Origin: a virus
DNA: 53,570 nucleotides
IMG/VR virus record: IMGVR_UViG_3300028840_000680
Location: 1 to 53,570 of that record
Strand: one strand, 5' to 3'
The position numbers and the translations under genes were made by a program. The notes below the pieces were generated by a model that ran no database searches, was not told where the DNA came from, and saw only the letters and a list, made by a program, of their open reading frames with translations. Below, piece by piece: positions 1 to 53,570 of the stretch. The first letter of the stretch is position 1; each line of letters starts with the position of its first letter.

Positions 1-645
1 AGATACTGCTTTTATAAATCTTTCCACAAACTCTTCACTGTGGTTCCAACCTTTTGAGCGGGGGCGCTTACCATTTTCTTTTGCTTCTTTTAGTTCTTCA
101 AGCATCTCACGATATTCTGTTGATACAGGAACATCTTGATAAGACTTTAAATAAACTATTCTTCCTATTGTTTGCCGCACTATTCCATATTCTTTCGCTA
201 ATGCCGAAACTCTTGCACCATCAAAAAACTGTTGCCTCATTTGCTTTACTTGCTCTATGGTTAGGGAACCGCTGACCCTGCCGAGTTTTTTTCTAACTCT
301 GGACATTTTCTTTATACTTTCTTCTGTATGTTTATACCCCAGCATATTAGTTGTTGGGGTTTCTACCAAGTTAAATCCATCGTTAAAAGAGTTGTAGATT
401 TTTATTTGTTTTTCTTCCTCTATCAATAGCATTTCAGGCTCACACTCAACAACAATAGAGAAAGAAAAACTTTCTTCACCATATTTCGTAAATGCGTGCT
501 GTAAGTATTGATTTCGGTGCTTACCTCTTCGTAGTGACGATAAATGCTCCCTCCATCTTTTAACAATATTAACGCTACTACCAATATAAACTTTATTATT
601 GACTTTACAAGTTATAGAATAAATACCAGATTTTATTTGTTTCAT
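1..645 (-). CDS. GIY-YIG homing endonuclease, 3' end beyond window
   Basis: An open frame runs from an ATG at 645 to the left edge, so the C-terminus is not seen. The N-terminus (about residues 7-90) is a GIY-YIG nuclease domain: SGIYSI, then KVYIGSS, the RW..H helix, and a metal-binding Glu in LLIEEEK. About residues 140-165 (ALAKEYGIVRQTIGRI) look like a helix-turn-helix of the NUMOD type that helps such enzymes bind DNA. A good ribosome site (AAGGGAG) lies 9 bases before the ATG, and the late-type element at 665-673 lies just upstream. Known family role: free-standing GIY-YIG endonucleases of T4-like phages cut related genomes and spread by repair. Whether it sits inside an interrupted gene cannot be told, because the left flank is missing. 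Confidence 0.88.
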   Translation of the reverse strand, partial: MKQIKSGIYSITCKVNNKVYIGSSVNIVKRWREHLSSLRRGKHRNQYLQHAFTKYGEESFSFSIVVECEPEMLLIEEEKQIKIYNSFNDGFNLVETPTTNMLGYKHTEESIKKMSRVRKKLGRVSGSLTIEQVKQMRQQFFDGARVSALAKEYGIVRQTIGRIVYLKSYQDVPVSTEYREMLEELKEAKENGKRPRSKGWNHSEEFVERFIKAVS

Positions 646-664
646 TAGGAAACTCCCTTATATA

Positions 665-673
665 CTAAATAGT
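665..673 (-). promoter_or_regulatory. late-type promoter element ACTATTTAG
   Basis: Minus-strand ACTATTTAG ends 20 bases before the ATG of the GIY-YIG endonuclease. It is one of ten similar elements found immediately upstream of minus-strand genes in this window. The promoter role is inferred from position and recurrence. Confidence 0.5.
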
Positions 674-714
674 ATGGAACATTCCCTAATGCCCGGTATA
701 AATAAAATAAAGTT

Positions 715-1434
715 CTACCAGTTATGCTCTTTATACGCCGCGATTGTTACAGGATAAAGATCCTCCAAAATCTCCAACATTGCCTCCGCGACCTTTCTGA
801 TTTCCCATTGAGCCCCTTCGTGAGACCTTAAAGAAATAAACTTTAACGCATTCAAAACAGAACAGGTGCCGTAGTATTCAGTGTAAAGGTTCTGTGGTAA
901 AACTCCACGAGCCTGCTCTCGACAGACACCTCTTGCCATCAATTGGTGATATAGCCCTAGACTCTTCTCGTGGTGCGCTATCACACTTTCAGAGGCGGTA
1001 ATACCAAACTCAGAATCGCTTAAATCTGGATATAAGACTGGATCGATTGAGTCGGCGTTTGATGCTTGTCGGTTTGTTTTATGTTGTGTTCTAAACACCT
1101 TCGGCTCATAGAACTGAATATTCACATCTGTGTATCTTCTTGAAATCTCGTTATAAGACCAAGTGCGATGACGATGATGTTGTGAACGAACATAAAGTGG
1201 GACGACAAACTTAAATGTAGCGCCGCAATGTTCCAGAGTTGAAGTATGGCGATGCTTGATAAGATAGTTGATTAACTTTTTATCTCGTTCGTCAAGTTCT
1301 TCTTTATGCTTCCCGAAGGACACTCGGGCACTATTCACGACGGATTTATCTGATCCATAACTCTCAATAAGTTGAACCTTTCCAATACCGTCGCCATATA
1401 AATAAATCGTTTTGTTTTCGTCTTCGTGGTTCAT
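715..1434 (-). CDS. thyX: flavin-dependent thymidylate synthase ThyX
   Basis: Makes dTMP from dUMP using methylene-tetrahydrofolate and FAD, supplying thymidine nucleotides for phage DNA. The diagnostic ThyX motif RHR-x7-S is at residues 88-98 (RHRTWSYNEIS), followed by RRY. The N-terminal SARVSFGK and the C-terminal RSHEGAQWEIR substrate-binding region also fit. The 239-residue length is normal for the family. The start has an AAGGA ribosome site. The gene follows the ClpP-like gene by 10 bases, and dUTPase is just upstream of that, so dUTPase (making dUMP) and ThyX (using it) sit in one transcription unit. Confidence 0.96.
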   Translation of the reverse strand: MNHEDENKTIYLYGDGIGKVQLIESYGSDKSVVNSARVSFGKHKEELDERDKKLINYLIKHRHTSTLEHCGATFKFVVPLYVRSQHHRHRTWSYNEISRRYTDVNIQFYEPKVFRTQHKTNRQASNADSIDPVLYPDLSDSEFGITASESVIAHHEKSLGLYHQLMARGVCREQARGVLPQNLYTEYYGTCSVLNALKFISLRSHEGAQWEIRKVAEAMLEILEDLYPVTIAAYKEHNW

Positions 1435-1444
1435 TTATAATCCT

Positions 1445-2011
1445 TTATATGATTGCGTCAATGACGCCCAACTTTAGTGCCTCTTCGGCAGACATATACC
1501 AATCAACCTTGTTTTTGAGAACATCAGCCAACTTCTTCTTTGAGATGTTGGTTCTCTCCAAAGTAATCTCCTCAATCAACTTTTGAAGGCGCTTTGTCTC
1601 TTGTAGTTGCTCTTCCATATCCTGAACCTTACCATAGAACAACCCAGAGGAAACCTGATGGTAAAGCGGGGTTGATAGTCTGTAACCAAACCGCTTATGC
1701 CCTGAGATCAAAATCATAAAGCCACAAGACATAGCAGCACCAGTTACAATCGTATGGATTGGAGTTTCAGACTTCTCCATAACTCCAAGCAAACCAAAGC
1801 ACTGATATACTGCGCCGCCGTAAGAGTCAATGTAAATCTGAATAGGCTTCGGTGTATACTCTAATCCGTGGATAGCATACACCTTCTTTAGTAGCGCATC
1901 ATCGGCATTGATTTCAACAATGCTCTTTGTTAGCTTGTGCATTGACTCCTGTGTAACCTGATCAGGCAGATATAGAGAACGATCCTTTGGTAGTGGTAGT
2001 GATGACGACAT
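1445..2011 (-). CDS. ClpP-like serine protease
   Basis: A 188-residue protein of the ClpP fold. The catalytic triad is complete: Ser95 in GAAMSCG, His118 in LYHQ and Asp170 in VDWYMSAEEA, aligned to Ser97, His122 and Asp171 of the E. coli enzyme. The IDSYGG loop (61-66) that helps form the oxyanion hole is also present. Known role of the family: a tetradecameric protease chamber fed by a Clp ATPase. No Clp ATPase is encoded in this window, so it may use a host ATPase or act alone. The start codon overlaps the dUTPase stop (TAATG). It is distinct from the gp21-like prohead protease near 48.6 kb. A viral ClpP could remodel the host proteome or process phage proteins; neither is shown. Confidence 0.88.
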   Translation of the reverse strand: MSSSLPLPKDRSLYLPDQVTQESMHKLTKSIVEINADDALLKKVYAIHGLEYTPKPIQIYIDSYGGAVYQCFGLLGVMEKSETPIHTIVTGAAMSCGFMILISGHKRFGYRLSTPLYHQVSSGLFYGKVQDMEEQLQETKRLQKLIEEITLERTNISKKKLADVLKNKVDWYMSAEEALKLGVIDAII

Positions 2012-2475
2012 TACTTACCTGTGCTTCCTAGGGCACCATCACCCCGGTTAGAGATGGTAATCGGATGCCAATCATAAATGTTGGGATCCTCAGACGCTAC
2101 AAAGCGAGCGTGAACAACCGGAACAACAACAGCCTGTGCAATCTTGTCCCCGGGCTCGATAGTCTGCCAGTACTTACCAATGTTGTGAAGATTGACAAAA
2201 ACCTCACCATCATAGCCAGAGTCCACAACACAAGCGCCAACCAGAAGCTGACGCTTTGCAGCCATACTAGATCGGTTCTTGATTTCCATCATATAACCAT
2301 GAGGAATAGCAAACCGCAAACCAGTAGGCAGTAATTTGCTTTCGCCCGGATCAATTCGAAGGCCACGCACAGCAGCATCGTCTGGGCTAAATCGCAGATC
2401 CAAACCTGCATCTGACGGGTTTGACCTCGTAGGGGGGTGAACATTATCGTGAATCATATGGTACTGTAAAATCAT
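2011..2475 (-). CDS. dut: dUTPase (trimeric dUTP diphosphatase)
   Basis: Hydrolyses dUTP to dUMP and pyrophosphate, keeping uracil out of DNA and feeding ThyX. All five motifs of the trimeric family are visible in the 154-residue protein: SDAGLDL (21-27), NRSSMA (67-72), VVDSGYDGE (83-91), PGDKIAQ (108-114) and the Gly-rich C-terminal RGDGALGSTGK (144-154) that closes over the active site. I chose the ATG at 2475, not the longer frame from 2529: it has an AAAGGA ribosome site, starts right after the purA stop and gives the usual length. Its stop overlaps the ClpP-like start. Confidence 0.95.
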   Translation of the reverse strand: MILQYHMIHDNVHPPTRSNPSDAGLDLRFSPDDAAVRGLRIDPGESKLLPTGLRFAIPHGYMMEIKNRSSMAAKRQLLVGACVVDSGYDGEVFVNLHNIGKYWQTIEPGDKIAQAVVVPVVHARFVASEDPNIYDWHPITISNRGDGALGSTGK

Positions 2476-2476
2476 T

Positions 2477-3490
2477 TTAAATCCTTTCTGGTGATTCTGA
2501 AAAGACAACATTAATATTTCTGTTGTCACTGAGAAATCGTCTGATGTATTGCTTCCAGGCTACCTCTGAACCCAACTTGAGCATGATAGCATTGTTGTCT
2601 GAAGAACGCAAGTTCCAAGCACCAGTTTGTCGAAGAATATCTACCTTGTTGATAATCACATCTGTGACACCATTGATATCTACTGCTTTCTTTAGGTCCC
2701 GAACATTAAGCCAGTTACACTGACGGGGACGGCCAGTGGTCGCACCAAACTCCTTTCCTAGGCTTTGTAGCAAATCAAATACTCTTCCTTCACCGTGAAA
2801 GTTCTTTGCTCCCACGTAAGTATCGTAAGCCTTCGTGATACCGTAAACCTTTCGGACAGCCTGCGGAGGGATGCCGTTTAGGAGCGCCCCAGCGGTCGTA
2901 CAGTGGCTTGAAGTAACATAAGGGTAATCTCCCCAGTCAATGTCCAATCCAAAGCCTTGTGCGCCCTCACAGAGGATCACAGTGTCACCCTGCTGATTGT
3001 TGTGTAATTCTTCATAAAGGTCGATTATATATGGTGCTAGTTCGGGCACATCTTTGGCTAATAAGCCTTCTCTAGCGTATTTATCACGATAGGTCGGTCC
3101 AATGCCTCTTTTGGTTGTGCCAATTTTGGTATCTTTTCTGTCTTCTTCTAAGTGACAGTCTGTTGTGATATGAGCATTTGCAGCGATGAAGACTTTGTCT
3201 TCTGTGTCAATGCCCGCTTCATTAAGCTCCTTGAGTTCTGCAAAAAACGCTTCTGGGTTTAACACGCACCCTGAGCCTATAATTGACTTAACTCCATGTA
3301 TAACGCCTACCGGTATTGAGTGTGTAACGATTTTGTTGCCATTGTGGTATATGGTGTGTCCTGCATTTGCTCCTCCGCAAAAACGAATCACATGAGTATA
3401 GTCTCCGTTTTTGACCAGATGGTAGGCAACTTTTCCTTTGGATTCATCCCCCATGGCCAGGCCGATGACCATATCCGCTGCTTTAATCAT
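2477..3490 (-). CDS. purA: adenylosuccinate synthetase, short archaeal-type, with replaced 5' end
   Basis: Joins IMP and aspartate using GTP, the first committed step to AMP. At 337 residues it is shorter than the about 430-residue bacterial enzyme and nearer archaeal PurA and the phage relative PurZ. Visible motifs: GDESKGK (14-20, catalytic Asp15), NAGHT (42-46, His45), IMP-loop GTTKRG (124-129), EGAQG (175-179), aspartate-loop TTGRPR (251-256) and guanine-specificity NKVD (281-284). The catalytic Asp, TTGRPR and NKxD argue for true PurA over PurZ, where the Asp is, as I recall, replaced by Ser. The usually invariant Gly of GDEGKGK is Ser17 here. The start overlaps the endonuclease gene by 8 bases, and a remnant of an older 5' end lies at 4508-4573. 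Confidence 0.92.
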   Translation of the reverse strand: MIKAADMVIGLAMGDESKGKVAYHLVKNGDYTHVIRFCGGANAGHTIYHNGNKIVTHSIPVGVIHGVKSIIGSGCVLNPEAFFAELKELNEAGIDTEDKVFIAANAHITTDCHLEEDRKDTKIGTTKRGIGPTYRDKYAREGLLAKDVPELAPYIIDLYEELHNNQQGDTVILCEGAQGFGLDIDWGDYPYVTSSHCTTAGALLNGIPPQAVRKVYGITKAYDTYVGAKNFHGEGRVFDLLQSLGKEFGATTGRPRQCNWLNVRDLKKAVDINGVTDVIINKVDILRQTGAWNLRSSDNNAIMLKLGSEVAWKQYIRRFLSDNRNINVVFSESPERI

Positions 3491-4475
3491 GTAAACTAAA
3501 CCTTTCTACTAATAGTTGATACGATAAATTCTTTTTTTTACAATATGCCTCAGCATATTTCTTTTTGGCTTCAACTTGTTTTTGGTGTTCTTTATACCAA
3601 TAACTGCTCTTGATCTCAACCAGAACTTTATTGTCCCCTTTTTCTACCTCAAAGTCAACCCTATATTTTCTTTTTTGTCCTTCAAAAACATAATCAATAG
3701 TTGGGCCGTTCAAAACCCTGTAATTATTGTTTTCGCAGTACTTGACAAACCTCTCTTCGTAGGAACCTTGTATATTGATTATATCACCAAATATTGTACT
3801 GTATTTTCTAGTCTTTGCGCGGCCGCCACCATTCATCGACGCCTTTTCAGCATACTCGTCTATATCCATAATTTGCTTGGTGCCATAACGATGAAGCATT
3901 GTCTCTTCTGCTTTTTGCCTATTGGTGTAATGTTCATCACCATATCTTTCTTTTTTTGTTTTTCTTATTTGAGCCTTAACGGACGCTATTTGTCCTATGT
4001 TTACGGCATTAGGATTACAATACTTCTCTCTTATCGTATCTATCGCCTTGTCCCTTATTGCCTTACTTTGAAGAGGGTGTTCAACTCCATAATTCAACAA
4101 ACAGGTTGCCTTCTTTTTTTCTTTTGTCTCCGCTAGTTCTGATATATTACCTACTCCGTACTTGTCTAATAAAGTTTTTTTAGACTTCTCTTTAACTTTC
4201 TTTAGCTGGAATTGGTTTGTGACCCCGTGTTCTTCATATAACCTCTGAGAGCGACATTTGTGCGCGCAACTGGCAGAACATGTTTTTCTATATCCTATCT
4301 TCAAGCTGATAAATTTGGTGGACTCAGCGCACATCTTACATTGCCCGTCGCCCTCTTCTTTCAAGTACTCATCATAATAGTTTTTTAAACTTGTTGAGTG
4401 TGTTTTTTTTAAATGAGTCCCCAAGTAGTTCAGACCGCAGCTATAATTACAAATTAAGCAAGTTACTTTATACAT
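3483..4475 (-). CDS. homing endonuclease inserted in purA, PD-(D/E)XK-like C-terminal domain
   Basis: A 330-residue protein. The N-terminus has two Cys/His clusters that look like zinc fingers (CLICNYSC then HLKKTH; CKMC then CSASC). The middle has spaced repeats of the LLDKYGVGN, LLNYGVEH, MLHRYGT type, seen in phage endonucleases as DNA-reading elements. The C-terminus has a nuclease-like core with Asp274 followed by Glu287-Ile-Lys289 (VEIK), the PD-(D/E)XK pattern. It sits between a 21-codon purA remnant and the functional purA, so it entered purA at the GDEGK codons. It has its own late-type element (4499-4506) and a GGAG ribosome site. The endonuclease call is strong from architecture and context; the exact family is inferred. 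Confidence 0.78.
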   Translation of the reverse strand: MYKVTCLICNYSCGLNYLGTHLKKTHSTSLKNYYDEYLKEEGDGQCKMCAESTKFISLKIGYRKTCSASCAHKCRSQRLYEEHGVTNQFQLKKVKEKSKKTLLDKYGVGNISELAETKEKKKATCLLNYGVEHPLQSKAIRDKAIDTIREKYCNPNAVNIGQIASVKAQIRKTKKERYGDEHYTNRQKAEETMLHRYGTKQIMDIDEYAEKASMNGGGRAKTRKYSTIFGDIINIQGSYEERFVKYCENNNYRVLNGPTIDYVFEGQKRKYRVDFEVEKGDNKVLVEIKSSYWYKEHQKQVEAKKKYAEAYCKKKNLSYQLLVERFSLHD

Positions 4476-4498
4476 TTTGTATTTTCTCCATTCATAAA

Positions 4499-4506
4499 TA
4501 AATAGT
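4499..4506 (-). promoter_or_regulatory. late-type promoter element ACTATTTA
   Basis: Minus-strand ACTATTTATTTATG begins at 4506. The core ends 24 bases before the endonuclease ATG at 4475 and lies just after the purA 5' remnant, so the inserted cassette appears to bring its own promoter. Role inferred from recurrence. Confidence 0.5.
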
Positions 4507-4507
4507 T

Positions 4508-4573
4508 TTACAAAAAGTAAAAAGCCTTGCCTTCATCACCAAAAGACAAACCTACTATTATATCTGCTATCAT
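4508..4573 (-). pseudogene. purA: 5' remnant of purA upstream of the inserted endonuclease
   Basis: A 21-codon frame with a GGGAG ribosome site. It reads MIADIIVGLSFGDEGKA, then a few unrelated residues and TAA. Residues 1-17 match the start of PurA (GDEGK, with the catalytic Asp at residue 13 as in E. coli) and align with the start of the downstream purA (IKAADMVIGLAMGDESKGK). Homology ends in the middle of the GDEGKGK motif, which marks the insertion point of the endonuclease cassette. It may still be translated into a 21-residue peptide, but it cannot be an enzyme. Confidence 0.85.
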
Positions 4574-4685
4574 TTTCTACTCCCAACATTTTCTTAGCTA
4601 TCCTGATATACTCAGGGTTTATTTCATCCCAAAAGGCGCAGCTGCTTTTTAATTGATCGAACTGAGAATCCCCAAGTGGGATCAT
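4536..4685 (-). CDS. possible 49-residue ORF overlapping dnaE end and purA remnant
   Basis: An out-of-frame ATG at 4685 opens 49 codons that overlap the last codons of dnaE and end inside the purA remnant. The segment FWDEINPEYIRIAKKMLG between the two genes has protein-like composition. No good ribosome site is visible and I recognise no family. It may be a small gene whose end was altered, or chance. Confidence 0.3.
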   Translation of the reverse strand: MIPLGDSQFDQLKSSCAFWDEINPEYIRIAKKMLGVENDSRYNSRFVFW

Positions 4686-6774
4686 ATTGTGGGCGACACA
4701 TATAAGGACGATTCAAGTGGATCCTGTCCTTGCCCTCAACAATACCCCAACAACGGAAGCGTGTCAAGACGGAATTCGAATCAATAACTTCCACAATCCA
4801 ATAAGGCTTTCCTCTTTTTGTTTTCTTGCGAATAATCTCGCGTGGAATAAACCATACAAGTCCCAACTCTGGATCGTAATCTGAAATCGCCGGAATGTAA
4901 TACTCATCCAACTTTTGCCGAACCTCTGGCGTTACGACCAGAGACATAGGGAAAATACCTGTGATTGTTGTTAGATTCTCGATTTCTTCCTCTGGAGTGA
5001 AGTCCCCTTCATCTCTATACTTCTCAATGTTCTCATTGAACTTCTTGCGGTTGTAAACTCTATCTACTGCGACAGCAGACCAGAAATGCTTGCGACCAGT
5101 GAAGCGATCATCCATTAAACTATTCATCGCTCCCGACCGAACTAGCACATCAAGAGCCTTCTTGTTTAGTTTGCTGTAAACAATATCATCGTGGAATAAA
5201 AACTCTTCGATATTCGCAAACGGACGGTTATCAACAATCTGCTGGATTGCTGCGTCACCAAGTCCCTTTAGGCCCGCAAGAGGCTGAATAAGCTTGCGAT
5301 CATCGTTTGGATCAATCTCCCACTCAAACGAAGAACGGTTTACGTCTGCCTTTTCGATAAAGAAGCCATTTGCCTTTGCAATATTGATTGCCTTTTCCTT
5401 TCGCTTCTCGGGCTCCTTGTCCAAGAAAGAAGCCATCCACTCAATCGGGTAATAGTTCCAAAGCCAAGCGCACTGGAAAGAAATCGCGGAATAAGAAATA
5501 GCGTGAGACTTGTTGAAGCCGTATCCGGAGAAATACTCAAATCGCTCCCACATACTTTCTGCTTCGTGCCTACGAATGCCCTTTTCAACACAACCCTCAA
5601 TAAACTTGTCGTGGATTTTCATCTTTACTTCGTGACCCTTGCCGGTTCCCTTCTTGGTAAGAACCTTGCGAAGAAGGTTGCCTTCATCAAGAGATACGTC
5701 CTTACCCAACTTGTGAGCAAGTAAGGCAATCTGCTCCTGAAAGATAAGGAACCCGTAAGTTTCTTGCGTAACTTCCTTGATATGATCATTCATATAATCA
5801 ATACCGTCTGCGTTCTCCTTAGCTTGAATGTATTGCTCGTGAACATTTGCCGATAGAGGCCCGGGACGATAAATGGAAGTAATGGCGGAAATATCAACCA
5901 AAGACTTTGGCTGTGCGTTTGCACAGAATTCCTGTGCTCGCCCCTCGGTAAACTGAAAAATACCGGCGAAGTTTCCTTTCTGGAAAACATTCTTATACAC
6001 TTCCTGATCGTCAAAGTCAATAACGTCCGGGTGAAGATGCTTGTTGTAGAAATCCTGAACATCCTTGAACGTCGGCTCTGGATTATTGTAATGCCGAACA
6101 AGGATGTGACGGATTGCGTCTTCAATCATCCGAAGTGTGGAGAGCCCCAAAAGGTCAAACTTAATAAACCCAAGCGGCTCCAAATGACGAACGTTCTGAC
6201 CTTCTGCCCACGGAGACTGCCGAACACCACCAGAACTAATAATCGGCATATGCTCGTTTAGATCGTCCGCAATCAAAACGCCACCAGCGTGGCGGGAACA
6301 ACTCCTTACCTGACCTACAAGCGCCTCAACGTGCGTTTTGATGTGAGGGTGCTTTACAAGGAAGCCACGAAGAGAAGGAGAAAGTTCCATAACCTCTTCC
6401 CAAGTTGGAGTATAAACACCAGCCTTGATGCCGTGCCTTGCCTTTGCGGCAGGAGTAGCCTCAAAGATCATCTGAGATGTAACTTTATTTACCTCAATGA
6501 AAGGCACACCATAGAACTTTGAAATGTCCTTGATTAGAGACTTCAACTGTAGAGTGTTCCAGTTTGAGATTGGAATAACAGAGTTCTTGCCCCAATCCTC
6601 CATAAGACGCTCTTTTAGTTCCATTGGATTGCTCACATCATAGTCAATATCAGGCATATTGGTATCTTTTGGATTATTTAGAAATATACCCTCCAGCTCC
6701 TTCTTCTGTCCTGCTGGGACTGGGATTAGGTTTCTTTTAGCCACTGGCAAGTGTGTTATGTTAGTGATTTTCAT
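4624..6774 (-). CDS. dnaE: DNA polymerase III alpha subunit, C-terminal piece
   Basis: A 716-residue piece of a family C polymerase holding the whole active site: PDIDYD (41-46, metal ligands Asp42 and Asp44, matching Asp401/403 of E. coli) and IKFDLLGLS (Asp207, matching Asp555), then the fingers region (SGYGFNKSHAISYS) and helix-hairpin-helix segments (LAGLKGLGDAAI). Residues 1 to about 34 (KITNITHL... ending GIFLNN) do not belong to DnaE. They line up in length and strand pattern with C-terminal halves of split inteins but lack the usual HN plus Cys/Ser/Thr junction. The start has an AAGGATGG ribosome site. The piece must join or pair with the products of 6903-8057 and 9036-9893 to make a polymerase. 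Confidence 0.92.
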   Translation of the reverse strand: MKITNITHLPVAKRNLIPVPAGQKKELEGIFLNNPKDTNMPDIDYDVSNPMELKERLMEDWGKNSVIPISNWNTLQLKSLIKDISKFYGVPFIEVNKVTSQMIFEATPAAKARHGIKAGVYTPTWEEVMELSPSLRGFLVKHPHIKTHVEALVGQVRSCSRHAGGVLIADDLNEHMPIISSGGVRQSPWAEGQNVRHLEPLGFIKFDLLGLSTLRMIEDAIRHILVRHYNNPEPTFKDVQDFYNKHLHPDVIDFDDQEVYKNVFQKGNFAGIFQFTEGRAQEFCANAQPKSLVDISAITSIYRPGPLSANVHEQYIQAKENADGIDYMNDHIKEVTQETYGFLIFQEQIALLAHKLGKDVSLDEGNLLRKVLTKKGTGKGHEVKMKIHDKFIEGCVEKGIRRHEAESMWERFEYFSGYGFNKSHAISYSAISFQCAWLWNYYPIEWMASFLDKEPEKRKEKAINIAKANGFFIEKADVNRSSFEWEIDPNDDRKLIQPLAGLKGLGDAAIQQIVDNRPFANIEEFLFHDDIVYSKLNKKALDVLVRSGAMNSLMDDRFTGRKHFWSAVAVDRVYNRKKFNENIEKYRDEGDFTPEEEIENLTTITGIFPMSLVVTPEVRQKLDEYYIPAISDYDPELGLVWFIPREIIRKKTKRGKPYWIVEVIDSNSVLTRFRCWGIVEGKDRIHLNRPYMCRPQYDPTWGFSVRSIKKQLRLLG

Positions 6775-6902
6775 TTACCATCCTTTGTAATATCTTTCTT
6801 CGTTGGTTCTTTACTGAACTAAATGTGCGATATGGGAATAGTGTCTCATAAATGTTTTGTGTCGTCAAGTTGTTTTCTAACGCCTCAACGAACTTTTGGT
6901 TT

Positions 6903-8057
6903 TTACACGCTCATTATCTCGTCGCCTACCTGTAGGTTTTTGGCGAGGGCATAAAAAACTTTATTATCTCGTTTAACTTTCACTTCCATATCCGGAGTGA
7001 TAGTAATAGTCCTACCGCTATCAGTGTCCAGCTGGATGGCGGCAACCTCTTCCAGTGCTCTTCCATTGTCAGTAATGTAACCAGAGCCTGCGTCCTTTGT
7101 CATAAACCTCTCAAAAAGAAGACCATACTTGATAGGGTCAATCTGTGTGATCCCGAGAACATAAGCAACCAAAGAACCAGCAGCGGACCCACGACCGGGG
7201 CCAGTCAACTGAACTTCATTTGCCTTGTCGGAGATCGCTTTCATGGTCAAGAAATACTTGCTGAAACCACGGTCATCAATAACATCCAACTCCATCTTTA
7301 GACGGTCAGTGTATTCTTTGTTCTCGTGGAGCCCACGATTACGCAAACCTTCCAAAGCATAGTTTACAAGTGCCTCTGTAGCAGTATGCCCCGCAGGAAC
7401 CACAAAGTCAGGAAGCTTTACAGTTGTATCAGGAACAAAGTCCTCAATCATCTTGAAAGCAATGTCGTGAGTTCGTGTGATTGAGTCCATTACCAACTGA
7501 TCGTCATACTCTACGCCAGCGGTCTTTGAGTAATACTTGTAGGAATCCCACATTTGGTTTCCATTCTTAGGATAAATCTCATATCCAATCTCTTCAACAC
7601 CAGCCGGAAGATCGGTATTCTCCATCCAATCAGGCTTGCCCTTACCAAGCCAACCAAGGCGCTTGTAAAGCTCTCGGTCCTTCCAAGCGTCCGGATTAGG
7701 ATAATGAGAGTCGGCAGTTGAAATAAGTGGAATACCAAACTCGTGATGCATTTCAATAATGTACTGATTTAGCTCGTGCTGCTCTGGAATATTGTTCCAT
7801 TGAAGCTCGCCGTGCCAACGATCCCCAAAGATCTTCACAAACTCTCTTGTGGTCTCGCGCATTGCCTCTCGGACAGCCTCGGGGCCTTCCTCGCGGTTTG
7901 CCCAGTAGTTGCCGGCATACGGACCACCCAAACAATTATGGACCAACAGTCCGTTGGCAAAAAAATTATGTGTGTCTTCGACTGTTATATCATAAGTGTC
8001 CTCAATCTCTTCTAATTCCTCTATTTCTTCGATCTCTACAAATTTATAATTATTCAT
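6903..8057 (-). CDS. dnaE: C-intein + DNA polymerase III alpha middle piece + Hint-like tail
   Basis: Residues 1-41 are a split-intein C-half: acidic start, then [21 protein letters not shown], ending His40-Asn41 with Cys42 as the first extein residue. Residues 42 to about 324 are DnaE: rest of the PHP domain ([20 protein letters not shown]) and the start of the polymerase core ([20 protein letters not shown] at 313-318). From about residue 325 to the stop lies a Hint-like strand set ([26 protein letters not shown]) resembling the end of a split-intein N-half, with Met where block B normally has His. The start overlaps the endonuclease stop (ATGA). Trans-splicing at the first junction is strongly supported; the second is uncertain. 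Confidence 0.9.
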
Positions 8058-8959
8058 TGTTCCACCAAAATTTCTTGTATTTGTTGTTTGATTGCTTCTT
8101 CGTTGTAGTTTATATCATATTCCCAAAGTGTTAGTACATTAAAACCCATTTGTTTCGCTATGTCAAGTTTATGTTGATCCTTTTTCCACACTTCTTCTGC
8201 TGGTTGGCCTAAAATTATATCGCTTGCTTTAAAAAATCTATTATCTCCGTGAAAATAAGTCCCATTAACCTCTATTATAAGATCTCCAATCAAAAAATCA
8301 TAAATATACGATAAATTGCCAAATAACCTATTGTTTTCAGGTATTCTAATCTGTAACTGTTGCGAGTATGAAACACCTATTTCATCTAATATGGCGGCAA
8401 TCTTGCATTCTACACTGGATAGGCGATTATTATCAGAGAACGACTTGCAGGCCGCTATTCCTCCAGAAGAGCAAATTTCTTTAATTTGCTTTGTCGCCTC
8501 ATAGAGCGAAATACCCCGAGAAGTGTAGTATTCTTTACATAATGGGCTATCTTTTCGTTTAAACTTGGGATTACCCAGTGTTCCGTTCTTTTTTCGTTGT
8601 TCTATTGTTTTCATCTGGCCTTTTCTTGATTTTTCGGCATTAATCAAACTAATCTGCTCTAATGTATAATCTTTTGGGAACCTATATTGAAGTTTCCAGT
8701 TTTGAGGCATAGTGTTGTAATTCTTTAAATTACATGTAAGTCCCTGTGATTTAAAAATCGAACGAGTAGTTTGCAGTGTATTTAGCCAAAATAATCGTTC
8801 ATCCTTGATAGCCTCCGGATAATCTCTTATAATCCAATCCCTTATCATACCAAAACTATGGTTATCTTCTAATTTTTGTTTTATTAATGCTTCATCAACA
8901 TAAGTGCAAAGTATCATATATTTTTCTTGTTTAGATAAATTGTGGTATTTATGGGCCAT
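8054..8959 (-). CDS. VSR-like homing endonuclease between split dnaE intein halves
   Basis: A 301-residue protein from the ATG at 8959, which has a GAGGAAA ribosome site; a longer GTG frame from 9004 is less likely. The C-terminal part has the VSR-like nuclease pattern: [17 protein letters not shown], then W.KD..K...A..MGF, then LTLWEYDI. This matches the endonuclease family reported with fractured phage genes and split inteins, of which I-Bth0305I is the known example. The N-terminal half is probably DNA-binding. It lies exactly between the intein N-half (ends 9036) and C-half (starts 8057) of dnaE. The late-type element at 9007-9014 precedes it. Confidence 0.85.
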
Positions 8960-8994
8960 TTTGGTTTCCTCTGTGAGGATTGGGGAAGTAAAGA

Positions 8995-9027
8995 CCCCCC
9001 TCACAATAAATAGTATTCTCGGGGGGG
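8995..9027 (-). terminator. C/G-run hairpin enclosing a late-type element
   Basis: Runs of C (9021-9027 read on minus) and G (8995-9000) can pair around a loop that contains ACTATTTATTGTG. It lies after the stop of the dnaE N-terminal piece and before the endonuclease. It could end transcription from dnaE while the enclosed element starts the endonuclease message. The following bases are TCTTTACTT, not a clean U-run. Confidence 0.4.
9007..9014 (-). promoter_or_regulatory. late-type promoter element ACTATTTA
   Basis: Minus-strand ACTATTTATTG, 48 bases before the chosen ATG of the dnaE-associated endonuclease. It lies in the loop of the C/G hairpin. Promoter role inferred. Confidence 0.45.
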
Positions 9028-9035
9028 TTTATACC

Positions 9036-9893
9036 TTATTTTAAAGACAAAATCTTAATGTTTTTGTGTTTTTTGAGGTCTCCGGCTTCCATCCACCCTT
9101 GATCTGTAAAAACCTTGTGATCTGGTGTGAGACGGACACTTTTGCCATCTTTGGTTTTGATACGAATAATTTTGGCTTTCTTTCTTGTTAAATCTCCCCA
9201 TAGAACACGACGATACACTAATCGTTGTTCTTTTTCGCTATAAGAGAGCACAAAAAGTTCGTTGCCTTGTTTATAGTTTCTGACTACATCATCCAGTCTC
9301 ATCTGTCCCATAGAAGTATCCAAGATACTATCACCAGTCAAACAAGCAGACGCAGCGATAATGCCTTCTGAATACTTGTCCAGCATCTTGTAATCAACAC
9401 GCGGATAACGGTAATAGTTCTCTTCGTTGTAAGACTCGGAAATAAGCTTGAAAAGGTTGTTTAGTCCTGTTTGGTTTTGAGCCAAAAGAACCAAATGACG
9501 ACGACGGTTTAGGATAGACTTGATAGCCTTCTTTGACTCTTTCTCATCCTCGACGGTAGCACCGGAAGTATCGCTCTTCGCAAGAGACTTTGCGAGTTTA
9601 GCGTCTTCCTTGATTCTATTGTATTCTCCTCTCCACTCCTCGATAGAAGGTAGGAAATAAGCTTCAACACCAAAGATAGGCTTGAAGTTCTTGCCTTCTG
9701 CCTTCATCTTCTTCCAATGAAGAAACTGATGTGAAAAACCATTCATATTTCCGTGGTCCGTCAGTGCGAGAGCTTCACAACCGTTTGAATAAGCCCAGTC
9801 CATATGTTCGTCTGGGTATCCTATTGCGTCAAAGATAGACCCCGCAACAGAATGCGCGTGAAGTCCAACAAAAGGTATCTTTTTATCCGTCAT
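9036..9893 (-). CDS. dnaE: DNA polymerase III alpha N-terminal piece + N-intein
   Basis: Residues 1-183 are the start of the DnaE PHP domain (VGLHAHSVAGSIFDAIGYP, ALTDHGNMNG, then GIIAASA). Residues 184-285 are a split-intein N-half starting at Cys184: block A CLTGDSILDTSMG and block B with TPDHKVFT, ending in KKHKNIKILSLK and a stop. Splicing with the C-half encoded at 8057 would restore [15 protein letters not shown], the normal DnaE reading at this place. The start overlaps the upstream gene by 11 bases. The order N-extein/N-intein, endonuclease, C-intein/C-extein is the fractured-gene layout known from environmental phage sequences. Confidence 0.95.
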   Translation of the reverse strand: MTDKKIPFVGLHAHSVAGSIFDAIGYPDEHMDWAYSNGCEALALTDHGNMNGFSHQFLHWKKMKAEGKNFKPIFGVEAYFLPSIEEWRGEYNRIKEDAKLAKSLAKSDTSGATVEDEKESKKAIKSILNRRRHLVLLAQNQTGLNNLFKLISESYNEENYYRYPRVDYKMLDKYSEGIIAASACLTGDSILDTSMGQMRLDDVVRNYKQGNELFVLSYSEKEQRLVYRRVLWGDLTRKKAKIIRIKTKDGKSVRLTPDHKVFTDQGWMEAGDLKKHKNIKILSLK

Positions 9894-10749
9894 TAACTTT
9901 TCCTTTTCTGTACATTAGTGTTTTCGATGGTCGCTTCATGCGCTTGCCGAGCGGCGACCCTAGTAAAGTAGCATACCCATCCCAGGTAGTCAAGTCATAA
10001 AACTCTTCAATCTCTTGGTCGTTGTTTGTGGGTCCTCCACCAAACACATCTTCAAGATTGTATTTTAGAGACACCAACCGTTCTTCTGGCGGCAACTTCT
10101 CCCTTGGTATCGCCTCTCCGTTAGTAGATTTCCAAACCGAAGCATTTTTGGTTATTGTATGTTTTGCTCTGCGCCACTCTTCTGGTTCCATAACAAATGA
10201 GATAGGATACCCGTCTCTTACCGTTTTGCCTTTGTGAGAAAAGTAGAATGTTTTCTTTTTCTGAACTTTTGCCCGATGTTTTAGCAGTTCTTTTGGATCA
10301 AGCATCCCCAAAGGAAATGAAACATAATAAGCAGCCGGTGTTGTCCATCGCGAGAACATACGCATAATCCAAAAGCATGCATTAGCGCCATAGATCGCAG
10401 ACCAAGCGTAGTTATCTACCCTATCTCTATGTTTCGGGTGAATAGGAACATAATAAATGGGAACTTCCAAATGATTGGGGCTGCCCCAGTTTTTGAACGC
10501 ACCTTGCTCCACAGAACGCATATCTGTCGCATATTCGCCTATGCGATGGCGGATAAGTGGGGCAATATCGTCGTTTGCGACAATCCAAATAGAGTTACAG
10601 CCAACGTGAATACATTCAAAAATAGCCGACTCTAATGCGGTATAGTTTGGAGCAACAGGTATTAGTGATGAGTCCCATTCCATACCAAACTCGGAAGTCA
10701 TTCCTGATACCGGGATGATCCCCGGTAGGTTTTCTTTGCTACGGGTCAT
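9883..10749 (-). CDS. uncharacterised protein with possible nucleotidyltransferase-like N-terminus
   Basis: A 288-residue protein. The N-terminal part (GIIPVSGM, then LESAIFECIHVGCNSIWIVANDD) resembles the strand-helix pattern of sugar or nucleotide transferases, which begin with a nucleotide-binding strand, a Pro-x-x-x-x-LE segment and a GC..IWIV strand. The later SAIYGANACFWIMRMF could correspond to the next helix. The classic GxGTR signature is absent, so activity is unproven. It overlaps both neighbours by about 11 bases (dnaE N-piece downstream, uncharacterised gene upstream), so it is co-translated with the polymerase cluster. Confidence 0.6.
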   Translation of the reverse strand: MTRSKENLPGIIPVSGMTSEFGMEWDSSLIPVAPNYTALESAIFECIHVGCNSIWIVANDDIAPLIRHRIGEYATDMRSVEQGAFKNWGSPNHLEVPIYYVPIHPKHRDRVDNYAWSAIYGANACFWIMRMFSRWTTPAAYYVSFPLGMLDPKELLKHRAKVQKKKTFYFSHKGKTVRDGYPISFVMEPEEWRRAKHTITKNASVWKSTNGEAIPREKLPPEERLVSLKYNLEDVFGGGPTNNDQEIEEFYDLTTWDGYATLLGSPLGKRMKRPSKTLMYRKGKVNDG

Positions 10750-11470
10750 ATAGAACTATTCTATCATCCAAATCTTCTGTTGTCTCGAAATAAAAGTTTC
10801 TTTTGCTTATGTGTCGGTCGCTATGTTGTAGTTTTAGGTATTCTTTGTTGTTTCTCTTCAATCCCATTTGCCTTATCTTTCTTTCCAAAAGCAAACGCAC
10901 GATTGTGTCGGAAAAATCAAAGTTTTTGATGTCCTCGGCATCAATAACACTTGTTGCCAAAAAGTCCTTGAACTCACCGGTCTTGTTTCTATCAACTCGG
11001 TTGGTTCTGATGGTTCTGAACTCTTTTACAAATGTGTCGTGGGGCTTGATCACAATATCGTGGCCAAGTTTGGAACCTACCGTAATATCAAAGGTATCCT
11101 TGACGGTGTAATCTTTGATAACCTGATCTACGCCATCAAAGTTACAGTTTTCAAGGTCAAAAATATGAAGGAAACCAAACTCAATCAAAATCTTGGTGTT
11201 TCCTTTTGTGATAATCTTCAATTTGTTGTCTTCCATTCCGATAGTTTGAATATCAAACGGAACAGGAAGTTTGGATTTCATTCCAAGTTCAAATATGCCG
11301 TTATACCAGTTGCTTTTTACATCTTCATAACGAAAGAAATGAACAAAAGGTCTTTGTTCATCATTGACGATTAGATGGTAGTTCTTTTTGTTCGCGAATG
11401 TAATCGCTTCTTCCCGCCAGCCAATCACAACATTGGGAAGTTTGATTTGTATAGGTGAAAGCCCAGTCAT
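10739..11470 (-). CDS. uncharacterised protein
   Basis: A 243-residue soluble protein that I do not recognise. It is rich in Lys, Asp and Ile/Val, with no membrane segment. The ATG at 11470 has no visible ribosome site. A sigma70-like promoter (TTGACT-17-TACATT) would start transcription at about 11470, the A of the ATG, so a leaderless message is possible. A 16-base-pair hairpin also overlaps the start. It is translationally coupled to the next gene, and its place upstream of the dnaE cluster suggests early expression. Confidence 0.75.
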   Translation of the reverse strand: MTGLSPIQIKLPNVVIGWREEAITFANKKNYHLIVNDEQRPFVHFFRYEDVKSNWYNGIFELGMKSKLPVPFDIQTIGMEDNKLKIITKGNTKILIEFGFLHIFDLENCNFDGVDQVIKDYTVKDTFDITVGSKLGHDIVIKPHDTFVKEFRTIRTNRVDRNKTGEFKDFLATSVIDAEDIKNFDFSDTIVRLLLERKIRQMGLKRNNKEYLKLQHSDRHISKRNFYFETTEDLDDRIVLYDP

Positions 11471-11496
11471 ACTACTAATGTAGCATAACCGGGCTT
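11459..11496 (-). promoter_or_regulatory. 16-bp RNA hairpin covering the start codon of the gene at 10739-11470
   Basis: Left arm AAGCCCGGTTATGCTA (11496-11481) pairs with right arm TAGTATGACTGGGCTT (11474-11459) around a six-base loop. All 16 positions pair in RNA, three as G-U wobbles. The right arm includes the ATG at 11470. It could hide the start in read-through messages, or act as a terminator for the gene upstream (the stem is followed by TTTC). Confidence 0.5.
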
Positions 11497-11505
11497 ACAA
11501 GTCAA
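11477..11505 (-). promoter_or_regulatory. sigma70-like promoter TTGACT-17-TACATT
   Basis: The -35 box TTGACT (11505-11500) and -10 box TACATT (11482-11477) are separated by exactly 17 bases, in the intergenic stretch before the gene at 11470. The predicted start is near 11470. Confidence 0.55.
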
Positions 11506-11518
11506 GTGTTATTTTTAA

Positions 11519-11836
11519 TTAGGCGCCTATCACGACAACCTTATAGCGCGGCATCTCCGTACCCTCGGGCCCGACGCCCTCCGGATCGTGCCAGTCTCCT
11601 CCGTAGGAAATTTCCTTGTAGATTTGATCATCATAGATCCGGATGTTTTTAACGTTCATGGTCCCAAACTCGTGGGAGAAGGCGACGGGTGTATCGCCTG
11701 GGATCTTTGATAATTCTTCTATCATTTTATCCACCGTCATAATGTTTGCCGGCAACTCGCCATCGGTTTCTGCTTCGCTAACGGCATCAATCTCTTCTTT
11801 GATGATCTGCTGTAATCTTGCTTTGGTGAGTTTCAT
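11519..11836 (-). CDS. small protein with capsid-targeting-like N-terminus
   Basis: A 105-residue protein starting MKLTKARLQQIIKEE, the same 15 residues as the next gene upstream; a similar start (MKISEGRLKEIIKEE) tags the 689-residue virion-region protein at 46269-48338. By analogy with T4 internal proteins, whose N-termini target the prohead core and are cut by gp21 after [L/I]-x-E, the I-K-E here could be a cleavage site. The rest is acidic (HEFGTMNVKNIRIYDD) and unrecognised. It follows its paralogue by 4 bases and probably shares its late-type promoter at 12298. Confidence 0.72.
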   Translation of the reverse strand: MKLTKARLQQIIKEEIDAVSEAETDGELPANIMTVDKMIEELSKIPGDTPVAFSHEFGTMNVKNIRIYDDQIYKEISYGGDWHDPEGVGPEGTEMPRYKVVVIGA

Positions 11837-11837
11837 T
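11790..11837. repeat. 48-bp direct repeat, copy 1
   Basis: Covers the first codons of the gene at 11519-11836. It matches 12211-12258 with 2 mismatches in 48 bases, although the rest of the two genes is unrelated. Confidence 0.9.
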
Positions 11838-11840
11838 CTG

Positions 11841-12257
11841 TTATTTCCTACTGCGCATCATGCGCTGTAAATCTTGATCATTATGATATAGCTCTTTCTC
11901 ATAATCTTTGCGGCCGAGCGACCAAGCGACAAGGGCGTCTAACCACCGGTGGCGCAGAGATCGTTGAAGCAGGCGCGAGCCGAGCCATGCTTGCGCTAAC
12001 CTTCTTGTTAGGTCTTCATAAGGGCGGAACGCATCATCCATGTACTCTTCATCCGGCCTTTTCGTGCCGCCGTAGCCTTCAAGGCCCATCAAGGCGTCAA
12101 GGATTATCTTGCGTGCCTCTGCCTTATCTGCTTCGTCTGCGTTTGAAAACAGCGCGCTGGCCATAAGTTCATCAATCTTGGCTTCCGGATCTTGTTCCGT
12201 TGCGGCTGCGATCTCTTCTTTGATGATCTGTTGTAATCTTGCTTTGGTTAGTTTCAT
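11841..12257 (-). CDS. protein with capsid-targeting-like N-terminus
   Basis: A 138-residue protein. Its first 16 residues are nearly the same as those of the next gene downstream (MKLTKARLQQIIKEE), and the two share 46 of 48 bases there. After the tag it is a charged, helical protein (DEADKAEARKIILDALMG, then Arg-rich LLQRSLRHRWLDALVAW). I recognise no family. The late-type element at 12298-12305 lies 41 bases before the ATG, unlike the replication genes around it, so it is probably made late. An internal virion protein is the likeliest role, but this is inference. Confidence 0.72.
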   Translation of the reverse strand: MKLTKARLQQIIKEEIAAATEQDPEAKIDELMASALFSNADEADKAEARKIILDALMGLEGYGGTKRPDEEYMDDAFRPYEDLTRRLAQAWLGSRLLQRSLRHRWLDALVAWSLGRKDYEKELYHNDQDLQRMMRSRK

Positions 12258-12258
12258 T
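12211..12258. repeat. 48-bp direct repeat, copy 2
   Basis: Covers the first codons of the gene at 11841-12257 and pairs with the copy at 11790-11837 (46 of 48 identical). It encodes the shared N-terminal tag. Confidence 0.9.
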
Positions 12259-12297
12259 TTACTGCTCCTTTGGTAATTTGTTGTGTATCCAACAACT

Positions 12298-12305
12298 TAA
12301 ATAGT
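12298..12305 (-). promoter_or_regulatory. late-type promoter element ACTATTTA
   Basis: Minus-strand ACTATTTAAG, 41 bases before the ATG at 12257. It lies between the co-chaperonin stop and the two tagged genes. Promoter role inferred from recurrence. Confidence 0.45.
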
Positions 12306-12308
12306 TAT

Positions 12309-12587
12309 TTATTCTGATAAAATTCCAATTACGTGGTTTTCTTTAATGACTGTAAAGGTTTGCCCATTGTGTTCAATATCTCGGAGCATATGAGCCTCCA
12401 CAACCAAACGAAGCTCAGCACCCCAGATCACATTATTTGAGGTTGTATGAGTCTGTAGTAGTTCTACCACCGCAAACGGCGATTCAACAGATCGGTAATC
12501 CTGTGGAAGTAGGATACCCACATCTTCGGTTTCATTGTCCTCTACTGTTTGAACGTAAAGGTAGTTATTTACTGGTACAAAGTTCAT
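12309..12587 (-). CDS. GroES/gp31-like co-chaperonin
   Basis: A 92-residue protein with the GroES pattern: an early strand (PVNNYLYVQTVED), the mobile-loop side with GILLPQDY, and the typical end FTVIKENHVIGILSE, which matches the YLILREEDILAVL ending of GroES. In T4, gp31 replaces GroES on host GroEL and is needed to fold capsid protein gp23; the gp23-like protein here may need the same help. I chose the ATG at 12587 because AGGAG lies 6 bases before it and it follows the nrdJ stop by 8 bases; the longer frame from 12638 overlaps nrdJ. No GroEL gene is in the window. Confidence 0.78.
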   Translation of the reverse strand: MNFVPVNNYLYVQTVEDNETEDVGILLPQDYRSVESPFAVVELLQTHTTSNNVIWGAELRLVVEAHMLRDIEHNGQTFTVIKENHVIGILSE

Positions 12588-12595
12588 TTTATCTC

Positions 12596-15025
12596 CTATC
12601 CGCAGCGGGCCCAGCCACATGACTGGCACGTCTGACATCCCTCAATATAAACCAAACCATCTTCGCCACACTCGGGGCAAGTCTTCTCACTTGCTTCCTG
12701 ACCATCAGGAATGTAGTTTTTGAGAATACGAGCAATACACTTGGAGAATGAGAACATATCAGAGTCCTTATCCTTCTGCAGCTGCTCAACAACATACTGA
12801 ATATTTGCTCCGTGGCGCAAACCAAGTGAAATAATCCGCGTCAAAGCACTGTGGTTTGGATTATCAAAGGTCTTTACTAGATCCTTGACGATAACTATAT
12901 CACCGTTTGTTCCAATGCGCAAGTCGTAAATGGAATTTACAGTCTTGCGGGGATTCTTGACAAGGACACCCTTTGTTTTACCTCTCGGAATCTCAATAAG
13001 GTTTGAAAGTCCTCCCATAACCTCATACGGCTTGCCATCTAGAAGACCAACCATAATAACCCACTTCTCGCCCTTAATGGTAGTGTGGTGGATGTTGCAT
13101 TCCAACTCCAAAGGACGCTTGGGGGCACGGTGCTGTGGGAATATTTCTTCGTCCTTCTTATCGTTCTCGGTTAGAAGAACGCCAGTTCGGGAACCATCAA
13201 CATATACAGTAATGCCTTTTAGACCCAACTCCCAGCCCTGTTGGTATAGTCTACCAACAACCTCTGGCTCTGTGCCCTTTGGAAGGTTGATTGTAGAACT
13301 GATAGAGTGATCAATAGACTTCTGGATTGCTGCCTGGATAGCGACACGCTGTGACCAATCAATAGAATCAGACTCAACAAAGAAATCAGGCAGTTGAGGT
13401 AGTTCTCTGTGATTGGTAAAGTTCTCGTTTATCCACTCCTGAACATTGTGGTGGAATACCTTATACTCCAACCAACGATCTCCCAGATCATCTACAAAGT
13501 CAGGCGTAACATCTGTCTCGTTGTGAGAAAGTTTACGACGACGAATGTAGTAGTTCTTGAATACGGGCTCCAAACCAGATGAAGTCTGCGACATAATAGA
13601 AACAGAACCAGTAGGCGCGTTTGTAAGAATAGAAATATTACGACGACCGTGTGCTTGGATTAGTTCTTGGATCTCACTTGGAAGACGCTGAATGAAAGCA
13701 TTATCCTTTTCAGTCTCCCAATCAAATACAGGGAAAACGCCGCGCTCTTGCGCAAGGTAACAACTTTCAGTGTAAGCGGTGTCTCTAATAGTCTCGTAGA
13801 TCTGCTCAATTAGAACCAGTGCCTCGTTTGAATCGTAAGCAAGATTCATTCGTGCAACAGCATCAGCAAGACCGTGAGTACCAAGACCAGTTCTGCGACC
13901 CTTGGCGGCAGCATTGTAAAGCTTGGTCCATAGTTCCTTCTCATCGTCTGAATCGGCAACAGCACGAATGTTCTCTAACTTCTCCAACTCCAACTCAACA
14001 AGGTTGTCGGAAAGACGCATACCTACGGATGCAATCAGCTTTAGTCTGTTGAAGTCAAAGCTAGCGTTCTCTGTGAAAGCATCCTGAACAAGATGCTTTA
14101 GATTTAAAGAAATAAGACGGCAAGAATCGTAAGCAGAAAGAGGGATCTCACCACAGGGATTAGTTGTCTTTGTTTGGAACTGCGGGTATGAGTGTGCTGG
14201 AAGGTTCTTTGTGATGTTGTCCCACATTAGAAGTCCCGGCTCTGCTGTCTTTGTAGCAGACTCAACAATATCGTTCCAAAGCTCTGTGGCATTCACAGTG
14301 CTAATGTGTGTTGGCGTCTCGGCATCTACAGGGAAACGAAGAGTAAACTCTCCTCCGTCCCTCACAGCCTCCATAAAGTCATCTGTAATCTTTACGGATA
14401 CATTGGCTCCTGTAACCTTTGTAAGGTCGTGCTTCATTCTTACAAACTCACGAATGTCCGGGTGACGAACATCCATAGAAATCATAAGAGCACCACGACG
14501 ACCGTTCTGTCCAATCATCCGACAAACATAAGAATAAAAGTCTGCGAAAGACCAAGCGCCAGTAGTAGTGCGAGCAGAGTTGTTAACGGGAGCACCCTCG
14601 GGACGCAAATCAGAAATATCAAGACCAACCCCACAACGACGCTTGAACAGATTAGCAATGTCCTTGCCAGCGTCCATAATGGATGAAATACTATCCTGTG
14701 GATTATCGACAACAACACAGTTAGAAAGCGATACATTAACATAATTATTTCCAATCCCCATCATAGGCGAACCCTGTGGAACAATGTATTTGAAGTTCTT
14801 TAAGTAAGAATAGATTTCTGATTCGGTAAGCTTGTTTCCACCAAACTTATCTTCCATCCGAGCAAACTCGGAAGCAATGCGACGATGCATATCATCGGGG
14901 GTCTTTTCAACATAGTTTCCTTTATTGTCGCGAAGACAATATTTCGTCATAAAAACGTTTGTAGCGAGTTCATCGCCATCAAAATAAGCTAATGTTGCTT
15001 CTCTTACCTGCTCTTCATTATACAT
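12596..15025 (-). CDS. nrdJ: class II (B12-dependent) ribonucleotide reductase NrdJ
   Basis: Reduces ribonucleotides to deoxyribonucleotides with an adenosylcobalamin radical, without a separate radical subunit. Visible signatures in the 809-residue protein: the redox Cys in SLSNCVVV, the active-site TTNPCGEIPLS with DSCRLISLNL, GLGTHGLADA, the phosphate-binding NAPTGSVSIM, and the class II signature GITVYVDGSRTGVL. The C-terminus is a zinc ribbon with redox cysteines (CPECG, then CQTCQSCGWARCG), typical of NrdJ. The gene is intact and intein-free although this active site is a known intein target. A clear AAGGAG ribosome site is present. It needs cobalamin from the host or environment. Confidence 0.95.
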   Translation of the reverse strand: MYNEEQVREATLAYFDGDELATNVFMTKYCLRDNKGNYVEKTPDDMHRRIASEFARMEDKFGGNKLTESEIYSYLKNFKYIVPQGSPMMGIGNNYVNVSLSNCVVVDNPQDSISSIMDAGKDIANLFKRRCGVGLDISDLRPEGAPVNNSARTTTGAWSFADFYSYVCRMIGQNGRRGALMISMDVRHPDIREFVRMKHDLTKVTGANVSVKITDDFMEAVRDGGEFTLRFPVDAETPTHISTVNATELWNDIVESATKTAEPGLLMWDNITKNLPAHSYPQFQTKTTNPCGEIPLSAYDSCRLISLNLKHLVQDAFTENASFDFNRLKLIASVGMRLSDNLVELELEKLENIRAVADSDDEKELWTKLYNAAAKGRRTGLGTHGLADAVARMNLAYDSNEALVLIEQIYETIRDTAYTESCYLAQERGVFPVFDWETEKDNAFIQRLPSEIQELIQAHGRRNISILTNAPTGSVSIMSQTSSGLEPVFKNYYIRRRKLSHNETDVTPDFVDDLGDRWLEYKVFHHNVQEWINENFTNHRELPQLPDFFVESDSIDWSQRVAIQAAIQKSIDHSISSTINLPKGTEPEVVGRLYQQGWELGLKGITVYVDGSRTGVLLTENDKKDEEIFPQHRAPKRPLELECNIHHTTIKGEKWVIMVGLLDGKPYEVMGGLSNLIEIPRGKTKGVLVKNPRKTVNSIYDLRIGTNGDIVIVKDLVKTFDNPNHSALTRIISLGLRHGANIQYVVEQLQKDKDSDMFSFSKCIARILKNYIPDGQEASEKTCPECGEDGLVYIEGCQTCQSCGWARCG

Positions 15026-15027
15026 TG

Positions 15028-16416
15028 TTAGTTTTCTCCTTTGTTTTTCTTGAAGTTCTTGTATTTCTCTACGAGTGATTGCTTTTGCTTTTTAGCATTC
15101 ACTTCAACGTTTTCATCTTCCTCAGATGGTTGCAAAACCTTGATACTGACTGTGCTTGTATCCATAAAGATAGGGAATACAAGCCCATCAGGTCCATTTC
15201 TGTTCTTTGCTACAAAGACGCGACCAGAGTTCGCAACCTTATCATCCACAGTTCGGGAAACAGTGAAAATAAAGTCTGAAACGAAACATTTGTTGAACGC
15301 TTCTGAAATCGCCTCCATTGTAATAACTTCGGCATTCAAACCAGAACGGTTTGTCTGTGAAGCAGTCCAAATTGGACACTCCATTTCTGATGCGATGCCG
15401 CGAAGTTCTTCGTAAATAGTTTCTAGTTCGTTTCTCTTTTCTCTTTGTGAGCGAACCGGACGAAGAAGATCAGCATAATCAACAATAATCATATCAACAT
15501 TGATATTGCGCATCTTCAACTTTTCAAGGTGTGTCTTAATAGTGTGAGTTGTCGCAGACTTTGTTGGATACTCTTTGACGATTAGGCGACCTTCAATGTC
15601 CTGAACCTCTTCGTAAATCTTCTCCTTGAAAGACATAAGATTGCCCAAAGGCACCTTTGTGAGACAAGAGTCGTAACGAGATCCAATAACCGTATCTTGA
15701 AGTTCCAGTGTGTAATGAACAACAGTCTTGCCTGCTTTGAGAGCCTGTGTTCCAAGGTGAACGAGCACCATTGACTTACCGGCACCAGTCGGAGCAATAA
15801 CAACGCCAAGCTCCTTCTGTCCTAGTCCACCCTTACAAATGTTATCAATTAGATCCCAACCAGTTGAGATAGGGTTGCGGAACCGAGGCTTAAATCGCTC
15901 CTCAAAGTCCTTCTTCCAATCATAACCCTCATCGTTGTCCATACCAAGTTTCAGTGAGTCATTAATAACTTGTGAAATCTCATCATAAGACGAGTTCTGT
16001 AGAAGACCAATAGACTTGACCATCGCAGACTTGAGGTTCTGCTTTTTACAGAAATCAAGCGACGTATCCTTAATATACTCTACGTCTGTAAGATCCGCGA
16101 TTTGTGAGCGCACATAAAACTCGCGTACTTGCTTTGCTGTTAGCTCGTTCTCTGCGTCCAAGTCGGAACGCAGGATAGTCTTCATAATATCGCGTGATGG
16201 GTGAACCCCATACTTCTCGCGATAAGAGAAAACCTTTGTTAGAAATAGTTTTAGGTAGTTTAGCTCCAAAAAGTTAATGTCAAGGACTTCTTCAATCTGG
16301 TCAGCGAACGCACGGTCATCTAGTATTACCATACAAAGCTTTTCTTGGAAGGACTTGCCATACCTTGAGAAGTTAACGTTTTCGTTTTTACCAATGATAG
16401 TTTGATTCATAGCCAC
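15028..16416 (-). CDS. replicative DNA helicase, DnaB/gp41-like
   Basis: A 462-residue hexameric 5'-3' helicase that would unwind DNA ahead of the polymerase. The N-terminal 170 residues are the helical domain. The RecA-like core has Walker A APTGAGKS, then HYTLEL and Walker B DMIIVDYADLL, followed by TASQTNRSG (sensor motif) and an Arg-rich end. The GTG at 16416 has GGAG at good spacing; an ATG two codons later (16410) is an alternative and coincides with the start expected from the promoter at 16417-16445. No primase gene is recognisable in the window. Confidence 0.93.
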   Translation of the reverse strand: MAMNQTIIGKNENVNFSRYGKSFQEKLCMVILDDRAFADQIEEVLDINFLELNYLKLFLTKVFSYREKYGVHPSRDIMKTILRSDLDAENELTAKQVREFYVRSQIADLTDVEYIKDTSLDFCKKQNLKSAMVKSIGLLQNSSYDEISQVINDSLKLGMDNDEGYDWKKDFEERFKPRFRNPISTGWDLIDNICKGGLGQKELGVVIAPTGAGKSMVLVHLGTQALKAGKTVVHYTLELQDTVIGSRYDSCLTKVPLGNLMSFKEKIYEEVQDIEGRLIVKEYPTKSATTHTIKTHLEKLKMRNINVDMIIVDYADLLRPVRSQREKRNELETIYEELRGIASEMECPIWTASQTNRSGLNAEVITMEAISEAFNKCFVSDFIFTVSRTVDDKVANSGRVFVAKNRNGPDGLVFPIFMDTSTVSIKVLQPSEEDENVEVNAKKQKQSLVEKYKNFKKNKGEN

Positions 16417-16445
16417 ATCTTACTCCGTCACCAGTGCTTTGTCAA
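16417..16445 (-). promoter_or_regulatory. sigma70-like promoter TTGACA-17-TAAGAT
   Basis: A perfect -35 box (16445-16440) and -10 box TAAGAT (16422-16417) with a 17-base spacer, lying in the last codons of the 5' nuclease gene. The expected start is near 16410, at the second in-frame start of the helicase. The overlap with coding sequence lowers confidence. Confidence 0.4.
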
Positions 16446-17388
16446 TGCAGATTTTGTTCATAGTTCCGTGCAAATCCTCCCAATTAAAGACACCAAACCC
16501 ATCCTGATTCATCATACGAAGAATCTCGGTTTTGTTGTAGTCGTGCTCAAAGTTGTTTAGTGCGTAATGGACCTTTTCTTGACTCTGCAACGAGATGGCT
16601 GGCGCATACAGTTGCATAAGTTTATAGTTACTAATAACTATATCTTTGTGCTCTAAAACGTTAGAGAAAAACTTGGCTTTGGACTCTGTATTCTCGCAGA
16701 AATCGAAAACCTCGTGTAAAGTCACATCTTTATCTTCTCTCAGAAAATTAAGATTTTTTGCGATGGACTTGAGTCCGGCGCGAGGAACTCCCACAAGATT
16801 GTCGGAAGCATCACCAGCAATAGCCCGAGCAACAGCAAAGTTGCGAGGATGAATATCAAACTGCTCAACAATGTTCATCTTGTTGTGAACAACCTTCTGA
16901 GTCGGACGGAACAAGACAGTCTCATCATCACAAAGCTGAATGAAATCCTTGTCATTGGAAACAATAACCTTCTGCCATCCTTCGTAGTGTGGAAGGCGAC
17001 TAACATAAGAGATTACATCGTCAGCTTCAATCTCGTCAAAGCGGAACTGAATAACAGGTAGTTCGTTTAGATATTCAATCAAACGAACCTGCTGCCATAC
17101 CATATTCTCACGCTGCTGCTCGGGCGTAAGGTTGTTTGGACGGTTGACGCGGATAGGCTTGCGGCCCTCCTTGTAATTCTTGTTTTGCTGGCGGCGCTTA
17201 CGGGAGCCTCCTGGCCCATCCCAAACGATTACAATACTGTCTGGGTTGATGTCCCGGCAAAGCTTCTGCAGAATGCTTAGAAAGCCCTTCAGACCACCAA
17301 TAGGCTGTCCGTGGATCGAAATACTTGGATTTACAATGAACGCCCTAAAGTAAGCATTCAGAGCATCCACAATCATTACTCTTTTCAT
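16420..17388 (-). CDS. 5'-3' exonuclease / flap endonuclease (T4 RNase H-like)
   Basis: A 322-residue FEN-family nuclease that removes RNA primers and flaps during lagging-strand synthesis. The acidic metal ligands are visible in order: IVDALNAYFRAF near the N-terminus, IVWDGPGG with a basic arch (RKRRQQNKNYKEGRK), DEIEADDVISYV, IVSNDKDFIQL, and the helix-hairpin-helix AGDASDNLVGVPRAGLKSI. It has its own promoter and operator-like dyad upstream (17415-17453) and a GGGGA ribosome site. The family A polymerase in this window lacks this domain, so the nuclease is separate. Confidence 0.93.
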   Translation of the reverse strand: MKRVMIVDALNAYFRAFIVNPSISIHGQPIGGLKGFLSILQKLCRDINPDSIVIVWDGPGGSRKRRQQNKNYKEGRKPIRVNRPNNLTPEQQRENMVWQQVRLIEYLNELPVIQFRFDEIEADDVISYVSRLPHYEGWQKVIVSNDKDFIQLCDDETVLFRPTQKVVHNKMNIVEQFDIHPRNFAVARAIAGDASDNLVGVPRAGLKSIAKNLNFLREDKDVTLHEVFDFCENTESKAKFFSNVLEHKDIVISNYKLMQLYAPAISLQSQEKVHYALNNFEHDYNKTEILRMMNQDGFGVFNWEDLHGTMNKICIDKALVTE

Positions 17389-17414
17389 TTGTTATCCCCT
17401 AACGTAGAAAGCGA

Positions 17415-17438
17415 CTGTGGAGTAAGAATACCCCACAG
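17415..17438. promoter_or_regulatory. operator-like inverted repeat over a -10 box
   Basis: Arms CTGTGGGGTA and TACTCCACAG (minus strand) surround TTCT, with nine of ten positions symmetric. The dyad covers the -10 box of the promoter at 17425-17453, the usual place for a repressor site. The binding protein is unknown. Confidence 0.45.
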
Positions 17439-17453
17439 CCGCCGGTTTGTCAA
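17425..17453 (-). promoter_or_regulatory. sigma70-like promoter TTGACA-17-TATTCT
   Basis: A -35 TTGACA (17453-17448) and -10 TATTCT (17430-17425) with exactly 17 bases between, in the only sizeable non-coding gap of the replication region. The predicted start near 17418 gives a 30-base leader with a GGGGA ribosome site before the 5' nuclease gene. Confidence 0.7.
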
Positions 17454-17464
17454 CCCTTTTTTAC

Positions 17465-18589
17465 TTACTCTTCTTTATCTACGTCGTAGAAATCGCCTGC
17501 GTCTCCCTCGCGATTATCAAACTTCTTGATAATCTCCTCATCCATAATCTCAAATACTCGATTTCTAAATTTATCGTCCTCTAACTTATCTAACCAATGG
17601 GCTGACTGGAACTTCTCTTCTGTGCCGTCTGGATAAACCAATGAATACCAAGCACCTGCTTGCTTCAGGTTATCGGAGATCTTAATTGCCTGCAGCCAAC
17701 TTTCTCTATCCTGCACACCGATGTCTTCTGAGCCCCAAAGAATCTTGAAAGCACAGTTTCTACCGGCAGTTCCAAATCGTGACTTCTCCAACTTAACTTT
17801 TACTTCTGAACCAATGCGGAAGCCACTATCATCTAAAATAAAGGCAGCTTTTGCCTTTCTTCCTGTTAGCCAAATGCGCAGGGAATAAACATAATGCATT
17901 GACTTACCACCCGGAGTGATGTAAGGCGTCGTCATAGCAATAATACGCGCATTTGGACCCTGTGGGATATTCGTCTTCAACTGATTGAGAACCAAAAACG
18001 CAGACTGTGTGTTTGCGATTGGAACCGTCAGCTTTGACATTCCCTTTGATAGAACACGAGCCTTGACAGCCATTGTAGAGTTCGGGTTGAAATCTCCCTC
18101 TACATCTGAAACAGTCGGGGTCAGAGCAAGCGAATCCCAAATGAATAGGGTTCGCTCTGCTCCTGAATCCAAAACTGCCTCAACAGTTTCAAGGACGTGC
18201 TCTACGCTCTGTGCCTGAACGTAAATAAGGTTTTCTAAATCACATCCCGTGCGCTGCAAAAAGCCCGGGTCAATAGCAGACTCAGAGTCCATATAAACAA
18301 CATTCATACCCATCTTCTGTGCGTTCGCAGCAATCTGCGCAGCCATAAAAGACTTTCCTGTTGCTTCAAGGCCAGCAATCTCCGTAAACTTGCCGACTGG
18401 AATGCCAGCCAACTGTCCTCGGCAAATGATAGAATCAAGCCAGCGTGAGCCAGTTGGAATCCACTCCTTTACCTCGGTAGGGTTTGCTTGATTTAGATTG
18501 TGGGCACACTCCACTCCTGAAGTCTTGTTAATGAGACTTCGTAGACCGTCAATCGAAATCTTGCCAGCCTTTGATTTACTCTTCGCCAT
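17465..18589 (-). CDS. RecA/UvsX-like recombinase
   Basis: A 374-residue strand-exchange protein. Walker A is GLEATGKS near residue 73, followed by VVYMDSESA and the Walker B-like strand LFIWDSLALTPT. The putative DNA-binding loop LVLNQLKTNIPQG leads to MTTPYITPGGKSMHYVYSLRIWL, as in RecA/UvsX. The C-terminus is acidic (GDAGDFYDVDKEE). In T4-like phages this protein drives recombination-dependent replication and repair together with gp32 and the gp41 helicase, both encoded nearby. The start overlaps the preceding membrane-protein gene by 14 bases. Confidence 0.92.
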   Translation of the reverse strand: MAKSKSKAGKISIDGLRSLINKTSGVECAHNLNQANPTEVKEWIPTGSRWLDSIICRGQLAGIPVGKFTEIAGLEATGKSFMAAQIAANAQKMGMNVVYMDSESAIDPGFLQRTGCDLENLIYVQAQSVEHVLETVEAVLDSGAERTLFIWDSLALTPTVSDVEGDFNPNSTMAVKARVLSKGMSKLTVPIANTQSAFLVLNQLKTNIPQGPNARIIAMTTPYITPGGKSMHYVYSLRIWLTGRKAKAAFILDDSGFRIGSEVKVKLEKSRFGTAGRNCAFKILWGSEDIGVQDRESWLQAIKISDNLKQAGAWYSLVYPDGTEEKFQSAHWLDKLEDDKFRNRVFEIMDEEIIKKFDNREGDAGDFYDVDKEE

Positions 18590-18749
18590 CTTTATCCCTT
18601 TCTTCTAACATGTATCTTTTATACATTTCCTCAGCAAAATCTTTATGTAATGCTGAAAGACTTTCCTCAATCTCGCTGATCTGTCGCAGTAACCCTGACA
18701 GATACCACCATATTAAACAACCCGACAGAATTACGGCGACAATGATCAT
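18576..18749 (-). CDS. small membrane-anchored coiled-coil protein
   Basis: A 57-residue protein from the ATG at 18749, which has GGAG 7 bases before it; a longer frame to 18842 is a shadow of the lipoprotein gene. Residues 1-20 form one membrane segment (MIIVAVILSGCLIWWYLSGL). The rest is a charged helix (QISEIEESLSALHKDFAEEM) likely to form a coiled coil. It follows a lipoprotein gene by 4 bases. An inner-membrane coiled-coil protein next to a lipoprotein recalls the two-part spanins that fuse the membranes at lysis, but the order and the replication neighbourhood are unusual. Function unproven. Confidence 0.65.
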   Translation of the reverse strand: MIIVAVILSGCLIWWYLSGLLRQISEIEESLSALHKDFAEEMYKRYMLEERDKDGEE

Positions 18750-18753
18750 TGCA

Positions 18754-18966
18754 TCACTCCGCGCTATCGTCGTCGTCGCCTGCCGAATCATCATCATCGG
18801 CAGCTGAATCGTCGTCGTCGGTGACGGACGAATCATCGTCATCAGCTACAGATGAGTCATCATCATCGACCTCTGCACTTGGACAGCCACCTAATACTAC
18901 CGTGCTGATAACAAAAAGGCAAGCCAAAAATGTTACAAAAGTAGCAATACTTACACGCTTGAACAT
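18754..18966 (-). CDS. lipoprotein with DDDDS repeats
   Basis: A 70-residue protein with a lipoprotein signal peptide: basic MFKR, a hydrophobic stretch, and lipobox LGGC with Cys28. The mature part is almost only tandem units of DDDDS plus two or three small residues (five units). The outer-face tail would be extremely acidic and flexible. Such DDDDS(A/G) tails are, to my knowledge, common after the lipobox Cys in proteins of deltaproteobacteria/Myxococcota, which hints at the host. Possible roles are outer-membrane spanin partner, superinfection exclusion or surface masking; none is shown. An AAAGGA ribosome site precedes the ATG. Confidence 0.75.
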   Translation of the reverse strand: MFKRVSIATFVTFLACLFVISTVVLGGCPSAEVDDDDSSVADDDDSSVTDDDDSAADDDDSAGDDDDSAE

Positions 18967-18979
18967 ACTATTTTCCTTT

Positions 18980-19510
18980 CTAGTTTAGTGTTAGAGTTCC
19001 GTTAGGGGTCTCGACAGAAACCTCAAAAGCGGAAACAAAAGTGTCGGCATCAAAATACTGAAAACGACCGGTGGTGGCAGCATCAGCGTTGAAGATATCG
19101 CTAATACGAACCTGAACCTCAGTAGAGATATCACAGCGACCACGCTTGTAATCATACTGCTCGGTTGAATACTCTAGAGAATACTCACCATCGTAAATGG
19201 TCTCAGCAAGACGCTCGGTAATGTACTCCTCAAAATAATCCTCTCCGCGCTCGTAATCATCAAGCTCTCCATTGTCGCGTAGATTATTAAGAATATCGTC
19301 GCCAACGCTTGGAGTGCCCCAGCCGCCATATACAGGAATGCCAGAAGCAAGCAAACTTGCAAGCAAGCCAGCAGTTGCAGTCTCGTGAACCGAGTCCGTA
19401 ACATACCCATCATTGATGTGCCATACATCATTGCCCTCGCTGTACTTGAGGGTTACAAAAGTATTCGTGTCAACATTTAGCTCTCGTAGCCGATTTACAA
19501 AATCACTCAT
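18980..19510 (-). CDS. uncharacterised acidic protein
   Basis: A 176-residue protein from the ATG at 19510, with GGGAG before it; the longer frame to 19777 is a shadow of gp32. It is acidic and rich in Asp, Glu, Tyr and Thr. It includes repeated acidic patches (DDYERGEDYFEEYITERLAE, EYSLEYSTEQYDYKRG) and a beta-rich C-terminus. There is no membrane segment or known motif. It lies directly downstream of the gp32-like gene. Confidence 0.78.
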   Translation of the reverse strand: MSDFVNRLRELNVDTNTFVTLKYSEGNDVWHINDGYVTDSVHETATAGLLASLLASGIPVYGGWGTPSVGDDILNNLRDNGELDDYERGEDYFEEYITERLAETIYDGEYSLEYSTEQYDYKRGRCDISTEVQVRISDIFNADAATTGRFQYFDADTFVSAFEVSVETPNGTLTLN

Positions 19511-19577
19511 TTTTAACTCCCTTTTAAAGTGAAAAGTGAGACCCCTGTAACCCCGGGCCTCCCTGCGGAGGGGATAA

Positions 19578-20354
19578 TTAAAGAGCGCCAAGCTCTGCGA
19601 AGGCGGCATCGACGGCGTTGACCTCGCTATCGTTGTTCTTGTTGCCATACTTCCTGGTCTCGCTAGAAACCGACTCTGGATCATCAACCTGCGAGTTAAC
19701 AAAGTTATCAAGCATTGTCTGAACATCAGCAGTCGTCTTACGCTCAAACAGCCCACCAAAATCGGGGATGCTGTCAAGAAGCTCTGCGCACTTATCTGGA
19801 GTTAGATCTTCACAGAGAGCGGAGGAACGCCGACGCGGGACCAGCTTTGTCTGAGGGAACGACGCTCCAGGGGGCTTACCGTAAGTAAGAGTAAGGTCAG
19901 TGCCTGACTCGGTATCGGTAATATCTCCATACTCAGGGTTGAGTACAAGAGAAAGAAGATTCTCGTATGCGAGCTTTCCGTAACCCCAGACGCGAACTCC
20001 CGCATCCTCCTGACCACGGACCATAACCGGTGAGAAGAAACGCTGACGAACGAAGAGAGACTTGGCCATCTTCTTTGAGTGATCGTCGTTGTTATCTACA
20101 CCCTCACGCCATAGCTGAGAAGCGAAATCACATACGGGGCAGTTATCGCCAAAGTTACGCTTTGGACAAAGGAAGCCGCCCTTTTCTACATTGTAGTGGA
20201 ACCACATCTCCTTGAAGGGGTCGCCATCAGCAGTAGGCACGATACGAATATCCTGATCACCATCCTCGGGACGCCAGAAAACAGAGTTTCCACCCTTACC
20301 CTCACCTCGCAAGGCTGCGAGCTTCTCTCGCATTTTGTCTAGATTGATACCCAT
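19578..20354 (-). CDS. gp32-like single-stranded DNA-binding protein
   Basis: A 258-residue T4 gp32-type protein that coats single-stranded DNA and recruits helicase, polymerase and recombinase. The N-terminus (MGINLDKMREKLAALRG) is the basic self-association arm. The core has a zinc site with cysteines in FLCPKRNFGDNCPVCDFA, then aromatic strands (LFVRQRFFSPVMVRG, VWGYGKLAYENLL). The C-terminus (DSEVNAVDAAFAELGAL) is acidic, the usual partner-binding tail. An AAAGGA ribosome site is present. A GC-rich inverted repeat after the stop (about 19546-19562) lacks a U-run, so I do not call a terminator there. Confidence 0.92.
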   Translation of the reverse strand: MGINLDKMREKLAALRGEGKGGNSVFWRPEDGDQDIRIVPTADGDPFKEMWFHYNVEKGGFLCPKRNFGDNCPVCDFASQLWREGVDNNDDHSKKMAKSLFVRQRFFSPVMVRGQEDAGVRVWGYGKLAYENLLSLVLNPEYGDITDTESGTDLTLTYGKPPGASFPQTKLVPRRRSSALCEDLTPDKCAELLDSIPDFGGLFERKTTADVQTMLDNFVNSQVDDPESVSSETRKYGNKNNDSEVNAVDAAFAELGAL

Positions 20355-20385
20355 TTTTTATTTCCTTTCTTGGGTTAGAGTACGA

Positions 20386-21246
20386 TCAGCTAATATCCTG
20401 ATCGCCTAAAAGTTCTTCAACATACTGTACCATAGAAGAGTAACGAACGCAATAACAATATTTCTGCTCGTAACTCGTTCTGAACACACCATACGATACA
20501 TTGGTTCCTGTGTCAAGGCGAGATTTAACAAAGTTGTTAATCTTTCTGAAGAGTGTGCCGTCGTTCTTCAAATCATCCTCGCCAATACCGTAATAGTACA
20601 CTACGTCCTTGGTGTTTGTCAAGGGGTAAAACCATTTTTCTGTGTACTCAGTATAATCGTCGCCCTCTAATGATACTGCGCCAATGGTACAGATACGAGA
20701 CAACTCTGACGGTGTAATAAAGTTGCCGATTACAGGCTCTGAGTGCTTGAATACGTTTGTCATATGAATGATATTTACAATCGCTTGGTTTAGAGTATCG
20801 TAATAACCAATAATAGACATATCGCCAATGCTTCGCTCAATGTGCGCGTTATTGACCATAATAATACGCTCTAACACGCCTGAACGAGCATACTCTTGAA
20901 GAACAGAAGAAACAATTCTTTCTTGCTTCTTTTGTATCTCAGACATAATCGTTAGATCGCTTTCAATGTAAAGAACTGTAATCTTATTGTTTTGAAGTTG
21001 CTCCAACAAACGTAAAGAGCCACCAGAGATCTTTCCTGCGCCAGCAATAACAACCAAAACTTCTTCGTTTTGAATATCTAACTTTAGGTCAGGAAACTTT
21101 GCGTCATACTCTTCGTGAGAGGAACATTCCTTAATTATATTACTTGCGTCGTCGTTTGTATCGATAGTAAAAGTTTCATATTGCGGGAACTTTGAAAAAG
21201 CCTTCGCAATGTTACAACCTGCTTTTCCCAATCCCACAACAATCAT
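20386..21246 (-). CDS. divergent tubulin/FtsZ-superfamily-like protein
   Basis: A 286-residue protein whose layout follows FtsZ/tubulin. It has a nucleotide-binding start MIVVGLGKAGCNIAKAF, a strand YETFTIDTND, and VLVVIAGAGKISGGSLRLL at the place of the GGTGTG signature loop. These are followed by ERIIMVNNAHIERSI (FtsZ: LIVIPND), a long helix, and GNFITPSELSRICTIG at the T7-loop position. The C-terminal part (about 180-286) fits the second domain. The signature Gly-rich loop and the T7-loop Asp are altered, so GTP hydrolysis may be lost. Phage tubulins such as PhuZ position replicating DNA in some large phages; the role here is unknown. The gene overlaps the MazG-like gene (ATGA-type coupling). 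Confidence 0.5.
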   Translation of the reverse strand: MIVVGLGKAGCNIAKAFSKFPQYETFTIDTNDDASNIIKECSSHEEYDAKFPDLKLDIQNEEVLVVIAGAGKISGGSLRLLEQLQNNKITVLYIESDLTIMSEIQKKQERIVSSVLQEYARSGVLERIIMVNNAHIERSIGDMSIIGYYDTLNQAIVNIIHMTNVFKHSEPVIGNFITPSELSRICTIGAVSLEGDDYTEYTEKWFYPLTNTKDVVYYYGIGEDDLKNDGTLFRKINNFVKSRLDTGTNVSYGVFRTSYEQKYCYCVRYSSMVQYVEELLGDQDIS

Positions 21247-21557
21247 TCCTCAACCCACTCCAACATGTAACCCATGTCAAAGCCACCACACTCAATACGC
21301 TTAACAGTGACAGCCGTCATAACCTGAGCATCCGTGATGCCTTCTCTACTGAGAGTAAGGTGAAGGATTTCCACGATATCCGCAGCCTCTTCAGCACTGG
21401 GGTTTTCAACAAATTCCATTACTTCTTCTTGAAGCTTATTAAGCGCGGCGACTCTAAGATCCTCCCCATTAATAATAGTGGTTTGATGAGTTTTGCCGGC
21501 TTCTTCGATGATCTCTGGAATTCGATCTCGGACAAGCTTGTAATGTAATGTTTTCAT
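21243..21557 (-). CDS. MazG-like nucleotide pyrophosphohydrolase
   Basis: A 104-residue all-helical protein starting MKTLHYKLVRDRIPEII, the hallmark of the small MazG/phosphoribosyl-ATP pyrophosphatase group. The metal-binding pattern EExxE, spacer, ExxD is visible (LQEEVMEF, then EEAADIVE). The family hydrolyses (d)NTPs to monophosphates; phage versions can clean the nucleotide pool or adjust host alarmones. The start overlaps the polymerase stop (ATGA), so it is made together with the family A polymerase. A link with modified-base metabolism is possible, as in phages with MazZ, but not shown. Confidence 0.8.
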   Translation of the reverse strand: MKTLHYKLVRDRIPEIIEEAGKTHQTTIINGEDLRVAALNKLQEEVMEFVENPSAEEAADIVEILHLTLSREGITDAQVMTAVTVKRIECGGFDMGYMLEWVEE

Positions 21558-22741
21558 AAATTTAATTTCTTCATTTCTCCAAGATTTCTGCCTGCCGAGA
21601 CATTGACCTTGAAGTTACCATAGCGGGTTTTTTTGAACGTGTCAAGTATTTCTACAATCGTCTGTCGTTCGTCGTTTGCGAGATCGATGTATACAGCATC
21701 GTGAACAAGAAATGCGATATTGCTTTTCATCCCCTCCAAAAGCTTAAAAACCTTATATGCCTGTTCATGCACCATATCAATCGTGGTGCTCTGTACAATG
21801 TAGTTCAGAGCGTGATGCTCGTCTACATTATCCATTATTCTACCATAATCTGTCTTGATTTTGAAGCCATCCCAGAACTTATTTCGAACAAAATCTTTGT
21901 TGTAAAGCTGCTGTAACTGCTTGTTTTCGTTGGAAGAATACAACCAAGCAAAAGTCTTTGTCTTTGCGTCTTCACGGGTCAATTGATTGTTGAAAACGTT
22001 CTGAACATTCCAATCGTGGATGTCATTTTGTGGCTGATCTTGCTCGGATAGAGCCAGGAGTACTCTCAACTCTGCTGCATTGAAATCAAGCTCCAAAAGC
22101 CAATCATTGTTCGGTTTAATGCACCCTCGGAACTCCTTGCCCATCGTCAAAATCGGAAAAGACTTAGGCTTTGTCGAAAGTCGGCCAGTCACCGTCCCCC
22201 ACGCATCATAATCACACACCCAACGCGACGTGCGAAGAGTGCGATGAAAGTTCTTGCCCTTCACAGAAGACAAAAGATGCTTGATAGGCTCAATATCGAC
22301 GTTTAGATCCCTCGACTCAATGTCAGAGAGCATTTGAACCAGATTCATCATATGCTGATAATTCTCAGGACGATCAAAGGTCTCCAAAACATGCTTTGTG
22401 ACCTCATTTTTCGCATTCATGTAACGATACAAAAAATACTCGGGCAACACGTCATAAAAGCAGTTATCGTCCAAAGAAAGGTCAGCGGTTTTGAAGGCTT
22501 TCAGACACGATCTAAGCGTCTTTTTGATTTCTTCCCAGTCAGCCTTCATATGCTCCGGACAAACGTCTGTAATCGTCGCTCCGTTGGCGTAGATGCGTGC
22601 TACTTCGTAATTACCCTCACCCATATGACTGGAATATTCCCAAGTGCCACCTTCTGATGGAAGATCCGTCGTAGAGTTTATCTGATTATCAGCGAAATAG
22701 CCAACACAATCGCGCTTGGCGTCTAGAACTTGAAAAAGCAA
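21554..22741 (-). CDS. family A DNA polymerase, polymerase domain only
   Basis: A 395-residue protein with the Pol I polymerase core: WGTVTGRLSTKPKSFP (template/primer contact), motif A LLELDFNAAELRVLLAL, an O-helix-like segment REDAKTKTFAWLYS with Arg, Lys and Tyr in place, and motif C FLVHDAVYID. In motif C the catalytic Asp is kept but the usual next Glu is Ala. There is no 3'-5' or 5'-3' exonuclease domain. The start is TTG with a strong AGGGAGG ribosome site; no good ATG lies nearby. The phage also encodes a split DnaE, so this enzyme may act in repair, primer extension or lagging-strand gap filling. Confidence 0.9.
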   Translation of the reverse strand: MLFQVLDAKRDCVGYFADNQINSTTDLPSEGGTWEYSSHMGEGNYEVARIYANGATITDVCPEHMKADWEEIKKTLRSCLKAFKTADLSLDDNCFYDVLPEYFLYRYMNAKNEVTKHVLETFDRPENYQHMMNLVQMLSDIESRDLNVDIEPIKHLLSSVKGKNFHRTLRTSRWVCDYDAWGTVTGRLSTKPKSFPILTMGKEFRGCIKPNNDWLLELDFNAAELRVLLALSEQDQPQNDIHDWNVQNVFNNQLTREDAKTKTFAWLYSSNENKQLQQLYNKDFVRNKFWDGFKIKTDYGRIMDNVDEHHALNYIVQSTTIDMVHEQAYKVFKLLEGMKSNIAFLVHDAVYIDLANDERQTIVEILDTFKKTRYGNFKVNVSAGRNLGEMKKLNL

Positions 22742-22750
22742 GTTACCTCC

Positions 22751-24064
22751 CTAGTAAAGCTGCTGTGTAATTGAGCCCACTGTCGTTATATTACCAGAGC
22801 GAACCTGATTGTCAAGGTTATTTAAAACATCCGGGTTTAAGAAAAGGTAATCAAGCTCGTAAATGTAGTCGCGATAAATTAAATTAATGTAGTTAGAGAC
22901 ATTTTGAAGACCTGTTAGACTTTGATTTGGTCTAATTCTGTAGATATTGGCCAACTCTGTTCTTAACTTCTGTGTTATTTGTACTGGCTCCTTTGCCTCT
23001 AGGGATCTCAATTCCAAATACAAGTCAGCCAGAACCTTGTCGGACAAAATCTTATTGATTTGAGTGTCTACTGGTAGAGGAACACGGTTTTTGTTTTCAA
23101 CAGAAAACTTATCACAATTAGGTTTGTATAATTTTATTTGATATATTGGGTTGTTCTGAATAAAGTTATTGTAAGCATTAATTGAAAGTTGCTTGATGTT
23201 ATCAATGTCGCTTAAATAAGTTTGATCATAATAAACTTGAAAGAAGTTATCTTTGGTTATTAACGAATTTGTATCAGTATCATAATACCCATCAAACAAA
23301 ACTAAGCAAGCATCAGAAAACAAATCAACAGTTAGAACCCAAGGGATATTTTTATTGACAATAAAGCCAAACTTCTTTGCTGCTCTTATATAAAAGCCAA
23401 AGTTTGGGTCATTAATCCAATTTTCATATTTATAGTTATCGTCTTCCGGTGGACCGCTATCGATAGCAATTGACAATCCAGAGTTAAATGAATTTCCAAC
23501 ACCTGTCAGCAAATAATTTGTTTTTGTCACAGGTATGAAAGATGAAACGTTCTTTAAGTAAGCAAACCAAGTTTTTACGAATGTTTCAAAATTGATTATT
23601 TCATTTGATTGTTTTTCAGTTAACCCACTTACAAAGGAATTATAAAGTTGTTGAGTATATTCACTATAAATTCTTGTTGGGTCGTTATAGGCTTGGTATG
23701 CCTTCATATCAAAGATTTTTTCATTTGTATTCTGTGTTTTAAGAACCCCGAGAATTGTAGCGTTTCTCATATGAGACGCAAACTCTTCAAAAGCATCAAC
23801 AACAAAATTAAGGGCCAAAAGGTTTGACCGACCCACTGTTCGTAGAGGCTTTAGATTTTCATACGACGGAGTAATTGTGTTCTGCCTTTGGTCTATGCGT
23901 CCATAGTATTGCTTGTCATACCAAGTGTCAAGGGGAATCTTAATATCCGTGGGATAGATAGCCTCTCTATACATTACTCTCTGGAAATAAAGCGCAAAAG
24001 AAGATAGACCGTTATTGCCGGAAGGATTCTGTAAGTCAAATGGTGTATAATCGAAAGTAGTCAT
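22751..24064 (-). CDS. uncharacterised protein, probably tail/baseplate
   Basis: A 437-residue Asn-, Tyr- and Ile-rich protein with no family I recognise. Its base composition is lower in GC than the replication genes downstream and resembles the baseplate gene upstream, from which it is separated by 10 bases. It has no signal peptide or membrane segment. The ribosome site is poor. It is the last gene of the virion block before the polymerase, so a baseplate or tail role is inferred from position only. Confidence 0.72.
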   Translation of the reverse strand: MTTFDYTPFDLQNPSGNNGLSSFALYFQRVMYREAIYPTDIKIPLDTWYDKQYYGRIDQRQNTITPSYENLKPLRTVGRSNLLALNFVVDAFEEFASHMRNATILGVLKTQNTNEKIFDMKAYQAYNDPTRIYSEYTQQLYNSFVSGLTEKQSNEIINFETFVKTWFAYLKNVSSFIPVTKTNYLLTGVGNSFNSGLSIAIDSGPPEDDNYKYENWINDPNFGFYIRAAKKFGFIVNKNIPWVLTVDLFSDACLVLFDGYYDTDTNSLITKDNFFQVYYDQTYLSDIDNIKQLSINAYNNFIQNNPIYQIKLYKPNCDKFSVENKNRVPLPVDTQINKILSDKVLADLYLELRSLEAKEPVQITQKLRTELANIYRIRPNQSLTGLQNVSNYINLIYRDYIYELDYLFLNPDVLNNLDNQVRSGNITTVGSITQQLY

Positions 24065-24074
24065 AATAACAAAT

Positions 24075-27000
24075 TTATCGTGGGAGTCCTTCTACAAGAC
24101 CGTACGCGGCGATATCGGACTCGTCCCTGCCCGGGCCTGCTGCTATAGCTGCCCTCTCAATGGAGAGGGCAGCCCTCTCAACGGCAACAATCGCTTGTTG
24201 TTGTTTCGTTAGACGGCGGTCCACGTCCGGTGGAGGATCTTCAGCCTTAAAACTTTTCTCAAAGAAACTACCAACATCTCCTGTCGCAGGAAGAAGCTTG
24301 TTGTCCTTAAATTCGATACCCTCATGAAGCGCTGTTATCGAAACATCAAAAGAAGAAGGTGTAATAGTTGATTTAACCGAGGTAACCAAATAGTATCCGT
24401 GTAAACCTAGGTAATCTAAATATTCCTGACTTGCCCCCAGCAAAGAAGGATTAATGTAAATATACATACCGTTTTTATATAGAGTGTTGCCCACTAAATC
24501 AATGTTAGCGGAATAAAGTTCTCTTAGCTGTTCTGCTCCAAGGGCGCCTTCTTTTTGAATTCTCGATTCTCTCAAGTAAGCTTGATCTTGTCTAGAGAAG
24601 TTAATTGTTTTTACCAAACCACAAGCAGACCCCAAATAGTGATGGTATATGCCACGATTTGTGTCGAGATCGTATTCCCCAGATAATGCTTTAGGGCGGG
24701 AATCAGTTGAATAAAGCAATAGACCTAATTCTGTCTGCAAGGCATCCAGTTCGCAGGTAATTGCCGCTTGGGCGGCACCTAGTTTTTTAGCACTATAAAC
24801 TCCATTAGAAGCAAATCTAGAACTTTTTGCTTGTTCTTTAGATAGTGTTAATGGCTGTGCGTCGAACCTTTGTTGGAAATTAAATTCCTTTCCAAAACAC
24901 TTAGAAGAAAGCGCTTTTGTAATAAGTTCATTACAAACATCTTTAATAAAGTAAAGTAAGAAATAAGTGTTTTTTTCTTTTTTAACAACATTATTTTTAA
25001 ACCAAAGCTGAAAAGCATCTAAGGAAATAGGAATATCTCCTATGTTCATGGTTCTATAAATTCCATTTAGTTGCGGATTGTCTGTTGGGTTATCTTTTGT
25101 CACGGCATCAAGATAAGTAATATCTCTTAAGTCATACCCACAGTTAACTAAATCTTCTAAGTTTTTAAGTTTAAAAGCTTGTAGCGGATCAATCATTTCT
25201 ACGTCTGATATAAACATTTTAAAATTAAGAGGCTTTGCGCCAGCCTCGGCATTCTTCTCGTTATTAAATTTTATTTCTTCAATAACAGTATCGATTAGAT
25301 CTCCCAAAAAGAAGAAAGGAATGTTGATTTTTTGCTGATCTGTCAATTGATCAAATGTTTTAACCGCAGTTTCTGAAGCAGTTTTTGCTGTTTCGTTACC
25401 GCCGGCATCCGGACTCTGCTCAATCGCCTTTAGAAGTACGTTATTAAACTCTGGGATGGTCTGAAATTGGAATGTTTCATCTGTTTCTCTTCTTTTGACT
25501 CTTCTTTGCCTGTCTTCCGGGGATAAATCCTTATATGGAGTTTGAGTTAATTCATTTGGATTTAGTGAAATACTATAGATTCTTGAATCTCCGGGGAGTG
25601 TCGGACCGGGAGTAGCTGAAGAGAATATTCTTTTTAGAAGCTTCTTGTACTTAACGTTTCTATCAATGTTTTTAAGTTCTTTGATTTCTTCTAGCAGTTC
25701 TTTTTTCTTTTTCTTATCGTCGGGATCAAGCTCCTTACCGGACTCATCAATATCATCAACAGCGTTTTCTAGATTGTCTATGTCTTGTTCAATTAGCTTT
25801 GAACTAACATCAAAAATGTCTGCCGTTTTTCCAGTCAGCAACCCAGCCAAACTTGCTTGATATTGCACAGTTAGTTCTAAAGTTCCATTTTGATTAAAAT
25901 TAATCTGATGCTGGGTCATCTGTAAAAACAAAGAAATTCTAGAATCGTCAAATGCCTTTTCTAGAGCTTCGGCTTTTTCATCATTTTTTGTTAATTGCTT
26001 CAATGCCTCAAGGGGGGGGGTAGCCCAGCCAGCACAAATCTTGACCCTAAAGTTATGCCCTTGGTAATCTTGATGAAGCTTATTCCTTAAAAGATCATCA
26101 GAGCAAGGCTTTTCATCTGGTTTTTGTTTACGGCTTTTTTTGTCTTTTAATTTCTTTACTGCTGGAGAGTTAATAATTAAATCCAAAAAATTAGGCTCAT
26201 CTTGTCCTGCAGATCGCGCACCGTTAAAAAAGTCGTTAACAGACTGAAAATACATTACTAACGTAGCCGAGATATTATTGTCTACTTCAGCCGGCTGGAC
26301 ACCGTCCAGCGCCCAAGAGAAAGATTTGATGCCTGCACCAGGGGCTCTACCAACATCACCATCTAATATGTTTTGGACATCATTTTGTGTTAAAAAGTTA
26401 GGAATTTTTAAATCTTTTTCAACAGAAACATCTCTATCGCCAACTTTTTTAGTTTTTATGTTACCAACATTATCATATTCTAATCGTGAGATTTTTAAGT
26501 AAGGAACTAATAAACCGTATACTTCAGGGCAAATATCTAAAAAGTGCTTAATGTAATCTTTGTTGCCATGTTGAATTGTGTTTATAACGCTACCCGGATC
26601 ACCGTTGTTAGATACTTTAACAATATTTTTATAATTTGATGCAAACGCACCATTCTCTCTCTGATCAACAAGCTTTGAAATATTCTCTAGTAGAAAACAC
26701 TGAAAATCAAACGGAGTGAGTTTAGGCGGCTGCGGGAATTGATCTCTAACAGATGCCGGCGCATCTGCTAAAGTAGCTATTGATACTTCAGGATCAACCG
26801 GGCGACCCTCGTCGTCTCGCCGATCGGCTGCATCACCAAAGAAAGCCAAAATGTCTTGTAGTTGATCATTTCTTAAATCAAGATCGGCATTGTCGCCGGC
26901 GGGCCTGACTCCATACAACTCTAGTTTTCTATGATTGTTATCATAAAAGTTATTTATCGCAGTGTCTAGTTGATCAAAACGAGCTGCTAAGGCTCCTTGT

Positions 27001-27788
27001 CCTTCGATTATTTCTTTAAAGATAGCGGCTAATTCTGTCTTGTCTCTTACATCGATGTAGGCATAAGATTTGCCAGTAAGGGTAGATTTGTACTCATCTA
27101 AATCTGGAATATTTCCTGTAGTTATGCTTTGCTTAAGTTCGTTTATCTTAATTTGATCTTGCTCTAGAATGCCTCTAGTCTTTTCTAAATCTCTTGAAAC
27201 AAGGGTCCTCGCGGCGACGGACTCTAAAATGTTTGCTATCAAATTAGTTCGAACTAGTTCAAGCAAAGATATACCAGCGCTAGGGTCTGCGCCGAAGCGT
27301 GATCTATAAACCCCAAGATCAACAAAATATTGCATTACGCCCGGTAAAACAAAAATTGTATTCGTTTGATAAGCAGCGCCTTGAGGGGTTATAAATATCA
27401 GTTGTTGAACCGGGGCCCCATCGCGAAATTTGTTATTATTACTGTAACCAATACTGTAAGTTGATCTATTCCAAAGCTGCTTAAGTTTGTCTCCAACGGT
27501 TAATTCAAATTTAGGATCTAATCTAAATTCCTGAAGATACTCAGGATCTATACCTAGAATAAGCCCGATCTGCTTGTAAACAGTTTTGTTTTTAATAAAT
27601 ATGGAAGACTCCAAAAGCTGTAAAGCCTGATCGCGATCCGGAATTCCAATGCTTTGTTCAAACTCTGAATAATAATTTTCTTTAAAGTACGCCAACGCCT
27701 CTTTGAAAGATTGAATTTCTCTATAAGCCGCCAATAGACGAAAGACTTTTTCTTCAACTCTTTTATCAATGCCTGTAACAACAGCCAT
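24075..27788 (-). CDS. very large baseplate/tail structural protein
   Basis: A 1237-residue protein, the largest in the window. The N-terminal part is helical and charged, with coiled-coil-like stretches (DLEKTRGILEQDQIKINELKQ and about residues 650-710, rich in Lys/Glu/Asp). The C-terminal third is beta-rich and ends in GYYLVTSVKSTITPSSFDVSITALHEGIEF, a pattern seen near the end of tail hub-type proteins. It lies downstream of tape measure, LysM-like and baseplate genes, so a hub or wedge role is likely; the exact counterpart is unknown. A G-run at about 26010-26018 on plus is a hard spot for sequencing. Confidence 0.78.
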   Translation of the reverse strand: MAVVTGIDKRVEEKVFRLLAAYREIQSFKEALAYFKENYYSEFEQSIGIPDRDQALQLLESSIFIKNKTVYKQIGLILGIDPEYLQEFRLDPKFELTVGDKLKQLWNRSTYSIGYSNNNKFRDGAPVQQLIFITPQGAAYQTNTIFVLPGVMQYFVDLGVYRSRFGADPSAGISLLELVRTNLIANILESVAARTLVSRDLEKTRGILEQDQIKINELKQSITTGNIPDLDEYKSTLTGKSYAYIDVRDKTELAAIFKEIIEGQGALAARFDQLDTAINNFYDNNHRKLELYGVRPAGDNADLDLRNDQLQDILAFFGDAADRRDDEGRPVDPEVSIATLADAPASVRDQFPQPPKLTPFDFQCFLLENISKLVDQRENGAFASNYKNIVKVSNNGDPGSVINTIQHGNKDYIKHFLDICPEVYGLLVPYLKISRLEYDNVGNIKTKKVGDRDVSVEKDLKIPNFLTQNDVQNILDGDVGRAPGAGIKSFSWALDGVQPAEVDNNISATLVMYFQSVNDFFNGARSAGQDEPNFLDLIINSPAVKKLKDKKSRKQKPDEKPCSDDLLRNKLHQDYQGHNFRVKICAGWATPPLEALKQLTKNDEKAEALEKAFDDSRISLFLQMTQHQINFNQNGTLELTVQYQASLAGLLTGKTADIFDVSSKLIEQDIDNLENAVDDIDESGKELDPDDKKKKKELLEEIKELKNIDRNVKYKKLLKRIFSSATPGPTLPGDSRIYSISLNPNELTQTPYKDLSPEDRQRRVKRRETDETFQFQTIPEFNNVLLKAIEQSPDAGGNETAKTASETAVKTFDQLTDQQKINIPFFFLGDLIDTVIEEIKFNNEKNAEAGAKPLNFKMFISDVEMIDPLQAFKLKNLEDLVNCGYDLRDITYLDAVTKDNPTDNPQLNGIYRTMNIGDIPISLDAFQLWFKNNVVKKEKNTYFLLYFIKDVCNELITKALSSKCFGKEFNFQQRFDAQPLTLSKEQAKSSRFASNGVYSAKKLGAAQAAITCELDALQTELGLLLYSTDSRPKALSGEYDLDTNRGIYHHYLGSACGLVKTINFSRQDQAYLRESRIQKEGALGAEQLRELYSANIDLVGNTLYKNGMYIYINPSLLGASQEYLDYLGLHGYYLVTSVKSTITPSSFDVSITALHEGIEFKDNKLLPATGDVGSFFEKSFKAEDPPPDVDRRLTKQQQAIVAVERAALSIERAAIAAGPGRDESDIAAYGLVEGLPR

Positions 27789-27800
27789 AACAATAACCTC

Positions 27801-28139
27801 TTACTTATCGTAATACCTTAAAATGTCCTGTAAAGGCAAAGGAATGTAAATTAAATCCCCAACGCTTAAATCAGCCTCTGTTGGCTTTTGATTAAACATA
27901 GCAATCACCCACCAGTATTGAGCAGAGTTATAATATTCAATCGCCAACTTAAAATAACGATCGCCTGTTCTCCAGATGTGGCGAACTTTTGTTAAGTTTT
28001 TTATTTCCTCAACAGAAGGATAAGACATTTGTGGAGTAGAATAATAACGAATAGAATTTACATTTCGTTCTTCTAAGGTTTTTTCATATAACTCGTTTGT
28101 ATTCGTCAAGACCCTTCGTCTATCATATCTTGTAGGCAT
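27801..28139 (-). CDS. LysM-like baseplate protein (gp53-type position)
   Basis: A 112-residue protein. About residues 50-105 (VRHIWRTGDRYFKLAIEYY, WWVIAMFNQK, LSVGDLIYIPLPLQDIL) follow the LysM-like fold common in small baseplate and tail proteins: 'moves through a gap, waits for residue, is what and where' strands around a helix, then a VGDxIYIP end. In contractile phages such proteins link hub and wedges. It sits 6-13 bases from its neighbours in the tail block with a GGAG-type ribosome site upstream of the next gene. Confidence 0.75.
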   Translation of the reverse strand: MPTRYDRRRVLTNTNELYEKTLEERNVNSIRYYSTPQMSYPSVEEIKNLTKVRHIWRTGDRYFKLAIEYYNSAQYWWVIAMFNQKPTEADLSVGDLIYIPLPLQDILRYYDK

Positions 28140-28145
28140 CGTCTA

Positions 28146-29012
28146 TTACTCCTCCAAAGCTTCTGCTTCTAATGATTGGACAATAGACGTGGATTGATCG
28201 CCAAATACACCTATTGTAGTTACAGAAGTAGAATTTTTAACTATGTAAGCATTTGGGAATTTTTTGTTTAGTAAGGCATCCCCACCAAACTTTTTATCTT
28301 TACTCCAGCCATTTAAGTGAGTGTGTAGAACATTAAAAGTAAATGAAAGACTAAGTTTTTTTGGTATATAAGAATCTTCCCTAGTAACCGTGTTGTTAAC
28401 GATGGGGCCCGTCCCACCGGGCGTGTAGTCAGCTACCATATTAGCTGGACCATATCCTTTAACTCTCACTGAGTCTTCTACATCGACCTCGCCGTAAAGT
28501 GTTCCAATACTAGCTTCGGATCCGGGAATGGTTACCTTTGTCGTATCGCCCTTGCGAATTATAAAACCCCCTTCACCGATATCAGGAGCATAGTTAACTG
28601 CACCCTGTATATAACCGTACAGGTACTCCTCTGCTGCTGCGTTACTTATTAAATTTGTCCACCTCAACCCTAACAGCGGAGCTGCTTTCAGTGTGTTTTG
28701 GGCCGCACGCGAGTCTCCTTCGTACATTGGGTAAAGAAACTCTATCAACTGATTTACATTTACAAGATTTTGTATGGCTTGCTGCATATTGTCTGATACT
28801 ACATCAAACCCTAATGATATCGTTCTTTGAGTATTCTCAAACGCTGGAAGTGGATCCATTCGTCCGTACACAGTAGTTGAGGACCAATTGGAGTTGAAAG
28901 AGTCGCTAAACTGGGTAACCCAGCCTTCAAAACTCACCCTTTCAGATGTTGGTAGGTGCATAATATGGATCGTAAAAAATGGATCTTTTCTTAATGATGG
29001 TGCTTCTGGCAT
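28146..29012 (-). CDS. tail/baseplate structural protein
   Basis: A 288-residue beta-rich protein. The N-terminal SFNSNWSSTTVYGRMDPLPAF followed by QRTISLGFDVVS resembles a conserved start of baseplate proteins in large marine myophages. It has several Gly/Asn-rich loops and ends acidic. It lies between the tape measure and the LysM-like gene. An AGAGGA ribosome site is present. Placing it in the tail is safe from context; the exact role is unknown. Confidence 0.75.
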   Translation of the reverse strand: MPEAPSLRKDPFFTIHIMHLPTSERVSFEGWVTQFSDSFNSNWSSTTVYGRMDPLPAFENTQRTISLGFDVVSDNMQQAIQNLVNVNQLIEFLYPMYEGDSRAAQNTLKAAPLLGLRWTNLISNAAAEEYLYGYIQGAVNYAPDIGEGGFIIRKGDTTKVTIPGSEASIGTLYGEVDVEDSVRVKGYGPANMVADYTPGGTGPIVNNTVTREDSYIPKKLSLSFTFNVLHTHLNGWSKDKKFGGDALLNKKFPNAYIVKNSTSVTTIGVFGDQSTSIVQSLEAEALEE

Positions 29013-29022
29013 TTATATTCCT

Positions 29023-31119
29023 CTAGCCGTTTGTAAATGGGCTAAATGTATTTCTCCCGGCTGTACTATCTAGCGCTTTAACAACAATATTATCGATCTT
29101 TTCTTGGCCAACATAAACAGCGATCTGCTGTGTGCCAGAACCCATCTTATCTAGTTTAGTTATCAAAGTTTCTATGCTCTTTGTTAGCGCTTCAGTCTTT
29201 GGTGCAGTGTCCACCCTTGTTCCCATGGGCATTTCAACAAACTCTGGCCCTCTTTCGCCCACGAGCGCAACTGCAGTGCCTTGACCGCCTACAATACCGC
29301 CGTTTGCATATTTGCCAGCATATTCTTTAGGCACACCACCGCCCTCTTTTCCGCTGCCGAATCCGCCAACCCCAGCAGCTGCATTGACGCCGACTCCGAG
29401 AAGCCCACCCACCGCGCCGCCGGCAAGGGCGCCTATACCAGCAAACGCCAAAGCTTGTCCAGTAAAAGCATTTACCATTTGTGCTTGCGCTAGCGCCAAA
29501 GCAGGACCTACAACAGGAATTGCCGCTGTGGCTGCTTGGAGTGCTTTAGATAATCCGAGAGCCAAGCCGATCCCGGCGCCACCTAAAGCACCTATCAGGC
29601 CCATAAAGATTGGAATTCCGGCGCCGCTATTGATAAAATCACCCATGGCTTGGGCTGCAACACCAAGTTTGTCAATTAACGGAGTCAATCCATCGACTAT
29701 TGGGCCAAGATTGACATAAAAGCCTTTCATCGCATTATTAAGTTTCTCTTGAATGGCCTGAGTAGCAGCTGCTTGTTCAGCTAATTCTTCTTGCTTGATT
29801 CTCTGAATCTCAAGTTCTTCGTTTGTGGCTCCAAGAAGCTTCTTTGTCTCAGTTGTTGACATGCCCAAGGCAGATGCGAAAGCTTCTAGTTCTGCACCAG
29901 ACAGATCCTCAATAGAAACACCAGCTTGATCAAACCCTTCACGAAGCATCCTGATACCTTCGATTGGGTCTTCGTAAGCTGCGTTAAGCATGTCAATAGA
30001 ATTCAAGAACGGACCACCCAAGATAGCATTCAGACGGCCAACTGATTGGGCGGCACTGTCGAATGTCTTGAATTTTTCTACAACGCCAATTAAACCGGAG
30101 AGTTCCATTCCTAGAGCCTTGGCTTGGACTGCTAACTCTTCGAATACTTCTTGCCCATCATCACCGAATCGTACAATAAAGTCTTTGTTTGCCTCAAAAT
30201 CGGCACCAAGCTTGTTAATATCTATTCCTAACGAACGTGCTGTGGAAGCCAAATCAAGTAAAAGGTCTTGAGATTGGTCTACAGACATTCCCATTGCTTG
30301 AGTGGCAGTTTGCATGATGTTAGCTTGAGTGCCAAAATCAAAGCCCATTTGGTTTAGCAATGCCGTAGTCTTGGTAACCTCCTTTTGTGTATCTTGGTTG
30401 AGATACGTAAAGTCTGTAAACTGATTCTTAAGCGCTGTGACAGCTTGTGCTGTGCCCTCTAGCGTAACACCAGCAGCGAATGTATCGCGTTCTGTATCGC
30501 GAATAACATTATTGAATTCTGTTCCAGCGCCTGTTTGCTGTCTAAAGTTAGAAATAACTTTGTCTTGCTCTAGGGCGAATTGTATATTTACATCGACAAG
30601 CTTAAGTGCAACGCCTTTAAGCAGCTCGCCTGATTTAATTGATTCGAGAGCTGCGGTGGCATATCCCTTAAGACCGCTGGTTCCTCCGTCCAAAGCCTGG
30701 GCGAAGGTTTTCATTCCACCGGTAAGTCCTAAGTACGAATTAAGCTGTGATTTGTATATACCGGCGCCGGCTTTAAAATCATCTTGAACCTTTTTTTCAC
30801 GTTCGGATACTTGCCCTTCAACCTCTGCAAGTTCTTTTAGTTTATTAATCTTCTTTTGAATTCTAACTCTATATTTTTGCTCTGCGCGGCTACCAGCCTC
30901 TGCTGCCTCAAGGTTCTTTTTAAGCGCCTCAAGGCGAAGCTCTTCAGAAGCTATTTCTTCTTTAATTGCTTCAGAATATAGCCCCTTCTGGGCCGTGGCG
31001 TCCGCGAGGGCTTTGGCCGACTGTAAATTTGCTTCGCGTATTCTTTCTGTAAGATTTGCTATCTCTCGTTTAAGCTGCGCTTCGCGTTTAAGTGCTTCCA
31101 ACTCTTCTGGGGTAGGCAT
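29023..31119 (-). CDS. tail tape measure protein
   Basis: A 698-residue protein that would set tail length and pass into the host membrane at infection. The N-terminus (1-110) is a charged coiled coil, followed by a long helical region with TMP-like repeats. Two hydrophobic Gly/Ala-rich segments lie at about 495-600 (AGIPIFMGLIGALGGAGIGL, ALAFAGIGALAGGAVGGLLG). The end carries YANGGIVGGQGTAVALVGERGPEF, typical of tape measures. It lies right after the tail assembly chaperone genes, as expected. It is short for a myovirus tape measure, so part of the length function may be elsewhere. Confidence 0.88.
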   Translation of the reverse strand: MPTPEELEALKREAQLKREIANLTERIREANLQSAKALADATAQKGLYSEAIKEEIASEELRLEALKKNLEAAEAGSRAEQKYRVRIQKKINKLKELAEVEGQVSEREKKVQDDFKAGAGIYKSQLNSYLGLTGGMKTFAQALDGGTSGLKGYATAALESIKSGELLKGVALKLVDVNIQFALEQDKVISNFRQQTGAGTEFNNVIRDTERDTFAAGVTLEGTAQAVTALKNQFTDFTYLNQDTQKEVTKTTALLNQMGFDFGTQANIMQTATQAMGMSVDQSQDLLLDLASTARSLGIDINKLGADFEANKDFIVRFGDDGQEVFEELAVQAKALGMELSGLIGVVEKFKTFDSAAQSVGRLNAILGGPFLNSIDMLNAAYEDPIEGIRMLREGFDQAGVSIEDLSGAELEAFASALGMSTTETKKLLGATNEELEIQRIKQEELAEQAAATQAIQEKLNNAMKGFYVNLGPIVDGLTPLIDKLGVAAQAMGDFINSGAGIPIFMGLIGALGGAGIGLALGLSKALQAATAAIPVVGPALALAQAQMVNAFTGQALAFAGIGALAGGAVGGLLGVGVNAAAGVGGFGSGKEGGGVPKEYAGKYANGGIVGGQGTAVALVGERGPEFVEMPMGTRVDTAPKTEALTKSIETLITKLDKMGSGTQQIAVYVGQEKIDNIVVKALDSTAGRNTFSPFTNG

Positions 31120-31129
31120 TTATAAACTC

Positions 31130-31459
31130 CTAGTTTTTAAACGGCCACCTTAAGCCAGTTTCTTTTTCAAACTTTTGAACAGCTTTTGATAGAGAAAACT
31201 TTGATTTCATTGTTTTCGGATCATTAAGTCCGTTTTTTATATATGAATCCATGTAACGCTTTTCACTACGGAGGGCTCGCATAAATGAATCAACTTGTGA
31301 AGTAGATCCCATGATCTGCAGTGGCACGTCGAAACCACCAAAATATAGATCCAACAACATTCTTTGCACCTGACCGGCAAACTTGCTATACACCACTTCA
31401 TTTAGAGGTTGCTTGCCCAGGTTGTTTAAATTTAGTACATCTTTTACAATATCACTCAT
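31130..31459 (-). CDS. small tail-region protein between chaperone and tape measure
   Basis: A 109-residue protein, mostly helical, with no family I recognise (VYSKFAGQVQRMLLDLYF, then basic SLSKAVQKFEKETGLRWPF). It has its own late-type element 24 bases before the ATG and a GGACC ribosome site. Position between the frameshift gene and the tape measure suggests a role in tail assembly. Confidence 0.7.
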   Translation of the reverse strand: MSDIVKDVLNLNNLGKQPLNEVVYSKFAGQVQRMLLDLYFGGFDVPLQIMGSTSQVDSFMRALRSEKRYMDSYIKNGLNDPKTMKSKFSLSKAVQKFEKETGLRWPFKN

Positions 31460-31482
31460 GCATATAGGTCCTTGTTTAAATA

Positions 31483-31490
31483 TAAATAGT
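31483..31490 (-). promoter_or_regulatory. late-type promoter element ACTATTTATA
   Basis: Minus-strand ACTATTTATA, 24 bases before the ATG at 31459. The plus strand here reads TATAAATA, the T4 late consensus, but in the antisense direction. Role inferred from recurrence. Confidence 0.5.
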
Positions 31491-31507
31491 TTGCAAAAAG
31501 AAAGAAT

Positions 31508-31709
31508 TTACTTTCTTCTTGCGTTCTTGGAAGACGCCTCAGAGTTTTCTCTTTGTCTCTTGAATTCTTCCGAGAGCCGCTCAAGGAACCAGCGGCGCAA
31601 AGGAATGGGAAGGTTATAAAGCTCGGTGAAGGACCACCCGCCGTGATGCTTAAGTAAAAAGAATTCTTCGTATACTGTTTCTTGATACTTAGGAGTCAGG
31701 CCAAAAAAA
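31508..31709 (-). CDS. frameshift extension of tail assembly chaperone
   Basis: A 64-codon frame in the +1 (or -2) frame relative to the end of the gene at 31689-32531. It has no ATG or GTG start. It begins in the seven-T run (31703-31709) and reads GLTPKYQETVYEEF, HHGGWSFTELYNLP, LRRWFLERLSEEFKRQ, ending Lys-rich with TAA at 31508. The HGGW..TE..NLP..LR.WFL pattern is typical of the short protein after the gp26-like gene in T4-like phages. Ribosomes slipping at the T-run would add it to the upstream protein, as in the G/GT chaperones of other phages. A missing base in the assembly is the alternative. Confidence 0.75.
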
Positions 31710-32531
31710 GGCTGCCGTCATCGGCATGCCCACTTTCTCCTCACTGCCACAATGCGGACAAACATAATCCATGTTCAAATCCAAATCAGGCTTTATCTTT
31801 TCGTATGTCTTGCGAAGAAGCTTGAGATCTGGAAGAGGCATTGCTTCAACAAACTTATGTAACATATCTTTATCTGTATGCTCATTAGCTTGTACAACAA
31901 TTCCCTTGATCAAGCCAGTGATTGGGTTTTGAATCGTCTTATTGTTTTTCGAGATTATGCTGTTCGCAATTGACTTTTCATTCCTAGAAGTCAAAAGACG
32001 AACATATATGCGAACCTTAGATACAGGCAAATCAAAAGAGAATACACCTTCTCCTTCGTTCTCTACACCATCAGGAAGATCGATCTTCACTGGCTCAATA
32101 TCATCTAGATTGAATACTTGATTTGATTTTTCGGTGCATGTACCGCAGGTAACTGTAACCTCGTAGTGAGGGCCGAATCCGGTAACTCTTGTTGCAATGA
32201 GGATTGCGCTCTTGTCTCCCAAAAGAAGATCATCAACTCTAATATCTTTATTTACAATCACCGACTCAAGCAAACGATCTATTGCGAGTTCGTTGCTCAG
32301 CAAAGCCTCGGAAGTCAGAATATCTTCCTCTTTTGCTGTCATGTGTTTGATTTCAATAACAGTCTGATTGTGAAGCGGGTGTCCTTCTGGGTAAAACAAA
32401 CCTTTACTCGGCAACTCAACAAATTCTGTTGGATTGACGAAAGCAAAAAGGTCTGTTGCTTCTGATGTGGGGGGTGCTGGCGCGTCGGGTTGCGGTGCGC
32501 CAAGCCGCTCTAAGTTATTTCTGCGTGACAA
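31689..32531 (-). CDS. gp26-like tail/baseplate hub protein, probable tail assembly chaperone
   Basis: A 280-residue protein. The conserved core reads FVELPSKGLFYPEGHPL and EIKHMTAKEEDILTS, the start of the gp26-like family. Two CxxC pairs (TCGTC and CPHCG) should bind zinc. Its last codons pass through GCC TTT TTT TGG, where a +1 or -2 slip enters the 64-codon frame at 31508-31702. The TTG start at 32531 has an AAGGTGA ribosome site. Genes just before the tape measure usually make tail chaperones that hold the tape during assembly; that fits both place and frameshift. Confidence 0.82.
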   Translation of the reverse strand: MSRRNNLERLGAPQPDAPAPPTSEATDLFAFVNPTEFVELPSKGLFYPEGHPLHNQTVIEIKHMTAKEEDILTSEALLSNELAIDRLLESVIVNKDIRVDDLLLGDKSAILIATRVTGFGPHYEVTVTCGTCTEKSNQVFNLDDIEPVKIDLPDGVENEGEGVFSFDLPVSKVRIYVRLLTSRNEKSIANSIISKNNKTIQNPITGLIKGIVVQANEHTDKDMLHKFVEAMPLPDLKLLRKTYEKIKPDLDLNMDYVCPHCGSEEKVGMPMTAAFFWPDS

Positions 32532-32550
32532 AAATCACCTTCTTTCTATA

Positions 32551-33126
32551 CTATAATGCTGTCACTGCTGCTACTGCTTCGCCTGATACATAATCGGCCC
32601 AATCATAGCGGAAATTAATTTCAATATTAAGGATATCATCACTTTCGTAACTTAAATCACCGAATGTAGCAGAAGTAATGAAAGCGTTGTTAAGTGTCCA
32701 AGTACCAATTAAACCACCTTGGCCATTCAACTCTTCAATAATAACATTACCTAACTGGTTAACAGCATCAAACTTGTTTATAGTGCCTGGATCCTGTGCT
32801 GGGTTGAAGAAAACATCTTCCTGCACATCAGGCTTAAGGTAACCGGAACCTACGAGAGCATCATAAAGAATCTTGTTTCCATCTGGATTAACCGCATTAA
32901 CGATTGTGGCATTAACTGGCTCCCATGTAACGGTACCGGGGTAATAGTAAGTGTTTCCTAAAAACTTGTGTGGGGTGTCAGATACCGTGTAAGATGGCTT
33001 TTTAACCGCCTTGGCGAGGTACTGTTCGTATCTGAAAGCGTCATCGACAGAAGCCAAATTTGGCAACGTAAGTAAAAATCGATGTGCTCTTCTTGGTTCT
33101 GATAATGCTGATGTCCAAAATGGCAT
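32551..33126 (-). CDS. tail tube protein (gp19-like)
   Basis: A 191-residue protein that would stack as hexamers to form the tail tube around the tape measure. It has the tube-protein pattern: AHRFLLTLPNLA near the N-terminus, KKPSYTVSDTPHKFLGNTYYYP, and C-terminal strands (GLIGTWTLNNAFITSATFGDLSYESDDILNIEI split over about residues 135-165) ending FRYDWADY. It directly follows the sheath gene, the normal sheath-tube order. It has an AGGAG ribosome site and a hairpin upstream. Confidence 0.9.
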   Translation of the reverse strand: MPFWTSALSEPRRAHRFLLTLPNLASVDDAFRYEQYLAKAVKKPSYTVSDTPHKFLGNTYYYPGTVTWEPVNATIVNAVNPDGNKILYDALVGSGYLKPDVQEDVFFNPAQDPGTINKFDAVNQLGNVIIEELNGQGGLIGTWTLNNAFITSATFGDLSYESDDILNIEINFRYDWADYVSGEAVAAVTAL

Positions 33127-33161
33127 TTAATTAGTCTCCTGTAAGTCCTATTATTATATAG

Positions 33162-33185
33162 TGCGGGGAGCCGGAACTCCCCGCA
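33162..33185 (-). terminator. hairpin after sheath gene
   Basis: A perfect nine-base-pair stem (TGCGGGGAG with CTCCCCGCA) and six-base loop lie 6 bases after the sheath stop. No U-run follows. The sequence after it (ACTATATAATAATAG) resembles the late-type element, as at 38362-38399. It is either a terminator or an mRNA-stabilising stem setting the sheath-tube ratio. Confidence 0.6.
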
Positions 33186-33190
33186 TTTTA

Positions 33191-36052
33191 TTAATCGTCA
33201 AACGATGCACCTGTTCTTGTGATGTTGAAATCAATCGCAATGAACTCGATTGCTCTTGTTGGCTTCAAGAAGATCTTCGCATATAGAACGTTTCTATCTA
33301 CAAGATCAGGAGTTGTGGTTGTGTCATCAAGAACAACTCTGTAATCGGAAAGACCAAAGTTTGTCTTAACGTCAGCCAAGAATGGGTTAACCTGTGCTGT
33401 GAATCGCTTCCAAGTCTGCCGAACGTTTGGATCGAAGAGCAAGCCAGCAGCGATCTGGGAGATGCGCTTCTTGACAAAGATCATTAGACGTCGGACGTTA
33501 ATGCGATCCAAAGCAGAAGGCGTAACTTGTAGTGTCTTCTGACCGAAGATTACAACACCCTCAGCTGGGAACTTAGCGATTGGGTTAATGTTCGCCCCAT
33601 AAAGATCGTCACGATCCTTGCGGCGTAGCTGGTGAGCTACATCAATAACTGGGATGCCGGCAGAGCCTTCTGTTAGTCCACCACGGTTGAAACCAGCTGG
33701 TGCGAACCAAACCTGTGTTCTACGCTGTGAGCTAGAGAATGTACCGATAGCTGCTACGGATGGCGGAAGCCATACAAAAGCACCGTTGATTGTGTCTCTT
33801 GCTCTAACCCATGGATAGTAAGCACAACCGTAAGAAGAGTTGAGGTTTCTATCGCGCAGACCATTAACCAATGTCGTAATGGTAGAAGGCGTGTTTAGAC
33901 GATCAATCGAAGTGCTATCTTCTCTCGGCTGGAATGCCGATGGAAGGTCAATAACTGCGAGAGCATCTGCACGATCCTCACAAGTTCTTACCAAGTGAGT
34001 TGTGAGACCATCCTGAGTCTGACCTGGAATGGCAGCCAAATTCATTTCAACAACCTCTGGGTCTGCAACAGAATCGATTGCTCTTCTGATAGAGAAGAAA
34101 GAGTAGCTTGTTGTATCGGATGGAGCCCCAGGCATTGCTGCAGATGTGAAAGGATCCATTTCAGTAATGTTAAGACCGTCGAAACCACCGTAAAGCGGAA
34201 CTGTGAAACGATCATAACCTGCGTCGAGTACACCAGAAATTGCTCCATTAACGAATGTCAATGAATTTGAAGTAGAGGAGCCTTCGGACCAAACACCAGA
34301 GCCTGAAATATCATCAAGTGTGAATGTTGGTGATAGCGAGGCGCTAAGAGCAGGGTCTGCTGTAAACTGCCCAACGACCCCGCCGCGAGGACGAAGAATA
34401 TCGCCTACCGAGCGAGCGTACACTGTGCTTCCACCGTCGCGTGCAGTCTGCAAGCCGAAGTAAGCATCTGTTGGGTTTGCAAGGTTGCCCTGTGTAGCGT
34501 TAGCACGCAGTAGTGGGCGTGGGTAAGCAACAGAGGCAGTCAAGCCAGAACCAGAGATAATGAACGGAGAATTCAACTGGTAATCTGCAACCGAGCTGTA
34601 CTCGCCATCTCTGATTGGGTTGACAATACTTCCAGTAATCCAATTACCTTCTGTAGTAGCGGAGCCGGAACCCAATGAAGCTTCATCTGTGTACTTTACG
34701 ATGCCTTCGAAACCGAAAGGAAGAAGTGCTGCGTTTGTGAACCCAGCGTCTACATCGGAATTCATAACAATGTAAATGTAAGCAGAATTGTTTGGATAGT
34801 TACCATACTCTCTGTAAAGTCTGTCTGACTCTTCCCAAGACTCGTACTTATCACCAATCTTGCGCGCAACGTAGTTGAGGGAGTTAGGATTCAAATCACA
34901 GTTGTTGAACTGCTCAACAACACGAACAACGTTGTCGCTGTCGGAGATGTGTCGCACTACAACAGAGAAAGTACCATAATCCGAATCCTCGCTTGGAGAG
35001 CGCTTGATATCCTGAATGGAAATTTTGAGATTGCTGCTTGTCCAATCACCGGCTTCGCCTCTTGCAACAAACTTGAACAACTTCTTTGGAGTTTCAGATG
35101 GATCCAACTTTGAGGCAATAATGAATGGTGTTTCAGCTGGCTGCAGCTGATACTTGAAATCATCGCCGGTGACGGTGCCACCTTGGAGTCTGACCTTGAC
35201 TACTGCCGCAGCCACACCGTTCGAAGGAGTAGAGATAATCTCATCAATGTGCTGGTCAAAGGTCTCACCAAGGAAGTAACTCTTTCTTTGCGAAGCATCG
35301 GTGATTCTAGTATTTGTTAGCTGTGGGTTTGTGTTAAATACTTTACGAATGTACTTCGAATCGCCTCTTGTAAAGTTGAATGTAATCTTTTCCTGTCCCG
35401 AGCCTGAAACGATCAATGCAGTGAACTCTTTGTTTGTTCCGCCAGTTGCGGATGTAAACAAAGCGTCGGACCCCGTAAGCGAATCAACACTACTAGAAAA
35501 TGCTGTGTTGCCTGTGGTTCCAGCACCAGCTGATGAAGAAACAATGGAGCCGCTTAATTTTACATCTGTTCCAGCATCTGTGTAAAAAACAGCTGCCAAA
35601 GCACCAGAAACACTAAGGGCGCCGGGAGCGCTGGAGGAGTTTCTTGTAAAGAGGACCAATCCATAAGCTTCACCTCCCAATGTCCAGCCAGCTTCATCAA
35701 GACCGGACTGATCGTCAGTGACGTTGTCCGACTCAGCGCCAAGCAAACGAATGTAAGTTAAAGGAGAGCTATTTCGGAGATAAGCTTGTGCGGCATACAT
35801 GCCATAAGTCGTAGCTGTCGTGTTGGCGCCCTGTCGCCACACATCACCACCGGTACTACCGGGGCTCGGGGTGCCGAAAACATTTACAAACTCTTCAAAA
35901 GAGTTAACTGTTGTTGGTCTTAAGGCAGGTCCCTTCTCGGCGCGACCAATGATAACTGGACCAATTCCGGCTGGGGAAGCAGGAAGTTGGGAGTTGTCAA
36001 TTTCGTTGACGAAAACGCCTGGGGATACAAATCGGTAATTCTTAACTGACAT
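33191..36052 (-). CDS. contractile tail sheath protein (gp18-like)
   Basis: A 953-residue protein, longer than T4 gp18 (659). The N-terminus YRFVSPGVFVNEIDNSQLP and AGIGPVIIGRAEKGPALRP are classic sheath signatures. The C-terminal domain (VIDVAHQLRRKDRDDLYGANINPIA, then RINVRRLMIFVKKRISQIA and DYRVVLDDTTTTPDLVDRN) contains the conserved core that packs on the tube. The middle (about 120-560) is Ser/Thr/Gly-rich beta structure and probably forms extra domains on the outside of the tail. Late-type element at 36089, AGGAG ribosome site. Confidence 0.93.
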   Translation of the reverse strand: MSVKNYRFVSPGVFVNEIDNSQLPASPAGIGPVIIGRAEKGPALRPTTVNSFEEFVNVFGTPSPGSTGGDVWRQGANTTATTYGMYAAQAYLRNSSPLTYIRLLGAESDNVTDDQSGLDEAGWTLGGEAYGLVLFTRNSSSAPGALSVSGALAAVFYTDAGTDVKLSGSIVSSSAGAGTTGNTAFSSSVDSLTGSDALFTSATGGTNKEFTALIVSGSGQEKITFNFTRGDSKYIRKVFNTNPQLTNTRITDASQRKSYFLGETFDQHIDEIISTPSNGVAAAVVKVRLQGGTVTGDDFKYQLQPAETPFIIASKLDPSETPKKLFKFVARGEAGDWTSSNLKISIQDIKRSPSEDSDYGTFSVVVRHISDSDNVVRVVEQFNNCDLNPNSLNYVARKIGDKYESWEESDRLYREYGNYPNNSAYIYIVMNSDVDAGFTNAALLPFGFEGIVKYTDEASLGSGSATTEGNWITGSIVNPIRDGEYSSVADYQLNSPFIISGSGLTASVAYPRPLLRANATQGNLANPTDAYFGLQTARDGGSTVYARSVGDILRPRGGVVGQFTADPALSASLSPTFTLDDISGSGVWSEGSSTSNSLTFVNGAISGVLDAGYDRFTVPLYGGFDGLNITEMDPFTSAAMPGAPSDTTSYSFFSIRRAIDSVADPEVVEMNLAAIPGQTQDGLTTHLVRTCEDRADALAVIDLPSAFQPREDSTSIDRLNTPSTITTLVNGLRDRNLNSSYGCAYYPWVRARDTINGAFVWLPPSVAAIGTFSSSQRRTQVWFAPAGFNRGGLTEGSAGIPVIDVAHQLRRKDRDDLYGANINPIAKFPAEGVVIFGQKTLQVTPSALDRINVRRLMIFVKKRISQIAAGLLFDPNVRQTWKRFTAQVNPFLADVKTNFGLSDYRVVLDDTTTTPDLVDRNVLYAKIFLKPTRAIEFIAIDFNITRTGASFDD

Positions 36053-36088
36053 TCGTTCGGTTCTCCTACATTGCGAAAATGTTCAAAG

Positions 36089-36096
36089 TAAATAGT
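36089..36096 (-). promoter_or_regulatory. late-type promoter element ACTATTTA
   Basis: Minus-strand ACTATTTACTT, 37 bases before the sheath ATG and in the 64-base gap after the preceding gene. Role inferred from recurrence. Confidence 0.5.
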
Positions 36097-36116
36097 GTTA
36101 AACAGTAGGAAGAGAA

Positions 36117-37061
36117 TTATTCTCTGTAAAAACCATCTTTAATGCTTTGTGGGATATCTCCGACTATGGTTCTTTCTCTGCCGAGTTTGATATCAACAGC
36201 GTTTTCACGCTTTACAATCTTTGGTCTTTCTTGGTTTTCGCCCTCACCAATAAGGTAACCAAGAGTTTCAATATTGATATTGGTTTCGTAGTTTCTTTGC
36301 TCCATACCAAGATTGGCTTGATTGGAGTTATTGGAAAACCCGCCATCGATAAAGATTTCGTAATAGTGCCCCTCAGCCTCAATACGCTTTGGAGTTCTTG
36401 AGTTCCCAGGAATTGTAATGAACGGACGAATAAGCTCATTCATTTGCTGCTGATACTCTGTTCTAATGGTAATCTCATACATTACTTTAACCCAAGTAGG
36501 GATTGGGATAGTTATTGTTTCATACACTGTCTTTGCGGTTGACATGTTTCTTTTGTTTGTGTTTAGCATTTTGCTGGAAACATCTTTATTCGCACCGTAT
36601 TTTCTATTTGCCTGTGCATTCTGAAACTCTGCTGTCTTCTTTTGATTTATTTGTCTCGCAACAGTAATAGTGCCACCCTTCTCGTCATTAACAGGGTATA
36701 GGTTCGCGAACACAGTGCCTCGATAGTTTTGTTCTTTAGTTACGTTAGATCTGTTAACTGTAATCAAAGGAAGGATTAGAGTTTCTTCTTTATCTCGCAG
36801 ATCTTTGTTGTGTTTTATCTGAAAGGCTCGCTCGGCTGTAACCCACAGAACTGGAACTTTCTTAAAACCATTATTTGTTGTGGCAAAAAGGTTAAGTTCT
36901 TCATCAATAAAACGAAGCATAGCTTTATCTATCGTCTCTAAAGACGAAGGCATAAACTCTATCTCTTGAAGTTTAGCAGCAACTTCTTTGTCGCCAACAT
37001 AATCAAAACGTTGCGATCTCTTATCTTTTATTTGTCTCTCAGTTCTTTTGCTGCGTGACAT
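36117..37061 (-). CDS. tail completion / sheath stabiliser-like protein
   Basis: A 314-residue protein. The segment ITIPIPTWVKVMYEITIRTEYQ then NELIRPFITIPG resembles the core of T4 gp15-type proteins that cap the tail and join it to the neck (P-P-Y-x-x-x-YEL-I...QIL). The N-terminus is basic. It is the gene just before the sheath and 4 bases after the connector-like gene, which supports a head-tail joining role. The identification is by pattern and position only. Confidence 0.65.
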   Translation of the reverse strand: MSRSKRTERQIKDKRSQRFDYVGDKEVAAKLQEIEFMPSSLETIDKAMLRFIDEELNLFATTNNGFKKVPVLWVTAERAFQIKHNKDLRDKEETLILPLITVNRSNVTKEQNYRGTVFANLYPVNDEKGGTITVARQINQKKTAEFQNAQANRKYGANKDVSSKMLNTNKRNMSTAKTVYETITIPIPTWVKVMYEITIRTEYQQQMNELIRPFITIPGNSRTPKRIEAEGHYYEIFIDGGFSNNSNQANLGMEQRNYETNINIETLGYLIGEGENQERPKIVKRENAVDIKLGRERTIVGDIPQSIKDGFYRE

Positions 37062-37065
37062 TTAT

Positions 37066-38334
37066 TTATCCTACGTAAATGCCGGCTGGGATGTTCTCAA
37101 GAACCTTCCTACCAGAGTCTTGCATTGAAGAATCAACAGTAGCCAACTTATCATAAGTAGTTTCCTCAAGAATAGTTTTAAGTTCCTCTCTCAATTGATC
37201 CATCTCAGTTCTGGCTTGAGATAATAGATCCGATGCGTTAAGAGTTACAGACTCTCCAGGGATAGGAACAGAAGAGAACTTGCCTCTTACTTGTCCCAGA
37301 ATCTCTTTTGTTAGTGCCAAAGCAAATCTACGAATCCATTGCTTACCTATGGCATTAATGTTTTCATATGGAATGTTCTCAAATGGAAGGGTATTCATGT
37401 TATTGACACCCTTAGCGCCGTTATCTACTCCGGGCTGGTTGTCCCAAGGATCATATTGGTTGTTAATTGTAAACTGAACCCAGAACTTTTCTGGCGAAGT
37501 TGAATCAGGTATTGGGAAAATCCTTAACTTGTTGTCGTGAATCTCATAAGAGTAGTGTGAGACTCTTGTCCAAAGCGCATCTTCATAAGCCATTGCTTGA
37601 AGTTTGTTCTGCCAAGTTGGGACAATCTCAAATGTAGAATCATCAGCATACTGGCCATAAGTTCTTAAGTTACCGACAACAGAGAAACCACCGTAGTAAC
37701 CATAGAATCTCCACATTGCTCGTGGTGTCTTGAAGAATACTTTTCTAATGGTTACTCTTTTGTCTCCGACCTGTTGGTAGAAAGGAACAGACGAACTATT
37801 GGCAGAAGAAGCTGAAATGATTGTTTGTAAGTTATAATCTTGCTGACCTGTTACTCTATCAACTGATGCTGAATATATTGGCGTCGTGCCACCAAAACCT
37901 GCTTCGGTTGCGAGACCTTCTGAGATTCTACGAACATAACCATAATCAAATCTTGGATAACGCAAAGCAATGTTAGATCCTGATAAAGAACTGCCTGATA
38001 CTATTTGTCCATCTGAATCGAAAGAGCCTGTGCTAGCACCAAGGTAGGAAGAAAGTGAGTTCTTTGTTTGGAATAGATTAACCAAATAAGAGTATTCTAA
38101 AACTGCTTCTTCATAAGCAGCGTATACATTTCCTTCTGCCAACTCAATATCTAAAACATCGCCACCCAACTTCTTGTAAGTATAAGCAACTTGGTCAGCT
38201 GCACCAGATAAAAACGCTGTTGAGCCTGCGTAGATGCCGAAAGGTAATGTTGTTGCGACACTGCCTGCTGCTCCCGTAACCGGAAGTATATTTGCATTTG
38301 AAGTTGATGCTGGGTTTAAATTTGGAATTGCCAT
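37066..38334 (-). CDS. neck/head-tail connector-like virion protein
   Basis: A 422-residue protein. DVLDIELAEGNVYAAYEEAVLEYSYL resembles the helix seen in head-tail adaptor proteins, and the C-terminus is helical (DLLSQARTEMDQLREELKTIL). The middle is beta-rich with Ser/Gly loops. It lies between capsid and sheath genes, where connector genes are usually found. A late-type element and terminator hairpin lie upstream. I cannot name the exact counterpart. Confidence 0.68.
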   Translation of the reverse strand: MAIPNLNPASTSNANILPVTGAAGSVATTLPFGIYAGSTAFLSGAADQVAYTYKKLGGDVLDIELAEGNVYAAYEEAVLEYSYLVNLFQTKNSLSSYLGASTGSFDSDGQIVSGSSLSGSNIALRYPRFDYGYVRRISEGLATEAGFGGTTPIYSASVDRVTGQQDYNLQTIISASSANSSSVPFYQQVGDKRVTIRKVFFKTPRAMWRFYGYYGGFSVVGNLRTYGQYADDSTFEIVPTWQNKLQAMAYEDALWTRVSHYSYEIHDNKLRIFPIPDSTSPEKFWVQFTINNQYDPWDNQPGVDNGAKGVNNMNTLPFENIPYENINAIGKQWIRRFALALTKEILGQVRGKFSSVPIPGESVTLNASDLLSQARTEMDQLREELKTILEETTYDKLATVDSSMQDSGRKVLENIPAGIYVG

Positions 38335-38361
38335 AGAAGAATCCTCGTTTTGCTCTATTAA

Positions 38362-38369
38362 TAAATAGA
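38362..38369 (-). promoter_or_regulatory. late-type promoter element TCTATTTA
   Basis: Minus-strand CTATTTATTAATAG directly follows the terminator stem of the capsid gene and lies 28 bases before the ATG at 38334. The first base of the usual ACTATTTA is changed (TCTATTTA). Confidence 0.45.
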
Positions 38370-38399
38370 AAGCCCCACCTCAAAAGAGGCAGGGCTTTC
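38368..38399 (-). terminator. terminator hairpin after major capsid gene
   Basis: Stem GAAAGCCCTGCCTC with GAGGTGGGGCTTTC around a TTTT loop (14 positions, one G-U pair and one mismatch-like position). It lies 28 bases after the capsid stop and its end overlaps the next promoter element. It would let the capsid protein be made in excess over the tail genes. Confidence 0.8.
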
Positions 38400-38426
38400 A
38401 TTATTTTGACCTTAAGTCAGGTAGTG

Positions 38427-40178
38427 TTAGCCTACGAGACCTCGGCAGACAACCAAGCCGTACATGTCTGGACGGACCATCTTCTTGGCGTAACGGGTCA
38501 TGACACCCTTACGAGGTACGAAGTCCTCTACACCGAAGATTGTTGGTGTGGTCTGTAGTGGTACGTAAGGTGCGTACACATAACCGCTCTCAAGGAAGCT
38601 GGAGCCACGTCGACCAACGAGGATCAACTGACGTGGGAAGTATGGGTCAACCATAACATCAAACTTCTTGGAGAGGGAACCAACGCGAACAGCACCGATA
38701 TCACCACGGTCAGCATCGGCTGTAACGTTTGCACGGAAGCCAGCTGTGAACTCAAGGATGTTGGCAACTTCTGGTCCGCAGACGACGAAGTTGGCAGCAC
38801 CGCGAAGAGTCTTACGGTGGATCTGAGCGGAGACGTCGTTGATTGTCTCAACGAGTGTCTCGTACCACTCGGATACGTTACCAGTGAAGTCAGCTACACC
38901 AGAAGCCAAAACAGCACCTGTCTCTCGGTTTAGGAACTCACCTGGGTTACGGGACCAGTAACGAACACCAGCTGTAGCACCACGTACAAGATCCTCAAGG
39001 ATCTCGCGATCGATCTCAAGAGCAATCTGCTCAGAGAGGATCTGTGTAAGCTCAACCTCGGCGTCAAGGTTGTGGTAAGCGTTGAGGTCTTGACCCAACT
39101 CTGGTGTCCACTTAGCCTTGAGCTTCTTGGTTACAGCTGTGACTGCTACGGAATCGACCTTGATGTCGATCTCTGGGATATCCTCAGAGCCCTCTAGACC
39201 CCAGTCAGCCTGACCAAGGACGGAACCGAGAGCACCACCGGGATCGAAGTTGTCTTCCATAGCGAATGTGATAGCAGTACCACCGCCAGAACCACTTGCG
39301 AGTGAAGCGGAAAGGGCGCCGGCTGATGCAGCTGCATCGTAAGAAACGAGTGTTAGCAAGATTGTATCACCATCATCAGCAACGATGTCATCAAAACGAG
39401 TTAGACGACGAACCAAGTTTTCATTAGCAGAACCTGTGTAAGTAATAGTAATGAAGTTGTTAGGGTTCAATTCAGAACCAGCGGCTGTATCAACAGCAGC
39501 CTTGCTGATTGTACCAACAGCGAATGAAGAGCCAGATGGAAGATCTGGATCGAACTCCAGCAAACGGTCAACGTTGTAGCCAGCGGTTGGGAATGAACCG
39601 TTGCCAACAACAGAACCTGTACCAACTATACCGAAAGCAACAATTGTAGGCTTTAGGCTTACGGAACCTGTTGGAGAGGAGTAGCCGTTGTTGAGTGCGT
39701 AAGGACCACGCTCGGCGTTGTCCTGCGCGAGGTCAACACCACCTGTGATCTCGGAACCAACTCGTCCACCACCGTAGAGTGATGTGTTTGTCTGGTAACC
39801 AAGACGTGGGTTATCAGCTGTCTGATCATCACCAATCTCCTGAGAGAAGGTGAAGTCAAGGAAGAAAATGAGACCTGATGGAAGGCTCATTGGCTGAACG
39901 CTTACGAGATCGTTAGCGATCAAGGAACCGAATACACGGCGTACAAGTGGGAATGCAACAGCGGCAAAGCCCTCTACGTCACCAGCAGCCATGCTGGAAG
40001 ACTCACGGAGAAGCTCCTTTGCCTGATTCTCAAGCAAACGGGCCATACCGTTTCTCTGTGTATCATCAGAGATGCCCTCAAGAAGACCGGTCTGCTCCCA
40101 CTTGTTGATAAGTGCGGCACCCTCGGCTGAGAGATCACGATTGACGATACCCTCTGTCAATCTTTGTACAATAGACAT
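38427..40178 (-). CDS. major capsid protein (gp23-like)
   Basis: A 583-residue HK97-fold capsid protein. The start (LINKWEQTGLLEGI, MARLLENQAKELLRE) is the removable N-terminal arm of gp23-type proteins, with a likely gp21 cleavage site after Leu57-Arg58-Glu59. The core shows FPLVRRVFGSLIANDLVSVQPMSLPSGLIFFLDF and the C-terminal YAPYVPLQTTPTIFG with GVMTRYAKKMVRPDMYG (each is a segment of the family's best-conserved parts). AGGAGG ribosome site. Upstream is scaffold, downstream a strong terminator. The GroES-like protein at 12.3 kb may help it fold. Confidence 0.95.
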   Translation of the reverse strand: MSIVQRLTEGIVNRDLSAEGAALINKWEQTGLLEGISDDTQRNGMARLLENQAKELLRESSSMAAGDVEGFAAVAFPLVRRVFGSLIANDLVSVQPMSLPSGLIFFLDFTFSQEIGDDQTADNPRLGYQTNTSLYGGGRVGSEITGGVDLAQDNAERGPYALNNGYSSPTGSVSLKPTIVAFGIVGTGSVVGNGSFPTAGYNVDRLLEFDPDLPSGSSFAVGTISKAAVDTAAGSELNPNNFITITYTGSANENLVRRLTRFDDIVADDGDTILLTLVSYDAAASAGALSASLASGSGGGTAITFAMEDNFDPGGALGSVLGQADWGLEGSEDIPEIDIKVDSVAVTAVTKKLKAKWTPELGQDLNAYHNLDAEVELTQILSEQIALEIDREILEDLVRGATAGVRYWSRNPGEFLNRETGAVLASGVADFTGNVSEWYETLVETINDVSAQIHRKTLRGAANFVVCGPEVANILEFTAGFRANVTADADRGDIGAVRVGSLSKKFDVMVDPYFPRQLILVGRRGSSFLESGYVYAPYVPLQTTPTIFGVEDFVPRKGVMTRYAKKMVRPDMYGLVVCRGLVG

Positions 40179-40205
40179 TTTTATATACCTCCTGAATGTT
40201 ATTGT

Positions 40206-41255
40206 TTATTTATTCAAACCTGCTAAACGCAGCATACGACCCATTGCTGGATCCTTAGTTGCCTCGTTGTTTCTCTTAGAATTGATCAAAAGCGACGTAG
40301 GTCTTTGAACCGCTTCACGTAGTGTTTGTGGACGTTTTCTCTGATCAGGAGTGTTCCCCACTGCGTTTTGAATTGTTTCAAAAATCATACTTGCTTCTTC
40401 AACAGAATTGGCAGATTGAACAGCTTCGACAATTTGTGCTTTTTGTCGCTCATTCAAGGAGGCGCTATTCAAAGCCTTGTTTTGATAAACAAGCTTGGCG
40501 TTATCAAGATTCAACTTTGTAAGTTGATCCTTGGCTTCAACAATGAGAGCACGAAGCTCTCTGTTAGATTCTGTAAGTTCGGAGATCTTTGCTTCATGAA
40601 GTTCTACTGGCACAACATCTGGTGCGGTATCTTCTTCAATCTCCTCTTCCTCTTCTTCCTCAAGGTGTGCTTTCTTAGCAGCTGCAATAGCATCATTATT
40701 TGCTTGCATCACGCTATTGTAAGCACCACCGAGTGAAGAGAAACCTGCTGGTGATGTATCCATATCAACAACAAGCTCTTCTACTAGTTCTTTAATAAAG
40801 TCTTCGGACAAGTTGAGATCATCGTCTTCTTCTGGGGGCTCGACTGGCTCTGCACCTAGTTCAGCAGTATCTTCCTCGGCAGAAGCTTCAAGCTCTGGGG
40901 CCATCTCGCCACCAACCATATCGTCAGCCATCTTTAGAGCATCGTTAAGGTCTTCTTCCTCAACAACTTCATCTTCCTTTTCTAAACGAGCCTTGAGAGC
41001 ATCAAAATCGATCTCAACGATCTCATCATCTTCTGGAGCGTCTAACTCTTCGTTCTGAAATGCGTAAGGAACTTCGTTTGTAAACTCGGATAGTGTATCG
41101 TCTTCGGCTGCGGGCTCTTCTTGTTCTAGCAAAGTATCTAAGGCTTTCTTAACTTCACCAGAATACTTTTCCAATACAACGTTTTCAGCATTCTTCAATG
41201 CTGCTTCCTTAAGGGCTTTGGCGTCCACGATCGCCTCTTCTAATAGTGAAGACAT
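40206..41255 (-). CDS. prohead core scaffolding protein
   Basis: A 349-residue, extremely acidic protein (long Glu/Asp runs such as EEEEEEIEED) with a helical C-terminal part (ELTESNRELRALIVEAKDQL) likely to form a coiled coil. Its place just before the major capsid gene and its composition fit a T4 gp22-type core protein, which is removed by gp21 during maturation. I chose the ATG at 41255 (GGAG ten bases before) over a TTG at 41270 that overlaps that ribosome site. The C-terminus GRMLRLAGLNK resembles that of the 689-residue protein (ERWQKIAGISKK), perhaps a shared capsid-docking end. Confidence 0.85.
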   Translation of the reverse strand: MSSLLEEAIVDAKALKEAALKNAENVVLEKYSGEVKKALDTLLEQEEPAAEDDTLSEFTNEVPYAFQNEELDAPEDDEIVEIDFDALKARLEKEDEVVEEEDLNDALKMADDMVGGEMAPELEASAEEDTAELGAEPVEPPEEDDDLNLSEDFIKELVEELVVDMDTSPAGFSSLGGAYNSVMQANNDAIAAAKKAHLEEEEEEEIEEDTAPDVVPVELHEAKISELTESNRELRALIVEAKDQLTKLNLDNAKLVYQNKALNSASLNERQKAQIVEAVQSANSVEEASMIFETIQNAVGNTPDQRKRPQTLREAVQRPTSLLINSKRNNEATKDPAMGRMLRLAGLNK

Positions 41256-41290
41256 AAAAATTAACTCCAAACACGATAGCTCGTCAAAAA

Positions 41291-41298
41291 TAAATAGT
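41291..41298 (-). promoter_or_regulatory. late-type promoter element ACTATTTA
   Basis: Minus-strand ACTATTTATT, 36 bases before the scaffold ATG, in a 112-base gap between 41271 and 41382 in which I see nothing else. Role inferred from recurrence. Confidence 0.5.
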
Positions 41299-41382
41299 GT
41301 TTTATTTTTCTAAATGACGAAAACTGTTTTATTTAAGAAGCGTAAAGTTAAGGTACTCGTTTGTACAGTATGAAAAGTTTAA

Positions 41383-42132
41383 TTATGGAGTAGCCGTGTA
41401 CTCAAAGCCATTGAGAATAACTTTATAAAGCCTGTGAGTCTCCTCAGTTGCGGAGCCAGCATAAAATGATATTGCGATTCGGACGGCACCGCCGGCGGCG
41501 TCCCAGAGCTCGTCGGTGTCGGTCCAACTTGGCGTTGCGGCTGTGCCGCCTTCACGGAACGAAACTGTCTGGCTCACACGCTTAATACCAATCCATCTTG
41601 CTGTGGTTCTGGCTAAATTTGAAGTTCCGTTGTGTATAAGTGCGCGGGAGGCGAAGGCGCCCATTCCATAGTATTTGGCGTTCGCCGTGGACCATCTTCC
41701 GTACCTATGACCTAGCCAGTGCGCTTCATTAACCGCGTTGCCGCCGCCTGCCATTATAGCGATCTCTGTATATAAATTCGCAACACTTCCTGGGTTATCG
41801 GTGTATATGGCAAAATCAAAATCCCCCATAAGAAGATTGGGGTATTGAATTTTCCCATTAGTTAAAAATCCGTTCCCGTTGGTCGGCGCGAAGGTTCCAC
41901 CGGTCCCCTGATCAAATTTAATATTGCATGTGGAGCCATCATCTGTTATGGCGTTAAAAACCCCATTTGGATCTTTAACTTCCCACCCACTTAACATCCC
42001 AGCATCTAATGTAGCACCATCTGCAATGCTAGATGGAGTTCCAGCTGAGGGGGACAAGGTCTGTGCAACAGTTGTGACATTGCTCCCGCCTGCCTGTAAC
42101 TTCCATACACCATTTTCTAATACTAATGCCAT
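41383..42132 (-). CDS. fibre-tip/decoration-like protein with shared anchor, copy 2
   Basis: A 249-residue protein. It begins MALVLENGVWKLQAGG, nearly the same as the next gene upstream (MGLVLENGVWQLQA), while the rest differs. The body is beta-rich (Gly, Ser, Thr, Trp) with WSTANAKYYGMGAFASR and ends RLYKVILNGFEYTATP, like lectin-type or jelly-roll domains that bind surfaces. It follows the fibre gene and its GC-rich paralogue, so a receptor-binding tip or capsid decoration role is inferred. GC is somewhat raised but not as high as in the paralogue. Confidence 0.7.
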   Translation of the reverse strand: MALVLENGVWKLQAGGSNVTTVAQTLSPSAGTPSSIADGATLDAGMLSGWEVKDPNGVFNAITDDGSTCNIKFDQGTGGTFAPTNGNGFLTNGKIQYPNLLMGDFDFAIYTDNPGSVANLYTEIAIMAGGGNAVNEAHWLGHRYGRWSTANAKYYGMGAFASRALIHNGTSNLARTTARWIGIKRVSQTVSFREGGTAATPSWTDTDELWDAAGGAVRIAISFYAGSATEETHRLYKVILNGFEYTATP

Positions 42133-42180
42133 TTTATAATCTCTTATGTTGCCGAAACAATTGCCCAGCCGAGATCATTT
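42093..42180. repeat. direct repeat flanking GC-rich cassette, copy 2
   Basis: An 88-base copy covering the anchor codons of the gene at 41383-42132, the intergenic ribosome site, and a remnant of the end of the fibre gene (GWAIVSAT codons). It matches 42957-43045 at about nine in ten positions. Confidence 0.88.
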
Positions 42181-42198
42181 CTACGGGCCCCCGGCTGT

Positions 42199-42996
42199 CT
42201 AGGACGGATCGAGCGTGTAGAAGCGCAGTCGCTTCAGAATCGGCGCGGTCGACCACTTCCCCGCCACCGCGATGCACAACGTCCGCGAGCTGGCCGCGAA
42301 CGCCTCCGGCGTGAACCAATCGGGGTCCTGTGCGCCCGTGGCGTTCAGCGACGGCGAAGGGCTGGCGTGAGTCGCGAGCGACGGCGCCGAGGGGGGGGTG
42401 CCGGTCCCGCCGAAAGCCTGCACGGCGACAGGCTCGATCAGCATGCCGATCCACGACGGCTGCATAAGCTCGGCGGCGGAGCCGAAATCGCCGGCGCTAG
42501 CCTGTGACCGAAAGCCGCGAACCCCCGCGCCGGACGCGGTCCCCACGAGCTGCGCGGAGCAGAACCGAGTCGCGGACGACCCCGAGCCGCCCGAGCCCGT
42601 ACCCGTGTCGGCCGCGAGATCCAGTTGCCGTGTGATCGTAGTCCCGGGATCCAGCGCGGCGGCGAACTCAAGCGTGACCCACATGGGCTTGGTGAGGTAC
42701 CACGCCCCGGCCGAGAACACCTCCGCGAGATCGACGTGAAGCCGACCCGTGTCGCGGTTGTCCGCCTCGTGCGTGGTACCGGTCTTGCTGTCCATCACCA
42801 CGCCGGTCGTGCCGTTCGGCCCGATTGTGTCCATGCGCGCGGTGTTGATGACGGCGACGTCGATGCCGTCGACGGTCTGCTTCCCGTCAGACCACGATGC
42901 AGAGGCGAGCGCCGCGAAGTTGAGGTCTGCGAGGAGCAGCGAGCGTGCGGTATCTGCCTGTAATTGCCAGACACCATTTTCTAATACTAATCCCAT
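42199..42996 (-). CDS. GC-rich fibre-tip-like protein with shared anchor, copy 1
   Basis: A 265-residue protein with the anchor MGLVLENGVWQLQA followed by an Ala/Ser/Thr/Gly-rich domain unlike anything around it. The DNA after the anchor is strikingly GC-rich (44 of 60 bases at 42481-42540, against 26 of 60 at 43201-43260 in the fibre gene), so the domain has been imported, probably from a high-GC source. No known domain is recognisable; the end LKRLRFYTLDP resembles the RLYKVILNGFEY end of its paralogue. The anchor may attach alternative tips to the same site on the virion. AAAGGA ribosome site. Confidence 0.75.
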   Translation of the reverse strand: MGLVLENGVWQLQADTARSLLLADLNFAALASASWSDGKQTVDGIDVAVINTARMDTIGPNGTTGVVMDSKTGTTHEADNRDTGRLHVDLAEVFSAGAWYLTKPMWVTLEFAAALDPGTTITRQLDLAADTGTGSGGSGSSATRFCSAQLVGTASGAGVRGFRSQASAGDFGSAAELMQPSWIGMLIEPVAVQAFGGTGTPPSAPSLATHASPSPSLNATGAQDPDWFTPEAFAASSRTLCIAVAGKWSTAPILKRLRFYTLDPS

Positions 42997-43045
42997 TCTA
43001 TAATCCTTTTATGTTGCCGAAACAATTGCCCAGCCGAGACCGTTT
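42957..43045. repeat. direct repeat flanking GC-rich cassette, copy 1
   Basis: An 89-base segment holding the end of the fibre gene (GWAIVSAT, stop), the ribosome site and the anchor codons of the GC-rich gene. It is repeated at 42093-42180. Confidence 0.88.
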
Positions 43046-44562
43046 GTTGAAGACGAAATAGCCACCACAGTCATAGCTCCATAGTTTGTCGCTATCTTAG
43101 CAGCGGTACCGCCATCAATATTTTGTGAGCCAGATGGCTCAATAACAATATCGTTTGTACCAGCGTTTCCTCCGGAGTCTTTAATAATAAATGTAATACC
43201 ATAATCATCTGAAGAATTTACGCCAGGAAGTGTGCCGGTAACAACTGAACTGTTGGTGTCAACAAGAAAAACTTGTGCATCGCGAATATTAAAGTTGCTT
43301 GTCTGTTCTCCAGAGACACCTTGATAGAAATTGGTCTTGTTTATCCTAAATTCATTTTCAAATACATCAAGACGATTAACTCCATCAAATACATAGCTTA
43401 TTCCTTCGCCAATATTGATAGACCCATTGGTAGAAGATGTTACCATCACTCCAACAGATGCTGTAATTGTTGGAACTGCCAACACATCAGAAGTAAATGT
43501 GAATGGAGAGTAACTTGTGATTTGACCGTTAGTGGTTGATACCAATACTCTGTCTGCCGGCACACTAGACACAAAAGCGTCTTCTACGTACAAGCCTGAT
43601 CCCGAGATGTTCCCTGAGCCCGAGATATCGCCCCCTACCGTAAGAGTATGGTCTGGGTTTGTGTTGTTGATACCAACTCTATTGGCCGAGGCTGAAACAA
43701 AGATTGTGCTGTCTTGGATTGCTTGGTCTGTTTCGTTCCCGACAAATATATATCCTTTATCCAAGTTTGGTGTTGCGTTTGTTCTGCCGGCGCCACCGAC
43801 TTTGATTTGCGCATCGCCACCGCCGCCGTTGCGCATAACCTTACCCATGTTCTGTAGGAGATTACCCGAGCCAGTGGGGGCGACATTTGTTAGTTTACCC
43901 GCATTGCCGCCGGAACCGGTCTGAACATACAAAATATCACCAACCGCGAATGTTTGGTCATATAGGCTTGTTAAGTCCAGATTTTTGATAGACCCAAAAG
44001 TTACAATCTGAATATCATTGTTGTTCGCGGCAGTTTCTCCTGCTAGACCAAAAGCAGGCATCTTGCTAGCATCGTCACAGGCAGCCAAACCAACTGTTGG
44101 GGTCTGACCCGAAATACCGTTAATGTAAACTACCTGACCTCTAGTGATGCCGCCAACTTCATCTACTTGTGCCGGGAATCGAATGGCGCCTTGGAGGTCG
44201 CCGTAGAACTCATAATCTTCCTGAACGCGAACGTTACCAGTAACTAAAAGATCGTTCGAGCCCGTATTCCAAGTTAGATCAGCTGATCCACTTAGATCCC
44301 CAGATACAGGAGAGTCAAATCTAAACTGCAGAGAGAACTCTGGACCGTCAGCAACTTGAACTGCTGATGCTGTGACGCCAGTTAGGTTAGAGCCGTCGCC
44401 ATAAAAGGCAGATGCTGATATGTTTGCGGATGCTGATAAGTTTCCTGCACCGTCTGTAGTTAATAACGCAGATCCGCTAAAAGATCCGCTGCTGTTAAAC
44501 TGTATATCTCCATTTGCGCCTCCGGGGGTGCCACCGCTTCCCGGTCCAAATACCCATGACAT
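43009..44562 (-). CDS. tail/head fibre-like structural protein
   Basis: A 517-residue beta-rich protein full of Ser/Gly/Ala repeats. SASANISASAFYGDGSNLTG and DISGSGNISGSGLY are patterns common in phage fibres that form trimeric beta structures, and NRVGINNTNPDHTLTVGGD is a typical fibre repeat. The end (IVIEPSGSQNIDG, AMTVVAISSSTNGLGWAIV) looks like a C-terminal knob. AGGAGA ribosome site and late-type element upstream. It probably forms a fibre, and the two anchor-sharing genes after it may be its tips or partners. Confidence 0.75.
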   Translation of the reverse strand: MSWVFGPGSGGTPGGANGDIQFNSSGSFSGSALLTTDGAGNLSASANISASAFYGDGSNLTGVTASAVQVADGPEFSLQFRFDSPVSGDLSGSADLTWNTGSNDLLVTGNVRVQEDYEFYGDLQGAIRFPAQVDEVGGITRGQVVYINGISGQTPTVGLAACDDASKMPAFGLAGETAANNNDIQIVTFGSIKNLDLTSLYDQTFAVGDILYVQTGSGGNAGKLTNVAPTGSGNLLQNMGKVMRNGGGGDAQIKVGGAGRTNATPNLDKGYIFVGNETDQAIQDSTIFVSASANRVGINNTNPDHTLTVGGDISGSGNISGSGLYVEDAFVSSVPADRVLVSTTNGQITSYSPFTFTSDVLAVPTITASVGVMVTSSTNGSINIGEGISYVFDGVNRLDVFENEFRINKTNFYQGVSGEQTSNFNIRDAQVFLVDTNSSVVTGTLPGVNSSDDYGITFIIKDSGGNAGTNDIVIEPSGSQNIDGGTAAKIATNYGAMTVVAISSSTNGLGWAIVSAT

Positions 44563-44584
44563 ATTTAAATCTCTCCTGCTTTCA

Positions 44585-44592
44585 TAAATAGT
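44585..44592 (-). promoter_or_regulatory. late-type promoter element ACTATTTATG
   Basis: Minus-strand ACTATTTATG, 23 bases before the fibre ATG. Role inferred from recurrence. Confidence 0.5.
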
Positions 44593-44639
44593 TGGTCAAA
44601 GTCAAAAACTCAAAGCAAGTCTGTCTGGGCTTAGATGAT

Positions 44640-45149
44640 TTATCTATCAACACTATCAATAACTCTAAAAGTTCCTTCTCGTGCTCTTACACATTCGGCG
44701 CTTATCTGAAACTTGTGTTCTACTTGACCAAAGTAATATCTTGTGTCGTTATACGTTTTTACAATCTCGTAAAACAAATCACCATACTGAACAAAATCAC
44801 CAGCACGAACAAAAAGATCTTGATCTTCTGTTAGGCGGCGGCGATGAAAATTAACTGTTAGTTTAGATTGGTATTCGTATCCATACTTTTGGTTTGTTTG
44901 CTCATTCTCTACAACAACGTAAGCAAACACACGAACAGGCGGAAGCGTAACTTTGTCTATTGCTTCTCCATATGTTTTATTAAAATTAGAGTGCTCAATG
45001 CTTATAGGATAATAAGCAACTGTTTGTCCAACAACTCTTTCAGCTAACTCATCATTAACTTGTTTTACAAGGTCACGCTCTTTTTGGCCAAAGAACATTG
45101 GCGGGGGTGGCGCATCAGGTTGCGTCCATTTGTTCTTTGGATCAGACAT
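44640..45149 (-). CDS. virion neck/completion-like protein
   Basis: A 169-residue protein. ERDLVKQVNDELAERVVGQ followed by AYYPISIEHSNFNKTYGEA and the strand-rich end (VRAGDFVQYGDLFYEIVKTY) look like a conserved structural protein of T4-like aquatic phages. It may be a head-completion or neck factor; this is inferred from location between capsid-core and fibre genes. No membrane segment. Confidence 0.65.
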   Translation of the reverse strand: MSDPKNKWTQPDAPPPPMFFGQKERDLVKQVNDELAERVVGQTVAYYPISIEHSNFNKTYGEAIDKVTLPPVRVFAYVVVENEQTNQKYGYEYQSKLTVNFHRRRLTEDQDLFVRAGDFVQYGDLFYEIVKTYNDTRYYFGQVEHKFQISAECVRAREGTFRVIDSVDR

Positions 45150-45155
45150 GGGTTA

Positions 45156-45557
45156 TTACCCCACAAGAGCTGCTAGAGAGCCAGACCAGTTAGAGCCAGA
45201 AGGAGAGACGGCAATATTGTCAATTTTTTCATTTTGAATATGCGTCAATCCAGCCATGACTGAAACAGCACCAGAGGCTCCTGATAAATGCAGTTGTGTA
45301 GCCTTAATGTCAAATTTTGGGGTTACCACGGCACCTTGAATTGTAAACTTGTTTGCATTTAGAACGCCGTTTAACGAGAAGCCCACATGGCATACAGCAT
45401 TATCGGCAACACTAATAGAAATCCAACTTGTTACAGAAGGAAACGTAAGGGAAACATTACCACTTGACAAGTCGAGCGCCCCTGTGACATATGGAACTCC
45501 TGATACTTGAAATGAGGCTGCGTTCCCGAGCCCTGGTGTGTAATTATACGTTGACAT
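45156..45557 (-). CDS. small beta-rich virion protein
   Basis: A 133-residue protein rich in Ser, Val, Ala and Asn (NYTPGLGNAASFQVSG, VSLTFPSVTSWISISV, IKATQLHLSGASGAVSVMAG). It looks like a single beta-sandwich of the kind that decorates capsids or fibres. It has a late-type element 18 bases before the ATG and an ACGGAG ribosome site, so high late expression is likely. Family not recognised. Confidence 0.65.
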   Translation of the reverse strand: MSTYNYTPGLGNAASFQVSGVPYVTGALDLSSGNVSLTFPSVTSWISISVADNAVCHVGFSLNGVLNANKFTIQGAVVTPKFDIKATQLHLSGASGAVSVMAGLTHIQNEKIDNIAVSPSGSNWSGSLAALVG

Positions 45558-45574
45558 TTATGATTCTCCGTTAT

Positions 45575-45582
45575 TAAATAGT
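45575..45582 (-). promoter_or_regulatory. late-type promoter element ACTATTTA
   Basis: Minus-strand ACTATTTAATAACGG, 18 bases before the ATG at 45557, in a 39-base gap after the bS21 stop. Role inferred from recurrence. Confidence 0.5.
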
Positions 45583-45596
45583 AAAGTAAAACAAGA

Positions 45597-45818
45597 TTAC
45601 CTAAACAAATTATCTTGTTCTTTTCGCATTTGTTTCTGCTGTTCGCGAATTGCTTTCTGTTTTTTCAATCTTTTTGTGATAGACGGCTTGATATAGTAAT
45701 CAGTTTTTTCTCTATACTCTTGGACAATCTTTTGCTTTTTGCATTTGCGGTTAAAACGACGAATTAGTTTCTCATCTGACTCGCCGCGTCTCTTGACTAC
45801 CTTAAGGTTAACAGCCAT
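45597..45818 (-). CDS. rpsU: ribosomal protein bS21 homologue
   Basis: A 73-residue, very basic protein with the bS21 pattern: LKVVKRRGESDEKLIRRF, KCKKQKIVQEYREKTDYY and KPSITKRLKKQKAIREQQ. In bacteria bS21 sits by the Shine-Dalgarno-binding end of 16S rRNA and affects which messages are started. Phage copies are known from aquatic phages and are thought to replace or add to the host protein. The acidic C-terminal DNLF differs from cellular versions. It is in the late virion block, 4 bases from its upstream neighbour. Confidence 0.88.
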   Translation of the reverse strand: MAVNLKVVKRRGESDEKLIRRFNRKCKKQKIVQEYREKTDYYIKPSITKRLKKQKAIREQQKQMRKEQDNLFR

Positions 45819-45822
45819 TTTG

Positions 45823-46272
45823 TTACTCTCTTTCTTTCATTTCGTTCATATGAGCGTTCCAGTTTCTGCCTACTGCTCCGAAGAGACTAGAGATATCTAC
45901 GCCTGGATCACTTGGGCTTTGTCCGGACATTGGAGAAGCCTGTGCAGATGGAGACGCTTGTGCTGGTGCTGGAGTTGTTCCTTCAAACAAATCAACACCG
46001 TTGTAAGCTGAACCGCCAATAGCAGCCATAAGCTTTTTCTTATGCTCTTTTAGTTTACCGGACTGTTCTTTGTTGAAAGCATTTGCTTTCATTCTTTCCA
46101 TAACAGGATCTACTTTTGGTTGTGGCGCCTTTGTCTCAACAATAGTTTGCGAAGACATGCCCTTGACAACCTCGGCAATAATGCCGGAAATCAAACCATC
46201 TTCAAGAAGTGACTCTTTAATACACTCTTGAACAATAGGTTTGATTAGTTTTTTGAATTCTGACTTTTTCAT
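45823..46272 (-). CDS. uncharacterised virion-region protein
   Basis: A 149-residue protein from the ATG at 46272, whose first bases overlap the preceding stop (ATGA). The helical start MKKSEFKKLIKPIVQECIKE then LLEDGLISGIIAEVVKGM is followed by a Lys-rich middle and a Pro/Ala/Ser/Gln linker, ending VGRNWNAHMNEM. The start resembles the capsid-targeting-like tags of neighbouring genes in having a short basic helix ending I-K-E. I know similar hypothetical proteins in T4-like aquatic phages but no function. Confidence 0.72.
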   Translation of the reverse strand: MKKSEFKKLIKPIVQECIKESLLEDGLISGIIAEVVKGMSSQTIVETKAPQPKVDPVMERMKANAFNKEQSGKLKEHKKKLMAAIGGSAYNGVDLFEGTTPAPAQASPSAQASPMSGQSPSDPGVDISSLFGAVGRNWNAHMNEMKERE

Positions 46273-48338
46273 AGAACCTTCTTGCTGATACCGGCAATTT
46301 TTTGCCAACGTTCGAGAAGCGGTTCATTTTGTACCTCTTGTTTAACCAACGGACCTTGTTTACTAAGTTCTTTGTAAACCATATTGACGATTGCATTTTT
46401 GAGTTTTCTAAGCTGTTTGTTGTCAAGACCTGCTAAGAACTCTGGGCGACCCTGATCATTCCCAATAGAGAAAAGTCTGTGTAGATAGCGTGAGAGTGAC
46501 ATGGACCGACGTGAGCGGCCACCCTTCTTGATTGCAATTCTTGGATCTTTGTTCTTGTATCTTCTTCTTTTCGGTCTAGAGCCAGCTAGTTTAGCGCGAC
46601 CGGTACCCTTCTGTACTATTGTTTCTCCTTCTCCAAGTCTCATAAAGTCTCTATCATCAATATCAAAGTAATCTGCGCCGCGCTCGCGAGCACTTTGCAT
46701 CCAACTTTCAATTCTGCCTACCAAGTCTTCGACATCGGATTCATCCATATCCATTCCGTTGTCTTTAGTAAATTTGATAATAGCATTCTCAACATCCATG
46801 AGTGGGAATTCGTATGGCTTTTCAGGCTTCTCATATTTTACGGGTTCGGTGGGAGGCGAATCTGTAGGAGGTGGACCTGCCGCCCGAGATCGATCCCCTG
46901 CGCGTGGATCTGTAGGAGATGGATCTGTAGGAGGTGTCTCTGCGGGTGGTTCAACAACCTCAGTGTTTTCAAATGGCTGTAATTCCTTTGATAAATCTTT
47001 TAATAGTTGAGCACGGGAAGACTTTTGCCCTTTCATTCTGATTAGCTTGACTGCTGCGCCAGCAGTGGCAAGCCCGATACCAAGTGTGGTTGCGAGAGTG
47101 CTTGCGGCTGCAAGCTGCCCTGCTGCAACTGCCGCACCACCACCAGCACCGAGAGTGCCAAGATTTTTGGTTACTGATTGGACTATCTGCGATGTAGCTT
47201 TTGCGCCCTTGTCCAAGTAAAAATCTTTATTTGATGCAGGGAACATTTCTCCAAGAGTTTTAGCACCACTTTTTACTGCTTGGGCGTAAGCACCCTGATC
47301 AGCACCAAGCTGGAAAAATTGTGTAGGATTGTTTGGATCTATCCCCAAAGATTTAACAGCCTTGAAAAACACATTCGGGTCTGTGTTTGGACCAAAAGCG
47401 CCCGGATCGCCCGCTGTAAGCCTGCCAACCATTTGTACGAAGCCTTCGCCATCAGCAGGTCCAAATGTCTTTGTTATTTTTTTCATACCTGTGGTTATTT
47501 GTTCTGCATTTTTAAGTCCTCTAAGCTGTTTCAAGGCTGACAGAGCCTGCGGGGAAGCTGCAAATAAACCTGCCAATACAGCCGCTGCGCCGGTTAATCC
47601 AAGGATAGCGGGGAGTTTATTGCTCGCAAGACCATCAAGTGTCGCTGAGTCTACAGCATCACCCTTTACTCCGCGTTTAGTGAAAGTTTTTTGATTTGCA
47701 GCCTGCTCAAGCTCATCATCTACGGGGGCACCACCTTTACCAACTTCTTCTTCTATCTCCTTGCCTTCAGTGAAATGCTTGTAGACATCAGCCAATTGAT
47801 AATCAAGCAAGTATTTGACGTATTCTCTTAAAGCCTCAACAACGCCATTGGCTGCATCGGCAGTCATTTCGCCTTTTTTTACTGCTTCGTCAATCGCATC
47901 GTATGAAGCAGCAATTTCATAAAGTGCATTCAAAAACTCTGGCTTGTCCTTCATGTTAGGAAATTCTTTGTATTTTTCTTCAATATTTTTTCTTAAATCT
48001 TTGATAACAGAACTGCCTGCTTTTTCAATTGCAGCCTCTAGCTTATCAACGGCTTTAATATGGCGCATTTTTCTGTCACCAAATATCTTACCGCCCTTTT
48101 CCAAAGAGCCAAGCTTGCCAACATAGTATTTAATACTGTCCCAGATGCCTTCTTCTAGAGTGGAAACATCAAAATCTTCACCGCGCTCTAGCTTTGCATA
48201 TTCTTCAGCAATCATAGAGAGATAATCTTTTCTCTCAGAAGCAAGTTTCTTGTGCTCAACCACGATCTTTCTATTGAGCTTCATAACTAATAATTCTTCT
48301 TTAATGATTTCTTTTAATCTTCCTTCTGAAATTTTCAT
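46269..48338 (-). CDS. large internal virion protein candidate with capsid-targeting-like N-terminus
   Basis: A 689-residue protein starting MKISEGRLKEIIKEE, the tag also seen at 11519 and 11841, with I-K-E as a possible gp21 cut site. After a charged helical region come two hydrophobic Gly/Ala-rich segments (about 235-260, LPAILGLTGAAAVLAGLFAA; about 395-435, with ASTLATTLGIGLATAGAAV), a Pro/Thr linker (about 460-500), and a basic C-terminus (SRPKRRRYKNKD, KKGGRSRRSM) ending ERWQKIAGISKK. The gene follows the protease gene, where core proteins are encoded. An internal protein ejected with DNA and able to enter a membrane is a reasonable guess. Confidence 0.7.
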   Translation of the reverse strand: MKISEGRLKEIIKEELLVMKLNRKIVVEHKKLASERKDYLSMIAEEYAKLERGEDFDVSTLEEGIWDSIKYYVGKLGSLEKGGKIFGDRKMRHIKAVDKLEAAIEKAGSSVIKDLRKNIEEKYKEFPNMKDKPEFLNALYEIAASYDAIDEAVKKGEMTADAANGVVEALREYVKYLLDYQLADVYKHFTEGKEIEEEVGKGGAPVDDELEQAANQKTFTKRGVKGDAVDSATLDGLASNKLPAILGLTGAAAVLAGLFAASPQALSALKQLRGLKNAEQITTGMKKITKTFGPADGEGFVQMVGRLTAGDPGAFGPNTDPNVFFKAVKSLGIDPNNPTQFFQLGADQGAYAQAVKSGAKTLGEMFPASNKDFYLDKGAKATSQIVQSVTKNLGTLGAGGGAAVAAGQLAAASTLATTLGIGLATAGAAVKLIRMKGQKSSRAQLLKDLSKELQPFENTEVVEPPAETPPTDPSPTDPRAGDRSRAAGPPPTDSPPTEPVKYEKPEKPYEFPLMDVENAIIKFTKDNGMDMDESDVEDLVGRIESWMQSARERGADYFDIDDRDFMRLGEGETIVQKGTGRAKLAGSRPKRRRYKNKDPRIAIKKGGRSRRSMSLSRYLHRLFSIGNDQGRPEFLAGLDNKQLRKLKNAIVNMVYKELSKQGPLVKQEVQNEPLLERWQKIAGISKKVL

Positions 48339-48341
48339 TTT

Positions 48342-48941
48342 TTAATCTCCAATAATTTCATTCATAAGATTTATAATCTTATTATTTTTTTCAATTTGCT
48401 CATTTACGAGTTTCCCCTCGGACAGAGCCATAAAAGCATTTGGTGTTGATGGCTCTGATACAATGTCAAAACAAATCAACTGAAAGTCATCTTCTACGAT
48501 GGTCTTACCCATTCTCTCGCTTACAGATCCCATACCACGAGATGAGATACCAATCTTGACACCCGAATCCACAAGGGCACGTAGAATCTGACCGGATGGA
48601 GTGTCGAGAACTTTACACTTACCCATTACGGCTGGCCCGTCCATCCAAACCTCCGTAATCATATGGGACACGTTGGCTAAATTAATAATAGAAGAATCCG
48701 GATGATCCAACTCGCCAAGAGCACGGCGGTCCTCAACTACCTTTGCGTATCGCTTAACTTCTCTTTCCAATATACGGCGAGGATATACACGTCCGTTTCC
48801 GTTCTGAACCTCTGCTTCTTGTAGCTTGCCTGTTAGCATCATTCCGCCGTCGCGAACAAACTGCTTTTCAGATTCGGTTAGAAGGTCTTGGCAGACACCA
48901 CCTTCGCATAGTTCATAAAATTCTCGTAGTAGTTTAGCCAT
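48342..48941 (-). CDS. prohead core protease (gp21-like)
   Basis: A 199-residue protease of the T4 gp21 type, which cuts capsid, scaffold and internal proteins during prohead maturation. The fold signature is visible: TGKLQEAEVQNGNGRVYPRRIL, catalytic His80 in GELDHPDS, and catalytic Ser in VKIGISSRGMGS (Ser133 or Ser134). The C-terminal SEPSTPNAFM is also conserved. It precedes the 689-residue tagged protein by 3 bases. Its probable targets in the window are the capsid arm, scaffold and tagged proteins. Confidence 0.92.
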   Translation of the reverse strand: MAKLLREFYELCEGGVCQDLLTESEKQFVRDGGMMLTGKLQEAEVQNGNGRVYPRRILEREVKRYAKVVEDRRALGELDHPDSSIINLANVSHMITEVWMDGPAVMGKCKVLDTPSGQILRALVDSGVKIGISSRGMGSVSERMGKTIVEDDFQLICFDIVSEPSTPNAFMALSEGKLVNEQIEKNNKIINLMNEIIGD

Positions 48942-48965
48942 TGTTATTCTCTCAAAAAAGATTTA

Positions 48966-48989
48966 ACGTGGGGGCTTTCACCCCCACGT
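48966..48989 (-). terminator. hairpin terminator before gp21 gene
   Basis: A perfect nine-base-pair stem ACGTGGGGG/CCCCCACGT with a six-base loop, followed on the minus strand by TAAATC and a TTTTTT run. It lies between the micro-ORF and the protease gene and should stop or reduce read-through from portal-side genes. Confidence 0.72.
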
Positions 48990-48993
48990 AAAT

Positions 48994-49044
48994 TCAGCTA
49001 CCGGAGCAGCAGCGGCGTACAGGCTGGATTTGCCACTTTTTCAT
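48994..49044 (-). CDS. 16-residue micro-ORF with strong ribosome site
   Basis: ATG at 49044 overlaps the preceding stop (ATGA) and has an excellent AAAGGAGGTG ribosome site inside the end of the membrane-protein gene. It encodes MKKWQIQPVRRCCSGS and stops 5 bases before the terminator stem. Very short, basic, with a Cys pair. No family known. The strength of the ribosome site and the tidy overlap are the evidence that it is translated. Confidence 0.5.
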   Translation of the reverse strand: MKKWQIQPVRRCCSGS

Positions 49045-49358
49045 GATTCACCTCCTTTATGGACCAATTTGATCCCGAAATCATTTACCACCATACTCAG
49101 CAAGTATGATGTTCCAGCGCTAATACACCCGCAAATAAAAGCATTTACAAGTGTACGATCAAAATTAAATAGTTCTGTATATGGACTTATGCCCCAGAGA
49201 AATACTCCAACCCAAAATCCCATACACAAACAGCAGTGAAATAAACGACCAAAGCCACCCCAAGCAGAGCAGGCTGGTCGTATTTTATTGAAGATATGTC
49301 CGTGAACAATAATGAAGGTCATGCCGTAAGCGGCAAGAATAAAATGTAATAGTTCCAA
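49041..49358 (-). CDS. small membrane protein with Cys cluster
   Basis: A 105-residue protein with about three membrane segments (LLHFILAAYGMTFIIVHG; LFHCCLCMGFWVGVFLWG; VNAFICGCISAGTSYLLSM). The CCLCMGFWVG segment resembles small phage membrane proteins with a CxxCxGFWxG signature, of unknown function. It sits among head genes but need not be virion; superinfection immunity or lysis control are possible. It follows the gene at 49360 by one base. Confidence 0.72.
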   Translation of the reverse strand: MELLHFILAAYGMTFIIVHGHIFNKIRPACSAWGGFGRLFHCCLCMGFWVGVFLWGISPYTELFNFDRTLVNAFICGCISAGTSYLLSMVVNDFGIKLVHKGGES

Positions 49359-49359
49359 T

Positions 49360-49866
49360 CTAATACCTGTTCCTTAGTGGGTAATAGTAGTAGCCCGGGC
49401 GCATAGAGCCCTTCTCGGCATACTGTGGCACTTCGCCGTATTCGGTGGAGTCGCGATCGGATGGGCGTGTGTACATATCCTCCAACTCCTTCTCGTATTC
49501 GTCGGCAATTCTTTCGTGTTCTGCTTCATACTCAATAAACTCTGCGATTACAAACGTTGCAGCCTGTAGGGCGTTGATGTCGTCATTCTCAAACAACTTG
49601 CCTTCTAGGGAACGGAAGACATTTCCACCCTGGATAGAAGATCTATCAACAATGCCCTTATCAGCCAGAAGCTCTAGTAGTCGATCTTGATAATCATACA
49701 CGTCCTCAGAGATAGTGGTCTTAGGCATTGTAGTGACTTTCATTTGCTTTGGCATCACGGCGATATCAATCTTGTTATGGTCCATAATAAGAAGCGAACC
49801 GTCAAGAGCCCTGCGGGCTTTGAGTTCTACTGTAGCCTGTGGTCCACCGACTTTGATCTTAATCAT
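49360..49866 (-). CDS. uncharacterised head-region protein
   Basis: A 168-residue protein with a beta N-terminus (KIKVGGPQATVELKARRAL), a helical acidic middle (AATFVIAEFIEYEAEHERIADEYEKELE) and a Tyr-rich tail (RPGYYYYPLRNRY). It overlaps the upstream gene by 8 bases. Similar proteins occur next to portal genes in T4-like aquatic phages, but I cannot name a function. Confidence 0.72.
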   Translation of the reverse strand: MIKIKVGGPQATVELKARRALDGSLLIMDHNKIDIAVMPKQMKVTTMPKTTISEDVYDYQDRLLELLADKGIVDRSSIQGGNVFRSLEGKLFENDDINALQAATFVIAEFIEYEAEHERIADEYEKELEDMYTRPSDRDSTEYGEVPQYAEKGSMRPGYYYYPLRNRY

Positions 49867-50671
49867 TTTGAGTTAGTTCCTGAACAAGTTCTTGTGTTTT
49901 GAGAACCTTGTTTAGATCGTCATCTGTAAACTCGCGCTTACGAAATTCCTCAAGATACTCGGACACTTCGTTTAGTTTTTGCGAAATGAGAGGTTCGACA
50001 GTATTTTGACTCGCGTCACTAATTAAGCTCTTAAGCCTTTCCAATTCTTCGTTCAAGTAAATACGAAGTTCGAACCCGTCATCTGCAAAACTTGTGATGT
50101 ACCGATTAAGAAGATCTTTCTGCTCTTTAAGAAGGGTGGTGTACTTCTCGTTAAACTTCTTAATAAAAGAGTTGTAAGTTAGGTTGTCCAAAGACTTCAT
50201 TTTGTTAGACTCGGTAAGAGGTTGTTCAGCGCTCATTGAATCTACGATCGCCTGCTCAAAAAGAACTTTACTTTTTACAGGTGTCTTTGTGTTGAAGATA
50301 GCATTTACGGAAGCAAGAGACTTAAAGTTTGGAACAAAGTTAGACCATACATCCTGTCCTAGCTGCTTGTTGATAGCAGCAATTATACGAGACTGTGCGT
50401 CAAAAACCTCGGAGGAATCCAACTTTGAATAAGCAAACTTTGTTTCTTGAAGCATTCTTTCGGCAAGATTGGGTTGAATATTTTTTGTCTCAAGCAAAGT
50501 CTTGTAAAGAGAAAGTTCTTTTGCTAATGTTGAGTCGCCACCAAATCCTTCTTTGATGATCGCAAGAACAGTTTCTTTTCTACTACTATCCTTATCAACG
50601 ATTGCCTTTGTTAGTTCTCTTGTAAGCGTTTCATAAATAAAGGCTGTATTTCTTTTTTTATTATGCTTCAT
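49859..50671 (-). CDS. uncharacterised prohead/portal-associated helical protein
   Basis: A 270-residue, mostly helical, charged protein (ELTKAIVDKDSSRKETVLAI, LNEVSEYLEEFRKREF, KVLKTQELVQELTQ). It starts within the portal gene's last codons with a GAGGAAGAG ribosome site, so it is translationally coupled to the portal. Coiled-coil character suggests a core or portal-assembly role. No family identified. Confidence 0.75.
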   Translation of the reverse strand: MKHNKKRNTAFIYETLTRELTKAIVDKDSSRKETVLAIIKEGFGGDSTLAKELSLYKTLLETKNIQPNLAERMLQETKFAYSKLDSSEVFDAQSRIIAAINKQLGQDVWSNFVPNFKSLASVNAIFNTKTPVKSKVLFEQAIVDSMSAEQPLTESNKMKSLDNLTYNSFIKKFNEKYTTLLKEQKDLLNRYITSFADDGFELRIYLNEELERLKSLISDASQNTVEPLISQKLNEVSEYLEEFRKREFTDDDLNKVLKTQELVQELTQND

Positions 50672-52628
50672 TTTTCTCTTCCTCTTTGCTCTCCATTTGT
50701 TCTACTAACATACGAACTTTATTGGTGTTCTCAAAAAGTGTGTGCTCATCTTTAGTATAAGTAGGCTTGAGATTCTCTTCTAGACCAACTAGTGCTCTCA
50801 TATCAGGAACTCCTACTTTACCGGGATGCACGGTTCTAGAAGTTGTTCCCATCTCTGGTCCGCGAACCATTCGCTTGATTTCGCGCTTCATCGGACCTTG
50901 CGAGTGTCTTGTTGAAGAGCCTTTTCTTTTATCGACAGCAACGGGCTTGTAAGCCGCTCCCTCGTGTTTTGTAGGATTGTCTTCCCGTCTACCTGGGGTT
51001 GCCAATAAAACGTCATCCCCGCCGCCTTCAGGCGCCTCTCCACCTTCATCGCCACCGAGATCCAGATCACCGCCAAGGTCGCCACCCAAGTCTCCACCAA
51101 GGTCGCCGCCTAAATCACCACCGAGGTCTCCTCCGAGACCACCGCCTTCGGCGCCGCCAAGCTCAGCGCCTTCGTCAACAATCGATTCAAGAGCCTGCTG
51201 ATATTTACGATCATAGAAAGTTTCGCGCTGGTTGCGAAGGAACTCGGAATCGGACATTCCAAGAATGTTGGCTGCAACCCAACGCTTTGAGAATGTGCCT
51301 TCTGGAACTGATGTGGCGGTCTCGAACTTTGTCTTCATGTATTCAAGCTGCTGTAGCTCGGCAAGACGCGAGGGGTTGTTCAAAGTAATCTTAAATCCTA
51401 AAAGGTCTTGACCTCTAAAGCCTAGTGTGTAAAGATGCACTATCGCCATCTTCTCCAACTCGGAAACCAACGATCTTTGAAGTCTATGAATAGTTCTTGC
51501 GAAACGGATATCCTTCTGTGCTAGGGTAGTTTTATCTTCTGTACCGCCTTCAAGGTTGGTTAGATAAGACTGTGGAATCTTAATTGCTGCGAACAACTTA
51601 TCACGAAGATACTTAACATCCTCAATGTCGTCCAAAGACTTGGCGCCAGGGAGCGATGTAATCTCCGACCCAACGCCACCACGCATCGGAATAAAGTAAT
51701 CTTCTTCAAGTGATAGCGGGTTGTAGCGAAGATCCACACGACCAGTTGAAGCATTTACAAGAGAGTTACGCTTCATTTCCGACTTGACTTTTTCCATATA
51801 CTGTGGAATGTCTTGTGGTGGAATGTTGCCTACGTCAATCTTGAATACTCGGCGTTCTGGCGCACGAACAACGCGATAAGCAATCATCGCATCTTCTAGA
51901 AGTGTAAGTTGTCGCCAAATACGTCGGGCAGGATCCAAAACAGATGTGCCGTATGGCGAGTAACGATCGTTGCCCAAAATGCGGAAGTGCGCAACCTGCC
52001 AGTTCTCAAAGGTCATACCGGCACCATTCCACTGATACTGAACGTAGTTAGGGTTTGTTTGGTCCTGACCTTCAAGACGCTCTACTTCGTTGTTCGGCAT
52101 ACCAATAAGGGATGTGATGCCTAACTTCTCGTCAATGTCCATATAAAGGAAAAAGTCACCGTACTTACACATAGAGCGTGCCCAACCAAAGCAGTTGAAC
52201 TCAATGTTTAGAACATCGTAGAATAGAGACTCAAGGATAGTTTTGATTTCGTGGTTAAGACAATCAATGTTTAGAAGACGATCATACTCGTTTGATGTCG
52301 TCATCTCGTCAGCGTAGATATCAAGAGCAGTAGCAATCTCAGGCATGTATTCCATTTGCTCAAAGTCAATGTAACGCTCTGCTCTGTTTTGGTTACGGAA
52401 TGCTGCTGATGTAAAAAGGTTGTAGTTCTGAGACATGTTAGAATCGTGTCTCTTAAACTCCTGACCAGACATAGAACGGAAACGATAACGATATTTATCT
52501 AGATCTGCTCTTCTTTCTTGTCTACCAACTTGTGTGCGGTAGTTAACGACCGGGCCAGATAGAAGTCTGGTTAGTCTTTTGAATAACGGCGATGCCGGAT
52601 TTCTTGGGTTGTTCTCTTTCTTAGCCAT
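50661..52628 (-). CDS. portal vertex protein (gp20-like)
   Basis: A 655-residue portal protein forming the 12-fold ring through which DNA is packed. Family segments are clear: FTSAAFRNQNRAERYIDFEQ, EIATALDIYADEMTT, YGTSVLDPARRIWRQLTLLEDAM, RRVFKIDVGNIPP, and KIPQSYLTNLEGG. The C-terminal part has seven or so GGDLGGDL-type repeats (about residues 495-540), an acidic flexible linker not found in T4 gp20, then a basic end. AGGA ribosome site; it follows terminase by 8 bases. Confidence 0.95.
   Translation of the reverse strand: MAKKENNPRNPASPLFKRLTRLLSGPVVNYRTQVGRQERRADLDKYRYRFRSMSGQEFKRHDSNMSQNYNLFTSAAFRNQNRAERYIDFEQMEYMPEIATALDIYADEMTTSNEYDRLLNIDCLNHEIKTILESLFYDVLNIEFNCFGWARSMCKYGDFFLYMDIDEKLGITSLIGMPNNEVERLEGQDQTNPNYVQYQWNGAGMTFENWQVAHFRILGNDRYSPYGTSVLDPARRIWRQLTLLEDAMIAYRVVRAPERRVFKIDVGNIPPQDIPQYMEKVKSEMKRNSLVNASTGRVDLRYNPLSLEEDYFIPMRGGVGSEITSLPGAKSLDDIEDVKYLRDKLFAAIKIPQSYLTNLEGGTEDKTTLAQKDIRFARTIHRLQRSLVSELEKMAIVHLYTLGFRGQDLLGFKITLNNPSRLAELQQLEYMKTKFETATSVPEGTFSKRWVAANILGMSDSEFLRNQRETFYDRKYQQALESIVDEGAELGGAEGGGLGGDLGGDLGGDLGGDLGGDLGGDLDLGGDEGGEAPEGGGDDVLLATPGRREDNPTKHEGAAYKPVAVDKRKGSSTRHSQGPMKREIKRMVRGPEMGTTSRTVHPGKVGVPDMRALVGLEENLKPTYTKDEHTLFENTNKVRMLVEQMESKEEEKNEA
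51054..51150. repeat. 12-bp tandem repeat in portal gene
   Basis: Imperfect 12-base units (plus strand about GGTCGCCACCCA with third-base changes) encode the Gly-Gly-Asp-Leu repeats of the portal C-terminus. Unit number may vary between isolates by slippage. Confidence 0.85.
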
Positions 52629-52636
52629 TTTCTATC

Positions 52637-53570
52637 CTAGCCTTTTAGTAATCCTATATATTGGTATTGAAGCTTTTTCGCCTTTTCAATACGCTCGGTT
52701 TCTTTCGTCATCTTATGTCCCTGCATACCAGGGATTGTTGTAGAAATAGATGTTTTTGCCGTGCTGATAGCAGACAAGAAAGATTTGCTGTACTCTACGT
52801 TCTTTTGACTTTCTATAATCACGGTATCTCTCACCCAGCATCCAATAGCGAACGACATTGTTAGATCGTCGTTGTAGCTTCTCATCGCCTGCGGTCTTCC
52901 GTGATGCCAAATAAATGTTTTCATTTCGGAAAGCAAACGATTTGAGTTAATCGTAATTAGTTTATTTCTCATAAACTCTTCCATTTTCGCAACGATCAAA
53001 GGTCTTGTTTTGGAAGAAGTTGTAAAACCGGGTATTACGTTTGATTGCCATTGTGCGGTTAGGGGATCAACATATTGGTGATCTCCCTTTGTTGTGTAGT
53101 AGAGATTAGGATACCCTTTATCAATCAACTTTTTAAGAACAGCAAAGCCAATATTATTGTTTTCTATCACCAACATAGGGTTGCCGTATTCAGCTGCTAC
53201 ATTAGAAAGAATGTCTGCGAAGTCGTCTGGTGTTGGCTTACCCACATATTCAGCGACTTGTTCAAGGTTTGCAAGTTCTATAATATGAAAAGCGCTGTTA
53301 TCTTTACCGTCGCCACGAGCAACGTCGGCAACAATCAAATAATGATTCTCTGGATTATATTGTTTCCAAATCCAGTAGTTTCTATCAAAGCCAGTGCGAT
53401 ACTCTGGTGCGCAAGCTTTTTCCAAATACCATTGTAGATCATCCGGGTGGATAACAGTTTCGCCAGATACGTTGAAGTTACACTCCAACTCCTGAGCGAT
53501 CTGGCGCTTAGACATATTTCTGGTTTCTTTCTCAAACCATTTCTTGTCTCGCTCAGGGTGAACGTCCCAC
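52637..53570 (-). CDS. terminase large subunit (gp17-like), C-terminal nuclease part, 5' end beyond window
   Basis: The frame runs off the right edge; the visible part also includes WDVHPERDKKWFEKETRN before the internal Met at 53515. This is the RNase H-like nuclease domain that cuts packaged DNA: first Asp in LIVADVARGDGKD, Glu in LVIENNNIG, third Asp in RSYNDDLTMSFAIGCW. MSKRQIAQELECNFNVSGE is the linker to the ATPase domain, which lies outside the window. The C-terminus is basic and Lys-rich. Portal follows by 8 bases, the usual terminase-portal order. Confidence 0.93.
   Translation of the reverse strand, partial: WDVHPERDKKWFEKETRNMSKRQIAQELECNFNVSGETVIHPDDLQWYLEKACAPEYRTGFDRNYWIWKQYNPENHYLIVADVARGDGKDNSAFHIIELANLEQVAEYVGKPTPDDFADILSNVAAEYGNPMLVIENNNIGFAVLKKLIDKGYPNLYYTTKGDHQYVDPLTAQWQSNVIPGFTTSSKTRPLIVAKMEEFMRNKLITINSNRLLSEMKTFIWHHGRPQAMRSYNDDLTMSFAIGCWVRDTVIIESQKNVEYSKSFLSAISTAKTSISTTIPGMQGHKMTKETERIEKAKKLQYQYIGLLKG

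Follow-up and report, generated by a model that had tools for sequence, protein, structure and literature searches.

The window, meaning the whole stretch of DNA that was analysed (53,570 nucleotides, IMG/VR virus record IMGVR_UViG_3300028840_000680), carries a purA locus on its minus strand. Direct reading of the sequence in the 5' to 3' direction shows a DNA polymerase III alpha gene that ends at 4624, followed by a short stub, an endonuclease ORF and a complete purA (Table 1). The stub extends from an ATG at 4573 to a stop codon at 4510-4508 and encodes MIADIIVGLSFGDEGK followed by five codons which are not purA, with the homology to purA ending at its nucleotide 47 (window 4527, ...GATGAAGGCAA). 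The purA now in use begins with MIKAADMVIGLAMGDESKGK at its own ATG at 3490. An earlier, sequence-only reading of this DNA quoted the codons of both starts correctly, but took them for the same N-terminus repeated in other codons, which the comparison does not support, the two starts being divergent homologues (MIADIIVGLSFGDEGK vs MIKAADMVIGLAMGDESKGK).

Table 1. Features of the purA locus in the window, listed 5' to 3' along the minus strand; native and foreign as assigned by comparison with relatives.
Feature	Position	Strand	Remarks
DNA polymerase III alpha, C-terminal part	4624..6774	-	native upstream neighbour; Pfam DNA_pol3_finger / HHH_6
Native spacer ahead of old purA start	4574..4623	-	50/50 nt identical to L004
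Displaced native purA start, 21 codons and stop, MIADIIVGLSFGDEGKAFYFL	4508..4573	-	purA homology 4573-4527
Left (5') insert junction	4526..4527	-	alignment with L004 breaks after ...GATGAAGGCAA
Free-standing endonuclease gene, 330 aa	3483..4475	-	Pfam, PHROG, motif positions
8-nt overlap of endonuclease stop and new purA ATG	3483..3490	-	AAAGG ribosome-binding-like sequence in last endonuclease codons
Foreign purA 5' part, about 498-511 nt	2980..3490	-	~59% nt identity to L004/L006, abrupt change
Native purA 3' part	2477..2979	-	94.0% nt identity to L004, 92.7% to L006
Complete hybrid purA ORF, 337 aa	2477..3490	-	Pfam Adenylsucc_synt 2.1e-86

The endonuclease contains a DUF7487 region (Pfam PF24308, 2.7e-21) and a C-terminal TnsA-like domain of PD-(D/E)XK type (PF08722, 7.5e-6), the latter with a score barely over the cut-off (26.9 vs 26.5 bits). 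The catalytic D...ExK motif of PD-(D/E)XK enzymes is present at the level of sequence (YRVDF271 and VEIKSS286, with an upstream E in YEERF239), and two homing endonuclease families are matched in PHROG (7e-17 and 5e-11). An AlphaFold model of the nuclease built without an alignment is of low confidence (pLDDT 42). No close relative of the enzyme was found in IMG/VR except in L001, a separate contig discussed below. The gene lies outside any recognised intron or intein, encodes a recognised nuclease domain and has relatives with an empty site, which are features expected of a free-standing (intronless) homing endonuclease.

Two further observations concern the surroundings. The DNA polymerase III alpha gene lies in pieces over 4624-9893 of the minus strand; the piece at 9893-9036 ends in the N-part of an intein, that at 8057-6903 opens with the C-part of one, and the two intein parts are separated by an unrelated, endonuclease-like ORF (9004-8054). 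A second break in this gene, from 6903 to 6774, is intein-like in appearance, and the arrangement resembles that of published fractured genes which contain split inteins. Just 5' of the new purA start, minus-strand positions 3497-3541 match the RAGATH-30 RNA family at 23.5 bits, against a gathering threshold of 59.5, probably by chance.

Ancestry of the two purA starts

The window purA was compared with its relatives in IMG/VR. In the sister contigs L004 and L005 purA is uninterrupted and is preceded by the same upstream flank, representing the empty site. The stub is identical to L004 purA at 45 of 47 nucleotides and the 50 nucleotides preceding it match throughout, a likeness too close for chance resemblance of the stub to purA, while the polymerase gene upstream shares 95.1% nucleotide identity with L004 over 2128 nt, reaching through the spacer into the stub. 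Close uninterrupted relatives have purA starts of the ADIVVGLSYGDEGKGK type, and the start now used in the window is absent from every uninterrupted purA relative in IMG/VR. Because the stub and its 50-nt spacer match the uninterrupted L004, and because no uninterrupted relative has the current start, the stub is, as judged from these comparisons, the native and ancestral purA start of the window lineage. The older upstream start of 21 codons put forward in the sequence-only reading is borne out by the empty site in L004/L005, its identity as purA holding for the first 47 nucleotides and failing for the last five codons. The uninterrupted sister phages which that reading proposed to look for were found, and the opposite history that it had named, in which relatives would show the downstream 5' end to be ancestral, has no uninterrupted relative carrying that end.

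As had also been proposed, purA was not left split, the downstream gene being complete with 337 amino acids, but its two halves differ in descent. In alignment with L002-L006, the first ~500 nt are about 59% identical and the remainder 93-94%, and the switch is abrupt, at purA nucleotides ~498-511, on the edge of a conserved stretch encoding CEGAQGFGLDIDWGDYPYVTSSHC. At sites informative with respect to L004 and L062, the gene is L004-like at 45 of 114 before the breakpoint and at 200 of 205 after it (permutation p 0.0003). Likewise, the N part of the protein has its best other match in L062 (67%), and the C part is 96% identical to L002/L004. In AU tests on the short half-gene protein trees, grouping of the window 5' half with the sisters was not rejected (p 0.34), with one comparison at p 0.019; since these tests are uninformative, the case for a mosaic rests on the nucleotide breakpoints rather than on trees.

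Judged by these breakpoints, about half of purA came from a divergent purA lineage and is foreign DNA, not the product of synonymous recoding, and the differing codons are explained by foreign ancestry rather than by recoding in place. The idea that a first exon had been replaced is right in that the replacement restored purA, but no exon is involved, as there is no match to an Rfam intron family, and the segment spans ~500 nt instead of the start alone. For the donor of this 5' half, the best virus match in IMG/VR reaches 67-68% amino acid identity and no bacterial match in the GTDB genomes exceeds 59%. No donor with the endonuclease ahead of its own purA was found in IMG/VR or the GTDB genomes.

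The hybrid gene is probably not dead, to judge from its coding sequence. Its product matches solved PurA structures in the PDB with E values down to 6e-59 and retains invariant residues of the PurA family such as NAGHTI. Over 11.5 kb, 27 SNPs separate the window from L001, a contig of its own with identical junctions, and the codon changes in purA between the two comprise 8 synonymous and 2 nonsynonymous ones. All 27 SNPs are confined to 691-2732, which takes in the 3' half of purA and the genes that follow, and positions 1-690 and 2733-11490 are identical (window vs L001/L082), a clustering that suggests a separate recent exchange. With regard to family assignment, the window PurA scores below the NCBIfam cut-offs of both PurA and PurZ. 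Across the viral PurA of loci L001-L158 the P-loop-like motif is variable (GDEGKGK, GDEAKGK, GDCGKGK, GDSGKGK, GDESKGK), at positions that are normally fixed.

Recurrence in other viral purA loci

A second copy of the purA start was sought upstream of each viral purA, in distinct loci with enough upstream sequence. Such 5' stubs occur in 3 of 134 distinct purA loci, and 3' stubs in none of 135 viral purA loci. Besides the window, L036/L037 carries a stub ORF of 64 codons, followed by an endonuclease gene and a complete purA, and L122 has a stub of 13 codons, MIDYADVVVDLAC, followed by a GIY-YIG gene and purA. The endonuclease of L036/L037 has no Pfam match; its phage relatives are annotated as HNH, restriction or endonuclease VII-type, and a homing family of the endonuclease VII type has been described (PMC6083498).

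Sisters with an empty site are available for both, namely L051 for L036 and L240 for L122. The L036 stub matches L051 at 128/165, compared with 100/165 for the replacement, and the L122 stub matches L240 at 34/37, compared with 28/37; the L122 purA and its stub differ synonymously in 8 of the first 12 codons. Mosaic tests place the breakpoint at ~nt 420 in L122 and at 300-340 in L036 (each p 0.0003), the signal being modest in these two loci, whose sisters are distant. In all three cases a Shine-Dalgarno-like sequence for the new purA sits in the last endonuclease codons (AAAGG, AGGAG, AGGAG), so that the endonuclease and the new gene start form a compact unit. Searches with the L036 and L122 endonucleases returned no further purA-like cases. 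The sequence-only reading had known of no counterpart to this layout; it recurs in these two additional viral purA lineages, and its mirror image at the 3' end of genes has been published from fungal mitochondria (PMC3630166). Taken together, the recurrence suggests a repeatable way of invading a gene without breaking it.

One candidate in another gene, L324, was rejected as a fourth case. Here, at 4610-5400, an HNH endonuclease gene is flanked on either side by a prohead-protease-like start (MAKNKFYLTAS / MDKNKFYLTAS). A GIY-YIG gene lies immediately upstream, and an N-terminal domain is common to both nucleases. The repeat includes the ribosome-binding region and, because the repeated start is nearly identical DNA without a foreign replacement, it is classed as a short direct repeat.

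Proposed homing with a replacement gene half and its alternatives

Intronless homing is considered the most likely origin of the locus, whereby an endonuclease would have invaded purA near its 5' end while travelling with a divergent, probably cleavage-resistant 5' half. The donor would be a phage with the endonuclease gene directly ahead of a divergent purA, and entry would proceed by double-strand-break repair. The enzyme would cut endonuclease-free purA near the point where the stub now ends, and repair would transfer to the recipient both the endonuclease gene and the foreign 5' half next to it, with the right-hand exchange taking place in conserved sequence of sufficient homology. On its old upstream flank, the left end of the invaded gene would remain as the stub. 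If the foreign half has no cleavage site, the invaded gene would be functional and immune, and ribosome binding for the new purA would probably be provided from the end of the endonuclease ORF.

In the window, the native purA is truncated at codon 16, and the junction between the foreign 5' half and the native 3' half falls in strongly conserved sequence. Around the insertion point, 13 of 40 nucleotides differ between native and replacement DNA (window vs L004), as do 12 of 40 in the corresponding comparison of L122 with L240. These differences are compatible with loss of a cleavage site and leave the immunity suggested in the sequence-only reading plausible, with resistance of the replacement not guaranteed, because 27 of the 40 nucleotides are still common in the window comparison. 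In addition, the cut site suggested by the end of the stub is conjectural, because free-standing T4 endonucleases can cut hundreds of bases from their own location (PMC2988022).

A history in two steps, in which ordinary phage recombination swapped the 5' half of purA and an endonuclease that does not cut purA was inserted independently at the boundary, is judged improbable although not negligible. Recombination alone leaves unexplained why a truncated native start should stand directly before a nuclease gene that bears the ribosome-binding sequence of the new gene, and the stub, endonuclease and complete new start are found together in three lineages with unrelated nucleases. The two-step history does draw on the readiness of phages to recombine, on nuclease genes known at the boundaries of genetic exchange between phages (PMC10448857), and on the window-L001 SNPs at 691-2732 alone, which indicate other recombination nearby.

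The stub could also be a working leader, through which translation couples the ribosomes of the polymerase operon to the endonuclease, with the layout kept for expression. In all three cases it retains the native start, with about 30-55 nt between its end and the endonuclease ATG, and overlap-coupled expression of free-standing phage endonucleases has been discussed (PMC2988022). This is nevertheless a very unlikely account of the layout, with stub lengths that vary widely (13, 21 and 64 codons) and no conserved tail, and it would add to the homing explanation instead of replacing it.

Still less probable is that the endonuclease resides in an intron or between split-intein halves, the stub being joined to the later purA as RNA or protein. 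Group I introns are common in phages and inteins break up a DNA polymerase gene of this very phage, but no Rfam intron family was matched in window 2400-5000 even at E 1 (the sole match below threshold being a non-intron one), nor in L036 or L122, domain searches of purA and the endonuclease revealed no intein, and the purA downstream already forms a complete gene with a start of its own. Least credible of all is an assembly chimera, for although the window is an environmental virus contig with no isolate behind its structure, the same junctions are present in L001 despite its 27 SNPs, L036/L037 are likewise two contigs sharing one structure, and the endonuclease and purA ORFs are both intact.

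Beyond the single locus, the three cases may represent recurrent phage home-and-rescue cassettes, in which unrelated endonucleases (PD-(D/E)XK, HNH/endonuclease VII-like, GIY-YIG) have each come independently to travel with a cleavage-resistant 5' part of the target gene and spread foreign gene halves between lineages, leaving the coding region unharmed. This wider proposal is regarded as evenly poised between true and false.

Relation to known mobile endonucleases and significance

In fungal mitochondria, mobile endonuclease ORFs replace the 3' ends of genes (Allomyces atp6; Glomus atp6, atp9, cox2, nad3), the displaced native end matching the sister species at 91-98% and the inserted end at 64-81% (PMC3630166). 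The fungal elements and the window have in common an endonuclease ORF within a gene, a foreign, divergent end fused in frame, and a displaced native end which survives beyond the endonuclease and matches a sister. They differ in that the 3' (C-terminal) end is replaced in fungi and the 5' end in the phage cases, as a mirror image. Furthermore, the phage cases involve a phage rather than a mitochondrion, other nuclease families and a replacement of up to half of the gene, and hybrid transcripts have been shown in the fungal system, whereas the phage hybrid is known from DNA sequence.

Among phage systems, the free-standing SegF, SegG and MobE of T4 (PMC2988022) resemble the window in having a nuclease beside its presumed target, endonuclease-free relatives and a co-converted flank. 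These intergenic examples have no displaced gene start, whereas in the window the insertion lies inside a gene that was rebuilt with a foreign 5' part. The split genes Aeh1 nrdA/mobE and T4 topoisomerase/mobA (PMC2988022) likewise have an endonuclease gene within a coding region, and the phage in-gene insertions reviewed in that source leave the gene split. In the nrdA/mobE type both pieces are needed and reassemble, while in the window the downstream purA is complete, and a stub of this size is much too small to encode a subunit. By analogy only, synthetic home-and-rescue gene drives (PMC7968924) also employ a nuclease that homes into a gene and carries a version which it should not cut; as described there, they are engineered in Drosophila, CRISPR-based and of designed recoding, whereas the phage cassette is natural. 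Given the fungal precedent (PMC3630166), the phage layout is not categorically new. No published 5'-replacement layout in phages was found in the part of the literature covered, and with coverage partial its novelty is provisional.

Homing endonucleases are thought to persist in coding regions by sheltering in an intron or intein, or else by dividing a gene into pieces that remain functional. If the present interpretation is true, bringing a replacement gene end would be a further solution for phage endonucleases in coding regions, and its threefold occurrence in purA, each time with another nuclease family, points to convergence. As for the cut, the stub indicates the probable region, and a natural substrate exists in the sister phage. 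Origin by homing would provide a molecular driver for hybrid metabolic genes in phages, and would represent a natural counterpart of engineered homing systems with a recoded rescue.
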